A DNA stretch of 64,000 bases from Alphaproteobacteria bacterium (GTDB lineage Bacteria; Pseudomonadota; Alphaproteobacteria; Reyranellales; Reyranellaceae). This document shows positions 1 to 64,000 of this stretch, in pieces. The stretch covers positions 62,001-126,000 of the forward strand of contig JAFKFL010000013.1 of the NCBI GenBank assembly GCA_017308235.1. The letters run 5' to 3'. The translations under genes were made by a program, and so were the position numbers. A model generated the notes under the pieces. The model was not told where the DNA came from. It was given only the letters and a program-made list of their open reading frames with translations, and made no database searches. The stretch's first letter is position 1. The number at the start of each line of letters is the position of its first letter.

Positions 1-23
1 CTTGTTGCGTTGGGAGGCTTCCC

Positions 24-1367
24 TTGAGCGCTTACGCGGATCGTTTGCAGGAGCTTGCGATTGCTGCCGCTGACCGTTGCACCGGCTGCGGCAAATGCTT
101 CGAAGTCTGTCCGACCGCCCGAGAGATCGGTCTTGATGCGGGCGAGGCGACGCAGCGCGTGGCCGAGCTGTCGGCACTCACACGCGACGGCGCGGCTGCT
201 ACCAGTGGGTTGGAACAGTGGTTGAACGCCTGCGACGGCAGCGCCCGCTGCACTGCCGCCTGTCCCGAGGGCATCAACGTCCGCCAGTGGATCACTATCG
301 CCAAGCTGAAGGCTATCGAGGCAACTCGGCCCGTCGAGCAGGGCGCGGCCAATGCCGCCAGCCGCTTTCGTCACATGGCGCAGGCCGTCCGGCTTCTCGC
401 CAGCATGCAGCTGCCGTCGGATACGCTGCGCCGCATCCTGGCGCCGGCCGAGAAGCGTGCGGCGGATGTGCTTTTCTATACGGGCTGCAATGTGTTGCGT
501 ACGCCGCACATCGTTCTGAACGTGATGGACATCCTCGATGCGCTGAAGCTCGACTTCGACGTGGTCGGCGGCACTGCTCATTGCTGCGGCGTCTATCAGT
601 TCCAGGAAGCTGACCTGCCGACCTATGAGCGCATTGGCCATCGCACCTTCCAGCGCTTTGGCCAGTCGGGCGCATCGCACGTTCTCACCTGGTGTCCGAC
701 CTGCACCAAGAACTTCGGCGAGCTGGAAGAAGATGTCGAGGCGCCGTCTTTCGACCTTGGCCATGTGAGCGAATTCCTTGCGGCCAACCTCGATGCGCTG
801 AAGGCCGGCTTCAAGGCCGAGCAACCCAGGCGCCGCGTGGTCGTCCACGAGCATCTGGGCATCGGCGCCACCGTCGAGAGCATCGCCAAGCTCCTGCGGG
901 CCGTGCCCAACCTGGAGCTGATCGAGCTGCCGCAGGACTCGGGCTTCTCCTATGCCTGCGGCGGCGTGGCGGCGAAGTACAAGGAGCGGGAGGCGGCGAT
1001 CCATCGCGGCCTGGCGGAAGCGGCGGTCGCAGCCGGCGCCGACACCATCGTCACCATGTATCACTCCTGCCATCGCGCCTTCGCCGGTGCCGAAGCGGTC
1101 TATCCGCTCAAGGTGGTGAACTTCACCGACGTGATCGCCGAGGCCCTCGGCCGCGGCGGTCATCCCGACTACTACAGTCTCTACAAGAAGGGGGGCGCCA
1201 TGGACGAGGCCGTGGCTGCCGCGCGCAAATTCCTGCAGAGCAACGGAGTCAAGATCGACGAGGCTTCGGTCCAGTCGCTGACCGCCGACATCTTCAATGA
1301 AACCGGCCTGGCCGGTTCGCGCGAAGCCTTCGCGAGCGCCTTCACGGAACTCGCCCGCCAAGGCTGA
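24..1367 (+). CDS. (Fe-S)-binding protein with two CCG domains (HdrB/GlpC-like)
   Basis: Likely electron-transfer subunit of a membrane or flavoprotein oxidoreductase. The N-terminus carries a ferredoxin-type cysteine set (C19, C22, C25, C29, then C70, C76, C80), enough for two 4Fe-4S clusters. Two CCG-type domains follow. The first has an HCCG motif near residue 195 and a CPTC motif near residue 230. The second has only a single Cys in a YACGG motif near residue 308, followed by a YHSCHR motif, so it is degenerate compared with the usual CCG. Translation starts at TTG 24, with GGGAGG seven bases upstream. Partner genes are probably upstream, outside the window. The family (heterodisulfide reductase or glycolate/glycerol-3-phosphate dehydrogenase Fe-S subunits) is clear, but the substrate is not. 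Confidence 0.8.
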   Translation: MSAYADRLQELAIAAADRCTGCGKCFEVCPTAREIGLDAGEATQRVAELSALTRDGAAATSGLEQWLNACDGSARCTAACPEGINVRQWITIAKLKAIEATRPVEQGAANAASRFRHMAQAVRLLASMQLPSDTLRRILAPAEKRAADVLFYTGCNVLRTPHIVLNVMDILDALKLDFDVVGGTAHCCGVYQFQEADLPTYERIGHRTFQRFGQSGASHVLTWCPTCTKNFGELEEDVEAPSFDLGHVSEFLAANLDALKAGFKAEQPRRRVVVHEHLGIGATVESIAKLLRAVPNLELIELPQDSGFSYACGGVAAKYKEREAAIHRGLAEAAVAAGADTIVTMYHSCHRAFAGAEAVYPLKVVNFTDVIAEALGRGGHPDYYSLYKKGGAMDEAVAAARKFLQSNGVKIDEASVQSLTADIFNETGLAGSREAFASAFTELARQG

Positions 1368-1454
1368 TGGGCGGGGCTGATCCTGCTCCCGTCCTACTCC
1401 CTTTTCCCGGTGGACGGGGCGAAGGGCGCTGCCTATGGTCGGCCCACTCAGACG

Positions 1455-1655
1455 ATCCCTGTGGGAGAGACCGTTCCTTATGGAACGGCGCCGAAGGAGC
1501 AACCGACCCCGGAAACTCTCAGGCAAAAGGACCGCAAGGGGGATGGGTCTCTGGAAAGCGATGACTGCCTGACGGGCGGGCATCCACCGACGAAGTAAGG
1601 CCAGCCTTATAGTGATAGAAGGCAGCCGAATCTTTCAGGTCTCCGGACAGAGGGG
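1455..1655 (+). promoter_or_regulatory. Tandem glycine riboswitch (gcvT leader)
   Basis: This fills most of the 342-base gap before gcvT. Aptamer 1 (about 1461-1563) shows the conserved GGGAGAGACCG, GCCGAAGGAGCAA, AACTCTCAGGCAAAAGGAC and TCTGGAAAGC blocks. Aptamer 2 (about 1585-1655) shows CACCGACGAAGTAA, CCGAATCTTTCAGGT and GGACAGAG. Both are signature sequences of the glycine-binding gcvT RNA family, and a two-aptamer layout upstream of gcvT is the classical one. It is expected to turn the glycine cleavage operon on when glycine is high. I could not find a confident promoter in 1368-1454. Confidence 0.95.
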
Positions 1656-1693
1656 GTCGCGAACGGCGCAATCCTTGCGCCGGGCAAAGCGAC
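1656..1693 (+). promoter_or_regulatory. Riboswitch expression-platform hairpin
   Basis: Directly after aptamer 2 there is a two-part stem. Outer arms GTCGC (1656-1660) and GCGAC (1689-1693) enclose a perfect 8-bp inner stem, CGGCGCAA (1664-1671) with TTGCGCCG (1675-1682). No T-run follows, so it is not an intrinsic terminator. It ends seven bases before the gcvT Shine-Dalgarno GGAG (1700-1703), which suggests control of translation initiation rather than termination. That mechanism is inference. Confidence 0.55.
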
Positions 1694-1709
1694 TCTGACG
1701 GAGACTTGT

Positions 1710-2831
1710 TTGACGGAAACATCCGCCGGCCCTCTCAAGCGCACACCGCTCCATGCCCTGCACCGTGAGCTGGGCGCCCGCCTTGTACCGTTCGCGGGCT
1801 ACGAAATGCCCGTCCAGTATCCGACCGGCATCCTGGCCGAGCACACCCAGACGCGAACGGCTGCCGGCCTGTTCGACGTTTCGCACATGGGCCAGGTACG
1901 GCTGACGGCCAAGCCGGGTCAAAGCGCTGCCAAGGCGGTGGAGACGCTGGTGCCGGGCGACATCTCGGGTCTGCAGCCCGGCCAGCAGCGCTACACCCAG
2001 CTCACCAACGAGACGGGCGGCATCCTCGACGATTTGATGGTGACCAGTACCGGCGATCATCTGCTGGCAGTGCTCAATGCCGCCTGCAAGGACACCGATC
2101 TCGCGCATATCCAGAAACACCTCTCAGCGACGTGTGAGATCGAGCCGATGTTCTCGCGCGGGCTCATGGCGCTGCAGGGCCCGCAAGCGGCGCAGGCGCT
2201 GACGCGGCTCGCACCTTCGGTTGCGACCATGAAGTTCATGACCGGCACCTACGTCACGATCGATGGCGTCCAATGCTACGTCACGCGTTCGGGCTATACC
2301 GGCGGCGACGGCTACGAGATCTCGACACCAGCCGAGGCGACCGAAGCCATCGCGCGCAAGCTGTTGGCGCAGCCCGAGGTGAAGCCGATCGGACTCGGCG
2401 CTCGCGATTCGCTGCGCCTCGAAGCCGGTCTTTGCCTGTACGGCCATGACATCGACACCACCACGACGCCGATCGAAGCCGTTTTGCTCTGGAGCATCGG
2501 TAAGGAACGCCGTGTGCAGGGTGGATTTCCCGGCGCCGCGGTCATCCAGAAGCAGATCGCCGAGGGCGCGCCGCGCAAGCGGGTGGGACTGCTGCCCGAG
2601 GGCAAGGCGATCGCGCGTGAGGGCGCGGAGATCGCCATCGGCGGCAAGATCGTTGGCAAGGTGACCTCGGGTGGCTTCTCACCGACGCTCGGTCGCGCTG
2701 TCGCCATGGGCTATGTCGAACGCGCGCAGTCGGCCAATGGAACCAAGGTCGAGCTGGTCGTGCGCGGCAAGCCGGTGCCAGCCGAGATCTCGCCCATGCC
2801 TTTCGTCAAACACGCTTACTACCGCGGATAG
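1710..2831 (+). CDS. gcvT: Glycine cleavage system T protein (aminomethyltransferase)
   Basis: Transfers the methylene group from the aminomethyl-lipoyl H protein to tetrahydrofolate, releasing ammonia. The 373-residue length fits the family. The N-terminus (TPLHALHRELGARLVPFAGYEMPVQYP region) and the TRSGYTGGDGYE segment near residue 195 are typical GcvT folate-domain sequences. Translation begins at TTG 1710 with GGAG six bases upstream. It is first in the gcvT-gcvH-gcvPA-gcvPB operon and lies directly under the glycine riboswitch. Confidence 0.97.
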   Translation: MTETSAGPLKRTPLHALHRELGARLVPFAGYEMPVQYPTGILAEHTQTRTAAGLFDVSHMGQVRLTAKPGQSAAKAVETLVPGDISGLQPGQQRYTQLTNETGGILDDLMVTSTGDHLLAVLNAACKDTDLAHIQKHLSATCEIEPMFSRGLMALQGPQAAQALTRLAPSVATMKFMTGTYVTIDGVQCYVTRSGYTGGDGYEISTPAEATEAIARKLLAQPEVKPIGLGARDSLRLEAGLCLYGHDIDTTTTPIEAVLLWSIGKERRVQGGFPGAAVIQKQIAEGAPRKRVGLLPEGKAIAREGAEIAIGGKIVGKVTSGGFSPTLGRAVAMGYVERAQSANGTKVELVVRGKPVPAEISPMPFVKHAYYRG

Positions 2832-2840
2832 GAGCCGCTC

Positions 2841-3215
2841 ATGAGCACCAAATACACCAACGAGCACGAGTGGATCCGCATTGAAGGCGATGTCGGCACG
2901 ATCGGCATCACGAGCTATGCCCAGGAGCAACTGGGCGACGTCGTGTTCGTCGAAGTGCCTGCCGTCGGCCGCAAGGTGGCCAAGGGCGAATCGGTGGCCG
3001 TCGTCGAATCGGTGAAGGCCGCGTCCGACATCTATGCTCCTATCACCGGCGAGGTGGTCGAGTCCAATGCCGCACTGGCCGACAGCCCCGGCGACGTGAA
3101 TGCCGAGCCGACGGGCAAGGGGTGGTTCTTCAAGATCAAGTTCTCGAACAAGGCCGAACTCGACGGGCTGATGGATGACGCGGCCTACGACGCCTTCGTG
3201 AAGAGCCTCGGCTAA
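2841..3215 (+). CDS. gcvH: Glycine cleavage system H protein
   Basis: Lipoyl carrier protein of the glycine cleavage complex that shuttles the aminomethyl group between P, T and L proteins. It has 124 residues, the usual length. The lipoylated lysine is Lys59 in the [10 protein letters not shown] motif. It starts nine bases after the gcvT stop, inside the gcv operon. The dihydrolipoyl dehydrogenase needed to reoxidise it may be the lpdA product at 44993. Confidence 0.97.
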
Positions 3216-3227
3216 TCGGAGCAACGC

Positions 3228-4574
3228 ATGCGCTATCTCCCTCTGACAGAGCAGGACCGCCGCGAGATGCTGGCGGTGATCGGTGCGAAGTCGGTCGACG
3301 AGCTGTTCCGGGACGTACCCCAGTCGGCAAGGCTGCCGGGCAAGATCGCGGGCCTGCCGGATCACCAGGGCGAACTCGAGGTCGAACGGGCCTTCCAGGC
3401 CTTCGCGGCGAAGAACATTTCGCCCTCGGCCGCACCCTCATTCATTGGCGCCGGCGCCTACCGCCATCACGTCCCCTCGACCGTCGACTACATGATCCAG
3501 CGCGGCGAGTTCCTGACCTCCTACACGCCGTATCAGCCCGAGATCACGCAGGGCACGCTGCAGTATCTGTTCGAGTTCCAGACCCAGATCACACTGCTCA
3601 CCGGCATGGAGGTGGCCAATGCCTCCATGTACGACGGCTCGACCGGCACGTCGGAAGCGGTGCTGATGGCCAACCGCGTCACCCGGCGGCACAAGGCGCT
3701 GATCTCGGGCGGCCTGCATCCGCATTACCGCCGCATCATCGAGACCACCGCGCGTTGGGAAGGTTTTAGCACCGTCATCGGCAAGGCCGATGTCGAGGGG
3801 CTCGAGGACCTGATCGCGAGCATCGACAAGGAGACGTCCTGCGTCGTCGTGCAGAATCCGAGCTTCTTCGGCCATGTGCGCGACTTCACCAAGCTCGCCG
3901 CCGCCTGCCATGCCGCGGGTGCGCTCCTGATCGTGGTGGTGACCGAAGTCGTGTCGCTCGGCCTTATCATGCCGCCGGGCGAGATGGGCGCCGATATCGT
4001 GGTCTGCGAAGGCCAGTCGATCGGCAACGGGCTTGGTTTCGGCGGACCCTATGTCGGCCTGTTCGCCACGCGCGAGAAATACATGCGCCAGATGCCGGGG
4101 CGGCTGGTTGGCGAGACCGTCGACGCCGACGGCAAGCGCGGTTTTGTGCTGACGCTCTCCACGCGCGAGCAGCATATCCGCCGCGAGAAGGCGACCTCCA
4201 ACATCTGCACCAACGCCGGTCTCTGTGCGCTCGCCTTCACGGTGCATCTCACCTTGCTGGGCGAGGCGGGCTTTCGCCGGCTGGCCGAACTGAACCATGC
4301 CAAGGCGAGCGAGCTTGCTGACCGCGTGTCGGCGGTGCCGGGCGTGCAGCTCGTGAACGAGAGCTTCTTCAACGAGTTCACCGTGCGGCTGCCCAAGCCT
4401 GCGGTACCCGTCGTCGAGGCGTTGGCGGCCCGGCGCATCCTGGGCGGCCTGCCGGTATCGCGACTCATTCCCGACGATCTGTCGGTCGCGAACCTCCTGC
4501 TGTTGGCTGCGACCGAGACCTCCACCGAGCATGGCATGGGCCCGCTGGTCTCCGCTCTGAAGGAGGTGCTGTGA
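3228..4574 (+). CDS. gcvPA: Glycine dehydrogenase (decarboxylating) subunit 1
   Basis: N-terminal half of the P protein as a separate 448-residue polypeptide. With GcvPB it forms the heteromeric PLP enzyme that decarboxylates glycine and loads H protein. It begins with the typical [15 protein letters not shown] segment and carries the conserved [14 protein letters not shown] and NASMYDGST blocks near residues 98-130. It follows gcvH by 12 bases and overlaps gcvPB by one base. The split P protein is a real two-subunit form, not a frameshift, because both halves have normal ends and their own ribosome-binding sites. Confidence 0.96.
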
Positions 4575-6172
4575 TGGTCGAGTCGCTAGACCGCAGCCAG
4601 GGCCGTGCCGGCGCGCCGGCCACCGCTGGCTCCAGCACTCCCGCCACCTTCACCGGCAATCGCGCTCTGCAGATCGAGGAGCCGCTGATCTTCGAGATGG
4701 GGCAGCCGGGACGCTGCGGCGTCGACCTGCCGGAGCCGCCGAAGGTCAAGGATCGCCTCAACGGCCTGCGCCGCAATGGCGAGATTGGCCTGCCGGGGCT
4801 GAGCGAGCCGCAGGTCGTGCAGCACTACACGCGGCTCAGCCAGAAGAACTACGCCATCGACATGGGCGTCTATCCCCTGGGCTCGTGCACCATGAAGCAC
4901 AATCCCCGGATCAACGAGAAAGTGGCGAGGCTGGCGGGCATAGGCGATCTCCATCCGCTGCAGCCGGTCTCCACCGTGCAGGGCGCGCTGGAGCTGATCG
5001 ACAGCCTCGCGCATTGGCTGAAGACGCTCACCGGCATGCCGGCCGTGGCGATGTCGCCGGCCGCCGGTGCGCATGGCGAGATGTGCGGGATGATGGCGAT
5101 CGCCGCCGCCCTCGAGGCCAAGGGCGAACGCGCCAAGCGGCGCATCGTGCTGGCGCCCGAGTCGGCGCACGGCACCAATCCAGCGACGGCGGCAGCGCTC
5201 GGCTTCACCGTGAAGCCGATCCCGGCCAATGCCAGGGGCCGCGTCGATCTTGCCGCGCTCAAATCGGCCCTGGGGCCCGAGGTGGCGGCGATCATGCTGA
5301 CTAACCCCAACACCTGCGGCCTGTTCGAATCGGAGATCATCGAGATCTCCAAGGCTGTGCACGAGGCGGGGGCCTACTTCTATTGCGACGGCGCCAACTT
5401 CAACGCCATCGTCGGCCGCGTGCGGCCGGGCGACCTCGGCGTCGATTGCATGCACATCAACCTGCACAAGACCTTCTCGACCCCACACGGCGGCGGCGGG
5501 CCGGGCGCAGGACCGGTGGTGCTGTCGGCGGCGCTGGCGCCTTACGCGCCCTATCCCTGGATCGTGAAGCAGGGCGATGCGTGGACCGTGGCCGAGGACG
5601 GCGCCAAGGTCGATGGCAAGCCGCTTGGCCGGCTGAAAGCCTTCCACGGCCAGATGGGCATGTTCACCCGCGCGCTCGCCTACATCATGAGCCATGGCGC
5701 CGACGGCCTGAAGCAGGCCGCGGAGGATGCGGTCCTGAGCGCCAACTATGTGATGGCCGCGCTGAAGGATGTCATGACGCCGGCCTTCGAAGGCCCGTGC
5801 ATGCACGAAGCGCTGTTCGACGACAGCTTCCTCAAGGACACCGGCGTCAGCACTCTCGACTTCGCCAAGGCGATGATCGACGAGGGCTACCATCCCATGA
5901 CCATGTACTTTCCGCTGGTGGTGCATGGCGCGATGCTGGTCGAGCCGACCGAAAGCCAGGCCAAGGAAGATCTCGACCTGTTTATTGCCGCGATGCGGTC
6001 GCTGACCGAGCGCGCGAAGAGCGGAACGGCCGCCGAGGATTTCAAGGCGGCGCCGCGCTATTCGCCGCGCCGCCGCCTCGACGAGACGCTTGCTGCGCGC
6101 AAGCCGATCCTGCGCTGGCGTCCCAGCAACAGTCCGCCAGGCGGCGATCCAATGCGGCAGGCCGCCGAATAA
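4574..6172 (+). CDS. gcvPB: Glycine dehydrogenase (decarboxylating) subunit 2
   Basis: C-terminal, PLP-binding half of the glycine decarboxylase. The PLP lysine lies in the NLHKTFSTPHGGGGPG motif near residue 300. I chose ATG 4574, which shares its A with the gcvPA stop codon and has AGGAGG (4561-4566) seven bases upstream; GTG 4571 is the only other option. The N-terminus carries about 25 residues of low-complexity Ala/Ser/Thr-rich sequence before the conserved RALQIEEPLIFE block, slightly longer than many homologues. It is the last gene of the riboswitch-controlled gcv operon. Confidence 0.96.
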   Translation: MVESLDRSQGRAGAPATAGSSTPATFTGNRALQIEEPLIFEMGQPGRCGVDLPEPPKVKDRLNGLRRNGEIGLPGLSEPQVVQHYTRLSQKNYAIDMGVYPLGSCTMKHNPRINEKVARLAGIGDLHPLQPVSTVQGALELIDSLAHWLKTLTGMPAVAMSPAAGAHGEMCGMMAIAAALEAKGERAKRRIVLAPESAHGTNPATAAALGFTVKPIPANARGRVDLAALKSALGPEVAAIMLTNPNTCGLFESEIIEISKAVHEAGAYFYCDGANFNAIVGRVRPGDLGVDCMHINLHKTFSTPHGGGGPGAGPVVLSAALAPYAPYPWIVKQGDAWTVAEDGAKVDGKPLGRLKAFHGQMGMFTRALAYIMSHGADGLKQAAEDAVLSANYVMAALKDVMTPAFEGPCMHEALFDDSFLKDTGVSTLDFAKAMIDEGYHPMTMYFPLVVHGAMLVEPTESQAKEDLDLFIAAMRSLTERAKSGTAAEDFKAAPRYSPRRRLDETLAARKPILRWRPSNSPPGGDPMRQAAE

Positions 6173-6181
6173 CGCTCTAAG

Positions 6182-6208
6182 CTCTCCTCCCGGAGTAAGG
6201 GAGGAGAG
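6182..6208 (+). promoter_or_regulatory. Perfect hairpin covering the Shine-Dalgarno of the next gene
   Basis: CTCTCCTCCC (6182-6191) is an exact reverse complement of GGGAGGAGAG (6199-6208), with a 7-base loop. The 3' arm is itself the purine-rich ribosome-binding site for the gene starting at ATG 6213. The stem would therefore hide the SD in the transcript. It lies 10 bases after the gcvPB stop and has no T-run, so it is a poor intrinsic terminator. Confidence 0.6.
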
Positions 6209-6212
6209 AGGC

Positions 6213-7247
6213 ATGCGCGTTTTTACGTCGCTTCCGCAGCGGGATCTGCGCAAGGTTGGTCCCGAAGCCCAGGCGATCGAGGCCGCCGGCTACACGGGCG
6301 TCAGCACGCAGGAAAACAAGCACGACCCCTTCCTGTCGCTGGCGGTCGCCGGCGCCGCAACACGGCGGATCGAGCTGCATACCAGCGTCGCCATCGCCTT
6401 CGCCCGCTCTCCCATGGTCTGCGCCAATATCGGCTGGGATCTTGCCGCGAGCACGGGCGGGCGCTTCACGCTGGGGTTGGGATCGCAGATCCGCGCGCAC
6501 AACGAACGGCGCTTCTCCGTGCCGTGGTCGGCGCCGGCGCCGCGCATGCGGGAATACGTGCAGGCCGTGCGAGCGATCTGGGCGGCCTGGAAGGGTGACG
6601 GCAAGCTCGCCTACGAAGGCAAGCATTATCGCTTCACGCTCATGACGCCCAACTTCGTGCCCGAGCCTTATGAAGGTCCGGCACCGCGTATTGGCATCGC
6701 CGCCGTCGGGCCGGCGATGCTGAAAGTGTCGGCCGAGGAATGCGACGGCGTGAAGCTCCATGTCTTCTGCACCCGCAAATACCTCGAGCAGAAGATACAG
6801 CCGATCCTCGCCGAGGGGCTCGCCAAGGCCGGCCGTGCGCGGGAGACCTTCGATATCTCGGGCGGCGGCTTCGTGGTCACCGGCAAGGACGACGAGGCGG
6901 TCGCGAAGCTGTTCGACTGGGTGCGCTATCGCGTGGCCTTCTACGGCTCGACGCCGGCCTATTGGCCGGTGTTCGAGGAGCACGGGCTGGGCGACCTTGG
7001 CCGCAAGCTCAACGCCATGACCAAGGCGGGGCAATGGAACGAGATTGCCGCGCAAGTGTCGGATGACGTGGTGCATCTCTTCGCCGCTGTCGGCCGGCAC
7101 GACCAGATCGCCAAGGCGATCGAGGCGCGGTTCGGCGGCCTGGTCGATTCAGTGGGCGCCAGCGCCAATGCCGCTCAGCCGTCGGACTTGCCGCCCGATC
7201 TGATCCATGACATCGCGGAGATCCCGACGCGCTATCAGGCGGCTTAG
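6213..7247 (+). CDS. LLM-class F420-dependent oxidoreductase (TIGR03617-like)
   Basis: A 344-residue TIM-barrel flavin/F420 oxidoreductase of the luciferase-like monooxygenase superfamily. Family features include the TRRIELHTSVAIAFARSP and GGRFTLGLGSQIRAHNERRF segments, and a C-terminal region that ends with GRHDQIAKAIEARFGGLVD. The start at ATG 6213 is preceded by GGGAGGAGAG; an upstream extension into gcvPB has no family similarity. The substrate is unknown. In bacteria without confirmed F420 the cofactor may be FMN. It is on the gcv strand, but its SD is inside a hairpin, so its output may be set separately. Confidence 0.8.
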   Translation: MRVFTSLPQRDLRKVGPEAQAIEAAGYTGVSTQENKHDPFLSLAVAGAATRRIELHTSVAIAFARSPMVCANIGWDLAASTGGRFTLGLGSQIRAHNERRFSVPWSAPAPRMREYVQAVRAIWAAWKGDGKLAYEGKHYRFTLMTPNFVPEPYEGPAPRIGIAAVGPAMLKVSAEECDGVKLHVFCTRKYLEQKIQPILAEGLAKAGRARETFDISGGGFVVTGKDDEAVAKLFDWVRYRVAFYGSTPAYWPVFEEHGLGDLGRKLNAMTKAGQWNEIAAQVSDDVVHLFAAVGRHDQIAKAIEARFGGLVDSVGASANAAQPSDLPPDLIHDIAEIPTRYQAA

Positions 7248-7253
7248 TCTTTT

Positions 7254-7311
7254 GGACCGCGCGCATCCTGCGCGCTCATTTTTGAGAGCGCGCGCAGGAT
7301 GCGCGCGGTCC
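7254..7311. repeat. REP-like intergenic palindrome
   Basis: A 22-bp perfect inverted repeat: the arm at 7254-7275 begins GGACCGCGCGCATCC, and its exact complement is at 7290-7311. The 14-base loop is T-rich. The arm is made of alternating CG/GC tracts around a CATCCTG core. It sits between two converging transcription units, six bases after the stop of the plus-strand oxidoreductase gene. It could act as a bidirectional transcription or mRNA-decay barrier. The composition is like dispersed REP elements of alphaproteobacteria. Confidence 0.7.
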
Positions 7312-7332
7312 GGAAGAAGACGCGGCTTCGGC

Positions 7333-7363
7333 AAAGAAAAAGCCCCCGTCTTGCGACGGGGGC
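7333..7363 (-). terminator. Intrinsic terminator of the F0 ATP synthase operon
   Basis: On the minus strand, GCCCCCGTC pairs with GACGGGGGC (9-bp stem, 4-base loop, plus coordinates 7342-7363). It is followed immediately by TTTTTCTTT. This is a textbook rho-independent terminator placed 50 bases beyond the atpF stop. Confidence 0.9.
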
Positions 7364-7412
7364 GCCAGGTAGCCCGCGATTGTTTTGTGCGGGCGATGCG
7401 AATGTCTGAAGA

Positions 7413-7946
7413 TCAGTGCAGACGGCGCGGCAACTCGGCGATCGCTTCGTCGACCAGCTTCTCGGCCTTGCCGCTGCCGACCTGCTCGCGCAGCAACGTC
7501 CGCGTGGCGGTGAGCGCCAGGTCAACGGCTGTGTCGCGCACGTGCTTGGCGGCCGAAGCTTCGGACTGGGTGATCCGGTCGAGTGCCTGCTGCTCGCGCA
7601 GCGCAATCGCCGCCTCGAGGTGCTGCGCTGCATGCTGCTGCATGCGCTGAACTTCCTCACGGGCCTGGGCCACGATCGCCTCGGCCTCGGCCGCGGCCTC
7701 GTCCAGCGTGCGTTGGGCATCGGCCTTGGCACGCAGCGCGTCGGCGCGCAGCTTCTCGGCATCCCCCAAAGCGCGTGCGATGTCTGCCGAGCGCTTATCG
7801 AGCAGGCCCGAGAGCCGTGCCCACAGGATCTTGCCCAGCAACGCGATGAACAGCAGGAAGGCGATGGCGACCCAGGTTTCCGGATCGGCGAAAAAGCTTG
7901 TGTGCTCGGCAGCCCCTTCGGAGCCGGCGGCCCATGCGCTGCCCAT
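7413..7946 (-). CDS. atpF: F0F1 ATP synthase subunit b
   Basis: Peripheral-stalk subunit linking the membrane a/c sector to F1. It has 177 residues: a short N-terminal segment, one membrane helix near residues 25-45, then a long charged Ala/Glu/Arg-rich helix ending near the C-terminus. It is the last gene of atpI-B-E-F'-F. Its ATG shares one base with the stop codon of the b' gene (TGATG), implying translational coupling. The intrinsic terminator follows. Confidence 0.93.
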   Translation of the reverse strand: MGSAWAAGSEGAAEHTSFFADPETWVAIAFLLFIALLGKILWARLSGLLDKRSADIARALGDAEKLRADALRAKADAQRTLDEAAAEAEAIVAQAREEVQRMQQHAAQHLEAAIALREQQALDRITQSEASAAKHVRDTAVDLALTATRTLLREQVGSGKAEKLVDEAIAELPRRLH

Positions 7947-8518
7947 CAGCGACCTCCCTTGGCGAGCGCGACCTTGGCGCCGAGTGCGGCCTTGTCTGCA
8001 GGCTGGCCGGCAAGCTTGGCATAGACGTCGGCTGCGATGTCGTGCGCCATGTCCTCGATGCCCTCCAGGACCTGCGAGCGCTGACCGGCGATGCGTTTTT
8101 CGGCCTCGTCGATCTTGGCACCCAGCCGTTGGCCGAGCTCGGCGAGCCTGGCCGTGGCGGCCGCACTATCGGCTTCGCTGCGCTCGCGTTGCAGACGACG
8201 CGCCTGCTCGCGCGCGTCGCTCAGGCGCTTCTCGTAGGCGGTGACCAGCGCGCGGGTTTCCTCGCTTGCCTTCTCGGCCGCATCCAGGTCGCCCTGTATC
8301 TTGCCCTGGCGCTTCTCCAGCGTGCCGGAGATCGCGGGGATCGCGGCCTTCGACATCACGAAGTACAGCACCGCGAAGGCGATCACCAACCAGACGATCT
8401 GAGGCGCGAAGTCGTGGAAGTTGAGCTGCGGCATGCCGCCATCGGCAGCCGCATGCGCCGCTCCACTTGCGCCCAGAACGGCCAAGGCCGCGAACGCGCT
8501 GTACACCGGTATCCGCAT
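7946..8518 (-). CDS. F0F1 ATP synthase subunit b' (second stalk subunit)
   Basis: Second, diverged b subunit that pairs with AtpF, as in photosynthetic and many other alphaproteobacteria. It has 190 residues, with a membrane helix near residues 37-58 (IVWLVIAFAVLYFVM) and a long charged coiled coil after it. It also has an N-terminal stretch that looks like a cleavable signal peptide (MRIPVYSAFAALAVLGASG, then AHA/A near residue 24), giving two hydrophobic segments. The gene is often called atpF' or atpG in such operons. Confidence 0.9.
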   Translation of the reverse strand: MRIPVYSAFAALAVLGASGAAHAAADGGMPQLNFHDFAPQIVWLVIAFAVLYFVMSKAAIPAISGTLEKRQGKIQGDLDAAEKASEETRALVTAYEKRLSDAREQARRLQRERSEADSAAATARLAELGQRLGAKIDEAEKRIAGQRSQVLEGIEDMAHDIAADVYAKLAGQPADKAALGAKVALAKGGR

Positions 8519-8543
8519 GATCTTGGTCCCAAGCCTTTCGGGC

Positions 8544-8771
8544 TTAGAACACGAACAGGATCATGAAGGCGATGACCAGTGCGAACAGCGCGATCGCTTC
8601 CGTGAGCGCGAAGCCCAGGAGCACGTTGCCGAACACGCGGGGCGCGGCTTCCGGGTTGCGCAGGGCGCCCTGGACGAAGCTGCCGAAGATGTTGCCGATG
8701 CCGACGCCCACGCCGGCGAGGGCGATGGTGGCGAGGCCGGCGCCGATGAGCTTGGCTGCAGAAGCGTCCAT
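8544..8771 (-). CDS. atpE: F0F1 ATP synthase subunit c
   Basis: Proteolipid of the rotating c-ring, 75 residues. Two membrane helices are joined by the polar RNPEA loop at residues 39-43. The ion-binding carboxylate is Glu58 in the [10 protein letters not shown] motif. No sodium-site pattern is evident, so proton coupling is expected. It lies between atpB and the b' gene. Confidence 0.97.
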
Positions 8772-8823
8772 TTGAACTGTCCTTTCGAAGTAAAGAGTCG
8801 TGTTGCGGTTGAAAGCGACGCCG

Positions 8824-9552
8824 TCAGTGACTCATGTGGATGGCGTCGTTGAGATAGAGGCAGGTCAGGATCGTGAACACGTAGGCCTGCAGGAAGGCGA
8901 TGATCAGCTCGAGGCCGGTGAGGGCGACGATAAAGGCGAGCGGCGCCCAGCCGGCCAGGATGCCCAGCATCACCACGAAGCCGCCGAACACCTTCAGCAT
9001 GGTGTGGCCGGCCAGCATGTTAGCGAACAGTCGGATCGAGAGGCTGAACGGACGCACGAAGTAGGAGATGACCTCGATCGGCACCAGGATGACCAGCAGC
9101 CAGGCCGGCACGCCCTTGGGCACGAAGAATTCCAGGAAATGCAAGCCGTGCCGGGCAAAACCGATGATCGTGACACCGATGAACACCACGATCGCCATCG
9201 AGAAGGTCACGATGATGTGGCTGGTCGGCGTGAACGAGTAGGGCACCAGGCCCAGCACGTTGCAGAACAGGATGAAGACGAAGAGCGTGAGGATGAAGGG
9301 GAAGTACTTCTTGCCGGCGTTGCCGACATTGTCGCGCACCATGCCGGCCACGAACTCATAACCGAGTTCGGCAACTGCCTGCAGGCGGCCCGGGACCAGC
9401 GCCCGCTGGCGCATGCCGTAGACGAAGAGAAGGGTGGCAAGGACGACGGCGATCGTCATCCAGAGAGCGGAATTGGTATAGGAAGCGTCGAGCGAACCGA
9501 TCCGTAGGTCGAGCAGTCGCTTGATCTCGAACTGCTCCATCGGGCTATGCAT
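8824..9552 (-). CDS. atpB: F0F1 ATP synthase subunit a
   Basis: Membrane stator subunit that forms the proton half-channels. It has 242 residues with five to six hydrophobic helices. The essential arginine is in the [13 protein letters not shown] motif near residue 175. ATG 9552 or the in-frame ATG 9540 could be the start; the conserved [10 protein letters not shown] segment begins at the latter. It is the second gene of the F0 operon. Confidence 0.96.
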
Positions 9553-9598
9553 ATCGTCCCCACTCCCTCAGCGTCTGTACGGCCGCCTTGAACCGTCG

Positions 9599-9967
9599 TC
9601 AGGGCAGGCTGTTGCCGTTCCCCCTGGCCGCCTCCTCCGAGTAGGCCCGGATGGCGCGCCACGCATTGTTGACGCCAGCGGCGAAGCCCAGAAGAAGGCC
9701 CACCACCAACGAATACGGCGCCCAGCCCATCCAACGGTCGAGCCCGTAGCCAAGGAACCCCCCGACCAAAAGGCCCGCGATCATATCGACCATCACTCGA
9801 TAGGCAACGCCCGTCTGGCGGTGTGACACCCGCAAATCCAGCCTCGGCTCGTCCTTTGCCGGCCCACGCGCCTTCTTGAGACGCTCGTCCAACTCGTCGA
9901 TCCGCCGCCGGTCACCTTCCGGATCGGGTTCCCGATCTCGGCCGGCATTGCTCGATGGGGTATCCAT
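9599..9967 (-). CDS. atpI: AtpI-type ATP synthase assembly/ion-transport protein
   Basis: Small membrane protein, about 122 residues, that heads F0 operons and assists c-ring assembly. A charged N-terminal half precedes two hydrophobic helices separated by GYGLDRWMGWAPYS, which is typical of the AtpI/AtpZ family. I placed the start at ATG 9967 (MDTPSS), because a GGGAG lies upstream and the promoter at 10025-10053 then gives a leader of about 50 bases. GTG 10006 in the same frame would leave almost no leader. Confidence 0.85.
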   Translation of the reverse strand: MDTPSSNAGRDREPDPEGDRRRIDELDERLKKARGPAKDEPRLDLRVSHRQTGVAYRVMVDMIAGLLVGGFLGYGLDRWMGWAPYSLVVGLLLGFAAGVNNAWRAIRAYSEEAARGNGNSLP

Positions 9968-10024
9968 TTGCCTATGCTCCCGAACGTCGTCGCGATAACG
10001 CTTCACCGCCCGATTGCGCGCGGA

Positions 10025-10053
10025 TGTCTAGGGGGTCAAGGATACCCTGTCAA
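10025..10053 (-). promoter_or_regulatory. Sigma-70-type promoter of the F0 operon
   Basis: On the minus strand TTGACA (plus 10048-10053) and TAGACA (plus 10025-10030) are separated by exactly 17 bases. The predicted transcript starts near 10018 and runs into atpI-atpB-atpE-b'-atpF. The -35 is perfect; the -10 matches TATAAT at three key positions (TA at the start is conserved). Confidence 0.65.
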
Positions 10054-10094
10054 GGAACGGATTTCCTTTACCTCTCAAGTAGTTAAACCCCCGG

Positions 10095-12296
10095 TTAGGG
10101 CTTCATGACCGCGAACCTGGCGTCGCCATCGCGCACCACCTGCGGCACGAGATCGACCTCCCAGGCGAGATACTGGTGCATTGCCGCTTCGACATCCTCT
10201 TTGAAGTCGTATGGCCGGTACCAGACATCGGTCGGCGGATCGGCCATCCGCGCATGGCCGGTCTCGAGTGGCAGACCCGCGTCGCGCCAGCCCTTCATGC
10301 CGCTGGCCAGGATCGCAACCTCCACATTGCCGGCGACTTCTTTTGCTTCCGGCGCAGCAAGGGCTGCGATCTCGCCGTCCGGCGAAACGAGGACGATCCG
10401 AGTCGCTCCTGGCTGCTTCACGAGCATTTCAGGGATCGACTGAGCAAGACGCGCACGCACGGCGAACCACGCACCCGGTATGTGACCGTCGCGATATTTC
10501 AGACTGGTGTCGAGATCGATCACCAGCGTCGTGGCAAGCGACGCATTGAGTTTCGCCGGCATCACCGTCGCGGAAGCAGGCAATGTGAAGCCGCGAGGGA
10601 AGCGCGGCTCGGGCGTGGTCGTGAGCTCGCTCGCGGCGGGCTTGTGATCCAGCACGTAGGTCTCGGCCCAACCCATCTGCAGCAACCAATGCGCCGTCAT
10701 GGTCGCGCGCACGCCGTCGTTGTCGTGCAGGACGATCGTGGCATTGCGCGCGCCGACATATTGATCGGTCGATTGCACGAGCTGTCCGCCGGCGGCATGG
10801 CGGAAGCCCTTGAGGTGGCCTTGCGCATATTCCGAGGGATCGCGCACATCGAGGCGGTAGAGCGCTCCGCCTTTGGCTTCGAGCTGCCGGAGACCTGCAA
10901 TGTCGATCTTCCTGATATTCAGGCGCCGGGCGATCCTGCTCGCGGCAGATTGCGCAAACTTCGCCGCTTCGGGTCCCTGCGGTCCGAAGCTCTTGGTCTC
11001 GCCACGTGCGGGCTTCAATCCGGCGAGGTGCCAGCCCATGGTGCCGTTCTTCAGAGCCATCACCTTGTTGGGCAGTCCGGCATTGATCAGCGACTGCGCG
11101 CCGATGATCGATCGCGTGCGGCCGGCGCAGTTCACGACCACCAGTGTGTTCGGGTTGGGCGCGAAGTCCTTGACGCGATAGACGAGCTCCGCGCCCGGGC
11201 AGTCGATGCCGCCGGGGATCGACATGTTGTTGAACTCGGGCATCGGCCGGGAGTCGAGGATCACCAGGTCGGTCTTGGCATCGACCAGCTTCTGCAGATC
11301 CGAGGCGTCGATGCGCGGCGTGTCATTGTCGTGCTCGACCACCTCGCCAAAAGCCTTGCTCGGCACGTTCACGCCGGTGAAGACCTCGTAGCCCGCGTCG
11401 CGCCAGGCTTTCAGGCCGCCTCTCATGACGGCAACGTTGGTGTAGCCGAGCTTCGAAAGCCGCGCGGCGGCGCGATTGGCTCGACCGCTCCATTGCGGAT
11501 CTTGTGCCTCGTCGCCGCTGTCCATCAGGACGATGCGTGTGTGCGGATCGGGCAAAAGCGCAAGGGCCCGCGGCTCGAGCCGCGAAAGCGGGAGAGGGGT
11601 TGCGAACAGGGGATGGCCATTGATCGAGAAATCGCCTTCCTCGCGCACGTCGAAGAAGCCGAAGATCTCGCCTGACTTCAGCATCGCCTTGACCTGCTGC
11701 ACGGTGAGGAGCGGGGTCAGGATCTTGGCCTTGGCCATGAAGCGCTTGGCCGTCCCTGTAGCGAGATCGACGCTGAGGCGATCGGGCAGATGCTCGAGAC
11801 TGAGGCCATAGAAATGGAGATGAAGCGCATCGCCCGAGCCGGCCGGCGTTTCGATGTGATGGAAGTCATCGGGCAGGTAGGAGATGACGTCGCCGCGCCG
11901 CAGCGTCTTCTCCTTGGCCGGCGCCTCCCGGAGCTGCACCAGGTCGGCGCGGGCGCCGTTGTCCAGGCGGTCGTAGACGACGTTGCGCTCCGCACCATGG
12001 ACGCCCGCGATGATCGCCCAGGTCGTGTGATTGTGTGGCGGCACCTTCTTGCCCGCGCCACCCGTGGAGGCATAGAGCGCGAAGCGATGGTCGGGATCCT
12101 CGCTCAGGCGATAGATGCCGCCATCGGGACCGAGCGGGAACTCCGCCTGGGGAAAAAGCTCGGCGCGTCGCGCGAGTGACGCCAACAGGACGCCGATCTG
12201 GTCGAGCGTTGCACGGGTGACACCGTTCTTTTCAAGCCCGCGGGCCTGGTCGACAAGCTGCCGCACGGCGGCAGCGCGTTCCTGGTGTAAGCTCAT
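10095..12296 (-). CDS. Cysteine-dioxygenase-like cupin fused to four rhodanese domains
   Basis: A 733-residue fusion. Residues 1 to about 190 form a cysteine-dioxygenase-type cupin: metal ligands His88 and His90 (PPHNHTTW), His147 (DDFHHIE), and the HFYG segment at 161-164 that matches the HVYG tyrosine region of bacterial CDOs. Four rhodanese domains follow (about 196-308, 328-432, 464-560, 575-680). Only the second keeps the catalytic cysteine, Cys390, in a CAGRTRS loop; the equivalent positions in the others appear to be Ser260, Asn526 and Pro639. Start ATG 12296 has GGAGG upstream. It probably handles thiols or persulfides in the cytoplasm (no signal peptide). The exact reaction is unknown. 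Confidence 0.85.
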   Translation of the reverse strand: MSLHQERAAAVRQLVDQARGLEKNGVTRATLDQIGVLLASLARRAELFPQAEFPLGPDGGIYRLSEDPDHRFALYASTGGAGKKVPPHNHTTWAIIAGVHGAERNVVYDRLDNGARADLVQLREAPAKEKTLRRGDVISYLPDDFHHIETPAGSGDALHLHFYGLSLEHLPDRLSVDLATGTAKRFMAKAKILTPLLTVQQVKAMLKSGEIFGFFDVREEGDFSINGHPLFATPLPLSRLEPRALALLPDPHTRIVLMDSGDEAQDPQWSGRANRAAARLSKLGYTNVAVMRGGLKAWRDAGYEVFTGVNVPSKAFGEVVEHDNDTPRIDASDLQKLVDAKTDLVILDSRPMPEFNNMSIPGGIDCPGAELVYRVKDFAPNPNTLVVVNCAGRTRSIIGAQSLINAGLPNKVMALKNGTMGWHLAGLKPARGETKSFGPQGPEAAKFAQSAASRIARRLNIRKIDIAGLRQLEAKGGALYRLDVRDPSEYAQGHLKGFRHAAGGQLVQSTDQYVGARNATIVLHDNDGVRATMTAHWLLQMGWAETYVLDHKPAASELTTTPEPRFPRGFTLPASATVMPAKLNASLATTLVIDLDTSLKYRDGHIPGAWFAVRARLAQSIPEMLVKQPGATRIVLVSPDGEIAALAAPEAKEVAGNVEVAILASGMKGWRDAGLPLETGHARMADPPTDVWYRPYDFKEDVEAAMHQYLAWEVDLVPQVVRDGDARFAVMKP

Positions 12297-12369
12297 AAGC
12301 TCCTCCGGTTTGTATCAGTATAGCGAGCCCCTGCTTGTCGCCCTACGGCCCTCAAATTACCCTGCGAGC
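12297..12369. promoter_or_regulatory. Divergent promoter region
   Basis: This 73-base gap must drive both the minus-strand dioxygenase-rhodanese gene and the plus-strand transglycosylase. On the minus strand a TATACT -10-like hexamer lies at plus 12317-12322, with no good -35, and a strong GGAGGAG ribosome-binding site follows. I see no convincing plus-strand promoter. Confidence 0.35.
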
Positions 12370-14241
12370 ATGAAATCTCTTTTTCTTGCGGCTGCGATTG
12401 TGGCGATGAGCGGTCCCGCTGTCTCGGCGCTGGCCCAGACGGCCACCACACCGCCGCACCGGCCGCCGGCCGCGAAGTCCACCAAAGTCGCGGCCCGTGC
12501 GGCGGCCCACCCCTCGCCGCATGCCGCCGCGCGCCATAAGCCGGCCGCTGTCGTCCATCGCCCGGTATTCGTGCCGCCGCCGCCGGTCATCGAACTCGAC
12601 GAGATGGCGGTCAATCCCGACCTGCCGACAGTCCTCGACGCCGACACCCGCGAGCGTTACCGCCGTATTTTCCAGGATCAGGCCGCCGGTCGGTGGGCCG
12701 AGGCCGATGCGGAGATCGGCCGCCTCACTGACAAGACCTTGATGGGCTACGTCGGCGCCCAGCGCCTGCTGTCGCCGAGCTATTCCGCCCGGTACGAGCA
12801 GCTTGCCGCGTGGCTGCAGGACTATAACGACCATCCCGATGCGCCTGCGATCTACCGCCTCGCGATTGCCAAGCGGCCGCGCGGTGCGGGTGACGAGCTG
12901 ACCCCCTCCACCTTTGTCAACCAAGTCCAGCCGTCGCCGGCCTTTGCTGCCGCCCGCACCGTGACCGGTTCGGATGCTGCGGAAGCAGCGCAGCTTCGGG
13001 CGCGCCTGCAGCAGATGATCGACGACGGCGGTTTCAATGCTGCTTTCGCATTGCTCGACCGCAAGTCGACCGTCGATCTCCTGGGACCGCAGGAAGTCGA
13101 GCTATGGCGCGGCCGCGTTCGCACCCATGCCCTCGAGGCCGATTCCCAGCGCGGCGTGCAGGTTCCGGTCGAGATCAGCCTGCCACCCGACGCCAACTGG
13201 AATGCAGGGCTCGCAGCCTTCACAAGCGGCAATATGCCCGAGGCGGCGCGCCGCTTCGAAATGGTCGCCGATGCGCCGCCCGACCAGGCGTCATCTTGGA
13301 CGCTTTCGGCCGGCTCCTTCTGGGCCGCGCGGGCCAATCTGTTGGCGGGCAATCCGCAGAAGTTCGCGCCCTATCTCAAGCGCGCGGCCCTGCATGGACG
13401 CACCTTCTACGGGCTGATTGCTCAGAAGGCGCTCGGCATGAAGATCGCCGCCGACTGGAATCTGCCAGCAGTCGATCGGAAGGAGGCCGATCTTCTGCGC
13501 AACGACCGCACCGGGCATCGAGCGCTGGCCCTCCTGCAGCTTGGCGCTTCGACGGCGGCCAGCCGCGAACTGTTCGCGGCGTCACTCGATGCCGACCCAG
13601 GCTATATCACCGCCATCCTGTCGCTTTCGAACAAGGCGGTACTGCCGGCGCTCTCGGTTCGGGTCGCCAATGCGGCGTGGGACGCACGGCACAAGATCCA
13701 GGGCTATGACGGCGCGGCTTATCCGTTGCCGCCCTGGCAGCCGGCCAGCGGCTTCAGCCTGGATCGCGCGCTGATCTGGGGGTTCATGCGCCAGGAGTCG
13801 GCGTTCAACCCCAAGGCCCGTTCCAATGTCGGCGCGATGGGGCTGCTGCAGCTGATGCCGCGCACAGCGCAGATCGTGAGTAGCAAGTACGCGCCCGAGG
13901 CCGCGGGCGGCAATCCGTTTGATCCCCCGATCAATATGTCGCTCGGGCAGGCCTACATCGTCTCGCTGATGGGCGACGTCGACAACAACCTCGTCCGCAC
14001 CGCGGCGGCCTACAACGGCGGGCCAGGCAATGTGAGCCGCTGGGACAACTCGCTGAATGCTTCGGCCGATCCGCTGCTCTACGTCGCGTCGATCCCGCTC
14101 AACGAGACGCGCGACTTCGTGCAGCGCGTGCTGGCGAACTACTGGATGTACCAGATCCGGCTCGGCCAGCCGACGCCATCGCTCGACCAGATCGCCGCCC
14201 ACGAATGGCCGCGCTACACGTCCCAGGATTCGGCGCGTTGA
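12370..14241 (+). CDS. Soluble-type lytic murein transglycosylase
   Basis: Cleaves peptidoglycan glycan strands with formation of 1,6-anhydro-muropeptides in the periplasm. It has 623 residues: a Sec signal peptide (MKSLFLAAAIVAMSG, cleavage near ALAQ), an Ala/Pro/His-rich linker to about residue 70, a long helical superhelix (TPR-like U domain), and a C-terminal SLT domain. The catalytic acid is Glu476 in GFMRQESAFNP, followed by GAMGLLQLMP and AAYNGGPGNV motifs. The frame is open further upstream, but the signal peptide fixes ATG 12370 as the start. Confidence 0.92.
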   Translation: MKSLFLAAAIVAMSGPAVSALAQTATTPPHRPPAAKSTKVAARAAAHPSPHAAARHKPAAVVHRPVFVPPPPVIELDEMAVNPDLPTVLDADTRERYRRIFQDQAAGRWAEADAEIGRLTDKTLMGYVGAQRLLSPSYSARYEQLAAWLQDYNDHPDAPAIYRLAIAKRPRGAGDELTPSTFVNQVQPSPAFAAARTVTGSDAAEAAQLRARLQQMIDDGGFNAAFALLDRKSTVDLLGPQEVELWRGRVRTHALEADSQRGVQVPVEISLPPDANWNAGLAAFTSGNMPEAARRFEMVADAPPDQASSWTLSAGSFWAARANLLAGNPQKFAPYLKRAALHGRTFYGLIAQKALGMKIAADWNLPAVDRKEADLLRNDRTGHRALALLQLGASTAASRELFAASLDADPGYITAILSLSNKAVLPALSVRVANAAWDARHKIQGYDGAAYPLPPWQPASGFSLDRALIWGFMRQESAFNPKARSNVGAMGLLQLMPRTAQIVSSKYAPEAAGGNPFDPPINMSLGQAYIVSLMGDVDNNLVRTAAAYNGGPGNVSRWDNSLNASADPLLYVASIPLNETRDFVQRVLANYWMYQIRLGQPTPSLDQIAAHEWPRYTSQDSAR

Positions 14242-14300
14242 TCCGTCGATGCAGATGCTAGACTGATGGCGCGCATCGCTTTTCAGCGAGAGGCTGCCAA

Positions 14301-14912
14301 ATGAACACCGCCCGCTTGCGCCGCTTCATTGGAGACATGACCTCGCTCGTGGGCGGCGCCTGGCAAGACAAGGACGAGGCGGCCGTCATCGAGGTCGGGC
14401 AAAAACTGCTCGGCGACCTGGTGAGCCATGACGACTGGCTGCCGGAGAGCATGGCCAAGTGCCCACCGCACGGCTACGCGCAGAATCTCCTGTGGTGCGA
14501 TCCGTTCGAGCGCTTCTCCGTGGTGAGCTTCGTGTGGGCGCCCAGTGCCTGCACACCGGTCCACGATCATCAGATGTGGGGGCTCGTTGGCATGCTGCGC
14601 GGCTCGGAGACATCTCAGCGCTTTACTCGCGATCCTTCGACAGGCGCGCTGGTGATGGGAACGGCGACGACGCTGGCGCCTGGCGATGTCGAGGCGCTCA
14701 TCCCGGCCGCGGGGGACATTCATCGCGTGACGAATGCGCTCGGCGATTGCGGGTCGATCAGCATCCACGTCTATGGCGGCAACATCGGCGCGGTGCGGCG
14801 CCACACATTCGACCCCAAGACCGGCGAACCGAACCTCTTCGTGTCGGGCTATACGAACACGAGCGTTCCCAACTTTTGGGATCGCTCGGCTGAGGTCAGG
14901 GCCGAGTCCTAG
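14301..14912 (+). CDS. Cysteine dioxygenase-family (thiol dioxygenase) protein
   Basis: A 203-residue cupin of the cysteine dioxygenase type, which oxidises a small thiol to its sulfinate using non-haem iron and O2. The iron ligands are His88 and His90 (TPVHDHQMWG) and His141 (GDIHRV), with Tyr158 in the HVYGG motif. The mammalian crosslink cysteine is replaced by Gly, as in bacterial members. The substrate could be cysteine or 3-mercaptopropionate; sequence alone does not separate these. It is the second CDO-like cupin within 5 kb (see the fusion at 10095). SD GAGAGG lies upstream of the ATG. Confidence 0.85.
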   Translation: MNTARLRRFIGDMTSLVGGAWQDKDEAAVIEVGQKLLGDLVSHDDWLPESMAKCPPHGYAQNLLWCDPFERFSVVSFVWAPSACTPVHDHQMWGLVGMLRGSETSQRFTRDPSTGALVMGTATTLAPGDVEALIPAAGDIHRVTNALGDCGSISIHVYGGNIGAVRRHTFDPKTGEPNLFVSGYTNTSVPNFWDRSAEVRAES

Positions 14913-14939
14913 ACGATCCTGTCTTTGCTGCGCCGTGCC

Positions 14940-14969
14940 AGCATTAGCGCATCAGAATGCGCTAATGCT
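14940..14969. terminator. Perfect 13-bp hairpin between converging genes
   Basis: Arms 14940-14952 and 14957-14969 are exact reverse complements (AGCATTAGCGCAT), with a CAGA loop. The right arm contains the stop codon of the minus-strand cupin gene. Position and strength fit a shared, bidirectional transcript end for the dioxygenase and cupin genes. Neither side has a clear T-run, so it may instead protect 3' ends. Confidence 0.5.
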
Positions 14970-15435
14970 TGTGCGGATGCGGATGGGTCGGATCGACCCA
15001 GTAGACTTCTTCCGGCTTCTCGACCGGCGTGATGTCGATGTTGATCGCCACCGCTTCATTGTCGGAACGGACAAGAACGCATTCCAATGGCTCCGTGTCC
15101 GAGGCATTGATCTCCTGGTGCGGCACGTAGGGCGGCACGTAGATGAAGTCGCCGGGTCCGGCTTCGGCGACGAATTCAAGCTTTTCGCCCCAGCGCATGC
15201 GCGCCTTGCCTTTGACGACATAGATGACGCTTTCGAGGTGGCCATGGTGATGCGCGCCGGTCTTGGCGTGGGCATGGATCGTCACTGTGCCTGCCCAGAG
15301 CTTCTGCGCGCCCACGCGGGCATAATTGATCGCGGCGGCGCGGTTCATGCCCGGCGTTTGCGCGGTATTGGTGTCGAGCGAGCCTGCGGGAATGACCCGC
15401 ACGCCATCATGCTTCCAGTCGGTCATGCGCCTCAT
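14962..15435 (-). CDS. Small cupin-domain protein
   Basis: A 157-residue single-domain beta-barrel. Cupin motif 1 contains a His-rich metal site (GAHHHGHLESVIYVVKGK, near residues 60-78) and motif 2 is GPGDFIYVPPYVPHQEIN near residues 93-110. The C-terminus is His/Pro-rich (HPHPHKH), possibly an extra metal-binding tail. ATG 15435 or ATG 15426 may be the start; GAGG precedes the second at good spacing. No specific function can be assigned. It converges on the CDO-like gene and ends in the shared hairpin. Confidence 0.75.
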   Translation of the reverse strand: MRRMTDWKHDGVRVIPAGSLDTNTAQTPGMNRAAAINYARVGAQKLWAGTVTIHAHAKTGAHHHGHLESVIYVVKGKARMRWGEKLEFVAEAGPGDFIYVPPYVPHQEINASDTEPLECVLVRSDNEAVAINIDITPVEKPEEVYWVDPTHPHPHKH

Positions 15436-15484
15436 TTAGGCTCGGTGTCTCGCCTCGGCAAGCGAGGAACGTTAGGATGATCGC

Positions 15485-16033
15485 ATGAACAAAATTGATG
15501 AAACCAAGGCTTTCAAGCCGGTGAACATCGCCGTGCTCACGGTCTCCGATACGCGCACGCTCGATACAGACAAATCGGGCGACACACTGGTCGAGCGTAT
15601 CGCGCGCGACGGTCACGTGCTGGTCGATCGGGCCATCGTGACCGACGACATCGGCCTGATCCGCGCCCAGGTGAAGGAGTGGATCGACGATCCCAAAGTG
15701 GAGGCCGTGATCACGACCGGCGGCACCGGTGTTACCGGCCGCGATGTGACGCCCGAGGCTCTCGAAGGATTGTTCGAGAAGAAGATCGAAGGCTTCGGCG
15801 AGGTCTTCCGCTGGATCAGCTTCCAGAAGATCGGCACCTCGACCATGCAGTCGCGCGCGACGGCGGGTGTCGCCAATGCGACCTATATCTTCGCGCTGCC
15901 GGGCTCGACGGGCGCATGCAAGGACGGCTGGGACGACATCCTGCGCCACCAGCTCGATATCCGCTTTCGTCCCTGCAATTTCGCTGAGCTGATGCCGCGC
16001 CTGAACGAAGGCAAGACGCCTCGCAGTGGATAA
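15485..16033 (+). CDS. moaB: Molybdenum cofactor biosynthesis protein MoaB/MogA-type
   Basis: A 182-residue member of the molybdopterin-binding (MoCF) family that adenylylates molybdopterin before metal insertion. It shows the NIAVLTVSDTR start, the TTGGTGVTGRDVTPEAL motif near residues 79-95 and the ALPGST loop near residue 139, all typical. No other Moco gene is nearby, so it appears to be a standalone gene. Its neighbours do not reveal the molybdoenzyme. Confidence 0.9.
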   Translation: MNKIDETKAFKPVNIAVLTVSDTRTLDTDKSGDTLVERIARDGHVLVDRAIVTDDIGLIRAQVKEWIDDPKVEAVITTGGTGVTGRDVTPEALEGLFEKKIEGFGEVFRWISFQKIGTSTMQSRATAGVANATYIFALPGSTGACKDGWDDILRHQLDIRFRPCNFAELMPRLNEGKTPRSG

Positions 16034-16037
16034 GCAA

Positions 16038-16061
16038 TTCCTTGTGGTTCCGGACAAGGAA
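16038..16061. repeat. Short inverted repeat after moaB
   Basis: TTCCTTGT (16038-16045) and ACAAGGAA (16054-16061) are exact reverse complements around an 8-base loop. It begins five bases after the moaB stop and has no T-run. It may be a weak transcript-end structure or an operator; nothing more can be said. Confidence 0.35.
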
Positions 16062-16082
16062 GGACCGCATTCCCTAGCGGAT

Positions 16083-16104
16083 TGACTCGTTCCTGATTTG
16101 TTCT
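16083..16104 (+). promoter_or_regulatory. SOS-like LexA box with adjoining -35
   Basis: GTTC (16090-16093), seven bases, then GTTC (16101-16104) matches the alphaproteobacterial LexA operator GTTC-N7-GTTC. A TTGACT -35-like hexamer lies at 16083-16088, so the box would sit inside the promoter, 15 bases before the ATG of the radical SAM gene. The -10 is not convincing. By chance one would expect about two such motifs in a window of this size on both strands, so position is the main support. Confidence 0.5.
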
Positions 16105-16119
16105 CAAAGTCATCGGATC

Positions 16120-17274
16120 ATGACGCCCAAGGATCCGCCGCTCTATCCCGACGATGCGATTCCCGAACCGCAGCACAACGGTCGCGGAGCGCTCAGCAAT
16201 TCTTCCAGCCGCTATGACAGCGAGAAGCGGATCCGCACGACCGACGGCTGGGAGTCGTCGGAGGAGCAGCCGTCGGACGAGGACGAGCTGCCGCCGTTGC
16301 GCACGACTCTGACACGCGATGCCACCCGCACCATCCTGGCGCGCAACACCTCGCCCGACGTCCCCTTCGACCGGTCGATCAATCCCTATCGCGGCTGCGA
16401 GCATGGCTGCATCTACTGCTTCGCGCGGCCCACCCACGCCTATCTCGGTCTTTCGCCCGGGCTCGATTTCGAAACCAAGATCCTGTTCAAGCCGGACGCC
16501 GCCAAGCTCCTCACCGCCGAGCTCGCTTCGCCCAAGTATCGCTGCGACGTGGTGGCGATGGGCACCAACACCGATCCCTACCAGCCAGTCGAACGCGAGC
16601 TCAAAGTCACGCGCCAGATCCTGCGTGTGCTGAGCGACTTCAATAATCCGGTGGGCATCGTCACCAAGAACCACCTGGTGACGCGCGACATCGACATCCT
16701 GGCCGACATGGCCAAGCGCAATCTCGCCGAGGTGTTCCTGTCGGTGACGACGCTCGACAAGGATCTCGCGCGCGCCATGGAGCCGCGTGCTTCCGCGCCC
16801 TATCGACGGCTGGACGCAATTCGCAAGCTTGCGGAAGCCGGCGTGCCGGTTGGCGTGATGTCGGCGCCGATGATCCCCGGCCTCAACGACCACGAGATGG
16901 AGGCCATCCTCGAGGCCTCGGTGGAGGCGGGCGCCACGCGGGCTGGCTTCACTGTTCTGCGCCTGCCGCTCGAGATCAAGGATCTGTTCGACGAATGGCT
17001 GCGGACCCATCGTCCGGACCGTGCCGAGCGCGTGTTGTCGCTGATCCGGCAGATGCGCGGCGGCGCGCTCTACCAGGCCGAGTTCGGCTTGCGCATGCGC
17101 GGCGAGGGGCCGATCGCCCAGCTTCTTGCCGCGCGCTTCTCGGCGGCCGTGAAGCGGCTTGGCCTCAATCGCATCCGCTATCGCCTCGATACGCTGCGCT
17201 TCGCCGTGCCTGAGTCGGCGCGCACTGCTCTTGTGGATGCCAAGCGCGACGCCCGGCAGATGAAGCTTCTTTGA
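16120..17274 (+). CDS. PA0069-type radical SAM protein (SplB-related)
   Basis: A 384-residue radical SAM enzyme. The 4Fe-4S motif is C-x3-C-x2-C in YRGCEHGCIYCFARP near residues 90-104. The region GTNTDPYQPVERELK and the C-terminal domain are typical of the PA0069 family, related to spore photoproduct lyase. The N-terminus (about 70 residues) is acidic and low in similarity. The substrate is not established; a link to DNA damage is suggested by the family relation and by the SOS-like box upstream. The downstream cyclase starts seven bases after its stop. Confidence 0.85.
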   Translation: MTPKDPPLYPDDAIPEPQHNGRGALSNSSSRYDSEKRIRTTDGWESSEEQPSDEDELPPLRTTLTRDATRTILARNTSPDVPFDRSINPYRGCEHGCIYCFARPTHAYLGLSPGLDFETKILFKPDAAKLLTAELASPKYRCDVVAMGTNTDPYQPVERELKVTRQILRVLSDFNNPVGIVTKNHLVTRDIDILADMAKRNLAEVFLSVTTLDKDLARAMEPRASAPYRRLDAIRKLAEAGVPVGVMSAPMIPGLNDHEMEAILEASVEAGATRAGFTVLRLPLEIKDLFDEWLRTHRPDRAERVLSLIRQMRGGALYQAEFGLRMRGEGPIAQLLAARFSAAVKRLGLNRIRYRLDTLRFAVPESARTALVDAKRDARQMKLL

Positions 17275-17280
17275 AGCAGC

Positions 17281-18345
17281 GTGCGATCTAAAGTAGCGTG
17301 TCCCGGTATGGGGCCCAGGGACGAGATACGCATCATCCTGCCGAAACTCGTAAGCTATGTCGTGGCGGCTGTCGTGATCGGCAGTGTTTACGGCTATTTT
17401 ACCACGACCGCTACGTCGCCGACCGATTTCCACGGATTGATCCGGGGCGGCGTCACCGGCGCTCTTATCGGTGGCATCATCGGTCCCTTGGATACTTTTT
17501 TGCTGCAAGCCCCAGGCGCCCCGCTGACGCGCGTGCCGTTTCTGCTCAACGTCGCCGTGCGGGCGATAGTCTACCTCGGAGTCTTTCTGTTTGCGCTGGT
17601 GGTCGGCCACTGGCTTGTGCCGGACCATCCGCAAACCAGCGTGTTTAGCTTCCAACGCCTCGACATCCTGTTCTGTTTCGCCGCCACCTTCGTGGTCAGT
17701 TTCGTGTTCGAGGTGAATCGGCTCCTGGGCCAAAACGTCCTGCTGGCCTTCACAACCGGCCGTTACTACCGTGCAAAAGTCGAGCAGCGCATCTTTCTCA
17801 TCATCGACATGAAGAACTCGACGGCGGCGGCCGAACGGCTGGGCGAGGTCGGCTTCCATCGACTGCTCAACCGCTTGGTCGTCGACTTGAGCGGAGCGAT
17901 CGTGTTGCGCAAGGGCGAGATCTACAAATACGTCGGCGATGAGGTGATCGCCACCTGGCCGCTCGCCGAAGGTGTGAAGGATGCGTATTGCCTGCGGGCC
18001 TGCTTCGCCGCTATCGCCCGACTGGTCGATCGCGCCGCCGACTATGAGCGCGAGTTCGGCAGGCGTGTGGAATTCCGCGCCGGCCTGCATTGCGGTCCGG
18101 TCGTCGTCGGCGAGATGGGATCTGTCAAGAAGGAGATCGCATTGAGCGGCGATACGCTCAACACGGCGGCGCGCATCGTCGATGCGTGCCGTGATACCGG
18201 CGAACAAGTGATCGCCTCTGCAGCGCTTCTCAACCAGCTTATTCTGCCCAAGAATATCATCGCCCGGCCGCTGGGTTTGGTTCCTCTGCGCGGCAAGGAA
18301 CAGGCGGTAGAACTCTTCGCGCTGGAGACGACGACAGCTTCTTAA
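17281..18345 (+). CDS. Membrane-bound class III adenylate/guanylate cyclase
   Basis: A 354-residue protein. About residues 20-160 hold four hydrophobic helices; the C-terminal part is a class III cyclase catalytic domain. The first metal Asp is in FLIIDMKNSTAAAERLG, the second in YVGDEVIATWPL, and the ribose/transition-state region is LSGDTLNTAARI. It makes cAMP or possibly cGMP; the purine-selecting residues cannot be fixed with confidence here. Start is GTG 17281 or ATG 17308; neither has a strong SD. It follows the radical SAM gene by seven bases, and its stop overlaps the stop of the converging nucleotidyltransferase gene by four bases. Confidence 0.85.
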   Translation: MRSKVACPGMGPRDEIRIILPKLVSYVVAAVVIGSVYGYFTTTATSPTDFHGLIRGGVTGALIGGIIGPLDTFLLQAPGAPLTRVPFLLNVAVRAIVYLGVFLFALVVGHWLVPDHPQTSVFSFQRLDILFCFAATFVVSFVFEVNRLLGQNVLLAFTTGRYYRAKVEQRIFLIIDMKNSTAAAERLGEVGFHRLLNRLVVDLSGAIVLRKGEIYKYVGDEVIATWPLAEGVKDAYCLRACFAAIARLVDRAADYEREFGRRVEFRAGLHCGPVVVGEMGSVKKEIALSGDTLNTAARIVDACRDTGEQVIASAALLNQLILPKNIIARPLGLVPLRGKEQAVELFALETTTAS

Positions 18346-18893
18346 TCGAGGAATTGCACCCTGGGCCACAGCTCGCGCCAGCGTTTGCTGGCGACACGGC
18401 TCTCGTACTCATCGCGGCGTGTGCGTCCGAAGGCAGTGGGCTGGCAACGCAGGTTGACCAGATCGTCGACGCCGAGCGGTGCGATCACGGTGAGCGAATC
18501 GTCCGCTTCGAGGCGCACGCCCACCGCGGTCACCGTCTCCAGCCAATAGATCATCGAATCGGCCGTACTCTTGTGCTGCGGCAAGCTCTTCCAGATGTGC
18601 ATGCGCGCCTGGTTGCGCACCTGCCACGGCAGGCCGGGCTTCAGGCCGCCGAGTTGCGCCTCGTAGCGCGCTTCCGGCTCTTTCGAGAGATCGCCGGCGT
18701 CATAGTAGAGCACGTCGATGTCAGCCGGCGGTCGAGGCGGCTGGATGCCATGCAGGTGATCCCACACGCGATTGCGCACGAAGCCTGCGGCGATGCACCA
18801 GTCCGGCAGGCCGAGCGTGCGGACCGCGCGAAGCTGTTCCATACCCACAGGATCCTGCGCAATGATGTCGGTGACGAGAGACATGGGCCGCAC
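18342..18893 (-). CDS. Nucleotidyltransferase-like family protein (PF06042 type)
   Basis: A 183-residue protein of the family formerly DUF925. It has the CIAAGFVRNRVWDHLHG segment near residues 33-49 and the PPADIDVLYYDAGDLSKE motif near residues 55-72, whose DID resembles the metal-binding carboxylates of pol-beta-type nucleotidyltransferases. The substrate is unknown. It converges with the cyclase gene and diverges from rnhB. Confidence 0.75.
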   Translation of the reverse strand: MRPMSLVTDIIAQDPVGMEQLRAVRTLGLPDWCIAAGFVRNRVWDHLHGIQPPRPPADIDVLYYDAGDLSKEPEARYEAQLGGLKPGLPWQVRNQARMHIWKSLPQHKSTADSMIYWLETVTAVGVRLEADDSLTVIAPLGVDDLVNLRCQPTAFGRTRRDEYESRVASKRWRELWPRVQFLD

Positions 18894-18915
18894 TTTACGC
18901 GGTGATCGTGGGGAT

Positions 18916-19569
18916 ATGCCGAGCTTCCGTTACGAAAAGCGCTGCGAAGCGCCGGGCGTCATCAGGATCGCCGGCATCGACGAGGTCGGCCGCGGTCCGA
19001 TGGCCGGTCCGGTGGTCGCCGCGGTGGCGATTATCGACCGCACGCTTGCCAAGCGGAAGCTGCTCCGGCTGATCGACGATTCCAAGAAATTGATGCTCGA
19101 GGACCGAGAGGAGGCCTACGAGGCCATGATCGCTTCGGGCGCCGTGCACTATGCGGTCGGCGAAGCGAGCGTCGCGGAAATCGACAGCATCAACATCCTG
19201 CAGGCGACCTTCCTTGCCATGCGCCGCGCCCTGCAGGCGCTCGTCGATCAGCCGGACGTCGTGCTGATCGATGGCAATCGCGCACCGCCAGACCTCGGTT
19301 GCCGGGCCGAGACCATTATCGGCGGTGACGCGCGGTCGTATTCAATTGCGGCGGCGTCGATCCTGGCCAAGGTTACGCGCGACCGCTACATGCATGGGCT
19401 TGCCGCGTCATTCCCGGGCTATGGTTGGGAGACCAACGTCGGCTATAATACGGTGGAGCACCTTGCGGCGCTGAACCGGCTCGGCCCGACGCCGCATCAC
19501 CGCAAGAGCTTTGCACCGGTGACGCGCCTTTTGGAGCCCGAGCTCTTCGAGAGCATGAGTCATGACTGA
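18916..19569 (+). CDS. rnhB: Ribonuclease HII
   Basis: Removes ribonucleotides from DNA and RNA-DNA hybrids. It has 217 residues from ATG 18916. The catalytic carboxylates are in AGIDEVGRGPMAGP (Asp and Glu near residues 17-18) and VLIDGN (near residue 117), with ARSYSIAAASILAKVTRD as the third conserved block. The frame is open upstream to 18772, but similarity starts only at the MPSFRYEK segment. The last bases overlap the start of a small gene, so the two are probably co-translated. Confidence 0.95.
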   Translation: MPSFRYEKRCEAPGVIRIAGIDEVGRGPMAGPVVAAVAIIDRTLAKRKLLRLIDDSKKLMLEDREEAYEAMIASGAVHYAVGEASVAEIDSINILQATFLAMRRALQALVDQPDVVLIDGNRAPPDLGCRAETIIGGDARSYSIAAASILAKVTRDRYMHGLAASFPGYGWETNVGYNTVEHLAALNRLGPTPHHRKSFAPVTRLLEPELFESMSHD

Positions 19570-19801
19570 CAAGAACAAGGACAGCGAACACGGCCGGCTC
19601 TTCGCCGAGCTCCGGGCCGAGGTGTCAAAGCTCGGCGAGGGCGAGACCCGGGAGCGACTGCTGACGCGGCTCGACCGCCTCGAAAAGTCGCTGCACACCT
19701 CATCCTTCGGCGAGCATGTGAAGGCCTTCGTCGAGGAAGCCGAGGAAGAGGCTGCAGCGATCGGCCCGTTCATGGCGAGACTGTCGAGCCTGCTGCCCTA
19801 G
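19562..19801 (+). CDS. Small acidic protein of unknown function
   Basis: A 79-residue protein with a predicted coiled-coil-like pattern of Glu, Arg and Leu (FAELRAEVSKLGEGETRERL, then LDRLEKSL) and an Ala/Glu-rich C-terminal helix. No recognised domain and no membrane segment. Its ATG lies inside the last codons of rnhB, an 8-base overlap, so translational coupling is likely. Codon use resembles its neighbours, which supports a real gene. It lies between rnhB and ccrM. Confidence 0.55.
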   Translation: MTDKNKDSEHGRLFAELRAEVSKLGEGETRERLLTRLDRLEKSLHTSSFGEHVKAFVEEAEEEAAAIGPFMARLSSLLP

Positions 19802-19836
19802 CCGCCGCTAGGTCTGGTATCCTTCCCTTGTGGACT

Positions 19837-21012
<1,176 letters not shown>

Positions 21013-21066
21013 GCGCGCCGGCCGGCGCTTACCCATGCGGCCTTGTTGTGCTTAAGATGACCGCAG

Positions 21067-21873
21067 ATGGAACCTGCGTCGTCTCGACAGAGAGAAATAC
21101 TTGCGCTGGCCCGCGTCCAGGGACGGGTAAGCGTCGATGGCCTCGCCGAGAAATTCGACGTGACGCCGCAGACGATCCGCAAGGACCTCAACGACCTTTG
21201 TGAACAACGGCTGCTGAGCCGCATTCACGGCGGCGCCATCATCGCCTCCGGTGTCGAGAATACCGCCTACGAGGCACGCCGCCTGATCGCCGCTCGCGAG
21301 AAGCGGGCGATCGGGGACGCCGCAGCGGCGCTGGTCCCCGATCAAAGCTCGCTGTTCATCAACATCGGCACCACGACTGAGGAAGTTGCGCGCGCCCTCA
21401 TCGGCCATGAGGATTTGCTGGTCATCACCAACAATCTCAACGTCGCGCGCACGCTCTATCCCTATCCCAGCTTCGATGTGATCGTGGCCGGCGGTCCGGT
21501 GCGGCGAAGCGACGGCGCCGTCGTTGGCGCTGCGGCCGTCGATCTCATCCGCCAGTTCAAGGTCGACACCGCGGTGATCGGCACTTCGGCGATCGATGAG
21601 GAAGGAGCACTCCTCGACTTCGATTATCGCGAGGTGCGGGTCAGCCAGGCGATCATGGAGAACGCCCGCCGCGTCATCCTGGTCGCCGACCGGCTGAAGC
21701 TCGAGCGCACAGCGCCGGTCCGGATCGGCCATATCTCCCAGGTCCAGGTCTTCGTCACCGACCGACTTTCATCCGCTGGCCTGCGCGACATCTGCCTTCA
21801 GAATTCGGTCGAAGTCATCGAGACCGCACCGGTGGAAGTGGCCGGGCTCGACCAGGTAAAACAAGCGCGCTAA
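21067..21873 (+). CDS. glpR: DeoR-family regulator of glycerol-3-phosphate metabolism
   Basis: A 268-residue repressor: N-terminal DeoR helix-turn-helix (about residues 5-55, RQREILALARVQGRVSVDGL then VTPQTIRKDL), followed by a sugar-phosphate-sensing domain with NIGTTTEEVA and ITNNLNVA motifs. The inducer is expected to be glycerol-3-phosphate. It is directly upstream of glpD with a probable operator between them, so the name GlpR is well supported by context. The other DeoR options are less likely. Confidence 0.85.
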   Translation: MEPASSRQREILALARVQGRVSVDGLAEKFDVTPQTIRKDLNDLCEQRLLSRIHGGAIIASGVENTAYEARRLIAAREKRAIGDAAAALVPDQSSLFINIGTTTEEVARALIGHEDLLVITNNLNVARTLYPYPSFDVIVAGGPVRRSDGAVVGAAAVDLIRQFKVDTAVIGTSAIDEEGALLDFDYREVRVSQAIMENARRVILVADRLKLERTAPVRIGHISQVQVFVTDRLSSAGLRDICLQNSVEVIETAPVEVAGLDQVKQAR

Positions 21874-21887
21874 GCGCGCGGTTTTCT
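21865..21887 (+). terminator. Possible terminator at the end of glpR
   Basis: GCGCGC (21865-21870) and GCGCGC (21874-21879) can pair around a TAA loop that is the glpR stop codon itself. They are followed by GGTTTTCTT. The stem is short and the loop is only three bases, so this is a weak candidate. Confidence 0.4.
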
Positions 21888-21930
21888 TCGATTCGGCTCG
21901 CTTATGGCAATTTATAGGCGCAATACCGCC

Positions 21931-21992
21931 TTGCGAAGGCATATTTGGGCGGTTATATTTCGAATTAACAGAAAACGAAAATAATACGAAAA
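21931..21992 (+). promoter_or_regulatory. glpD promoter with GlpR-type operator half-sites
   Basis: TTGCGA (21931-21936), 17 bases, then TATATT (21954-21959) is a good sigma-70 promoter. Just downstream are TTTCG (21958-21962), CGAAAA (21976-21981) and CGAAAA (21987-21992). The last two are direct repeats 11 bases apart, like the TTCG/CGAA half-sites used by DeoR-type GlpR repressors. The region is AT-rich compared with its surroundings. Confidence 0.6.
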
Positions 21993-21993
21993 A

Positions 21994-23535
21994 TTGTCGA
22001 TAGATTTCGACCTCGCCGTTATCGGCGGCGGCATCAACGGCTGCGGAATCGCCCGCGAAGCCGTCCGGCGCGGGCTTTCCGTGTTCTTGTGCGAACAGGA
22101 AGACCTTGCTTCCGGGACGTCGTCGGCTTCGACCAAGCTGATCCACGGTGGGTTGCGCTACCTGGAACACTACGAGTTCCGGCTGGTGCGCAAAGCATTG
22201 CAGGAGCGCGAGGTGCTGTGGCGCATGGCGCCGCACATCGTGAAGCCGTTGCGCTTCGTCCTGCCGCATCATGCCGGCCTGCGGCCGCGATGGCTGCTAC
22301 GACTGGGGCTCTATCTTTACGATCATCTCGGCGGACGGAAGTTGCTGCCGGCGACCCGGACCCTCGATCTGCAGCATGATCCGGCCGGAGCGCCCTTGAG
22401 GCCGAGCTTCAGTCGCGCCTTTGAATACTCCGACTGCTGGGTCGATGATTCTCGTCTTGTGGTCATGAACGCCATCGATGCCGCACGGCATGGGGCGACC
22501 ATCCGCACGCGAACGCGCTGTCTGTCGGCTGACCGCGCCAACGGTGCCTGGAGCCTCGAGGTCGAGAACCGGCACACGATGGAGCGCAGCCGCGTGCGTG
22601 CCAAGGTGCTGGTCAATGCGGCCGGGCCTTGGGTCAGGAGCGTATTGTCCAACGCCGCGCCCGCCGATGCCTCGGTCAGGATCCGGCTGGTGCAGGGCTC
22701 GCACATCGTCGTGCGGCGGCTGTACGACCACGACAAGTGCTACATTTTCCAGAACGCCGACGGGAGGATTGTCTTTGCGATCCCCTTCGAACGCGACTTC
22801 ACCCTGATCGGCACGACCGATCGGGATTATGTCGGCGATCCAGCCAGTGTGAAGGCGAGCGAGGAAGAGATCACCTATCTCTGCGCCGCGGTCAGCGACT
22901 ATTTCCGCAAGCCTGTCACGTCAGCTGACGTCGTCTGGTCCTATTCCGGCGTCCGGCCGCTCTATGACGACGGCATTTCCGAAGCGCAGGCCGTGACCCG
23001 CGACTATGTGCTGGTGCTTGACGCGCCGTCGGGCGAACCTGCCCTGCTCAATGTCGTGGGTGGAAAGATCACCACCTTTCGACGTTTGGCTTCGGCTGTT
23101 CTCGACAAGCTCGCGCCGCATCTGCCGTCGATGCGTCCGCCGGCTGATGCTGCTGCTTTGCCAGGTGGCGACTTCCCGGTTCAGGGCTTCGATGCGTTGG
23201 TCACCGACCTTGGTGGCCGCCATCCCTATCTGTCGGCCGATCACGCGATGCGGTTGGCGCGCGCCTACGGCACACGCGCTTTCGTTCTGCTCGAAGGCGC
23301 ACGCAGTCTCGGTGATCTTGGCCGATCGTTCGGTGCTGACCTCACCGAACGCGAGGTCGGCTTCCTGATGGACCAGGAATGGGCCGAAACCGCCGCCGAC
23401 GTCGCGTGGCGCCGTTCCAAGCTCGGTTTGCGCCTGACGGCCACTGAGCTGGCCGAGCTCGACAACTGGATGACGGCACGCCACAGACGGCCAGGCACTG
23501 GCCCTTCGTTGCAGCGCGCGGATTACCGCGCCTGA
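21994..23535 (+). CDS. glpD: Aerobic glycerol-3-phosphate dehydrogenase
   Basis: Membrane-associated FAD enzyme that oxidises sn-glycerol-3-phosphate to dihydroxyacetone phosphate and feeds electrons to quinone. It has 513 residues, normal for the family. The FAD-binding GGGINGCGIAREAVRRGLSV motif begins near residue 10, and the SSASTKLIHGGLRYLEHYEF block follows at 46-65. It starts at TTG 21994, with a very poor SD, which is unusual for this window. GlpR and its putative operator are upstream. No glycerol kinase or facilitator gene is present in the window. Confidence 0.95.
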   Translation: MSIDFDLAVIGGGINGCGIAREAVRRGLSVFLCEQEDLASGTSSASTKLIHGGLRYLEHYEFRLVRKALQEREVLWRMAPHIVKPLRFVLPHHAGLRPRWLLRLGLYLYDHLGGRKLLPATRTLDLQHDPAGAPLRPSFSRAFEYSDCWVDDSRLVVMNAIDAARHGATIRTRTRCLSADRANGAWSLEVENRHTMERSRVRAKVLVNAAGPWVRSVLSNAAPADASVRIRLVQGSHIVVRRLYDHDKCYIFQNADGRIVFAIPFERDFTLIGTTDRDYVGDPASVKASEEEITYLCAAVSDYFRKPVTSADVVWSYSGVRPLYDDGISEAQAVTRDYVLVLDAPSGEPALLNVVGGKITTFRRLASAVLDKLAPHLPSMRPPADAAALPGGDFPVQGFDALVTDLGGRHPYLSADHAMRLARAYGTRAFVLLEGARSLGDLGRSFGADLTEREVGFLMDQEWAETAADVAWRRSKLGLRLTATELAELDNWMTARHRRPGTGPSLQRADYRA

Positions 23536-23555
23536 CTTGGGATGCCGCCGACCTC

Positions 23556-24611
23556 CTAGCCCTTCGCGACGTGCTCGATCACCTTGCGCATGACCGTCGG
23601 CAGGGCGCGATCGGTCATCTGGTCGACCGTGCACCAGGCGCTGCCGGGCGCGAGCTTGGCGAGGCCCGAGGTCGCGGCGACGGCATGCGCGACGGCGAGC
23701 TCAAGATGGAAATGGGTGAAGGTGTGGCGCACGCCGCCGTCGAGCACCTTCCATCGTGCCGGCACGGGCGCCTGCTTCAAAGCCTCGATGATCGACAGCG
23801 TCCCCTCGCGCCAGTCGCTTGACGGCACTTCGTCCATGCCGCCCAGCAAGCCTTTGGTCGGCCGCTTGCGCAGCAGCACCGCGCCATCCTTGCGCGTAAG
23901 CACGAAGGCAAGTCCGCGTCGCGTTGGCCTTTCGGCCTTGGGCGCGCGCCGCGGCAGCTCCTCCGCAATGCCCCGCTTGCGCGCGACACAGCCTGCCATC
24001 AGCGGGCAGATGACACAGCGCGGGCGGCGCGGCGTGCAGACAGTGGCACCAAGATCCATCATCGCCTGGGCGTAGTCGCCGGCACGGCGCTGCGGCACCA
24101 GGGCGGCCGCCCGCAAGTTGATCTCGGCCTTGGCGTCGGGCAGCGGCGTCTCGATCGCGAACAGGCGCGCGATCACGCGCTCGACATTGCCGTCGACCGC
24201 CGACGCCGGCTCATCGAAGGCGATCGCTCGGATGGCGGCGGCGGTGTAGGGGCCGATGCCGGGCAGCGCCAGCAATTCTTCTTCGTCGCGCGGGAAAACG
24301 CCGCCGTGATGTTCCGTCACGGCCCGTGCACACGCATGCAGGTTACGAGCCCGTGCGTAGTAGCCGAGACCTGCCCAGGCCGAGAGCACCTCGTCGATCG
24401 GTGCGCGCGCCAACGCGTCGACCGTGGGCCAACGCTTCACAAAGCGGTGAAAGTAGTCGCCGACCGTGGCGACGGTCGTCTGCTGCAGCATGATCTCCGA
24501 CAGCCAGACGAGATAAGGCGCGCTGCGTTTCCCCGCCGGCGCGCGCCAGGGCAGGGTGCGACGATGACGATCGTACCAATCGAGCAGGCGTGTGGCGTGG
24601 GTCATGGTCAT
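23556..24611 (-). CDS. mutY: A/G-specific adenine DNA glycosylase
   Basis: Removes adenine mispaired with 8-oxoguanine. It has 351 residues. The catalytic Glu is in SEIMLQQTTV near residue 40, the helix-hairpin-helix is LPGIGPYTAAAI, and the catalytic Asp is in SAVDGNVERV. The 4Fe-4S cluster cysteines are C-x6-C-x2-C-x5-C in CTPRRPRCVICPLMAGC. A C-terminal MutT-like domain (about 225-350) recognises 8-oxoG. The gene diverges from the DUF721-DsbA fusion and converges on glpD. Confidence 0.96.
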   Translation of the reverse strand: MTMTHATRLLDWYDRHRRTLPWRAPAGKRSAPYLVWLSEIMLQQTTVATVGDYFHRFVKRWPTVDALARAPIDEVLSAWAGLGYYARARNLHACARAVTEHHGGVFPRDEEELLALPGIGPYTAAAIRAIAFDEPASAVDGNVERVIARLFAIETPLPDAKAEINLRAAALVPQRRAGDYAQAMMDLGATVCTPRRPRCVICPLMAGCVARKRGIAEELPRRAPKAERPTRRGLAFVLTRKDGAVLLRKRPTKGLLGGMDEVPSSDWREGTLSIIEALKQAPVPARWKVLDGGVRHTFTHFHLELAVAHAVAATSGLAKLAPGSAWCTVDQMTDRALPTVMRKVIEHVAKG

Positions 24612-24645
24612 GCGAGAGGCCGTGGCCTAGCATAAGGAGCAGACT

Positions 24646-25740
24646 TTGAAAGGGTCCATGCGGGAAAACGGCTTTCGCGCGATCGGCGGAGTTACCCGGC
24701 AGCTCACCTCGGGGATTACTCCGAAAGGTGGCAAGGGACGCGGCGTTCCGCTTGCCCGCCTGAAGGTCGAATGGTCGGCGATCGTCGGCGCAGAGGTCGC
24801 GCGCGTTTCGCGTCCCGATGCGCTGGTGGCCGGACGTGGCGCCCGCACGACGCAGGGTGGGGCCATGATCCTGCGCTTGCGCGTGGCAGGTGCCGCATCG
24901 CTTGAGATCCAGCATATGGCCGATCGGTTGGTCGAACGGGTGAACGGCTATTTCGGCCATCGCCTGATCGACGAGATTCGCCTGATGCAGGGCGGCATTG
25001 CGCCGCCAGCACCGACACGGGCGCTGCCCGCTGCCGATCCGGCCAGCGTACGGCGCATTGCCGAGCGGGTAGAAACGGTGAAGGATCCCGAGCTCAAGGC
25101 GGCGCTCGCCCGATTGGGCACCCGCATCGCCGCCAGCCGGCGCAGTATCCTGCTGGGCGGATTGGGCGCGGTCCTGTTCGCGCGCGCGCCGCGGGCCCAG
25201 GAGCCGACCGAGGAGCAGGCGAAGGTGCTCGCGGTCCAACCTGATGACCATGTCCTCGGCAAAGCCAATGCGCCAAACCTCATCATCGACTATTTCTCGC
25301 TGACCTGCCCGCACTGCGCCAATTTCTCTGCCGCCGTGCTGCCGGACCTGCGAAAGGTCTTCGTCGATACCGGCAAGGCCCGCTTCGTCTATCGCCACTT
25401 CCCCTCCGACTCGATCGCGACCCATGCGAGCCAGCTCGCCGAATGCGCCGGCCCGGGCGACTTCTTCGACGCGATCGAGGTCTTGTTTCGCTCCCAGGTC
25501 GATTGGCTGACCGCCGCCGATCCCGAAACGGAAATGGTGAAAATCCTGGAGAAGAAGGGTGTTGCCGCCGGCAAGTGCCTCACGGACGACCAGCTTTTGA
25601 ACAAGATCGTCGCCGATGTGCAGAGCGGCCAGGTGTTGGGGGTGCGGCAGACGCCAACCCTGTTCATCAATGGCCAGAATTGTGGGAATCCCGGCGGGAC
25701 CGATGCCATCGGCAAGATTCTCCGGGATATCGGCCGGTAA
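24646..25740 (+). CDS. DUF721 (DciA-like) domain fused in frame to a DsbA-like thioredoxin domain
   Basis: A single 364-residue open frame with two parts. Residues 1 to about 163 are a DUF721 domain, related to the DnaB-helicase loader DciA (VPLARLKVEWSAIVGAEVAR, then EIQHMADRLVERVNGYFG). Then comes a signal-like segment SRRSILLGGLGAVLFARAP (about 165-183), followed by a DsbA-like domain with the redox motif CPHC near residue 222. The TTG start 24646 has AAGGAG at six bases. In related genomes these are normally two genes. In-frame GTG 25078 or TTG 25114 could start a separate exported DsbA, but neither has a strong SD. Confidence 0.75.
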   Translation: MKGSMRENGFRAIGGVTRQLTSGITPKGGKGRGVPLARLKVEWSAIVGAEVARVSRPDALVAGRGARTTQGGAMILRLRVAGAASLEIQHMADRLVERVNGYFGHRLIDEIRLMQGGIAPPAPTRALPAADPASVRRIAERVETVKDPELKAALARLGTRIAASRRSILLGGLGAVLFARAPRAQEPTEEQAKVLAVQPDDHVLGKANAPNLIIDYFSLTCPHCANFSAAVLPDLRKVFVDTGKARFVYRHFPSDSIATHASQLAECAGPGDFFDAIEVLFRSQVDWLTAADPETEMVKILEKKGVAAGKCLTDDQLLNKIVADVQSGQVLGVRQTPTLFINGQNCGNPGGTDAIGKILRDIGR

Positions 25741-25795
25741 AGGTTTGACTCCCCACAGGCTAAATTCCCAAGATGTAGTGGAGAGGAAGTCGAGT

Positions 25796-26464
25796 ATGCG
25801 GAATATCTTGATCGTCGCCGGCGGGCTCGTGGCGGTGGCCGCGATTGCGTTTGGCGTCTATTCGGGAACGCGCCCGGCCTCGTCTGGTCCGGAGCCGACC
25901 CCGGCGGCCGCGACGGCGGCGCCGGACAAGGCCGCTATCCTTACCGTTCAGCCCACCGACCATGTCGAGGGCGATGCCAAGGCCCCCATCACCCTGATCG
26001 AGTATGCCTCGTTCACGTGCCCGCATTGCGCCCGCTTCAACACAGTGGAACTGCCGGAGATCAAGAAAAAGTGGATCGATACCGGCAAGGTGAAGCTGGT
26101 CTATCGCGACTTCCCGCTCGACGAGACGGCAGCGCGCGCGGCGATGCTCGCGCAGTGCGCGGGCGACGACAAATATTATGCTGTGATCGACATGATCTTC
26201 CGCGGCCAGGGCAATTGGGCGACGGCGTCAGATCCGATCGCGGAGCTTTCCAAGTCGCTGCGCATCGCCGGGATGGGCGAGAGTGAGGTGAAGGCGTGCC
26301 TCGCCGATTCCAAGCGGGTCGATGCCGTGACCGCCTCCTACCGCAGCGGCGAGCAGGTAGGTGTCGATTCAACGCCAACACTTTTTATCAACGGCGAGCA
26401 ATACAAGGGTGCGCGCTCCATCGAGGAGCTCGACGCGGCTTTCAATAAGATTCTGAAGAAGTAA
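25796..26464 (+). CDS. DsbA-family thioredoxin-fold oxidoreductase
   Basis: A 222-residue protein: N-terminal signal/anchor (MRNILIVAGGLVAVAAIAFG), a Pro/Ala-rich linker, then a DsbA fold with CPHC near residue 82 (SFTCPHCARF) and the cis-Pro loop DSTPTLFING near residue 195. It likely catalyses or isomerises disulfides in the periplasm. It is a paralogue of the DsbA-like part of the preceding gene. It starts at ATG 25796, 55 bases after that gene, and ends 28 bases before smc. Confidence 0.9.
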   Translation: MRNILIVAGGLVAVAAIAFGVYSGTRPASSGPEPTPAAATAAPDKAAILTVQPTDHVEGDAKAPITLIEYASFTCPHCARFNTVELPEIKKKWIDTGKVKLVYRDFPLDETAARAAMLAQCAGDDKYYAVIDMIFRGQGNWATASDPIAELSKSLRIAGMGESEVKACLADSKRVDAVTASYRSGEQVGVDSTPTLFINGEQYKGARSIEELDAAFNKILKK

Positions 26465-26492
26465 ACCCGGATAACCAAAAGGCGTGGTGTAG

Positions 26493-29400
26493 ATGGTCCA
26501 GTTCGACAAGCTCCGGCTTTCCGGCTTCAAGTCCTTCGTTGACCCGACGGAGCTCGCGATCGAGCCCGGCATGACCGGGATCGTCGGGCCCAATGGCTGT
26601 GGCAAGTCGAATCTCGTCGAGGCGCTCAAGTGGGTGATGGGCGAGACCTCGGCCAAGCAGATGCGCGGCAGCGAGATGGAGGACGTGATCTTCTCCGGCG
26701 CCGGCAGCCGGCCGGCACGCAACATCGCCGAGGTCATGCTGACGCTCGACAACAAGACGCGCACCGCGCCGGCGATGGTGAACGACGCCGACCAGCTCGA
26801 TATCGTGCGGCGCATCGAGCGTGGCCAGGGCTCGGCCTATTCCGTCAACGGCCGTGAAATCCGCGCCCGCGACGTGCAGACCCTGTTTGCCGATTCCGCG
26901 ACCGGCGCGCGCTCGACAGCGCTGGTGAGCCAAGGCCGCATCGGCGCGCTGATCAACGCCAAGCCTGCCGACCGGCGCACCATTATCGACGAGGCGGCCG
27001 GCATCACCGGCCTCTACGCTCGCCGCCACGAGGCCGAGCTGCGCCTGCGCGCGGCCGAGCAGAATCTTGCGCGTGTGCAGGACGTGCTGGTCGCGTTGGA
27101 GGAGCAGCACAAGGGCCTGAAGCGCCAGGCGCGCCAGGCCAGCCGCTATCGCAATCTCTCCGACCATATCCGCCGCGCCGAAGCCGCCGTGCTGGCGCTG
27201 AGGCTCGCGGCTGCCGAGCGCGAACTTGCGGAGGCGGGCGAGCGGCTCCGGGAAGCAGAGACGCAGGTCGCCGACCTGACGCGCTTGGTCGGCCTCGCGA
27301 CGACGGCGCAGGCCGAGGCTGCGACCGCGTTGCCGCCGCTGCGCAACGATGAAGCCGCGGCCGCCGCGGCGCTTCAGCGCTTGCGGGTGGCGCACGATGC
27401 GCTGACCGCGGAAGCCGAGCGTGTCGCCTCGGCGCAGCAGGACTCCGAGACCCGCCTGCAGCAGACCGATTCCGATCTCGGCCGCGAGCGCGGCCGCAAG
27501 GGCGATGCCGACGCGGCCATCGCTGATCTCGACGACCAACGCGGCAAGCTCGAGCAGGAACGGGTCGGCGAGGAGGATCGCGCCAACGCCGCGCAGCTCG
27601 CCCGTGACGAGGCACATGCCGCCACCAGCGCGGCGGAAGCCGAGCATGATCGCCTGACGCGGCAGATTGCCGACGATGAAGCGTTGCGCGCCAGTGTGAG
27701 TCGCGAGATTGCCGAATTGCAGGATCGCCTCGGCAGGCTCCAGGCACGGCGGTCGGAAGTCGCAGGCCAGCAGCAGGAGATCGAGAACGAACTCAAGGGT
27801 CTGCCCGCGCTCGGCGAGGTCGAGGCGGCGCTGGAGGCGGCCAGGATCGCGCTCGACGAGACGCGACGCCAAAGCGCGGAGGCGATCGAAAGCGCCCGCG
27901 AGGCCGAACGCTACGAGTCCGATGCCGCCCGCGCTGCTGTCGCCAAGGCCGAGGCCGAGCGCATCGACATGGAGCAGGCGCGTGCTGCAGAACGCCAGGC
28001 CGCCGAGCAGAGCCATGCCGCTGCTGCCGAGCTCCTGCAGAAGGCCAATGCGCGGCTGACCAAGCTGCGCGCCGAAGAGGCGGGTGTCGCGGCGGCGTTG
28101 AAGTCCGCCGCCACGTCTCTGTGGCCGCCGCTGCTCGATGCGCTGACGGTCGAGCCTGGCTTCGAGAAGGCGCTGGGCGCGGCGTTCGGCGAGGAACTCG
28201 AGGCGTCATCCGATCGCGGCGCGCCCGTGCACTGGCTGCCGCTCGGCCCGATCGCCGATGCGCCGGCGTTGCCCGACGGCGTGACGCCACTCGTGGCGCA
28301 TGTTCAGGCTTTGCCCGAGCTGGAACGGCGGCTCGCCTTCATCGGCCTCGTGGCCGACGATGCAACCGGCGCTGCGCTGCAGGCGGGGCTGAAGCCGGGA
28401 CAGCAGCTTGTCACGGCCGAGGGCGCGGTTTGGCGTTGGGATGGTTACACGATGCGCGCCGGCGCCCCCTCGACGGCCGCCGTGCGGCTGAGCCAGCGCA
28501 ATCGCCTGGCCGAGATTCGTCAGCAGATCGACACGCTGGCGGCGGAGCAGGCGACGATACAGGCACGTGTCGAGGCGGAGACGAGCTGGCTCGCAGCGGC
28601 CCGCAACGCCGAGAAGACTTGCGTCGAGCAGGCGCGCCGGCATGAGCGGCATGTGTCGGAGGCGGCACGGCGCAAGGCACAGGAGGCGGGCGAAGCAACG
28701 CGCGCGGCCGAACGGTCTGCGCAAGGCGCGATCGCGACGGCTGAGCGTGCTGCAACCGAGGCCCGTGACCGCCACACTGACATTGCGCGACGCACTGACC
28801 AGCTCAACACGCGGATGGCGGCGATCGAGCAGGTGGTGGCCGAGATCGCGGATGGCGTAGCGGACGCCGAGATGCGGCGGACCTTCCGTCAGGCCCGGCT
28901 ATCGTCGATCTCCGACACCCAGGCCGATCGCGTGACGGCCGGCACGCTCAGGGCGCGGATCGCCGAACTGCGGGCGCAGCTCGTCGAAGCCGAGGGTGCC
29001 TGCGATCGGCTGGCGCGCGAGGCCGCGATGCGCGCCGAGCGACTGGGCCAGATCGCGCAGGACCACGAGGGCTGGAGCAAGCGCCTCGCCGATGCCGACG
29101 GCCAGATCACCGAGCTCGACGCGCGTCGCGAGCAGATCACGGCAGCGCTTGCCGAGCTTGCCGCAAAGCCGGCGGAGATCGAGGCCAAGCGGCTCGCCCT
29201 AAGCGAGGAGATCGCCAAGGCGGAGCAGAAGCGCCAGGAGGCCGCCGACCGGCTCGCGATCGGCGAGACGCAGCTCAGCGAGGCCGACAAGGCACTGCGC
29301 CAGGCTGAAGGCGAGCTGGCGGGTGCGCGCGAGAGCCGCGTGCGACGCGAGGGCCTGGTCGAGCAGTCGACCAAGGACCGCGAGACGGTCGTCGAGCGTA

Positions 29401-30149
29401 TCGTCGAGCGGCTGCGCTGCGAGCCCGACGGCGTGCTGGCGCTGGCCGAGGTCCAGTCGCTGGAGGAGCTGCCCGAGATCGAGAAGGCCGAGCACAAGCT
29501 CGAGCGACTGGTGCACGAGCGCGAGACGATGGGAGCCGTGAACCTGCGCGCCGAAGAGGAGGCCAACGAACTTGAGCAGCAGATCACCGGCATGACGGCC
29601 GAGCGCGACGATCTGGTCGCCGCGATCGGCCGCCTGCGCCAAGGTATCCAGAGTCTCAACCGCGAAGGCCGCGAGCGCTTCCTCGCCGCCTTCGAGCATG
29701 TGAGCGGCCACTTCCAGCAGCTCTTCACCAAACTGTTCGGCGGCGGCAAGGCGGAGCTTCGGCTCACCGAGTCGGAGGATCCGCTCGAGGCCGGTCTCGA
29801 GATCCATGCCAGCCCGCCGGGCAAGAAGCTGCAGGTGATGTCGCTTCTGTCGGGCGGCGAGCAGGCGCTGACCGCCCTGTCGCTCCTGTTCGCGGTGTTC
29901 ATGACCAACCCGGCGCCGATCTGCGTGCTGGACGAGGTGGACGCGCCGCTGGACGACCTGAACGTGGAGCGCTTCTGCGCGCTGGTGCAAGAGATCGCAG
30001 GCCGGACCGACACGCGCTTCCTGATCATCACCCACCATCGCGTCACCATGGCGCGGATGGACCGCCTGTACGGCGTCACCATGGCCGAGCGCGGCGTGTC
30101 GCAGCTCGTTTCAGTCAACCTGATGGAGGCCGACAGGATGGTGGCTTAG
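26493..30149 (+). CDS. smc: Chromosome segregation protein SMC
   Basis: A 1218-residue condensin ATPase that organises and segregates the chromosome with ScpA/ScpB (not in this window). Walker A is GPNGCGKSN near residue 33, the signature is LLSGGEQALTALSLL, and Walker B is ICVLDEVDAPLDD near residue 1150. Two long coiled coils, very rich in Glu, Ala, Arg and Gln, flank a hinge at about residues 510-690. It probably shares a transcript with the two thioredoxin-fold genes upstream and ends in a strong terminator. Confidence 0.97.
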   Translation: MVQFDKLRLSGFKSFVDPTELAIEPGMTGIVGPNGCGKSNLVEALKWVMGETSAKQMRGSEMEDVIFSGAGSRPARNIAEVMLTLDNKTRTAPAMVNDADQLDIVRRIERGQGSAYSVNGREIRARDVQTLFADSATGARSTALVSQGRIGALINAKPADRRTIIDEAAGITGLYARRHEAELRLRAAEQNLARVQDVLVALEEQHKGLKRQARQASRYRNLSDHIRRAEAAVLALRLAAAERELAEAGERLREAETQVADLTRLVGLATTAQAEAATALPPLRNDEAAAAAALQRLRVAHDALTAEAERVASAQQDSETRLQQTDSDLGRERGRKGDADAAIADLDDQRGKLEQERVGEEDRANAAQLARDEAHAATSAAEAEHDRLTRQIADDEALRASVSREIAELQDRLGRLQARRSEVAGQQQEIENELKGLPALGEVEAALEAARIALDETRRQSAEAIESAREAERYESDAARAAVAKAEAERIDMEQARAAERQAAEQSHAAAAELLQKANARLTKLRAEEAGVAAALKSAATSLWPPLLDALTVEPGFEKALGAAFGEELEASSDRGAPVHWLPLGPIADAPALPDGVTPLVAHVQALPELERRLAFIGLVADDATGAALQAGLKPGQQLVTAEGAVWRWDGYTMRAGAPSTAAVRLSQRNRLAEIRQQIDTLAAEQATIQARVEAETSWLAAARNAEKTCVEQARRHERHVSEAARRKAQEAGEATRAAERSAQGAIATAERAATEARDRHTDIARRTDQLNTRMAAIEQVVAEIADGVADAEMRRTFRQARLSSISDTQADRVTAGTLRARIAELRAQLVEAEGACDRLAREAAMRAERLGQIAQDHEGWSKRLADADGQITELDARREQITAALAELAAKPAEIEAKRLALSEEIAKAEQKRQEAADRLAIGETQLSEADKALRQAEGELAGARESRVRREGLVEQSTKDRETVVERIVERLRCEPDGVLALAEVQSLEELPEIEKAEHKLERLVHERETMGAVNLRAEEEANELEQQITGMTAERDDLVAAIGRLRQGIQSLNREGRERFLAAFEHVSGHFQQLFTKLFGGGKAELRLTESEDPLEAGLEIHASPPGKKLQVMSLLSGGEQALTALSLLFAVFMTNPAPICVLDEVDAPLDDLNVERFCALVQEIAGRTDTRFLIITHHRVTMARMDRLYGVTMAERGVSQLVSVNLMEADRMVA

Positions 30150-30208
30150 CGGCCACGACATTGGTCGATTAAACAAGCAACAAGACTATCTTCCTCTCAC
30201 ATCGACTC

Positions 30209-30247
30209 GGGCGCCGGCTTTGGCCAGCCGGCGCCCTTCTCTTTGGG
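30209..30247 (+). terminator. Intrinsic terminator of smc
   Basis: GGGCGCCGGCT (30209-30219) and AGCCGGCGCCC (30226-30236) form a perfect 11-bp stem with a 6-base loop, followed by TTCTCTTT. It stands 60 bases beyond the smc stop and 25 bases before dapE. Confidence 0.85.
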
Positions 30248-30271
30248 GGGCGGCGGATGTAGTGTCCGGCC

Positions 30272-31459
30272 ATGCCCGACACACTGGTTCCCTCCGTCAC
30301 CGACGTGGTCGAACTCACGCGTGCCCTGGTGCGCTGCGAGAGTGTGACGCCCCGTGAGGGAGGGGCATTGCAGTTCCTCGAAGGCACGCTGACGCCGCTC
30401 GGCTTTCGCTGCGAGCGCATGGATTTCAGCCAGGCCGGGACCGACGATGTCGCGAACCTCTATGCGCGCATCGGCACGGGCGGGAAGCATTTCTGCTTCG
30501 CCGGCCATTCCGATGTGGTTCCGGTAGGCGATCTCTCGTCCTGGACTATCGGGCCGTTCACCGCCGAGTTGTCCGGCGGCTATCTGTTCGGACGCGGCGC
30601 CGCCGACATGAAGGGGGCGATCGCCGCCTTCACCGAAGCCGCCGCCCGTTTCCTCGCGCGGCGCGGCCGTTCGTTCGGCGGCTCGATCAGCCTCCTGATC
30701 ACTGGCGACGAGGAAGGACCGGCGGTCAATGGCACGGTGAAGATGCTGCAGCGGCTTGCCGCGCGAGGCGAGACCATCGATGCTTGCGTGGTCGGCGAGC
30801 CGACGAGTTCCAGGCGCTTCGGCGACATGATGAAGATCGGCCGTCGCGGCAGCATGACCGTCGAGATGACCGTACGCGGCGTCCAGGGCCACGTCGCCTA
30901 TCCCGAGCGGCTGGACAATGCGATCCATCGCCTGTCGGCGCTGATCGAGGCGCTGGTGCGCGAACCGATCGACTCCGGCAGCACGCACTTCCAGCCGACG
31001 TCGCTGCAATTCACCACCGTCGATGTCGGCAACAAGGCGACCAACATCGCGCCGGGCGTCGCGGTGGCGCGTTTCAACACGCGCTTCAATGATCTCTGGA
31101 CGTCCAAGACCCTGCTGGCTCACCTGCAGGAGCGGATCGAACGCGCGAACGCGGCGCTCGGTGGTCATGGCGCCATCGACTACAAGGTCGAGGTGTCGGG
31201 CGAATCCTTCTACACGCCGCCAGGGCCATTGTCCGATCTCGTGGCGGGTGCCGTGCGCGACGTTGCGGGAATCGATCCCGAACTCTCCACCACCGGCGGC
31301 ACATCGGATGCCCGCTTCATCCGAAGCTACTGCCCGGTGCTGGAATTCGGACTGGTAGGCGAGAGCATGCACAAGGTCGATGAGAAGAGCGGCGTCGACG
31401 ATCTCAGGACGCTGGCCCGCGTCTACGAGACAGTGCTCGATCGCTACTTCGCGGTCTGA
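30272..31459 (+). CDS. dapE: Succinyl-diaminopimelate desuccinylase
   Basis: Zinc aminoacylase-type peptidase of the lysine/meso-diaminopimelate pathway, 395 residues. Metal ligands are in AGHSDVVPVGD near residue 75, GRGAADMKGAIAAF near residue 107 and TGDEEGPAVNGT near residue 145; a further His is near the C-terminus. It supplies DAP for peptidoglycan. The next gene begins eight bases after its stop, so the two are probably transcribed together. Confidence 0.95.
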   Translation: MPDTLVPSVTDVVELTRALVRCESVTPREGGALQFLEGTLTPLGFRCERMDFSQAGTDDVANLYARIGTGGKHFCFAGHSDVVPVGDLSSWTIGPFTAELSGGYLFGRGAADMKGAIAAFTEAAARFLARRGRSFGGSISLLITGDEEGPAVNGTVKMLQRLAARGETIDACVVGEPTSSRRFGDMMKIGRRGSMTVEMTVRGVQGHVAYPERLDNAIHRLSALIEALVREPIDSGSTHFQPTSLQFTTVDVGNKATNIAPGVAVARFNTRFNDLWTSKTLLAHLQERIERANAALGGHGAIDYKVEVSGESFYTPPGPLSDLVAGAVRDVAGIDPELSTTGGTSDARFIRSYCPVLEFGLVGESMHKVDEKSGVDDLRTLARVYETVLDRYFAV

Positions 31460-31466
31460 TCTCGTC

Positions 31467-32051
31467 GTGTTCGCAAAAGGAGAGATTGCCCGCGGCACGC
31501 AGGGCGCGCTTCGGTTCCTGCAGCGTGATCCCGCAGCGCCGTTCCACTTCGAGAATACGCCCGAAGCCTGCCTGCGCTCGTTCCAGGTCATGGTGCTCGT
31601 GGCGCCGATCTACATGCTCTACCTGATGATCTCCTATTCGCGGCTCAACACCATAGCCGATACCGGGGAGGTCGCGCTGGTCGAGGCGCTGCACTATGTC
31701 GTCGACTGGCTGCTTTATCCTGTCGTGTTCTACGAGATCGCGCGGCGCCGGCGCTGGCTCGATCGCTACCCGCGCTACATCAGTGCGCTCAACTGGATCA
31801 GCCTGCCGGCCATGACGGTGCTGCTGTTCGACGCCGTCATTGCCAATGTGGCGCCGTGGCCTTTCCCGACCATCTTCGATCTCGCGGTGCAGGCGCTGTT
31901 GTTCTACTGGATCATCATCACGACGCGCATGATCCTGGGCGTCAACTGGTTCATCGCTGGCCTGCTCCTGATCGTGAACTGGGTGCCGTCCTTCTTCCTG
32001 TCACTGATCGTCAGCCGCATCCTCGGCGTCTCCGCTGCTGTCAGCGGCTAG
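31467..32051 (+). CDS. Uncharacterised four-helix membrane protein
   Basis: A 194-residue hydrophobic protein, starting at GTG 31467. About four membrane helices: near residues 39-58 (VMVLVAPIYMLYLMISY), 78-92, 112-130 and 135-190. It carries conserved-looking aromatic and charged loop segments (HYVVDWLLYPVVFYEIARRRR). I recognise no family. The stop overlaps the converging truA gene by 51 bases, and the codons in the overlap read as plausible protein in both directions. Confidence 0.7.
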   Translation: MFAKGEIARGTQGALRFLQRDPAAPFHFENTPEACLRSFQVMVLVAPIYMLYLMISYSRLNTIADTGEVALVEALHYVVDWLLYPVVFYEIARRRRWLDRYPRYISALNWISLPAMTVLLFDAVIANVAPWPFPTIFDLAVQALLFYWIIITTRMILGVNWFIAGLLLIVNWVPSFFLSLIVSRILGVSAAVSG

Positions 32052-32789
32052 ATCGTAGCGCACTTCCATCAGGCAAAGACCGATGGGCGGGGCGGTCGGG
32101 CCGGCGCGTGTGCGGTCGCGGGCGGCCAGGGCCTGTTCGACATCGCGACGGCTCCACTGACCGCGGCCCACGAGCTGCAGTGTGCCGACCAGGATGCGTA
32201 CCTGGTTGTGCAGGAACGAACGTGCTCCGACGTCGATCTCGATCTCTTCGCCGTCGCGATGCACGGCGAGCCGGTCGAGAGTCTTGATCGACGAGTTGGC
32301 CTGGCAGTTGATCGACCGGAAACTGTTGAAGTCATGCCGGCCCAGGAGTACCGACGCAGCCTTGGCCATCGCGTCTGCATCGAGTGGTACGGGCACGTGC
32401 CAGACCTGCCCGTGATCGAGCGCGGACGGCGAGCGGCGATTGAGAATGCGATAGCGATAGCGCCGCCAGGTCGCGGAGAAGCGGGCATGGAAGCCGGCCG
32501 GCGCCAGTTCGGCGGATGGCACCACGATCGGATGCGGCCGCAAGTGAAAGCAGAGGGCACCACGAACCGATTCGACGGGCTGCTCGCGGACAAGGTCGAA
32601 GTGCGCCACTTGACCACGCGCGTGAACGCCGGCGTCGGTCCGGCCCGCGCCCTGCACATGCACGCGTTCGCCGGTGAAAGCGAACACGGCATCCTCCAGC
32701 GCCGACTGGATCGATGGGCCGCTGTCCTGTCGCTGCCAGCCGACGAATGGGCCGCCGTCGTACTCGACCGTAATCTTGTAGCGCGGCAC
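32001..32789 (-). CDS. truA: tRNA pseudouridine(38-40) synthase
   Basis: Converts uridines 38-40 of the tRNA anticodon arm to pseudouridine. It has 262 residues. The catalytic Asp is in AGRTDAGVHARGQV near residue 52; VEYDGGPFVGWQRQ at the start and SFLHNQVRILVGTL near residue 205 are family blocks. It lies three bases downstream of fmt on the same strand, so fmt-truA is an operon. Its C-terminal tail (SSGDAEDAADDQ) lies in a 51-base overlap with the membrane protein gene. Confidence 0.95.
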   Translation of the reverse strand: MPRYKITVEYDGGPFVGWQRQDSGPSIQSALEDAVFAFTGERVHVQGAGRTDAGVHARGQVAHFDLVREQPVESVRGALCFHLRPHPIVVPSAELAPAGFHARFSATWRRYRYRILNRRSPSALDHGQVWHVPVPLDADAMAKAASVLLGRHDFNSFRSINCQANSSIKTLDRLAVHRDGEEIEIDVGARSFLHNQVRILVGTLQLVGRGQWSRRDVEQALAARDRTRAGPTAPPIGLCLMEVRYDLAADSSGDAEDAADDQ

Positions 32790-32792
32790 GAC

Positions 32793-33767
32793 TCAGCCGG
32801 GCTTGGTCTGCGGCAGCGGTATGACGGCAGGCGAGGGCAGGACCGTGCCGGGCGCCAGGGCGAAACCGCGCAGGAAAGCGTCGGCTGATTGCGCTGCCCG
32901 CCCGGCGCGCTGCAGCTTCAGCAGGCGCAAGCCGCCGCTGCCGCAGGCGACGATCGGAAAGCCATCGCGACCGAGTCCGAAAGTGCCTGGCATGCCGGAG
33001 GCCAGGGCCAGCCCGGCCTGCAGCACCTTGATCCGTTCCACGCCGCCTTCATGCGGCGCTTCGAAAGACGTACCGGGCCAGGGGTGGAAGGCGCGCACCT
33101 TGCGCTCCAGCTCCGCCGCCGGCCGTCGCCAGTCGAGAAGGCCTTCTTCCTTGCCGAGCTTGTGGGCATAGGTCACGCCTTCCTCGGGCTGCGGCACGGG
33201 CTCGATCGTCTTGCGTATCAACCCGTCGAGCGTCGAGACGATCAAAGTTGCGCCCAGGCTGGCGAGACGGTCGTGCACGGTGTCGGCCGTGTCGGCTGCC
33301 GAGATCGGCGTGCGCTCGGCCAGCAGCATCGGCCCGGTGTCGAGCCCTTCGTCCATACGCATCGTGGTGACGCCGGTTTCCGCATCGCCAGCGAGCAAGG
33401 CGCGATGGATCGGTGCGGCACCGCGCCAGCGCGGCAGCAGCGAGCCGTGGATGTTGATGCAACCCAACACTGGCGCGTCCAGGAAGTTTTTCGGCAGGAT
33501 ATGACCATAGGACACGACGACGGCCGCATCGAGATCGAGCGCCTTGAAGGCCGCCGCTTCGTCCTCATGCCGCAGTGTCTTCGGCGTGCGTACGACGAGG
33601 CCGAGTGTATCGGCCGTCTCGTGCACGGGCGTCTTGCGCTCCTGTTGGCCGCGGCCGGCAGGTTTGGGCGCCCGGGTGTAGACGCAGACCACCTCATGGC
33701 CCGCTTCGACCAGCGCCTTGAGCGCGGGAACGGCGAAGGCCGACGTGCCGAGAAATGCGATCTTCAT
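32793..33767 (-). CDS. fmt: Methionyl-tRNA formyltransferase
   Basis: Formylates initiator Met-tRNA. It has 324 residues. FLGTSAFAVPAL opens the Rossmann-like domain, and INIHGSLLPRWRGAAPIHRALLAGD (near residues 107-130) contains the Asn/His/SLLP active-site block. The usual partner gene def (peptide deformylase) is not beside it in this window. It is the promoter-proximal gene of fmt-truA. Confidence 0.96.
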   Translation of the reverse strand: MKIAFLGTSAFAVPALKALVEAGHEVVCVYTRAPKPAGRGQQERKTPVHETADTLGLVVRTPKTLRHEDEAAAFKALDLDAAVVVSYGHILPKNFLDAPVLGCINIHGSLLPRWRGAAPIHRALLAGDAETGVTTMRMDEGLDTGPMLLAERTPISAADTADTVHDRLASLGATLIVSTLDGLIRKTIEPVPQPEEGVTYAHKLGKEEGLLDWRRPAAELERKVRAFHPWPGTSFEAPHEGGVERIKVLQAGLALASGMPGTFGLGRDGFPIVACGSGGLRLLKLQRAGRAAQSADAFLRGFALAPGTVLPSPAVIPLPQTKPG

Positions 33768-33817
33768 CGCCGCATCTTATAGGCAGCCGCGCGCGGGTGA
33801 GCTAGGTATCGCCGGCA

Positions 33818-34981
33818 ATGGATTCCGATACCCCCACGACCGGCAAGGGGCCTGCCGCCAACCTTGCCGCCCGCCGCGCTGCGGGCCAAATCCATTCTGA
33901 TCCCGTGCAGGAAAAGATCGTTCAGCGATTGCAGTCGGTGCACGAGCAGCTTGCGTCGCAGACAGCGGTGGCACCGCGGCCCGGCCTCCTGGCGCGCTTG
34001 GGGTTCGGCCGGGCGGAGAAATCGCCTGTCGGTCCGCGTGGGCTCTACATCTGGGGACCGGTCGGACGCGGCAAGTCTATGCTGATGGATCTCTTCTTTG
34101 CCGATGCGCCTGTTGCGCGAAAGCGTCGCGTGCATTTCCACGAATTCATGCTCGAGGTCCACGACCGCTTGCATCGGCGACGCGAGGATCTGGCGGCCAA
34201 GGGTGCGCCGCCCGAGGCCGACACCATCGTGCCGATCGCCAAGGATATCGCGCGCCAGACACGGCTTTTGTGCTTTGACGAGTTCCAGGTCACCAACATC
34301 GCCGATGCGATGATCCTCGGCCGCCTGTTCGAAACCCTTTTGGACGAGGGCGTGACGGTAATCGCGACGTCCAATCGCCCGCCCGACGATCTCTACAAGA
34401 ACGGCCTGCAGCGCGACCGCTTCCTGCCCTTCATCGAGCTGATCAAGAAGCGGCTCGAGATCCTCGAGCTGGGCGGCAGCCAGGATTATCGCCTGGGCCG
34501 CATGCGCAAGCTCGAGCTCTACCTGACGCCGCTCGGCGCCTGGGCGACCGCCAAGCTCGATGAGGCCTTCCGCGCGCTGGCGGACGGTGCCGACGGCGAG
34601 CCGCGCGTGCTGCGCACGCAGGGCCGCGATGTGGAAGTGCCGCGTGCCGCACCGGGCGTGGCCATGGCGCACTATCTCGATTGGTGCGCCAAGCCCATGG
34701 GAGCGGCGGATTTCCTCTGCATTGCCGACAATTTCCACACGGTGATCCTGGCCGAGATTCCCAGGATGGGACCAGACAGTCGCGACAAGGCGGCACGGTT
34801 CGTGACCATGATCGACACGTTTTATGAACGGAAAGTGAAGTTCATCTGTTCCGCAGCCTCGCCGCCGGACCGTCTCTATGTCGATGGTGATGGGACCTTC
34901 GAATTCCAGCGCACGGTCTCGCGGTTGATGGAGATGCAGAGCCCCGAGTACCTCGCGCTCGACCATATCGATGCGGGATGA
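33818..34981 (+). CDS. zapE: Cell division protein ZapE (AFG1-like ATPase)
   Basis: A 387-residue AAA-type ATPase associated with the late divisome and FtsZ turnover. Walker A is GPVGRGKSMLMD near residue 80, Walker B is LLCFDEFQVTNIADA near residue 150, and the VTVIATSNRPPDDLY segment is the typical sensor-like region near residue 183. It diverges from fmt, with about 50 bases between them. Confidence 0.93.
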   Translation: MDSDTPTTGKGPAANLAARRAAGQIHSDPVQEKIVQRLQSVHEQLASQTAVAPRPGLLARLGFGRAEKSPVGPRGLYIWGPVGRGKSMLMDLFFADAPVARKRRVHFHEFMLEVHDRLHRRREDLAAKGAPPEADTIVPIAKDIARQTRLLCFDEFQVTNIADAMILGRLFETLLDEGVTVIATSNRPPDDLYKNGLQRDRFLPFIELIKKRLEILELGGSQDYRLGRMRKLELYLTPLGAWATAKLDEAFRALADGADGEPRVLRTQGRDVEVPRAAPGVAMAHYLDWCAKPMGAADFLCIADNFHTVILAEIPRMGPDSRDKAARFVTMIDTFYERKVKFICSAASPPDRLYVDGDGTFEFQRTVSRLMEMQSPEYLALDHIDAG

Positions 34982-35060
34982 CCTCTCCTGTTTGTGATTG
35001 AGCGCAACTGAGACCCGGCCCTAGCGTTTGGCCTCCGATTCACTTTTCAGGAGGCCCGAC

Positions 35061-35933
35061 ATGGATGGCGACCACATCTCGTTCGATGACAAAGTCTCGC
35101 GCCGCAGTGCCCTGATCGGAACCGGTGCCTTTGGCGCGGCTTTCGCACTCGCCGCCCGGCCGATTCAGGCGCAGACGATGATCGTGACTCCGTCCGACGG
35201 CCTGACTGCAGGTGTGGTGTCGGTGAAGACCAAGGACGGCAAGGAGATGAAGGCCTATCGCGCCATGCCGGCATCAGGCTCGGGATTCGGCACGATCCTC
35301 GTCACGCAGGAGATCTTCGGCGTCCACGCCCATATCGCGGACATTTGCCGACGCTTTGCCAAAGCCGGCTACTACGCCGTCGCGCCGGATCTCTACTTCC
35401 GCCAGGGCGACGCCACCAAGGTCGATGACGTTCAGACCCTGATCAAAGACTTCGTGGCCAAGACGCCTGACGATCAGGTGATGGGCGATTTCGACTCGAC
35501 CGCTGCCTTCGCCAAGGCGGAGGGCAAGGCGGACCTGTCAAAACTCGGCATCACCGGCTTCTGCTGGGGTGGCCGCATCGTCTGGCTTTACGATGCGCAC
35601 AATCCCGCGATCAAGGCAGCGGTTGCCTGGTATGGGCCGCTCGGCTCAAGAGGCCCGGCCAAAAATCCGCCCGACATCGTGAAGGAACTGCATGGGCCGG
35701 TCCTGGGTCTATACGGCGGCGCTGACCCGGGCATCCCGCAGGACGCCGTCGAGAAAATGCGCGAGGCCCTCAAGGCGTCCGGAAACCCTGCCGCGGCCAA
35801 GTCGGAAATCCACGTCTATCCGGATACGCCGCATGCGTTCAACGCCGACTACCGACCTTCCTATCGTAAGGAAGCGGCCGAGGATGGCTGGAAGCGTTGT
35901 CTCGCCTGGTTCAAGGCCAACGGTGTAACATGA
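35061..35933 (+). CDS. Dienelactone hydrolase-family protein with Tat-type signal
   Basis: A 290-residue alpha/beta hydrolase starting at ATG 35061, where AGGAGG is in good position. Residues 14-42 carry a twin-arginine signal ([20 protein letters not shown]) and a cut near AQA, so export is likely. The catalytic triad is a nucleophilic Cys in GFCWGG near residue 172, Asp in GGADPGIP near residue 230 and His in DTPHAFN near residue 262, as in dienelactone hydrolases. The natural substrate is unknown. It is four bases upstream of another hydrolase gene. Confidence 0.88.
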
Positions 35934-35937
35934 CCGG

Positions 35938-36798
35938 ATGATCGAGACGATTGGACTGAAAACACGCTCGGGCCTCACTTTCACCACTGACGTCGCTGGT
36001 CCGGCCGGCGGTGCTCTCGTGCTGTTGCTGCACGGCTTCCCGGAGTCGCGACACAGTTGGCGTGCGGCCCTGCCGGCGCTCGCGGCGGCGGGCTATCGCG
36101 CGGTCGCGCCCGATCAGCGCGGCTACTCAGCCCGCGCGAGGCCCGATCCGAAGGATCTGTCCAACTACGCTTTCGACAAGTTGATCGCCGATGCGATCGA
36201 CATCGCCGATGCCTCGGGCTCCGCCGGCAAGCGCTTCCATCTGGTGGGCCACGATTGGGGTGGGCAGGTTTCGTGGGGCGTGGCGGGCCGGCATCCCGAC
36301 CGGCTCGCATCGCTCACCATCCTGTCGCGGCCGCATCCCTCGTCGTTTCGCCGAGAGCTTTTGAAGGAGGATGGCGACCAAAAGCATCGCTCGCGTCATC
36401 ACCGCAAGTTCCTGGAACCTGAGACCGGGCCGATGCTGCTGGAAGAGAACGCGCGACGGCTGCGGCGCAATCTTGCGACCCAGGGCGTGCTGGACGCGGC
36501 GATCGCGGAGCATCTCAGCGTGCTGGGCAATCCCGAAGCGCTCGAGGCGGCGCTAGCTTGGTATCGCGCCAACAAGGGGCTGGCGGCCGAGATCGGCACG
36601 ATCCAGGTGCCGACGCTCTACATCTGGGGCGATGCGGATGCGACGGTGGGTCCGGATGCCGCACATGGCACCAGGGATTTCGTCGGCAAAGCCTACGGCA
36701 TGGAGATCCTGCCGGGCGTCGGCCATTTCGTGATGGATCAGGCGCCGGCCAAGGCAGTCGAGCTGTTGCTGAACCACCTCGGCCGGCATCCCCTTTGA
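35938..36798 (+). CDS. Alpha/beta hydrolase (epoxide hydrolase-like)
   Basis: A 286-residue cytoplasmic hydrolase. The oxyanion motif HGFPESRHSW lies near residue 32, the nucleophile is Asp in HDWGGQVSW near residue 103, and the His is in GVGHFVMDQAP near residue 262. The Asp nucleophile with HGFPE points to the epoxide hydrolase/haloalkane dehalogenase branch rather than serine esterases. It directly follows the dienelactone hydrolase-like gene and ends against the ester cyclase-like gene. Confidence 0.85.
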   Translation: MIETIGLKTRSGLTFTTDVAGPAGGALVLLLHGFPESRHSWRAALPALAAAGYRAVAPDQRGYSARARPDPKDLSNYAFDKLIADAIDIADASGSAGKRFHLVGHDWGGQVSWGVAGRHPDRLASLTILSRPHPSSFRRELLKEDGDQKHRSRHHRKFLEPETGPMLLEENARRLRRNLATQGVLDAAIAEHLSVLGNPEALEAALAWYRANKGLAAEIGTIQVPTLYIWGDADATVGPDAAHGTRDFVGKAYGMEILPGVGHFVMDQAPAKAVELLLNHLGRHPL

Positions 36799-37248
36799 TC
36801 AGGCCGCTTTCAGCAGGCCAAGCTGCTGCAGCGCGGTCACGCCGTCGTCGAGGCCGATCTCCTCGGCGATCTTGCCGTTCTTGACTCGCAGCACGGTGGT
36901 GCCGGTGAAGTACATCTTCCGACCGGTCGCGGCCGGGAGAGAGCCGATCAGGAAGTCGCTGAATGCCGGCCCGGTATGCGTGCCGCCACCCTTCCAGCGC
37001 CCGACCACGTAGTCGTCCTCCGCGATCAAATCCGCGGCGCCTTCGAAATGCAGATCGGGGAAGGCTGCGCGGAAATCGATCATGAATTGCTTCACGTCGT
37101 CGCGACCGCGCCGCGGCTCATGTAGGGAATACTGCAGGAGGATATCGGGTGCGGCGAGTTCTTCGACGATGGCCGGATCCCAGGGATTGCCCCAGAAGCC
37201 CGTGAACCAGCGCCCGACGATGGCCTTGTTATCCTGTTCCTTGGACAT
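36799..37248 (-). CDS. Ester cyclase / SnoaL-like protein
   Basis: A 149-residue cystatin-like-fold protein (SnoaL/NTF2 superfamily). The pattern NKAIVGRWFTGFWGNPWDPAIVEELAAPD at the start and DDYVVGRWKGGGTHTG in the middle is typical of predicted ester cyclases. The start at ATG 37248 has AAGGAG upstream. No specific substrate can be inferred. The stop abuts the stop of the epoxide hydrolase-like gene, and an inverted repeat lies just above its ribosome-binding site. Confidence 0.8.
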   Translation of the reverse strand: MSKEQDNKAIVGRWFTGFWGNPWDPAIVEELAAPDILLQYSLHEPRRGRDDVKQFMIDFRAAFPDLHFEGAADLIAEDDYVVGRWKGGGTHTGPAFSDFLIGSLPAATGRKMYFTGTTVLRVKNGKIAEEIGLDDGVTALQQLGLLKAA

Positions 37249-37260
37249 GGTGGACTCCTT

Positions 37261-37278
37261 CGTGTTGTTGGCAACACG
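37261..37278. promoter_or_regulatory. Inverted repeat upstream of the ester cyclase-like gene
   Basis: CGTGTTG (37261-37267) and CAACACG (37272-37278) are exact reverse complements with four bases between. It lies next to the AAGGAG ribosome-binding site of the minus-strand gene, in the 183-base region shared with mdh. It could be a repressor operator (the spacing resembles TetR-type sites) or an mRNA hairpin. The rest of this gap (37279-37431) shows nothing I can assign. Confidence 0.4.
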
Positions 37279-37389
37279 GAGATAGCCCGGCGGAATTTCG
37301 CGAAATATCCGTTGGCCGCATCGTATTCGGCGTGCACGAAGCAGCGCCTCGATTGGTCCTGGATGCCCCTGCCTTGCCGCTTCGGCTGA

Positions 37390-38397
<1,008 letters not shown>

Positions 38398-38411
38398 GTT
38401 TCACATCCGCT

Positions 38412-38517
38412 GCAGGGCGATTTCCCTGCCTCAAAAGCGTCATCAGTCGGTCGTTGCAAAGGTCCTGCGGCACTCATAAAGTGCCGCAGGCGTCGATAAG
38501 TTGCGTTTTGCAACTTA
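38412..38517 (+). repeat. Three successive hairpins between mdh and sucC
   Basis: Hairpin A: GCAGGG (38412-38417) with CCCTGC (38424-38429). Hairpin B: CCTGCGGCACT (38464-38474) with AGTGCCGCAGG (38480-38490), a perfect 11-bp stem with a 5-base loop. Hairpin C: TAAGTTGC (38497-38504) with GCAACTTA (38510-38517), a perfect 8-bp stem. B is not followed by a T-run, so none is a standard terminator. The series may stabilise or segment the mRNA, or form a leader for the suc operon. Confidence 0.6.
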
Positions 38518-38562
38518 CTCGTTGTGCCCGCATTTGACCTTGGTCCCGAACGACAGGACTCC

Positions 38563-39759
38563 ATGAACATCCACGAATATCAGGCCAAGGCATTGCTGGC
38601 CAAATTCGCTGTCCCCCTGCTGAAAGGCGGCGTGGCTTACACCAAGGACGAGGCGATGGACGTCGCGCGGAAGCTGGGCAGCCCGGTGACCGTGGTGAAG
38701 GCGCAGATCCACGCCGGCGGCCGGGGGGCGGGCCGGTTCAAGGACGATCCCAAGGGCAAGGGTGGCGTGCGGGTCGTGAAGTCGGTCGACGAGGTCGGCG
38801 CCAGCGCCGCTGCCATGCTGGGCCATGACCTGGTCACCAAGCAGACCGGGCCGGTCGGCAAGACGGTGAAGCGGCTCTATATCGAGGAAGGCTGCGACAT
38901 CAAACGCGAGCTCTATCTCTCGATGCTGGTCGACCGCGCCGTGGGCCGCATTTCCGTCGTCGCGTCGACGGCAGGCGGCATGGATATCGAAACGGTGGCG
39001 CACGAGACGCCCGAGAAGATCGTGAAGCAGTCGATCGACCCGGCGGCCGGCTACCAGGGCTACCATGGCCGCAAGATCGCGTTCGCGCTCGGATTGTCCG
39101 GCAAGCAGGTCGGCAATTTCACGACCCTGCTGGGCGGCCTCTACCGGGCGTTCACCGAGCTCGACTGCTCGCTGATCGAGATCAATCCGCTGGTCGTGAC
39201 CGGCGCTGGCGACGTGGTCGCGCTCGATGCCAAGATGAACTTCGATGACAACGCGCTTTACCGGCACAAGGAGCTGGAGCCCCTGCGCGATGTCGACGAG
39301 GAGGATCCGGCCGAGACCGAGGCGGCGAAGTACGCGCTGAACTACGTCAAGCTCGACGGCGAAATCGGCTGCATGGTGAACGGCGCGGGCCTTGCCATGG
39401 CCACCATGGACATCATCAAGCTCTATGGTTCGGCGCCGGCCAACTTCCTCGACGTCGGCGGCGGCGCCACCAAGGAGCGCGTGACGGCCGCCTTCAAGAT
39501 CATCCTCAAGGATCCCAACGTCGAGGGCATCCTAGTGAACATCTTCGGCGGCATCATGCGCTGCGACGTGATCGCCGAAGGCGTGGTGGCGGCCGCCCGC
39601 GAGGTCAACCTTCACGTGCCATTGGTGGTGCGCCTCGAAGGCACCAACGTCGATCTCGGCAAGAAGATCCTGAAGGAGTCGGGACTCAAGATCACCTCGG
39701 CGGAAAACCTCGCCGATGCGGCGCAGAAGATCGTCCAGGCGGTCAAGGAGTCGAACTGA
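38563..39759 (+). CDS. sucC: Succinyl-CoA synthetase beta subunit (ADP-forming)
   Basis: Substrate-level phosphorylation step of the TCA cycle. It has 398 residues from ATG 38563. It starts with [15 protein letters not shown], and the ATP-grasp domain includes [14 protein letters not shown] near residue 43. [15 protein letters not shown] near residue 325 is the C-terminal flavodoxin-like part. The frame stays open to 38524, but the MNIHEYQ start is the family start. Its stop overlaps the sucD start by one base. Confidence 0.97.
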
Positions 39760-40634
39760 TGGCCGTCCTCGTCGACAAGAACACCAAGGTGATCTGCCAG
39801 GGCATCACCGGCAGCCAGGGCACGTTCCATTCCGAGCAAGCCATCGCCTACGGTACCAAGATGGTGGGCGGTGTGACTCCGGGCAAAGGCGGCACCACGC
39901 ATCTCGACCTGCCGGTGTTCGATACCGTGGCCGAGGCGGTCGACAAGACCGGCTGCACCGCCAGCGTCATCTACGTGCCGCCGCCGTTCGCCGCCGATTC
40001 GATCCTGGAGGCGATCGATGCGGAAATCCCGCTGATCGTCTGCATCACCGAGGGCATCCCGGTGATCGACATGGTGCGGGTGAAGCGCGCGCTCACCGCC
40101 TCGAAATCGCGGCTGATCGGTCCCAACTGCCCCGGCGTCATCACGCCCGGCGAGTGCAAGATCGGCATCATGCCGGGACACATCCACAAGCGCGGCAAGA
40201 TCGGCATCATCTCGCGGTCGGGGACACTCACCTACGAGGCGGTGGCGCAGACGACCGCGGTCGGCCTTGGCCAGACGACCTGCATCGGCATCGGCGGCGA
40301 TCCGGTGAACGGCACCAACTTCGTCGAATGCCTGGAGATGCTGCTGCCCGACCCCGAGACCGAGGGCATCGTCATCATCGGCGAGATCGGCGGCGACGCC
40401 GAGGTGAGGGCGGCGGAATTCATCAAGGCCTCCAAGACCAAGAAGCCGGTCGTGGGTTTCATCGCCGGACGCACCGCGCCGCCGGGCCGCCGCATGGGTC
40501 ATGCCGGTGCGGTGATCTCGGGCGGCAACGACACGGCGGAGTTCAAGGTCGCGGCCATGAAGGCCGCAGGTATCACGGTCGCCGAATCGCCTGCTGCACT
40601 GGGCGAGGAAATGCTCAAGGCCATGAAGCGCTGA
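39759..40634 (+). CDS. sucD: Succinyl-CoA synthetase alpha subunit
   Basis: CoA-binding and phospho-histidine subunit, 291 residues. The N-terminus ([27 protein letters not shown]) binds CoA. The phosphorylated His is in [13 protein letters not shown] near residue 246. Overlap with sucC by one base implies coupled translation and a 1:1 heterodimer. Confidence 0.97.
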
Positions 40635-40701
40635 CGCTGATGCGTCGCTGTGGGGCGGCTCGCTCCGCAAATCATTAGTGGCAGACCACGGAGGGTTGGC
40701 C

Positions 40702-43602
40702 ATGCAGGCAGAACAGACATCGTTCCTGTTTGGCGCGAACGCGCCCTTCATCGAGGAGCTCTATGCGCGCTTCCTCGAGGATCCGAACCGCGTCGATGCG
40801 GACTGGCGCACCTTCTTCGAGGCGCTGGCCGAGGAGCGTGGCGACGTTCTGGCGGAAGTGCGCGGCGCCTCGTGGGCGCCCAACGGCGCGCGCGTGATCG
40901 ATGTACCCGATACCGAGATGCCGCGCGCAGCCGCCAATCGTAACGTCAAGGCCGGCAACGGCTCCGCTTTCGCCATGCCGTTCGCGGGCCAGGGCGAGGA
41001 GGCGATCCGCGCCGCCGCCTTCGATACGTCGCGCGCCTTCCTGCTGATCCGCTCCTATCGCATCCGCGGCCACCTCGCGGCCGATCTCGACCCGCTCGGT
41101 CTCGTGAAGCAGGCGCCGCATCGTGAGCTCGATCCCGCGACCTACGGCTTCGGCGAGGGCGATTGGGACCGCCCGATCCTGATTTTCGGCACGCTGGGCC
41201 TCGGCGATGCCGCGACGCTGCGCCAGATCATGGACCGGTTGCGCAAGACCTATTGCGGCAAGATCGGCGTCGAATACATGCACATCTCCGATCCCGACCA
41301 GAAGGCGTGGATCCAGGAGCGCACCGAGCATATCGAGAACCGCACCGAGTTCACGCCCGAAGGCCGCCGCGCGATCTTGGAACGCGTGGTCGAAGCGGAA
41401 GGGCTCGAGAAGTACCTCGGCATCAAGTTTGTCGGTACCAAGCGCTTCGGCCTCGACGGCGGAGAGTCGCTCATTCCCGGCGTCGAGCAGATCCTGAAGC
41501 GCGGCGGTCAGCTCGGCGTACGTGAGGTCGTGATCGGCATGCCCCATCGCGGCCGGCTCAACACGCTCGTGCATGTGATGCACAAGAGCTACACCGCGCT
41601 GTTCTCGGAGTTCCAGGGCCGCTCCTCGCTGCCCGAGGAGATGCGCGGTTCGGGCGACGTCAAGTATCACCTGGGCGCGTCGGCCGACCGCGAGTTCGAC
41701 GGCAACGTCATTCATCTCTCGCTCTCGCCGAACCCGTCGCATCTCGAGGCGGTGAACCCGGTCGTGCTGGGCAAGGCGCGGGCCAAGCAGGACCAGCGCG
41801 GCGATAGCGAGCGCGGCCAGGTAATGGCGATCCTGATGCACGGCGACGCCGCCTTTGCAGGCCAGGGCCTGGTGGCCGAGAGTCTCGACCTCAGCGACCT
41901 CGGCGGCTATCGCATCGGCGGCACCATCCATCTGGTGGTGAACAACCAGATCGGCTTCACGACCCTGCCGACCTATTCCCGTTCCGGCCCCTATTGCACC
42001 GAGATCGCCAAGATCGTGCAGGCGCCGATCCTGCACGTGAATGGCGATCATCCCGAGGCGGTGGTGCATGCCTGCCGCATCGCCACCGAGTTCCGCCAGC
42101 GCTTCAAGCGCGACATCGTGGTCGACATGTTTTGCTACCGGCGTTACGGGCACAACGAATCGGACGAGCCGATGTTCACACAGCCGCTGATGTACAAGGA
42201 GATCGGCGGCCATCCGACCGTGAAGCAGGTCTATGCCGCAGAGCTCGAGGCTGAAGGCGTTGTTACCGCAGCCGACGTGACGGCGATGGATGCGGAGCTG
42301 CGCCAGAAACTCGACTCCGCACTGGAAGCCGCCGCCAACTTCAAGCCCAACAAGGCCGACTGGCTCGAAGGGAAGTGGACCGGCATCACGATTGCGCCGG
42401 GCGAAGAAGACCGCAAAGGCGTGACCGCGGTCGAGACCGACAAGCTGATTGCCGTCGGCATGGCGATCTCCGAGCCGCCGCGGAACTTCGATCTCAACCG
42501 CAAGATCACGCGACTCCTGCAGGAGAAGCGCAAGACGATCGAGACCGGCCAGGATATCGACTGGGCGACTGGTGAGGCTCTGGCGCTCGGCACGCTGCTC
42601 GCCGAGGGCACACCGGTGCGCTTCAGCGGGCAGGATTCCGGACGCGGCACCTTCTCGCAGCGCCATTCGGTGCTGGTCGATCAGGCCAACGAGAACAAGT
42701 ACGTGCCGCTCAACCATGTCGCCGACGGCCAGGCACACCTCGAGATGATCGATAGTCCACTCAGCGAGGCCGGCGTGCTGGGCTTCGAGTACGGCTACTC
42801 GTCGGCGGAGCCCAATGCGCTGGTGATGTGGGAAGCGCAGTTCGGCGACTTCGCCAACGGCGCGCAGGTGATCATCGACCAGTTCCTGTGCTCGGGCGAA
42901 AGCAAGTGGCTGCGCATGAACGGCCTCGTGATGCTGCTGCCGCATGGCTACGAAGGGCAGGGGCCGGAGCACAGCTCCGCCCGCCTTGAGCGCTACCTGC
43001 AGCTCTCGGCCGAAGACAACTGGCAGGTGATCGTGCCCACCACGCCGGCCAACTACTTCCATGCCTTGCGCCGCCAGGTGCGGCGCACCTTCCGCAAGCC
43101 GCTGATCGTCATGACGCCGAAGTCGCTGCTGCGCCATAAGGAGTGCGTCTCGACGCTGGCCGATTTCGGTCCCGGTTCGTCGTTCCGCCGCATCCTGATC
43201 GAGACCGAGACGCTCGCCGATCGCGAGAAGGTGCGGCGCGTCGTCCTGTGCAGCGGCAAGGTCTACTTCGATCTTTTAGCCGAGCGTCGCAAGCGCCGGA
43301 TCGACGACATCGCCATCCTGCGCGTCGAGCAGCTCTATCCGTTCCCGATCTCGCGGCTCGGCATGCGGCTGGCGCACTATCCCAACGCCGAGGTCGTGTG
43401 GTGCCAGGAGGAGCCCGAGAACATGGGCGCCTGGCATTCCGTCGATCGCCGCATCGAGCGCTCGCTGTCGAGCATCGACGTCAGGAGCAAGCGGCCCGTC
43501 TATGTCGGCCGACCGGAAGCGGCGTCGCCCGCGACCGGCTCGCTGCGCACCCATCTCAAGGAACAGGCCGATCTGGTCGATCGCGCGCTCACCGTCGGCT
43601 GA
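40702..43602 (+). CDS. sucA: 2-oxoglutarate dehydrogenase E1 component
   Basis: Thiamine diphosphate decarboxylase that starts the 2-oxoglutarate dehydrogenase reaction. It has 966 residues from ATG 40702, where GGAGGG sits six bases upstream; GTG 40678 is in frame but has no SD. Family blocks include [14 protein letters not shown] near residue 280, [17 protein letters not shown] near residue 340 and [15 protein letters not shown] near residue 475. It follows sucD by 67 bases and precedes sucB, so it supplies the E1 of the same complex. Confidence 0.97.
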
Positions 43603-43631
43603 CGGCGCGGCGCCAAAGGAGGTTTTTGATC

Positions 43632-44882
<1,251 letters not shown>

Positions 44883-44893
44883 CTTCGGCAACA

Positions 44894-44969
44894 GTGTCAT
44901 CCCGAGGGCGAAGCCCGAGGGATCTTTCCCGGCGATAGGAAAGGTCCCTCGTTACGCTCGGGATGACAC
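44894..44969. repeat. REP-like inverted repeat inside the suc-lpd operon
   Basis: Long imperfect inverted repeat. The left arm starts GTGTCATCCCGAG (44894-44906), continues with CCCGAGGGATCTTTCC, and ends near 44928. The right arm (44938-44969) is its near-exact complement, GGAAAGGTCCCTCG ... CTCGGGATGACAC. The internal GATC core and GTCATCCCGAG ends are of a type dispersed in bacterial genomes. It fills most of the 110-base gap between sucB and lpdA and starts 12 bases after the sucB stop. Confidence 0.8.
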
Positions 44970-44992
44970 CGAGTTTGGAGCGGCAATAGACG

Positions 44993-46405
44993 ATGGCAAA
45001 CGAACCTTTTGATCTGGTCGTAATCGGCGCCGGTCCCGCCGGCTATGTGGCGGCGATCCGCGCGGCGCAGCTCGGCATGAAGGTCGCGGTGATCGAGAAG
45101 CGCGCGACGTTCGGCGGCACCTGCCTGAATGTGGGCTGCATCCCCTCGAAGGCGCTGCTGCAGTCCTCGCATCTGTTCGAACAGGCAGGTCATGATCTCG
45201 CCGTGCATGGCATTCAGCTCGGCGCACCCACGCTCGACTTCGCGCAGCTCATGAAGCGCAAGAACGAAGTCGTCGAGGCTACCACCAAGGGGGTCGCCTT
45301 CCTGTTCAAGAAGAACAAGATCACGTCGTTTCAGGGCACGGGGCGCATCGAGCAGGCGGGCTCGGTCGCGGTCCTCGGCGAGGACGGTGCGGTCAAGGAG
45401 ACGCTTTCTGCCAAGAACATCCTGATCGCGTCTGGCTCCGAGGTGACGCCCTTGCCGGGAGTTACGATCGACGAGAAGAAGATCGTCTCCTCGACGGGCG
45501 CTCTCGAGCTTTCCGAGGTGCCCAAGCGCCTCGTGGTTGTGGGCGCAGGCATCATCGGCCTGGAGCTGGGGTCGGTCTGGCGCCGCCTGGGATCTGATGT
45601 GACGGTGGTCGAGTTCCTCGACCGCATCACCCCCGGCGTCGATGACGAGGTGACCAAGCACCTGCAGCGGATGCTCGCCAGGCAGGGCCTGAAGTTCAAG
45701 CTGGGCTCGAAGGTGACCAAGGCCGAGGCCACGGCGGCGGGTGTCACGCTCACGGTCGAGCCGGCGAAGGGTGGTGCGGCCGAGACGCTGGAGGCCGATG
45801 TCGTGCTGGTCTCGATCGGGCGGCGGCCCTACCTCGAAGGCCTTGGCCTCGACAAGGCCGGCATAAAACTCTCGGCCCACAAGCGAATCGAGGTCGATGC
45901 CCACTTCCAGACATCGGTGCCCGGCATCTATGCGATCGGCGACGCGATCGACGGGCCCATGCTGGCGCACAAAGCGAGCGAGGACGGCGTCGCCTGCGTC
46001 GAGACGCTGGCGGGCCAGAGGGGACACGTGAACTGGGATCTTGTGCCCTCGGTGATCTACACCCAGCCCGAGGTGGCCTGGGTCGGCAAGACCGAGGAGC
46101 AGCTCAAGGCTGCCGGCGTCGCCTACAAGATCGGCAAATATCCCTTCACTGCCGATCCGCGCAGCCGTGCCAACTCAGCGACCGACGGCTTCGTGAAGGT
46201 GCTGTCCGACAAGGCCACCGACCGGGTGCTTGGTGTGCATATCATCGGCGCCGAGGCGGGAACCATGATCGCCGAGGCCGCGTTGGCCATGGAGTTCTCG
46301 GCGTCGGCCGAGGATATCGGTCGGGTGTGCCACGCCCATCCGACGGTCAACGAGGCGTTGAAGGAGGCAGCCCTTGCCGCGTGGGAGAAGCCCATCCATC
46401 TGTGA
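44993..46405 (+). CDS. lpdA: Dihydrolipoyl dehydrogenase
   Basis: E3 flavoenzyme that reoxidises dihydrolipoamide and reduces NAD. It has 470 residues. FAD binding begins with VVIGAGPAGYVAAIRAAQLG, and the redox disulfide is in GGTCLNVGCIPSK near residues 41-53 (C-x4-C). The catalytic His is in CHAHPTVNEAL near residue 448. It likely serves the 2-oxoglutarate dehydrogenase complex and may also serve the glycine cleavage system, because the gcv operon has no L protein. Confidence 0.97.
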   Translation: MANEPFDLVVIGAGPAGYVAAIRAAQLGMKVAVIEKRATFGGTCLNVGCIPSKALLQSSHLFEQAGHDLAVHGIQLGAPTLDFAQLMKRKNEVVEATTKGVAFLFKKNKITSFQGTGRIEQAGSVAVLGEDGAVKETLSAKNILIASGSEVTPLPGVTIDEKKIVSSTGALELSEVPKRLVVVGAGIIGLELGSVWRRLGSDVTVVEFLDRITPGVDDEVTKHLQRMLARQGLKFKLGSKVTKAEATAAGVTLTVEPAKGGAAETLEADVVLVSIGRRPYLEGLGLDKAGIKLSAHKRIEVDAHFQTSVPGIYAIGDAIDGPMLAHKASEDGVACVETLAGQRGHVNWDLVPSVIYTQPEVAWVGKTEEQLKAAGVAYKIGKYPFTADPRSRANSATDGFVKVLSDKATDRVLGVHIIGAEAGTMIAEAALAMEFSASAEDIGRVCHAHPTVNEALKEAALAAWEKPIHL

Positions 46406-46453
46406 TGGCATGCCGTCGGCGGTGCTCCTCCGGTGGCCGCCTTTGAGGGTGTG

Positions 46454-46720
46454 ATGCGCAAGCCTCTGATGGTGCTCGCGATCGTTGTTTGCCTGATCAT
46501 GTCGGTGGTCGGCGGGCTGCTGCCGATCCTGCAGGGCTGGATCTTCTTCGTGCTGGCGCTTTACCTCTTCGCCACCGAATTCGACAGTGGTCGCCGGTAT
46601 GTGAGGATGGCACGCAGCCGCTGGCCGGCGCTGTCGCGCTGGATCTCCAAGGCCCGCAGCCATCGGTGGGCACCGCGCCATCTGCACGAGTTCGACGATC
46701 TCACCGATCCGTCGAAGTGA
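46454..46720 (+). CDS. Small membrane protein, PGPGW-type
   Basis: An 88-residue protein with two close hydrophobic helices at residues 3-22 and 25-42 (LPILQGWIFFVLALYLFA), then a basic cytoplasmic tail with ARSRWPALSRWIS and HRWAPRH. The pattern PILQGW...ATEF and the length resemble the PGPGW putative membrane protein family, although the PGPGW motif itself is not present. ATG 46454 has GAGGGT upstream; an earlier GTG 46433 is in frame. It may be the last gene of the lpdA transcript. Confidence 0.7.
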   Translation: MRKPLMVLAIVVCLIMSVVGGLLPILQGWIFFVLALYLFATEFDSGRRYVRMARSRWPALSRWISKARSHRWAPRHLHEFDDLTDPSK

Positions 46721-46727
46721 TGCGCAA

Positions 46728-47537
46728 TCAGTCCTTCTTCACCGCCGGGCTGTCGCCGCTCAGGCCGTGATAGACCGCCTCGGCGATCGGCAACAGCTCC
46801 TCGCGCTGCAGGGCGCCGGTGACGGCGAAGCCGAATCCCCGGTCGATCCAGGCGAAGGTCGAGGTCTCGCCTTCATGCTGGAAACGAAACGCGGTCTCGC
46901 TGCCCTCGGCGGCGCGGACATAGACGGTGAGGCGTTTGCCCGTCGGATCGTCGTACATGAGCTGCGCTGCCGCGCCGCTGCCCGAGGGCAACAAACGGCC
47001 GCCCATCAAGCGATAGCCAAAGGATGTGAGGTCGGGCGCGATCAGCGGCTTGCCCAGCCGTCGCGACAGCCATTGCAACAGGTGGGCTTGATGCTGGGCA
47101 TCGACCTCGACGGGGTGAGCGACCTCGACGACAAAGGTGCGGTAAGCAAGCGAGGCATTCTCGGCGACGGCCGTCGTGCTGGGAGTTGGCTGCCCCGACG
47201 CCATCTCCATCCGGTTCGCCGCCATCCAGCCGGTACCGATGCCGCCTGCAAACAGCAGCAGGGCCGCCGCCGCGGCGCCAAGCCGCCATCCCCAGCGCCG
47301 CCGTCGCGCGGCCTGGATGTTGGCGATCCAGAGTCGAGGCGGGATCGGTTCTGCCGCCTTGTTCTCGAGTTGGCCGCGCAGTGCCGCCCGCTGGCGACGC
47401 TCCAACGCCACGCGCTCGCGTTCTTCCGGGTGTTGCGCGAGATAGGCCTCGATCTCGACCAGCCGGTCGCCGCTCGCACGACCGTCGACATAGGCCTGCA
47501 GGTCTTCCTCCCGGATCGCGGCGTCCTTGCCGGTCAT
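46728..47537 (-). CDS. Anti-sigma factor (transmembrane)
   Basis: A 269-residue membrane protein that should hold the ECF sigma factor inactive. The cytoplasmic N-terminus (about 1-80) includes DLQAYVDGRASGDRLVEIEAYL, an anti-sigma domain without the zinc-binding His/Cys set. One membrane helix lies near residues 84-108, followed by a periplasmic domain (about 110-260) with a YRTFVVEVAHPVEV segment. Its start overlaps the sigma gene stop by four bases, so the two are translationally coupled. Confidence 0.88.
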   Translation of the reverse strand: MTGKDAAIREEDLQAYVDGRASGDRLVEIEAYLAQHPEERERVALERRQRAALRGQLENKAAEPIPPRLWIANIQAARRRRWGWRLGAAAAALLLFAGGIGTGWMAANRMEMASGQPTPSTTAVAENASLAYRTFVVEVAHPVEVDAQHQAHLLQWLSRRLGKPLIAPDLTSFGYRLMGGRLLPSGSGAAAQLMYDDPTGKRLTVYVRAAEGSETAFRFQHEGETSTFAWIDRGFGFAVTGALQREELLPIAEAVYHGLSGDSPAVKKD

Positions 47538-48040
47538 TTCACTCTCCGCAGCAACGTCGTCCTGCCGGTCTCGACGATCGACCGCAACCGCAATCGCGCC
47601 CGCGAGAGCCGTGACATCACCGTGCCGATCGGCATGCCCAGGATGCGCGCGGCCTCGTCGTAGGAAAAATCCTCGACCCCAACCAACAACAGCAGCGACT
47701 TCTGCTCCTCGGGCAGTTGGTCGAGGGCCGCCAGCACGTCATGGACCTCGAGCGTCGTTTCCTGTCGCGCCGGGACGCCGGGCAGCACGGCCTCGTCCAT
47801 TTCGACTGGCATGCCGCGACGCCGGTCCTGCCGCCAGCGGCTCACATGGAGATTGCGCTGGATAGTGAACAGCCAGGCCCGGAGGTCGCCCTCGGACCGG
47901 CGCAGCGACCAGCGCGACAGCGCACGCTCCAGCGTGTCCTGCACCAGATCGTCGGCCTGCTCATGGTTGCGCAGCAGTGCATAGGCATAGCGGCGCAAGG
48001 CCGGGATATGCGGCTCGAGAAGGGCGGCGAGGTCGGCCAT
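47534..48040 (-). CDS. ECF-family RNA polymerase sigma factor
   Basis: A 168-residue extracytoplasmic-function sigma factor. Region 2 includes YALLRNHEQADDLVQDTLERAL near residues 20-41, and region 4 includes the SYDEAARILGMPIGTVMSRL helix-turn-helix near residues 127-150. It is followed by its anti-sigma gene on the same strand. No own promoter is obvious in the 60 bases above it; transcription may come from the ECF promoter at 48521-48547, reading through the terminator at 48061-48091. Confidence 0.93.
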   Translation of the reverse strand: MADLAALLEPHIPALRRYAYALLRNHEQADDLVQDTLERALSRWSLRRSEGDLRAWLFTIQRNLHVSRWRQDRRRGMPVEMDEAVLPGVPARQETTLEVHDVLAALDQLPEEQKSLLLLVGVEDFSYDEAARILGMPIGTVMSRLSRARLRLRSIVETGRTTLLRRVK

Positions 48041-48060
48041 TCGAGGCGACAGTGTAGGCC

Positions 48061-48091
48061 GAAAAGAGGGCGCCGGCAGAGACCGGCGCCC
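48061..48091 (-). terminator. Terminator between the secreted-repeat gene and the sigma gene
   Basis: On the minus strand a 9-bp perfect stem (plus 48068-48076 with 48083-48091, GGGCGCCGG pairing) has a 6-base loop and is followed by TCTTTTC. It is nine bases after the stop of the secreted-repeat gene. It may be partial, leaving the sigma operon under read-through control. Confidence 0.75.
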
Positions 48092-48100
48092 CGGCTTTCG

Positions 48101-48484
48101 TCAGGGCCGGGCGATGTGCCAGGCGCCGTTCAGGAAGCCGTCGCCCGTGGTGTCGCCGGGCTTGGTGTCCTTGACCCAGGCATAGAGCGGCTTGCCCTTG
48201 TAGGCCCACTGCTTCAGCCCGTCGTCGCGCGTGACGGTCGACCAGTCGCCTGAAGCCTTGGCGCCGTCGGCGACCAGGAGCGGCGGCCAGTTCTTGGCGC
48301 AAGGACCGTTGCACGCCGACTTGCCGGCCATGTCCTTGTCGAAGGTGTAGAGCGTCATGCCCTTGGCATCGACGAACATGCCGTTTTTGGCCATTGGCGC
48401 CATCCCGGCGGGATCGGCGGCAAAAGCGGCACCCGAGGCCGCGAACGCTATGGCAAAGGCGGTGAAAGCGATCGATTTCAGCAT
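48101..48484 (-). CDS. Secreted-repeat (COG4315-type) exported protein
   Basis: A 127-residue protein with a cleavable signal peptide (MLKSIAFTAFAIAFAASGAA, cut near FAA). The remainder carries the secreted-repeat domain: KGMTLYTFDKD near residue 43, CNGPCAKNWPPL near residue 59, and DGLKQWAYKGKPLYAWVKD near residues 88-106. The function is unknown; the two Cys in CNGPC could form a disulfide or bind a metal. It is preceded by an ECF-type promoter and stands next to an ECF sigma/anti-sigma pair, so it is probably a target gene. Confidence 0.85.
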   Translation of the reverse strand: MLKSIAFTAFAIAFAASGAAFAADPAGMAPMAKNGMFVDAKGMTLYTFDKDMAGKSACNGPCAKNWPPLLVADGAKASGDWSTVTRDDGLKQWAYKGKPLYAWVKDTKPGDTTGDGFLNGAWHIARP

Positions 48485-48520
48485 ATCTCTCCTCCGTGCG
48501 GATGTTGGCGCACGAGGGGG

Positions 48521-48547
48521 AGACGCCGGGCGGAAATGTTTATTCCC
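48521..48547 (-). promoter_or_regulatory. ECF sigma-type promoter for the secreted-repeat gene
   Basis: On the minus strand GGGAATAAA (plus 48539-48547) and CGTCT (plus 48521-48525) are separated so that GGAAT and CGTCT lie 16 bases apart. This is the spacing of ECF promoters (GGAAC-like -35, CGTC-like -10). The hexamers do not fit sigma-70. The predicted start is near 48514, with AGGAGAG before the ATG at 48484. Confidence 0.65.
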
Positions 48548-48577
48548 GCCATCCTCTAAATAAATCGCGTTCTGATT

Positions 48578-49519
48578 TTACCGCACTTTCGCCCTTGGGT
48601 GCGCGGCGCGGTAGACGGCGCTGAGGCGCGCGGCATCGACGTCGGTGTAGCGCTGGGTCGTGGAGAGCGAGGCGTGGCCTAAAAGCTCCTGGATCGTCCG
48701 CAAATCACCGCCTGCACCCAAAAGATGGGTGGCGAAGGAATGGCGCAGCGCATGCGGCGTCACCGAGTCAGGCAGTCCGAGCTGGCTGCGGATCTCGCGC
48801 ACCCGCTTCTGCACGATCGCGGGATCCAATGGGCCGCCGCGCGCGCCCAGGAAGAAGGCATGGTTGGCGCCGAGAGCGGCGAGATGGGGGCAGGCGTCGC
48901 GGTAGGCCGCCAGCGCCTCGAGCGTCTGCGGCAGGAGTGGCACGATCCGGGTCTTGTGGCCCTTGCCGGTGATGGCGAGCGTGTCGAGGCCCGATTTCAG
49001 AAGACCGTCGACCATTGTCCTGGTGAGGCTGAGCGCTTCGCCGATGCGCAGGCCTGCGCCGTAGAGCAGCAGCAGCACCGCCGTGTCGCGCTTGTCGATC
49101 CACGGTTCGCGTTCCTGTTCGGACTCGGTCTCCAGCAGCTCGTCCATATCGGCTTCGGAGAGCGCCTTGGGCACCGACCGCGGCAGCTTGGGCGTCTGCA
49201 GCGCGCCGATGCTGGCGTTGTGCACGAACCTGTTTTTGTCGAGGAAACGGAAGAAGGAGCGCACCGAGGAGAAAGCGCGCGCGGTCGAGGTGCGCGCCAG
49301 CCCCTGATGCGCGCGGTCGGCCAGCCAGGCCCGGAATTCGGCCGGCTTGAGCTTGGCCAGCGCATCGAGCGTGGGCGGTGCGCCGAGATAGGTCGTCATG
49401 AAGCCGAGGAAGCTCGCGACGTCATGTTCGTAGGCGATGAGTGTATGGTCGGCGAGCCGCCGCTCGCTCCGGAGCCAGTCCCGCCACGCCTCGCGCGCCG
49501 TTGCGAGACTCTTGGCCAA
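48578..49519 (-). CDS. xerC: Tyrosine recombinase XerC
   Basis: Resolves chromosome dimers at dif together with XerD (not here). It has 313 residues. The catalytic residues lie in GAGLRIGEALSL (Arg near residue 153), TPHALRHSFATHLLGAG (His and Arg near residues 252-255), a further His in LGHASLSTTQRYTDV and the nucleophile Tyr in that same segment near residue 290. The start follows the DUF484 stop by six bases, so they share an operon. Confidence 0.92.
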   Translation of the reverse strand: MAKSLATAREAWRDWLRSERRLADHTLIAYEHDVASFLGFMTTYLGAPPTLDALAKLKPAEFRAWLADRAHQGLARTSTARAFSSVRSFFRFLDKNRFVHNASIGALQTPKLPRSVPKALSEADMDELLETESEQEREPWIDKRDTAVLLLLYGAGLRIGEALSLTRTMVDGLLKSGLDTLAITGKGHKTRIVPLLPQTLEALAAYRDACPHLAALGANHAFFLGARGGPLDPAIVQKRVREIRSQLGLPDSVTPHALRHSFATHLLGAGGDLRTIQELLGHASLSTTQRYTDVDAARLSAVYRAAHPRAKVR

Positions 49520-49525
49520 GCGGGG

Positions 49526-50272
49526 CTACTCGGGCAGGTCGAGCCAGGCGCGGATGGTGTTTTCCAGCACCTTGGCGAGGAAGAACAGGAGCTCGGTCGC
49601 CATGTCCGGGCCGAAGGCTTCCGGATTGCGCGAGCCGAAGCACATGACTCCGTCGGGCGAGCCGGCGGAGACGCGCAACCGGAGCAGCACGTCTGATTGC
49701 ACGAAGCGGGAGATATCGCCGAAGAAGGCTTCCTCGCCGGTGATGTTGCTACGCAGCCGCGCGTGCTTTTCCGGGCCCATCGCAGCGTCGATCGCACCGG
49801 GCCCCAGCACATAGACACCGCGCGCCGACGCCGCCTTCTTGGGCGCATCGGGCGTGGCCTCGATCGCGAGCGTGATGAAGTCGACATCCAGGAGCTCGGG
49901 CAGCTCGTGGGTGACGACGTGGATCATCTTCTCGAAGGATGCCGCCTGGATGATGCTGATGACCGCCGCCTGGACGCGGTTCTGGACGATCTGGTTCTGC
50001 TTGGAGTTGGCGATGATCTCGGTGCGCTCGCTCTTCAGGCGGTCGATCTCCGAGCGCAGGCGCCTCAGGATCGCCTGCTGCATGTCGATGACACCCGGTC
50101 CCTGCATCGCCGAGGCAAGGCCAAGCTCGCCCGCGAGCTCGGCATGCTTGGTGAAGAAGTCGGGATGGGCCTTGAGATAGGCCACAACATCGTCTGACGT
50201 GACCACCTTCACCTGCCGGCCCGTTCCGTCGGGCGCGGTTACGATACCGTCGCCGCTTCTCCCGCTCGCCAT
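49526..50272 (-). CDS. DUF484 family protein
   Basis: A 248-residue cytoplasmic protein. The N-terminal block VVAYLKAHPDFFTKHAEL (near residues 29-46) is the DUF484 signature. A coiled-coil-like region (about 65-100) leads into a GAF-like domain. The function is unknown; DUF484 genes are commonly next to xerC, as here. It is six bases upstream of xerC and follows the transaldolase-like gene. Confidence 0.88.
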   Translation of the reverse strand: MASGRSGDGIVTAPDGTGRQVKVVTSDDVVAYLKAHPDFFTKHAELAGELGLASAMQGPGVIDMQQAILRRLRSEIDRLKSERTEIIANSKQNQIVQNRVQAAVISIIQAASFEKMIHVVTHELPELLDVDFITLAIEATPDAPKKAASARGVYVLGPGAIDAAMGPEKHARLRSNITGEEAFFGDISRFVQSDVLLRLRVSAGSPDGVMCFGSRNPEAFGPDMATELLFFLAKVLENTIRAWLDLPE

Positions 50273-50288
50273 GCGCCCTACCCCACGA

Positions 50289-50945
50289 TTAGAGGATCGA
50301 CTGGCCGGTCTTGGCCCAGTCGTCGAGGAAGGCCTTCAGGCCGTTGTCGGTCAGTACGTGCTTGAAGAGGCCGCGTAACACGTTGGGCGGCACCGTGGCG
50401 ACGTGAGCACCGAGTTTGGCCGCTTGGATCACGTGTTGGCTGTGGCGCACCGATGCCACCAGAACCTGCGTCTTGTAGTCCGGATACTGGCGGAAGATGG
50501 TCATGATCTCGGCGATGAGATGCATGCCATCCTGGCCGATGTCGTCGAGGCGACCGACGAAGGGCGAGACGAAGGTGGCGCCCGCCTTGGCCGCCAGTAG
50601 CGCCTGCGCGGCAGAAAAGCAGAGCGTGACATTCACCATCGTGCCTTCTGAGGTGAGCACCTTGCAGGTCTTGAGGCCGTCCGGCGTGAGCGGCACCTTC
50701 ACCGCCACATTCTTGGCGATCTTGGCGAGCTTTCTGCCTTCCTCGAGCATCTTCTTGTGGTCGGTCGAGACCGTCTCGGCGCTGACCGGGCCCGGCACGA
50801 TGGAGCAGACTTCCTTGATCACCTCGAGCATCGGCCGTCCGGCCTTCATGATCAGCGACGGATTGGTGGTCACTCCATCCAGGAGCCCCGACGCGGCGAG
50901 GTCCTTGATCTCGGCGACATCGGCGGTATCGACGAAGAACTTCAT
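50289..50945 (-). CDS. Transaldolase / fructose-6-phosphate aldolase (TalC family)
   Basis: A 218-residue aldolase of the small transaldolase family. [17 protein letters not shown] and GVTTNPSL (near residues 24-31) open the TIM barrel. The Schiff-base Lys is in [14 protein letters not shown] near residue 85. It may be a transaldolase or a fructose-6-phosphate aldolase; residues near the active site were not resolved here. It diverges from priA, with only 13 bases between start codons. Confidence 0.92.
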
Positions 50946-50958
50946 ATAAAATACCCCA

Positions 50959-53238
50959 ATGGCCAGTGGTCCGGATCAGCGTGCCGCCACAATTTCTAGC
51001 GATTCGCCCTCGCAGCCACAAGACGAGGGGACGGCATCGGTGCGCCCGGCACCGGTGGAAAACACCGGCGTCCGGACGGTGCGCGTCCTGCTGCCGCTGC
51101 CTCTGGCCGATGCCTACGACTACAGCGTGCCCGAGGGGTTCGAGGTTGCGCCTGGCGCCTTCGTCGTCGTGCCCCTTGGCAAGCGTGAAACGGTAGGCGT
51201 TGTCTGGGGCGAAGGCACGGGCGAAGTGGCGTCCCAGAAGCTGCGCGACATCGTGGACATCCTTTCGGCGTTGCCGATGGCCGACCCGTTGCGTCGCTTC
51301 GTCGACTGGGTTGCGGCCTATACGCTGACCCCGCCCGGCGCGGTGCTGCGGATGACCATGAGCTCGCTGTCCGCGCTCGAAGCCCCGAAGACGGAAATGG
51401 TCTATCGGCCGGCACAAATCGCCACCGACGCAAAAACGAAACTTACAGCCGCCCGGCAACGTGTGCTGGAAGCGCTGCAGGATGGCCCGGCGATGCCGGT
51501 TGCCGAGCTCGCCCATCTCGCAGGGGTCGGACCCTCGGTGGTGAAAACCATGGTGGCGGCCGGCCTGCTCGAAGGCATGGAGCGGCGGGTGCGGCGCACC
51601 TTCCCGCAACCCGATGGCCAGCGCGAGGGACCGGCGCTTTCCGAGGAGCAGAAGTACGCCGCCGACGCCCTGATCGAGAAGGTGAGGGCGCATCGCTTTT
51701 CCGCGACGCTGCTCGATGGCGTGCCGGGCTCGGGCAAGACCGAGGTCTATTTCGAGGCGATTGCGGCGGCCCTTGCGGAAGGTCGCCAAGTGTTGGTGCT
51801 GTTGCCCGAGATCGCACTCACTGCGCAATGGCTTCGGCGCTTCGAGGACCGCTTCGGCGCCGTGCCTGCCTCGTGGCATTCGGGCCTGACCAGCCTCGAG
51901 CGACGCGAGACCTGGCGTGCCATTGCCGATGGCCGCGTGAAGGTGGTGGTGGGGGCACGGTCGGCATTGTTCCTGCCGTTTTCGGCTCTCGGCCTGATTG
52001 TGATCGACGAGGAGCACGACAGCTCTTTCAAGCAAGAAGACGGCGTCACCTACAATGCGCGCGACATGGCGGTGGTGCGTGCGCGGCTCGTTTCGGCGCC
52101 CATCGTGCTCGCGTCGGCGACGCCGTCACTCGAAAGCGTCACCAACGTCACGGCCGGCCGCTATGGCGCCTTGCACTTGCCGGCGCGACATGGCGGCCAG
52201 CAGCTCGCAACTCTGTCGGCCGTCGATCTGCGCAAGAACCCGCCGACGCGGGGCCGCTGGCTGTCGCCGCCTGTGGTCGAGGCGATGAAGCAAACGCTTG
52301 CGGCCGGGGAGCAGATCCTGCTGTTCCTGAATCGTCGTGGTTATGCGCCGATCACGCTTTGCCGTGCGTGCGGACATGGGCTCGAGTGTCCGCAATGCTC
52401 GGCCTGGCTGGTCGAGCATCGCTTCCGCCGCACGCTCGTCTGCCATCACTGCGGCTATAGCGAGCCGCCGGCGCTCGCCTGCAAGCACTGCGGCGCACAC
52501 GACCAGTTCGTGGCCTGCGGTCCCGGTGTCGAGCGCCTGGCTGAGGAAGCGCACGCGCTTTTTGCCGAGTCTCGGCTGGAGCTCTTCACGTCAGACACGC
52601 TGATCAGTCGCGACGAAGCGACAGCTGCCGTCGAGCGCATGATCGCGGGCGAGATCGACATCCTGATCGGCACGCAGATGGCGGCGAAGGGGCACCATTT
52701 CCCCAACCTCACGCTGGTCGTCGTGGTCGATGCGGATCTGGGATTGAACGGCGGCGACCTGCGCGCGGCCGAGCGCACCTTCCAGTTGCTCTATCAGGTG
52801 GCCGGCCGCGCCGGTCGCGCGGATCGGCCCGGCCGCGCGCTGGTGCAGACCCACATGCCCGAGCATCCAGTGATGCAGGCGCTGGTCGCCAACGACCGCG
52901 ACCGGTTTGTCGCGGCCGAGCTTGCCGACCGGGGAACGGCCGGCATGCCCCCCTACGGGCGGCTCGCGTCGCTGATCGTCTCAGGGCCCGATCCCGCCGC
53001 CGTCGACAATGTTTGCGCCGCTATCGCGCGCCGCGCGCCACACCAGACGGGCGTCACGGTTCTCGGTCCTTCGACGGCGCCGCTCGCCTTGCTGCGCGGC
53101 CGTCATCGTCGCCGGTTCCTGCTCAAGACAGGCCGCGATGTTGCGGTGCAACCACTTCTGCACGCCTGGCTTGCGCAAGTCGGCTTGCCCGGTTCGGTCC
53201 GACTGCAGATCGACGTCGATCCCTATTCCTTCCTGTGA
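50959..53238 (+). CDS. priA: Primosomal protein N' (replication restart helicase)
   Basis: A 759-residue 3'-5' helicase that reloads the replisome at collapsed forks. Walker A is [14 protein letters not shown] near residue 257, and the Walker B is a DEEH motif in [12 protein letters not shown] near residue 352. Eight Cys in four pairs ([13 protein letters not shown], then CHHCG and CKHCG, near residues 470-520) bind two zincs. The annotated N-terminus ([13 protein letters not shown]...) is about 40 residues longer than the conserved [15 protein letters not shown] start, so GTG codons at 51039 or 51054 could be the true start. Confidence 0.95.
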
Positions 53239-53420
53239 CAAGAGGATGCGGAAAAGGCAGGTAATACGGGACTTTAGCAACCTTGCGCCGGGAAAGGACG
53301 CATGGTAGCAACGCGCGCTTTTCCGGCCCGGGGCGGTGCGCAAGGACCGTGGCTCTCCGGAAAAGATGAGGGGTTTCAAGAGTTTACCAGCCGACCAACG
53401 GCAGGGGAGAGGCCTTCGAC
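53239..53420 (+). promoter_or_regulatory. Leader region of the F1 ATP synthase operon
   Basis: The 182-base gap between priA and atpH. It carries a possible long-range stem: CTTTTCCGG (53318-53326) is complementary to CCGGAAAAG (53357-53365). I see no convincing -35/-10 pair. A GGGGAGAGG lies before the GTG start of atpH. Confidence 0.4.
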
Positions 53421-53984
53421 GTGTCAGACGCTACCTCCGTCGCATCAGGCGTCGCCGGACGCTATGCCAGTGCCCTGTTCGATCTGGCAGACAGCGCCCG
53501 CGCGCTCGATCAAGTCGCGCAGGATCTCACCTCTTTCCGCAACCTTGTCGGCGAAAGCGCCGACTTGGCCCGCCTGATCGGAAGCCCGATCATCGGCCGC
53601 GAGATCCAGAGCAAGGCCCTGCTGGCGGTGCTCGATGCCGCCGGCATCCAGGGGCTCACGCGTAATTTCGTCGGCACTGTTGCCGCCAACGGCCGCGCCC
53701 GCGAGTTGCCGGCGATGGCCTCGGCCTTCCTTGCCGAGTTGGCGCGCCGCCGAGGTGAGACCACGGCGATCGTGACATCGGCCGTGCCTCTGTCGGCCGC
53801 CCAAATGCAGCAGCTTACCGATACGCTGCGCGGCATCCTGGGCGGAGCCAAGGTTTCCATCGATGCGCAGGTCAATCCCGATATTCTCGGCGGCCTCGTC
53901 GTGAAGGTCGGCTCGCGCTTGTTCGATTCATCCATCCGCAGCAAGTTGCAGCGCCTGCAGCTTGCCATGAAGGGAGTTGCTTAA
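53421..53984 (+). CDS. atpH: F0F1 ATP synthase subunit delta
   Basis: Connects the b/b' stalk to the top of F1. It has 187 residues and starts at GTG 53421. Conserved OSCP-type pattern: ASGVAGRYASALFDLAD at the N-terminus, and the C-terminal PDILGGLVVKVGSRLFDSSIRSKLQRLQ. It is the first gene of atpH-A-G-D-C; the atpA ATG follows its stop with no gap. Confidence 0.96.
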   Translation: MSDATSVASGVAGRYASALFDLADSARALDQVAQDLTSFRNLVGESADLARLIGSPIIGREIQSKALLAVLDAAGIQGLTRNFVGTVAANGRARELPAMASAFLAELARRRGETTAIVTSAVPLSAAQMQQLTDTLRGILGGAKVSIDAQVNPDILGGLVVKVGSRLFDSSIRSKLQRLQLAMKGVA

Positions 53985-55511
53985 ATGGATATCCGTGCCG
54001 CCGAAATCTCGGCCATTCTGAAGCAGCAGATTGCCAACTTCGGCACCGAGGCTGAAGTCGCCGAGGTCGGTCAGGTCCTTTCCGTCGGTGACGGCATCGC
54101 GCGCGTCTACGGTCTCGACAGCGTCAAGGCCGGCGAGATGGTCGAGTTCCCCGGCGGCATCAAGGGCATGGCGCTGAACCTCGAGAAGGACAACGTCGGC
54201 GTCGTGATCTTCGGCGAAGATCGCACCATCCGTGAAGGCGACACCGTCAAGCGCACCGGCGCGATTGTCGATGTGCCCGTGGGCAAGGGCCTGCTCGGTC
54301 GCGTGGTCGACGGCCTTGGCAATCCGATCGACGGCAAGGGCCCGATCCAGGCGACCGAACGCCGCCTCGTCGAGGTGAAGGCGCCGGGCATCATTCCGCG
54401 CAAGTCGGTGAACGAGCCGATGCAGACGGGCCTCAAGGCCCTCGATTCGCTGGTGCCGGTCGGACGCGGTCAGCGCGAGCTGATCATCGGTGATCGCCAG
54501 ACCGGCAAGACCGCCGTCGCGATCGATACCTTCCTCAACCAAAAGACCATCAACAAGGGCACTGACGAGGGCCGCAAGCTCTACTGCGTCTACGTCGCGG
54601 TCGGCCAGAAGCGCTCGACCGTTGCCCAGATTGTGAAGACGCTCGAGGACAACGGCGCGATGGAATACTCCATCGTCGTCGCCGCCACCGCGTCCGATCC
54701 GGCGCCGATGCAGTTCCTGGCGCCCTACACGGGCTGCGCCATGGGCGAGTACTTCCGCGACAACGGCATGCACGCCGTGATCGTGTATGACGATCTGTCG
54801 AAGCAAGCCGTCTCGTATCGCCAGATGTCCCTGCTGCTGCGCCGCCCGCCAGGCCGCGAAGCCTATCCGGGCGACGTGTTCTATCTCCATTCGCGCCTGC
54901 TCGAGCGTGCGGCCAAGCTCAACGAGAAGAACGGCTCGGGCTCGCTGACGGCGCTACCGGTCATCGAGACGCAGGCCGGCGACGTGTCGGCCTACATTCC
55001 GACCAACGTCATTTCGATCACCGATGGCCAGATCTTCCTCGAGGCCGAATTGTTCTATGCCGGCATCAAGCCAGCCATCAACGTCGGCCTGTCGGTGAGC
55101 CGCGTCGGCTCGGCCGCGCAGATCAAGGCGATGAAGCAGGTAGCCGGCACCATGAAGCTCGAGCTCGCGCAGTATCGCGAGATGGCGGCCTTCGCCCAGT
55201 TCGCCTCGGACCTCGATGCCACCACCCAGCGCCTGCTGGCGCGCGGCCAGCGGCTGACCGAGCTCCTGAAGCAGGGTCAGTACCAGCCGATGCCGGTCGA
55301 AGAGCAGGTTGCCTCGATCTACTCCGGCACCCGTGGCTTCCTCGACGGCTTGCCGGTTGCCCGCATCGGCGACTTTGAGCGCCAGATGCTCGACGCACTG
55401 CGCGCCGAGGGTTCGATCCTGGCTTCGATCCGCGACAAGCGTGAGATCGTGAAGGAGACCGACGACAAGCTGAAGGCGTTCCTGACCGACTTCACCAAGA
55501 AGTTCGCCTGA
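53985..55511 (+). CDS. atpA: F0F1 ATP synthase subunit alpha
   Basis: Regulatory, non-catalytic nucleotide-binding subunit of F1, 508 residues. Walker A is [14 protein letters not shown] near residue 168, and the ATP synthase alpha/beta signature [17 protein letters not shown] is near residue 364. It ends six bases before the atpG start. Confidence 0.98.
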
Positions 55512-55517
55512 GCCCCA

Positions 55518-56399
55518 ATGCCCAGTCTCAAGACCTACCGGCTCAGGATTCGAAGCGTCCAGTCGACGCAGAAGATCACCAAGGCCATGAAGATGGTGGC
55601 GGCAGCCAAGCTTCGTCGAGCCCAGGAGCAGGCCATGGCGGCCCGGCCCTATGCCGAGGCCATGGACAAGGTCATGGCGACGCTCGCGTCGAGCTTCAAG
55701 GGCGGTACCGGGCCGAAGCTCCTGTCGGGCACCGGTTCCGACAAGGTCCAGCTCCTGATCGTCGCCACGGCCGACCGCGGCCTGTGCGGCGCGTTCAACA
55801 GCTCGATAGTGCGCGAGGCGCGGCGGACCATTCGCGCGCTACAGGCCGAGGGCAAGACCGTCAAGGTGCTGGCGATCGGCCGCAAGGCGCGTGACCAGCT
55901 GCGCCGCGACTATGGCGGCCTGATCGTTGACACCATCACCGATCTTGGCCGGCCGCGCGTCTCGTTCGCCGACGCCCAGAAGGTGGCGAACCGCGTCACG
56001 GAGCTCTTCGACAAAGGCGAGTTCGACGTCGCCACGGTGGTCTTCAACCGCTTCAAGTCGGCGATGACTCAAATCGTCACCGTCCAGCAGCTCATCCCGC
56101 CGCCAGTGCCAGAGGTTTCGGCCGCGCCCGCCACGTCAGGCGGTGCGGTTTACGAGTTCGAGCCCGACGAGGCCGAGATCCTGGCCGACCTGCTGCCGCG
56201 CAACCTCACCGTCCAGATCTTCCGGGCGCTGCTGGAGAATGCGGCGAGCTTCTTCGGCTCGCAGATGACGGCGATGGACAATGCCTCGCGCAACGCCGGC
56301 GAAGTGATTAAGAAGCTGACGCTGCAGATGAATCGCTCGCGCCAGGCGTCGATCACCAAGGAACTCATCGAGATCATTTCCGGCGCCGAGGCCGTCTAG
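55518..56399 (+). CDS. atpG: F0F1 ATP synthase subunit gamma
   Basis: Central rotating shaft of F1, 293 residues. The N-terminal helix ([24 protein letters not shown]) and the C-terminal signature ([31 protein letters not shown]) are typical, and form the coiled coil inside the alpha3beta3 barrel. It lies between atpA and atpD. Confidence 0.97.
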
Positions 56400-57860
<1,461 letters not shown>

Positions 57861-57864
57861 ACCG

Positions 57865-58278
57865 ATGGCCAAGGTCTCCTTTCGGCTGGTGATGCCCGAA
57901 CGCGAACTGCTCGACACCGAGGCCGACATGGTCGTGGTGCCGGGCAGCGAAGGCGATTTCGGCGTCCTGCACGGCCACGCGCCTGTGATCTCGACTCTTC
58001 GCCCGGGCGTTCTCGAGGTGCTCCAGGGCAACAAGGTGGAGCAGCGCTTCATCGTGGTCGGCGGCTTCGCCGAGGTGACGCCTGAGCGTTGCACGGTGCT
58101 GGCCGATGAGGCGATCCCGTTCGCCGAGGTCACGGCCGAGCAACTTGCCGAGCGTGAGCAGGCCGCCGAGCGCGACCTTGTCGATGCGGCAAATGACGCC
58201 GAACGGGCTGCTGCCCAGAAGGATCTTGCGGTTGCGAAGGATCTGCGCCGTGCGCAGGCCTACTACGCCAGCCGCTAA
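57865..58278 (+). CDS. atpC: F0F1 ATP synthase subunit epsilon
   Basis: Regulatory and coupling subunit of the central stalk. It has 137 residues from ATG 57865. The N-terminal beta-barrel shows FGVLHGHAPVISTLRPG near residues 32-48 and the C-terminal half is an alpha-helical region rich in Glu and Ala. It closes the F1 operon; no terminator is clear. Confidence 0.95.
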   Translation: MAKVSFRLVMPERELLDTEADMVVVPGSEGDFGVLHGHAPVISTLRPGVLEVLQGNKVEQRFIVVGGFAEVTPERCTVLADEAIPFAEVTAEQLAEREQAAERDLVDAANDAERAAAQKDLAVAKDLRRAQAYYASR

Positions 58279-58365
58279 TTTCACTCGATCCGCGAAATAA
58301 TCTGTCCGACTGTCCCCCGCTGGCCCATTGAAAGCCGGGCGTGAGGTCGCTTTATTACGGTTAGA

Positions 58366-58378
58366 CGACGATTCGTCG
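58366..58378. promoter_or_regulatory. Short palindrome upstream of the ferritin-like gene
   Basis: CGACGA (58366-58371), one base, TCGTCG (58373-58378) is an exact inverted repeat, 14 bases before the ATG at 58392. It may be a repressor operator or a chance palindrome in high-GC DNA. The rest of the gap 58279-58391 shows nothing I can assign. Confidence 0.3.
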
Positions 58379-58391
58379 AAGGCACTGAATC

Positions 58392-59210
58392 ATGGGGAAC
58401 TGGACACTCGCCTCGATCGCTTGGGATCGCTTCGATGCGTCGAAGGTCGATCCGGAAATCCTGCGCAACGTCAAGGCTGCGGCCCTGATGGAGCGCAATG
58501 GCGGGGACTACGGCATCTATCTCGGTCGCGTGTTTGCCGACGATCCCGAGTTCTCCAAGTATGTGCGCGAGTGGGCCATCGAGGAAATCCAGCATGGCCT
58601 GGCGCTTGGCCGATGGGCGCAGCTTGCCGATCCGGCGTGGGATTTCGACGCAGCCTTCGATCGCTTCCGCAAGGGCTACCGACTGCCGCTCGAGGCGACA
58701 GCCTCGGTGCGCGGCAGCCAGGCCGGCGAGATGATGGCGCGCTGCATCGTCGAAACCGGCACCAGCTCCTACTACAGCGCACTCAAGGATGCCTCGACGG
58801 AGCCGGTGTTGAAGCAGGTCTGCGCCAAGGTCGCGGCCGACGAGTTCCGTCACTACAGGATGTTCTACGACCATCTGCGGCAGTGCGTGGAGCGCGACCG
58901 GTTGACCCGCTGGGGCCGCCTGCGCATCGGCTGGAGTAGGCTTGCCGAGAGCGAGGACGACGAGCTCGCTTATGCCTACTTCGCCGCCAACGAACCGCCG
59001 GATGCGGTCTATGACCGCAAGCGAGCCCGCGAAGCCTATGCACGCCGGGCCTATCCGCTCTATCGGCCGATGCACGTCCAGCGCGCGATGGCGATGGTGC
59101 TGAAGGCCGTCGGCCTCGAGCCGCAGGGCCGGCTCAATGCGCTCATGACTCGCGCCGGCCTCTGGTTCCTGCGTCGCCGCTCGACGCAGCTTGCCGCCAG
59201 CGGCGTCTAG
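58392..59210 (+). CDS. Ferritin-like (di-iron) protein
   Basis: A 272-residue protein with a four-helix ferritin-like fold and a probable di-iron site: Glu in LMERNGGDYG near residue 35, EEIQH near residue 63, Glu in CIVETGTSSYY near residue 123 and DEFRHYR near residue 155 (ExxH-type pairs). The C-terminal third (about 180-272) is basic and outside the core. The family is unnamed to me; it might be an oxygenase or a rubrerythrin-like protein. It follows the F1 operon by 113 bases, and its stop overlaps the converging rppH gene by four bases. Confidence 0.75.
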   Translation: MGNWTLASIAWDRFDASKVDPEILRNVKAAALMERNGGDYGIYLGRVFADDPEFSKYVREWAIEEIQHGLALGRWAQLADPAWDFDAAFDRFRKGYRLPLEATASVRGSQAGEMMARCIVETGTSSYYSALKDASTEPVLKQVCAKVAADEFRHYRMFYDHLRQCVERDRLTRWGRLRIGWSRLAESEDDELAYAYFAANEPPDAVYDRKRAREAYARRAYPLYRPMHVQRAMAMVLKAVGLEPQGRLNALMTRAGLWFLRRRSTQLAASGV

Positions 59211-59677
59211 GAAACCAGGTCGGCGAATTCCTTCAGTACCGTCTCGTAGACCGGGCGCTTGAAGGGAATGATCCTGTCGAGCAGGTCAGAAGGCGTGGCC
59301 CATTTCCAGGCGTCGAACTCGTGGTCATGGGCGTGGATATCGATGTCGGCATCGATGCCGATGAAGGCCAGCGCGAACCATTTCTGAGCCTGGCCTCGCC
59401 AACGACCTTTGCCGTGCGCGAGTTCGATCTCCGGCGGAAAATTGTACGTCAGCCAGGTGCGGCTCTCGCGCAGGAGCAACGCGCGGGTCGTGCCGACCTC
59501 CTCGGCAAGCTCGCGGCAGGCGGCTTCGACCGGCGTCTCGCCGCGGTCGACGCCGCCCTGCGGCATCTGCCAGGCTCCAGGCATGCCGGCGCGTTCACCG
59601 GCGAAGATCCGCCGGTCCCGACTGATCAGCATCAAGCCGACGTTGGGCCGGTAGTGCTCGGGAACCTCCCGGATCAC
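59207..59677 (-). CDS. rppH: RNA pyrophosphohydrolase (Nudix)
   Basis: Removes pyrophosphate from 5' ends of mRNA to trigger decay. It has 156 residues. The Nudix box is GGVDRGETPVEAACRELAEEVG near residues 38-59. The RPNVGLMLISRDRRIFAGER start matches the family. The start is GTG 59677, which overlaps the stop of the preceding deacetylase gene (GTGA), so translation is coupled; a longer frame upstream lies inside that gene and is not supported. Confidence 0.93.
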   Translation of the reverse strand: MIREVPEHYRPNVGLMLISRDRRIFAGERAGMPGAWQMPQGGVDRGETPVEAACRELAEEVGTTRALLLRESRTWLTYNFPPEIELAHGKGRWRGQAQKWFALAFIGIDADIDIHAHDHEFDAWKWATPSDLLDRIIPFKRPVYETVLKEFADLVS

Positions 59678-60798
59678 GGACGGAGCTGATCGGGCTGAAC
59701 GCGCAGCCGCGTCATGCAGGCGGTGCGGCACTCGAAGTGGCCGATGATGGGGACCAGCGAGACGGTGTTCTGGGTGGTCAACCGCTGGCGCCAGGCCACG
59801 ATGGCGTCGATTGCAGCGTTGTCCGGCTGCAGCACGCCGAAGTCGTGACGCGCCGGCCGGCCAGGCCAGGCCTCGCCGGCCCATTCGGCCATCCGGTCAA
59901 GGTTGCCGTCGAGGCCGCCGTTGTTCGCCAGCTTGTAGTCGAGCACGGTCGAGGTGCGGGCATAGCCCACGCCGAGATCGGTCGCGAGGCGATACATTGC
60001 CGAGGGCGTGGGACCGGGATTGATCTCGATCAAGCCGAGTCCGCGATCGGCGATCTCCTGGACAAGTGGCCGCGCGATCTCCTCGGACTGCGACACCGGT
60101 CCGGGGTTGGGCATGACGAAGCCGACATAGCCTTCGCCGCGTGCCATCGCTTCGCGCAGGCGCTTCACGTTCTCCTCGCCGCTGGCCTTGGGAACGATGG
60201 GGCGGATGCCTCGTTCGGCGATGCCTTCGGGGTCCTCGATCGGCATCATCAGATAGGTTTCGTGATTCTGGGCGTGCGCACGCTTCATCCATCTCGGCAG
60301 GTCGGGCGTGCCGGGCAGGAAGGCGAGACTGACCTCGCCCGGCAGCTCATCGATCACGCGCGTCATCAGCGCTTCGTTGGCGCCGACGTTGATGATCATC
60401 AGGCCGACCCGCGCCGCCGGGCTGTCAGGATCATAGCGCCGGGAATAGGCGATCCACGGCATCCAGCCGTTGGACGAGATCTTAGGCAGGCGCAGTCCGT
60501 CGGGCGTAACCTCGATCATGTCGTCGCGCTCGGCGAGCGTCAGCATCCGGAAGTCGAGCGGGCGGGGACGCCGGAAAGGCAGCTTCAGCGAGTTCACCGG
60601 CCTTGGAACAGGGACCGCGGTTGCTGCCGCGGCTTCCTCGATCAAGGGCGGTGGCCGGGCGATCTCCAGGTAAGCCACGCCGGCGCAGATTGCCGTCAGT
60701 CCGATCACCAGCCCGTAGGCGGCGAGCGGACCGCTCAGCAGGTGCTTCGGCGGACGCCAGCGAACGAAAGCCCTGCCGAGTTCCGACCCGTCCGCCAT
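59674..60798 (-). CDS. Divergent polysaccharide deacetylase-family protein
   Basis: A 374-residue protein with one membrane anchor near residues 26-46 (LAAYGLVIGLTAICAGVAYL) and a periplasmic domain. The block VGLMIINVGANEALMTRVIDELPGEVSLAFLPGTPDLP near residues 130-168 and HETYLMMPIEDPEG near residue 178 belong to the PF04748 family. Its function is not known; it may act on envelope polysaccharide. It lies between ctpA and rppH in a gene order common to alphaproteobacteria. Confidence 0.88.
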   Translation of the reverse strand: MADGSELGRAFVRWRPPKHLLSGPLAAYGLVIGLTAICAGVAYLEIARPPPLIEEAAAATAVPVPRPVNSLKLPFRRPRPLDFRMLTLAERDDMIEVTPDGLRLPKISSNGWMPWIAYSRRYDPDSPAARVGLMIINVGANEALMTRVIDELPGEVSLAFLPGTPDLPRWMKRAHAQNHETYLMMPIEDPEGIAERGIRPIVPKASGEENVKRLREAMARGEGYVGFVMPNPGPVSQSEEIARPLVQEIADRGLGLIEINPGPTPSAMYRLATDLGVGYARTSTVLDYKLANNGGLDGNLDRMAEWAGEAWPGRPARHDFGVLQPDNAAIDAIVAWRQRLTTQNTVSLVPIIGHFECRTACMTRLRVQPDQLRP

Positions 60799-60827
60799 AT
60801 CACGCCGCGTGCCGGGTCAGCAGGTCG

Positions 60828-62240
60828 TCAGTTGGAGCGGTTGCTCGCGTAGAGCGAGATGCCTCGGATCAGATCGACGGCGCGCAGCAGCTGGTAATCC
60901 TGCACCCCTTCCTTGGGCGGCTCGTTGGGATCACCCGTCGCTTCGGCCGGCGGGGTCGCGGTGCCCGGCGCCGTGCTTTCGCCTGGCTTGGCGCCCGGCT
61001 TGGCAGGGTTGGCCTTGGCGTCCGGCGGTGTCGCCTTCTTGTCCGTCGGCTTGTCGGTCGGATTGGCGATCGAGCGGCGCAGGTTCTCCTCGCGGAAGCC
61101 GGGGCGCGATTCGATCGCCTCGACCTTGGCCTGCTGGACCTCGATGTCGGGCTTGATGCCTTCCTTCTGGATCGATCGGCCCGACGGCGTGAAGTAGAGC
61201 GCTGTCGTGAGGCGGATCGCGCCGCCGCCGGTCACCTGCATGATGGTCTGAACCGAGCCTTTGCCGAAGGTGCGTGTGCCGAGAATGATTCCGCGGTGAT
61301 GATCCTGCAGTGCGCCGGCCACGATTTCGGAGGCCGAGGCGGAACCGCCGTTCACCAGCACCACGATCGGCAGGCCGTTGGCGACATCGCCCGGCTTGGC
61401 GTTCCAGCGCTGCACGTCCTCGGGCTTGCGCGCCTTGACCGACACGATCTCGCCCTTGTCGACGAAGGCGTCGACCATGGAGATTGCCTGGTCGAGCAGG
61501 CCGCCCGGGTTGTTGCGCAGGTCGAGGACATAGCCCTTAAGCTTGTTGCCCGCTTCCTTCTTGATGTGGTCCACGGCGTCGAGCACGCCCGACGTGCTTT
61601 GCTCGGTGAACGAGGTGACGCGGATATAGCCGACGTCGCCTCCCTCCACGTGATAGCGCGTCGACTTCACCTTGATGTTCTCGCGCGTCAGCGAGACGTC
61701 GAACGGGTCCTTGTTGGCGCGCTTGACGGAGATCTTGATCGCCGAGCCGATCTTGCCGCGCATCTTGTCTACGGCTTCCTGCAGTGTGAGGCCTTGCACC
61801 GGTTCGCCGTCGAGCGCGAAGATCAGGTCACCCGGTTGCAAGCCGGCCTTTGAGGCAGGCGTATCGTCGATCGGCGACACCACCTTGATGACACCGTTCT
61901 CCATCGTGACCTCAATGCCGAGCCCCCCAAACTCGCCCCGCGTCTGGACCTGCATGTCCTTGTAGTTCTTGGGGTTCATATAGCTCGAGTGCGGATCGAG
62001 CGAGGCCAGCATGCCGTTGATCGCATTCTCGATCAGGGACTTCTCGTCGACCGGCTCGACATAGTCTCGGCGGATGCGGTCGAGCACGTCGCCGAACAGG
62101 TTGAGCTGCTGATAGAGCTCACTCTTGTCGGCGCCTGGCCCCTTGGCGTCAGGCTTGTCCTGCGCCGAGACGGGCACGATGGCTGGCACGGCAAGAAACG
62201 CCAGGGTCGTGGCGATGGAGGCGAAACGCAAACGGGTCAT
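60828..62240 (-). CDS. ctpA: Carboxy-terminal processing protease (S41 family)
   Basis: Periplasmic serine protease that trims C-termini and can regulate cell-wall hydrolases. It has 470 residues. A signal peptide (MTRLRFASIATTLAFLAVPA, cut near VSA) leads to a PDZ domain (about 85-165, GGLGIEVTMENG). The catalytic Ser is in NGGSASASEIVAG near residue 310, with Lys in GTRTFGKGSVQT near residue 337. The C-terminus is Pro/Ala/Lys-rich (about 385-440). It is followed by the deacetylase gene, 29 bases away. Confidence 0.93.
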   Translation of the reverse strand: MTRLRFASIATTLAFLAVPAIVPVSAQDKPDAKGPGADKSELYQQLNLFGDVLDRIRRDYVEPVDEKSLIENAINGMLASLDPHSSYMNPKNYKDMQVQTRGEFGGLGIEVTMENGVIKVVSPIDDTPASKAGLQPGDLIFALDGEPVQGLTLQEAVDKMRGKIGSAIKISVKRANKDPFDVSLTRENIKVKSTRYHVEGGDVGYIRVTSFTEQSTSGVLDAVDHIKKEAGNKLKGYVLDLRNNPGGLLDQAISMVDAFVDKGEIVSVKARKPEDVQRWNAKPGDVANGLPIVVLVNGGSASASEIVAGALQDHHRGIILGTRTFGKGSVQTIMQVTGGGAIRLTTALYFTPSGRSIQKEGIKPDIEVQQAKVEAIESRPGFREENLRRSIANPTDKPTDKKATPPDAKANPAKPGAKPGESTAPGTATPPAEATGDPNEPPKEGVQDYQLLRAVDLIRGISLYASNRSN

Positions 62241-62370
62241 TGGATGGCCTTTGCAAAACGATGCCTACCGGTGGCCGGTCGGGCAAAAAGGATCTTTCGG
62301 CGGTGCACGGTAAGATACCCGGGCGTCTTTGGCGGGATCAAGGCGAGGCGCGGCCGGGCAGGCTTCACTT

Positions 62371-63966
62371 TCACGCCAAGGCTGCGACGGCTTGATGCGG
62401 GGCGGCGAGAACGGCCGGCCGGGATGCTTCCGAAAGCAGCGACTGGCCGGTCATTTCGCTCGGCTGGGGCACGCCCATCAGGGCCAGCATGGTGGGTGCG
62501 ACATCGGCCAGCTTGCCGTCGGCCAGCGAGTGGACCCTGGCCGGTGCATTGAAGAGCAGGGCGGGCACGCGATTAAGCGTATGCTGGGTGTGTTTCTGGC
62601 CCGTCGTCTCGTCGAACATCTGCTCGGCATTGCCATGGTCGGCCGTCACCAGCAGCACGCCGCCGGCCTTTTTGACCGCCCCCATAAGACGGCCCAGGCA
62701 GGTATCAACGGCCTCGATCGCCTTGATGGCGGCGGCCAGCTCGCCGGTATGGCCGACCATGTCGGAATTGGCGTAGTTCACCACGACGAGGTCGAACTTG
62801 CCCGAGCCGATCGCCCCGACGAGCTTGTCGGTGACCTCGGGCGCGCTCATTTCTGGCTTGAGGTCGTAGGTCTGCACCTTGGGTGAGGGCACGAGGATGC
62901 GTTCCTCGCCTTCGAACTGCCGCTCCTCGCCGCCGTTGAAGAAGAACGTCACGTGCGCGTACTTCTCGGTCTCGGCAATGCGCAGCTGTTTCAGGCCGGC
63001 GCGTGACACCGTTTCACCCAGGCCCATCTTGATGATCACCGGAGGAAACAGCGTTTTCAGGAATTCATTCAGCGCCGCAGAATATTCCACCATGCCGACG
63101 GCGTCGGCGAACCGGACCGTGCGGCCGCGCTTGAAGCCGTCGAACATCGGGTCGAGCAGCGCCGTCAGGATCTCGCGCGCACGATCGGAGCGGTAGTTGA
63201 ACATCAGGAGGGCATCGCCATCCGTCATGCCCTTGTAACCGTCGATTACCGTCGGCTCGACGAACTCATCGCTCTTGTCGTTGGCATAGGCCTTGTCGAC
63301 AGCTTCGTCGGGTGTCTTCGTCGTCGCCTTGCCCTTGGCTTCGACCAGGGCGTCGTAGGCGGCGTTGACGCGTTCCCAGCGCTTGTCGCGATCCATGGCA
63401 TAGAAGCGGCCGGTCACGGTGGCGAAGCGGATGGGCAGGCCCTGTTTCAGTCCCGCCTTGATGTCCTTGAGGCAATCATGCGCGCTGCGCGGCGGCATGT
63501 CGCGGCCATCGAGGAAAGCGTGGATCCAGACCGGAACACCGGCGCCGGCGATCAGGTTGGCAAGCGCAATCAGGTGATCCTGGTGCGAGTGCACACCGCC
63601 TGGCGAGGCGAGCCCCATCAGATGGCAGGCACCTTTCGTCTTTTTGAGCGTGGTGACCAGATCGGCCAGGATCTTGTTCTTGGCCAGCGAGCCGTTCTCG
63701 ATCGCCTTGTCGATACGCGGCTGGTCGGGCACGGCCACTCGGCCGGCGCCGAGATTCATGTGGCCGACTTCGGAATTGCCCATCTGGCCCTTGGGCAGGC
63801 CGACGAACGTCTCCGAGGCGTCGATCAGACCCTGCGGGCAGGTGGCGATCAGACGATCGTAATTCGGCGTCCTCGCATCTAGGATCGCATTGTCGCGCGG
63901 ATCGGTGCGGAAGCCCCAGCCGTCCAGGATGCAGAGGACGGCGGGACGCGGACGGGCGTCGGACAT
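62371..63966 (-). CDS. gpmI: 2,3-bisphosphoglycerate-independent phosphoglycerate mutase
   Basis: Interconverts 3- and 2-phosphoglycerate in glycolysis with two Mn ions. It has 531 residues from ATG 63966 (TTG 63969 is the alternative). Metal and phosphoserine sites: CILDGWG at residue 12, PKGQMGNSEVGHMNLG (Ser near residue 62), GVHSHQDH near residue 124, SDMVGHTGE and TADHGNAEQM in the C-terminal half. In related genomes an M23/EnvC-like gene lies between gpmI and ctpA; here only a 130-base gap is present. Confidence 0.96.
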   Translation of the reverse strand: MSDARPRPAVLCILDGWGFRTDPRDNAILDARTPNYDRLIATCPQGLIDASETFVGLPKGQMGNSEVGHMNLGAGRVAVPDQPRIDKAIENGSLAKNKILADLVTTLKKTKGACHLMGLASPGGVHSHQDHLIALANLIAGAGVPVWIHAFLDGRDMPPRSAHDCLKDIKAGLKQGLPIRFATVTGRFYAMDRDKRWERVNAAYDALVEAKGKATTKTPDEAVDKAYANDKSDEFVEPTVIDGYKGMTDGDALLMFNYRSDRAREILTALLDPMFDGFKRGRTVRFADAVGMVEYSAALNEFLKTLFPPVIIKMGLGETVSRAGLKQLRIAETEKYAHVTFFFNGGEERQFEGEERILVPSPKVQTYDLKPEMSAPEVTDKLVGAIGSGKFDLVVVNYANSDMVGHTGELAAAIKAIEAVDTCLGRLMGAVKKAGGVLLVTADHGNAEQMFDETTGQKHTQHTLNRVPALLFNAPARVHSLADGKLADVAPTMLALMGVPQPSEMTGQSLLSEASRPAVLAAPHQAVAALA

Positions 63967-64000
63967 CAAGAGGCTTTCGGCAGGCTGAAGGGCCGCGCGC

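Follow-up and report, generated by a model that had tools for sequence, protein, structure and literature searches.

Background

Helicase loaders of the DciA family are essential and act on chromosomal DNA where they have been studied. In Bradyrhizobium, FbcH (cytochrome b / c1) is a polyprotein with an internal signal before the second protein, where it is cut by signal peptidase. Actinobacterial Rieske proteins contain an internal twin-arginine motif (PMC5449189, PMC7317946). The DciA of C. crescentus contacts DnaB through Leu163, Leu167 and Leu170 and ends at residue 179 (PMC9825169), and its Arg106 is a residue that binds ssDNA (PMC12547741). The usual setting of dciA in Alphaproteobacteria is between mutY and trx-smc (PMC5109545). 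Here we describe a gene, present in one genus and in a related one, in which dciA is fused in frame to a dsbA-like gene, so that a protein of replication apparently arises as the inner part of a precursor that crosses the membrane. A search of the open-access literature, outside which most subscription journals lie, found no published account of this fusion and no papers pairing DciA with DsbA, or DUF721 with thioredoxin.

Results and discussion

Organization of the fused gene

The window, that is the whole stretch of 64,000 nucleotides analyzed, harbors on its forward strand an open frame (24646-25740, 364 aa) that begins with TTG, ends with TAA (25738-25740) and, according to Pfam, joins DciA (PF05258) to a DsbA-like Thioredoxin_4 domain. 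A preliminary description of this DNA had proposed a stop-free fusion frame from TTG 24646 preceded by AAGGAG; the frame was confirmed, and the Shine-Dalgarno-like sequence is present at 24634-24639 (+). A GGAG-type motif precedes the conserved start in 40 of the 51 relatives that have a start codon there. ATG 24658, located four codons past the TTG, is an alternative start, and both are kept in most relatives. The counts out of 56 given below refer to 55 full-length copies from the same genus, including that of the window, plus the copy of G063, which belongs to another genus of the family (46% identity).

The KH-like DciA/DUF721 domain covers residues 25-113 (24718-24984, +; PF05258, E 3e-8), and its score of 34.1 bits exceeds the gathering threshold (curated cut-off 24). 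The earlier assignment of DUF721 up to about residue 163 was therefore too long for the Pfam domain, which ends near 113, and residues 143-161 are a separate element, the DnaB-binding helix of DciA. The two are connected by a variable Pro/Ala-rich linker (residues 118-142; 24997-25071, +) with low conservation and a dN/dS of 0.23. In the C-terminal helix DPELKAALARLG (residues 147-158; 25084-25119, +), Leu150, Leu154 and Leu157 are invariant (56/56) and have the spacing (i, i+4, i+7) of the C. crescentus leucines. His90 and Arg98 of the DUF721 domain are likewise found in 56/56 sequences; Arg98 is the probable counterpart of C. crescentus Arg106, with the register taken from the His98-Arg106 spacing (PMC12547741) and not from a direct alignment.

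The distance from the last DnaB-binding leucine to the twin arginine is 7-8 residues in 53 sequences and 11-12 in the other three. Since the leucines and Arg98 are invariant and the twin arginine follows so closely, DciA is complete and its natural C-terminus is the fusion point. The C. crescentus protein stops about 9 residues past Leu170, whereas the fused frame continues through an export signal to a further domain.

The junction has the RR-containing hydrophobic segment that had been noticed before. The twin arginine R165-R166 (RRSIL; 25138-25143, +), which starts the putative internal signal, is invariant (56/56), as is the pattern RRx-phi-phi (a free position, then two hydrophobic or Ala residues). 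Then come a Gly/Ala-rich hydrophobic h-region and a basic c-region (residues 167-184; 25144-25197, +), and Ala184-Gln185 (25195-25200, +) is present in 56/56. The stretch from RR to Ala-Gln measures 18-22 residues, with 38% Gly+Ala and moderate hydrophobicity (KD averaging 2.1 over the best 13 residues), and 46 of the 56 sequences have a basic residue near the predicted cut site. Signal peptidase I is predicted to cut between 25197 and 25198, at A184/Q185. However, position -3 is Leu in 21/56 and Pro in 11/56, which falls short of the ideal AxA site and counts against cleavage. The free DsbAs of relatives in which the two genes are split have signals of their own, several ending in Ala-Gln, and thus the junction segment is best read as a retained DsbA signal. 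In two split loci of one related genus (L067 and L069), the free dciA product itself ends in Arg-Arg. Part of the fusion's twin arginine may thus descend from the DciA terminus, and since it may have been inherited in this way, RR alone is no proof of Tat export. A Tat substrate would be expected to have its signal at a free N-terminus, whereas RR is found here at residues 165-166. To our knowledge, Tat or Sec signals are seldom preceded by a folded domain of such size (about 160 residues), and the precedents are partial. The genome encodes TatC, four signal-peptidase S26 matches and DsbB.

The DsbA-like Thioredoxin_4 domain occupies residues 199-359 (25240-25722, +; PF13462, E 7e-32; 111 bits, cut-off 23.2), while PF01323 remains below its cut-off in this part (22.3 vs 25.6 bits). 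The nearest solved chain by sequence is 3f4r_A (E 3e-21). The CPHC redox motif attributed to this domain in the preliminary description lies at residues 221-224 (25306-25317, +). CxxC is conserved in 56/56 and CPxC in 54/56, two genomes having CWSC or CAGC instead, and the cis-Pro 337 (TPT; 25654-25656, +) is found in 56/56. Median dN/dS is 0.13-0.24 over all parts of the gene and 0.13-0.19 in both domains, which indicates purifying selection. A structure prediction from two sequences reached a pLDDT of 42.5 and was set aside.

Genomic context

The fused gene is flanked upstream by the divergent mutY (23556-24611, -) and directly downstream by a second, free DsbA-like gene (25796-26464, +), here called DsbA2, which is followed by smc (26493-30149, +). 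This agrees with the mutY / dciA / trx-smc context expected of alphaproteobacterial dciA, and therefore the fused gene occupies the place expected for an ordinary dciA plus dsbA. Other genes of this region include a CcrM-type adenine DNA methyltransferase near the mutY-dciA-smc block (19936-21012; NCBIfam NF050803, 618 bits, below the cut-off of 830), and a DeoR/GlpR-type regulator with, after it, a glycerol-3-phosphate dehydrogenase (21067-23535).

Conservation of the fusion and a single DciA

We searched the genus, family and order. The comparison with relatives, which had been proposed as a check, showed that wherever a genome of the same genus has the locus complete, the fusion forms a single open frame, and there is no internal stop in the 55 full-length copies or in G063. 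Four further fusion loci end at contig edges and are outside the full-length set. Six genomes of the genus (G005, G008, G012, G032, G040 and G051) gave no fusion match. One of the carriers is a named isolate, Enhydrobacter aerosaccus ATCC 27094 (L033 = G010); we take the genus to be Reyranella in GTDB.

A profile search of a 41-genome sample of the genus detected exactly one PF05258 match, the fused gene itself, in 39 of the 41 genomes, and no second DciA gene was found in this sample. The other two genomes, G008 and G032, have no DciA anywhere in the genome; as neither shows any DciA, assembly gaps are likely. The fusion is genuine, being no artefact of sequencing or of chance.

Origin of the fusion

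Separate dciA and dsbA genes are found in the remaining genera of the family and in one further family of the order. A class-wide search (387 genomes) gave, among the best-ranked matches listed, no further one that covered both domains within a single frame, and of 40 further loci read from it, all 38 with both parts found are split. Long open frames had hinted at convergent fusions in G338 and others, and these were rejected, since every class locus read that has both parts is split. The genes of split loci are usually adjacent, dsbA mostly starting within about 200 bases past the dciA stop. There is one dsbA copy at the locus in split relatives and two in fused genomes.

The fused forms make up one clade in the DciA tree (SH-aLRT 98), and the fused DsbAs of both genera one clade in the DsbA tree (SH-aLRT 99), where the free DsbA2 clusters with the lone dsbA of split relatives. 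Mean identity is 0.577 for the fused DsbA against 0.706 for DsbA2, with the fused copy lower in 78/78 pairs, which indicates its faster evolution. The trees come from quick searches and have long branches, so where exactly the fused DsbA clade attaches is uncertain. They nevertheless point to one event. In the simplest history, dsbA was duplicated in tandem, then the upstream copy, adjoining dciA, lost its own start and dciA its stop, while the ancestral-type dsbA stayed downstream.

A proposed precursor with an internal signal

Translation of this stop-free frame necessarily yields DciA linked to both the signal and DsbA. The explanation to which we incline, with some reserve, is one precursor in which an internal Tat-like signal connects a cytoplasmic DciA to an exported DsbA, with probable cleavage at A184/Q185. 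Residues 1-163, with the DUF721 domain, linker and DnaB-binding helix of a complete DciA, would remain in the cytoplasm, and this half, being the sole DciA detected, would act as the helicase loader of the cell. The Tat-like signal (RR, a short Gly/Ala-rich hydrophobic stretch and Ala-Gln) would take the DsbA domain across the inner membrane, and signal peptidase I would probably cut after Ala184. This would leave DsbA in the periplasm and a DciA ending in the signal remnant, membrane-bound at least briefly, whose short membrane-inserted tail may be removed later. We infer this export route, the cleavage and the function of both halves from the sequence; export with cleavage after Ala184 is favored because DciA has to work in the cytoplasm and the DsbA fold is expected to work outside it, a segment resembling a cleavable Tat-type signal lies between them, and TatC, S26 peptidases and DsbB are encoded.

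The same unbroken frame and single DciA, and a signal invariant at RR and hydrophobic all along, would also fit a precursor that stays uncut, as a stable type II membrane protein whose DciA half faces the cytoplasm and whose DsbA half lies outside, tethering helicase loading to the inner membrane. Leu or Pro at -3 is suboptimal for signal peptidase and, with 32 of the 56 sequences concerned, would give poor cleavage in some species. However, Ala-Gln, nearly fixed at its distance past RR in all sequences, fits a cleaved signal, and a Gly/Ala-rich stretch of such moderate hydrophobicity would be a weak anchor, which makes an uncleaved protein possible but rather unlikely. The preliminary description had suggested a membrane-crossing protein, which the invariant RR, hydrophobic stretch and Ala-Gln, the single DciA and the shared junction support, and also a new tethered helicase loader. 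The latter is possible, but the conserved Ala-Gln suggests cleavage by signal peptidase, so a permanent DciA-DsbA tether is less likely. We are doubtful that in this clade the fused signal holds the loader stably in the inner membrane, with DnaB loaded at the membrane and in physical link with a periplasmic thiol-redox domain.

Nested genes in the same frame had been the other suggestion: an internal start would yield a separate exported DsbA, besides or in place of the fusion. Some in-frame ATG, GTG or TTG lies at most 30 codons upstream of RR in 54/56 genomes, a Shine-Dalgarno-like 4-mer precedes such a start in 25/56 (45%) compared with 17% of control stretches, and the commonest position, column 138, has the motif in 12 genomes. 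But the positions are scattered over columns 138, 142, 145, 150, 153 and 154, similar clusters exist inside the domains (17 at column 96 and 10 at column 297), and L063 and the 80%-identical relative L004 have no in-frame ATG, GTG or TTG within 45 codons upstream of RR. The window lacks a Shine-Dalgarno-like motif before any junction start, including both candidates put forward earlier. GTG 25078 reflects ordinary codon usage at Val145, as GTG is used in 32 of the 55 genomes with Val there (58%), against 51% of all Val codons, and TTG 25114 encodes Leu157, a DnaB-binding leucine that is invariant while a start codon occurs in fewer than 5/56. Synonymous change is undiminished at the junction (pS 0.35 vs 0.28-0.34). 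Start positions, the Shine-Dalgarno control, Val codon usage and the synonymous rate thus argue against nested genes as a conserved mechanism, and two proteins from one frame seem improbable here, lineage-specific internal starts being possible. The excess of Shine-Dalgarno-like starts in codons 135-166, about 2.5-fold over control stretches, lies chiefly at column 138. Early termination by frameshift was also considered and rejected, since the distance from the helix to the next out-of-frame stops was not consistent among the 14 genomes examined. If the DciA part were no working loader or the DsbA part were decaying, the fusion would be a tolerated relic, as the faster divergence of the fused DsbA and the two genomes without CPxC might suggest; but with the low dN/dS of both domains, the invariant redox cysteines, cis-Pro and DnaB-binding leucines, and no second DciA in the genus sample, this is very improbable. 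An error of assembly or sequencing, or a stop mistaken for a sense codon, has a negligible chance, given that 56 separately assembled genomes share this junction, E. aerosaccus ATCC 27094 among them.

Comparison with known systems

A whole genus whose only detected loader forms the front part of an export precursor offers a natural experiment: either one protein is cut into two working proteins across the membrane, or helicase loading takes place at the membrane. If the latter were true, the old idea of membrane-attached bacterial replication would become directly testable. The fusion further suggests that a twin-arginine-type signal may be placed behind a cytoplasmic domain of considerable size.

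The fused gene shares with the DciA of C. crescentus and V. cholerae the DUF721 domain, the presumed Arg106 equivalent, the C-terminal leucine helix and the mutY/trx-smc location. With alphaproteobacterial DsbA-like proteins (Thioredoxin_4) it shares CPHC, the cis-Pro and a signal-peptide-like region before the domain; however, in contrast to ordinary members, the fused DsbA lacks its own start codon, has its signal inside the frame, after a cytoplasmic protein of replication, and is accompanied by a free paralogue downstream. The actinobacterial Rieske proteins resemble the fusion in having a Tat signal inside the protein, away from the free N-terminus, but theirs sits behind Sec-inserted membrane helices, whereas that of the fusion sits behind a soluble cytoplasmic domain. 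FbcH has the same arrangement of two proteins in one frame, the second behind an internal signal. It joins subunits of one membrane complex, while the halves of the dciA-dsbA fusion serve processes that are unrelated and separated by the membrane.
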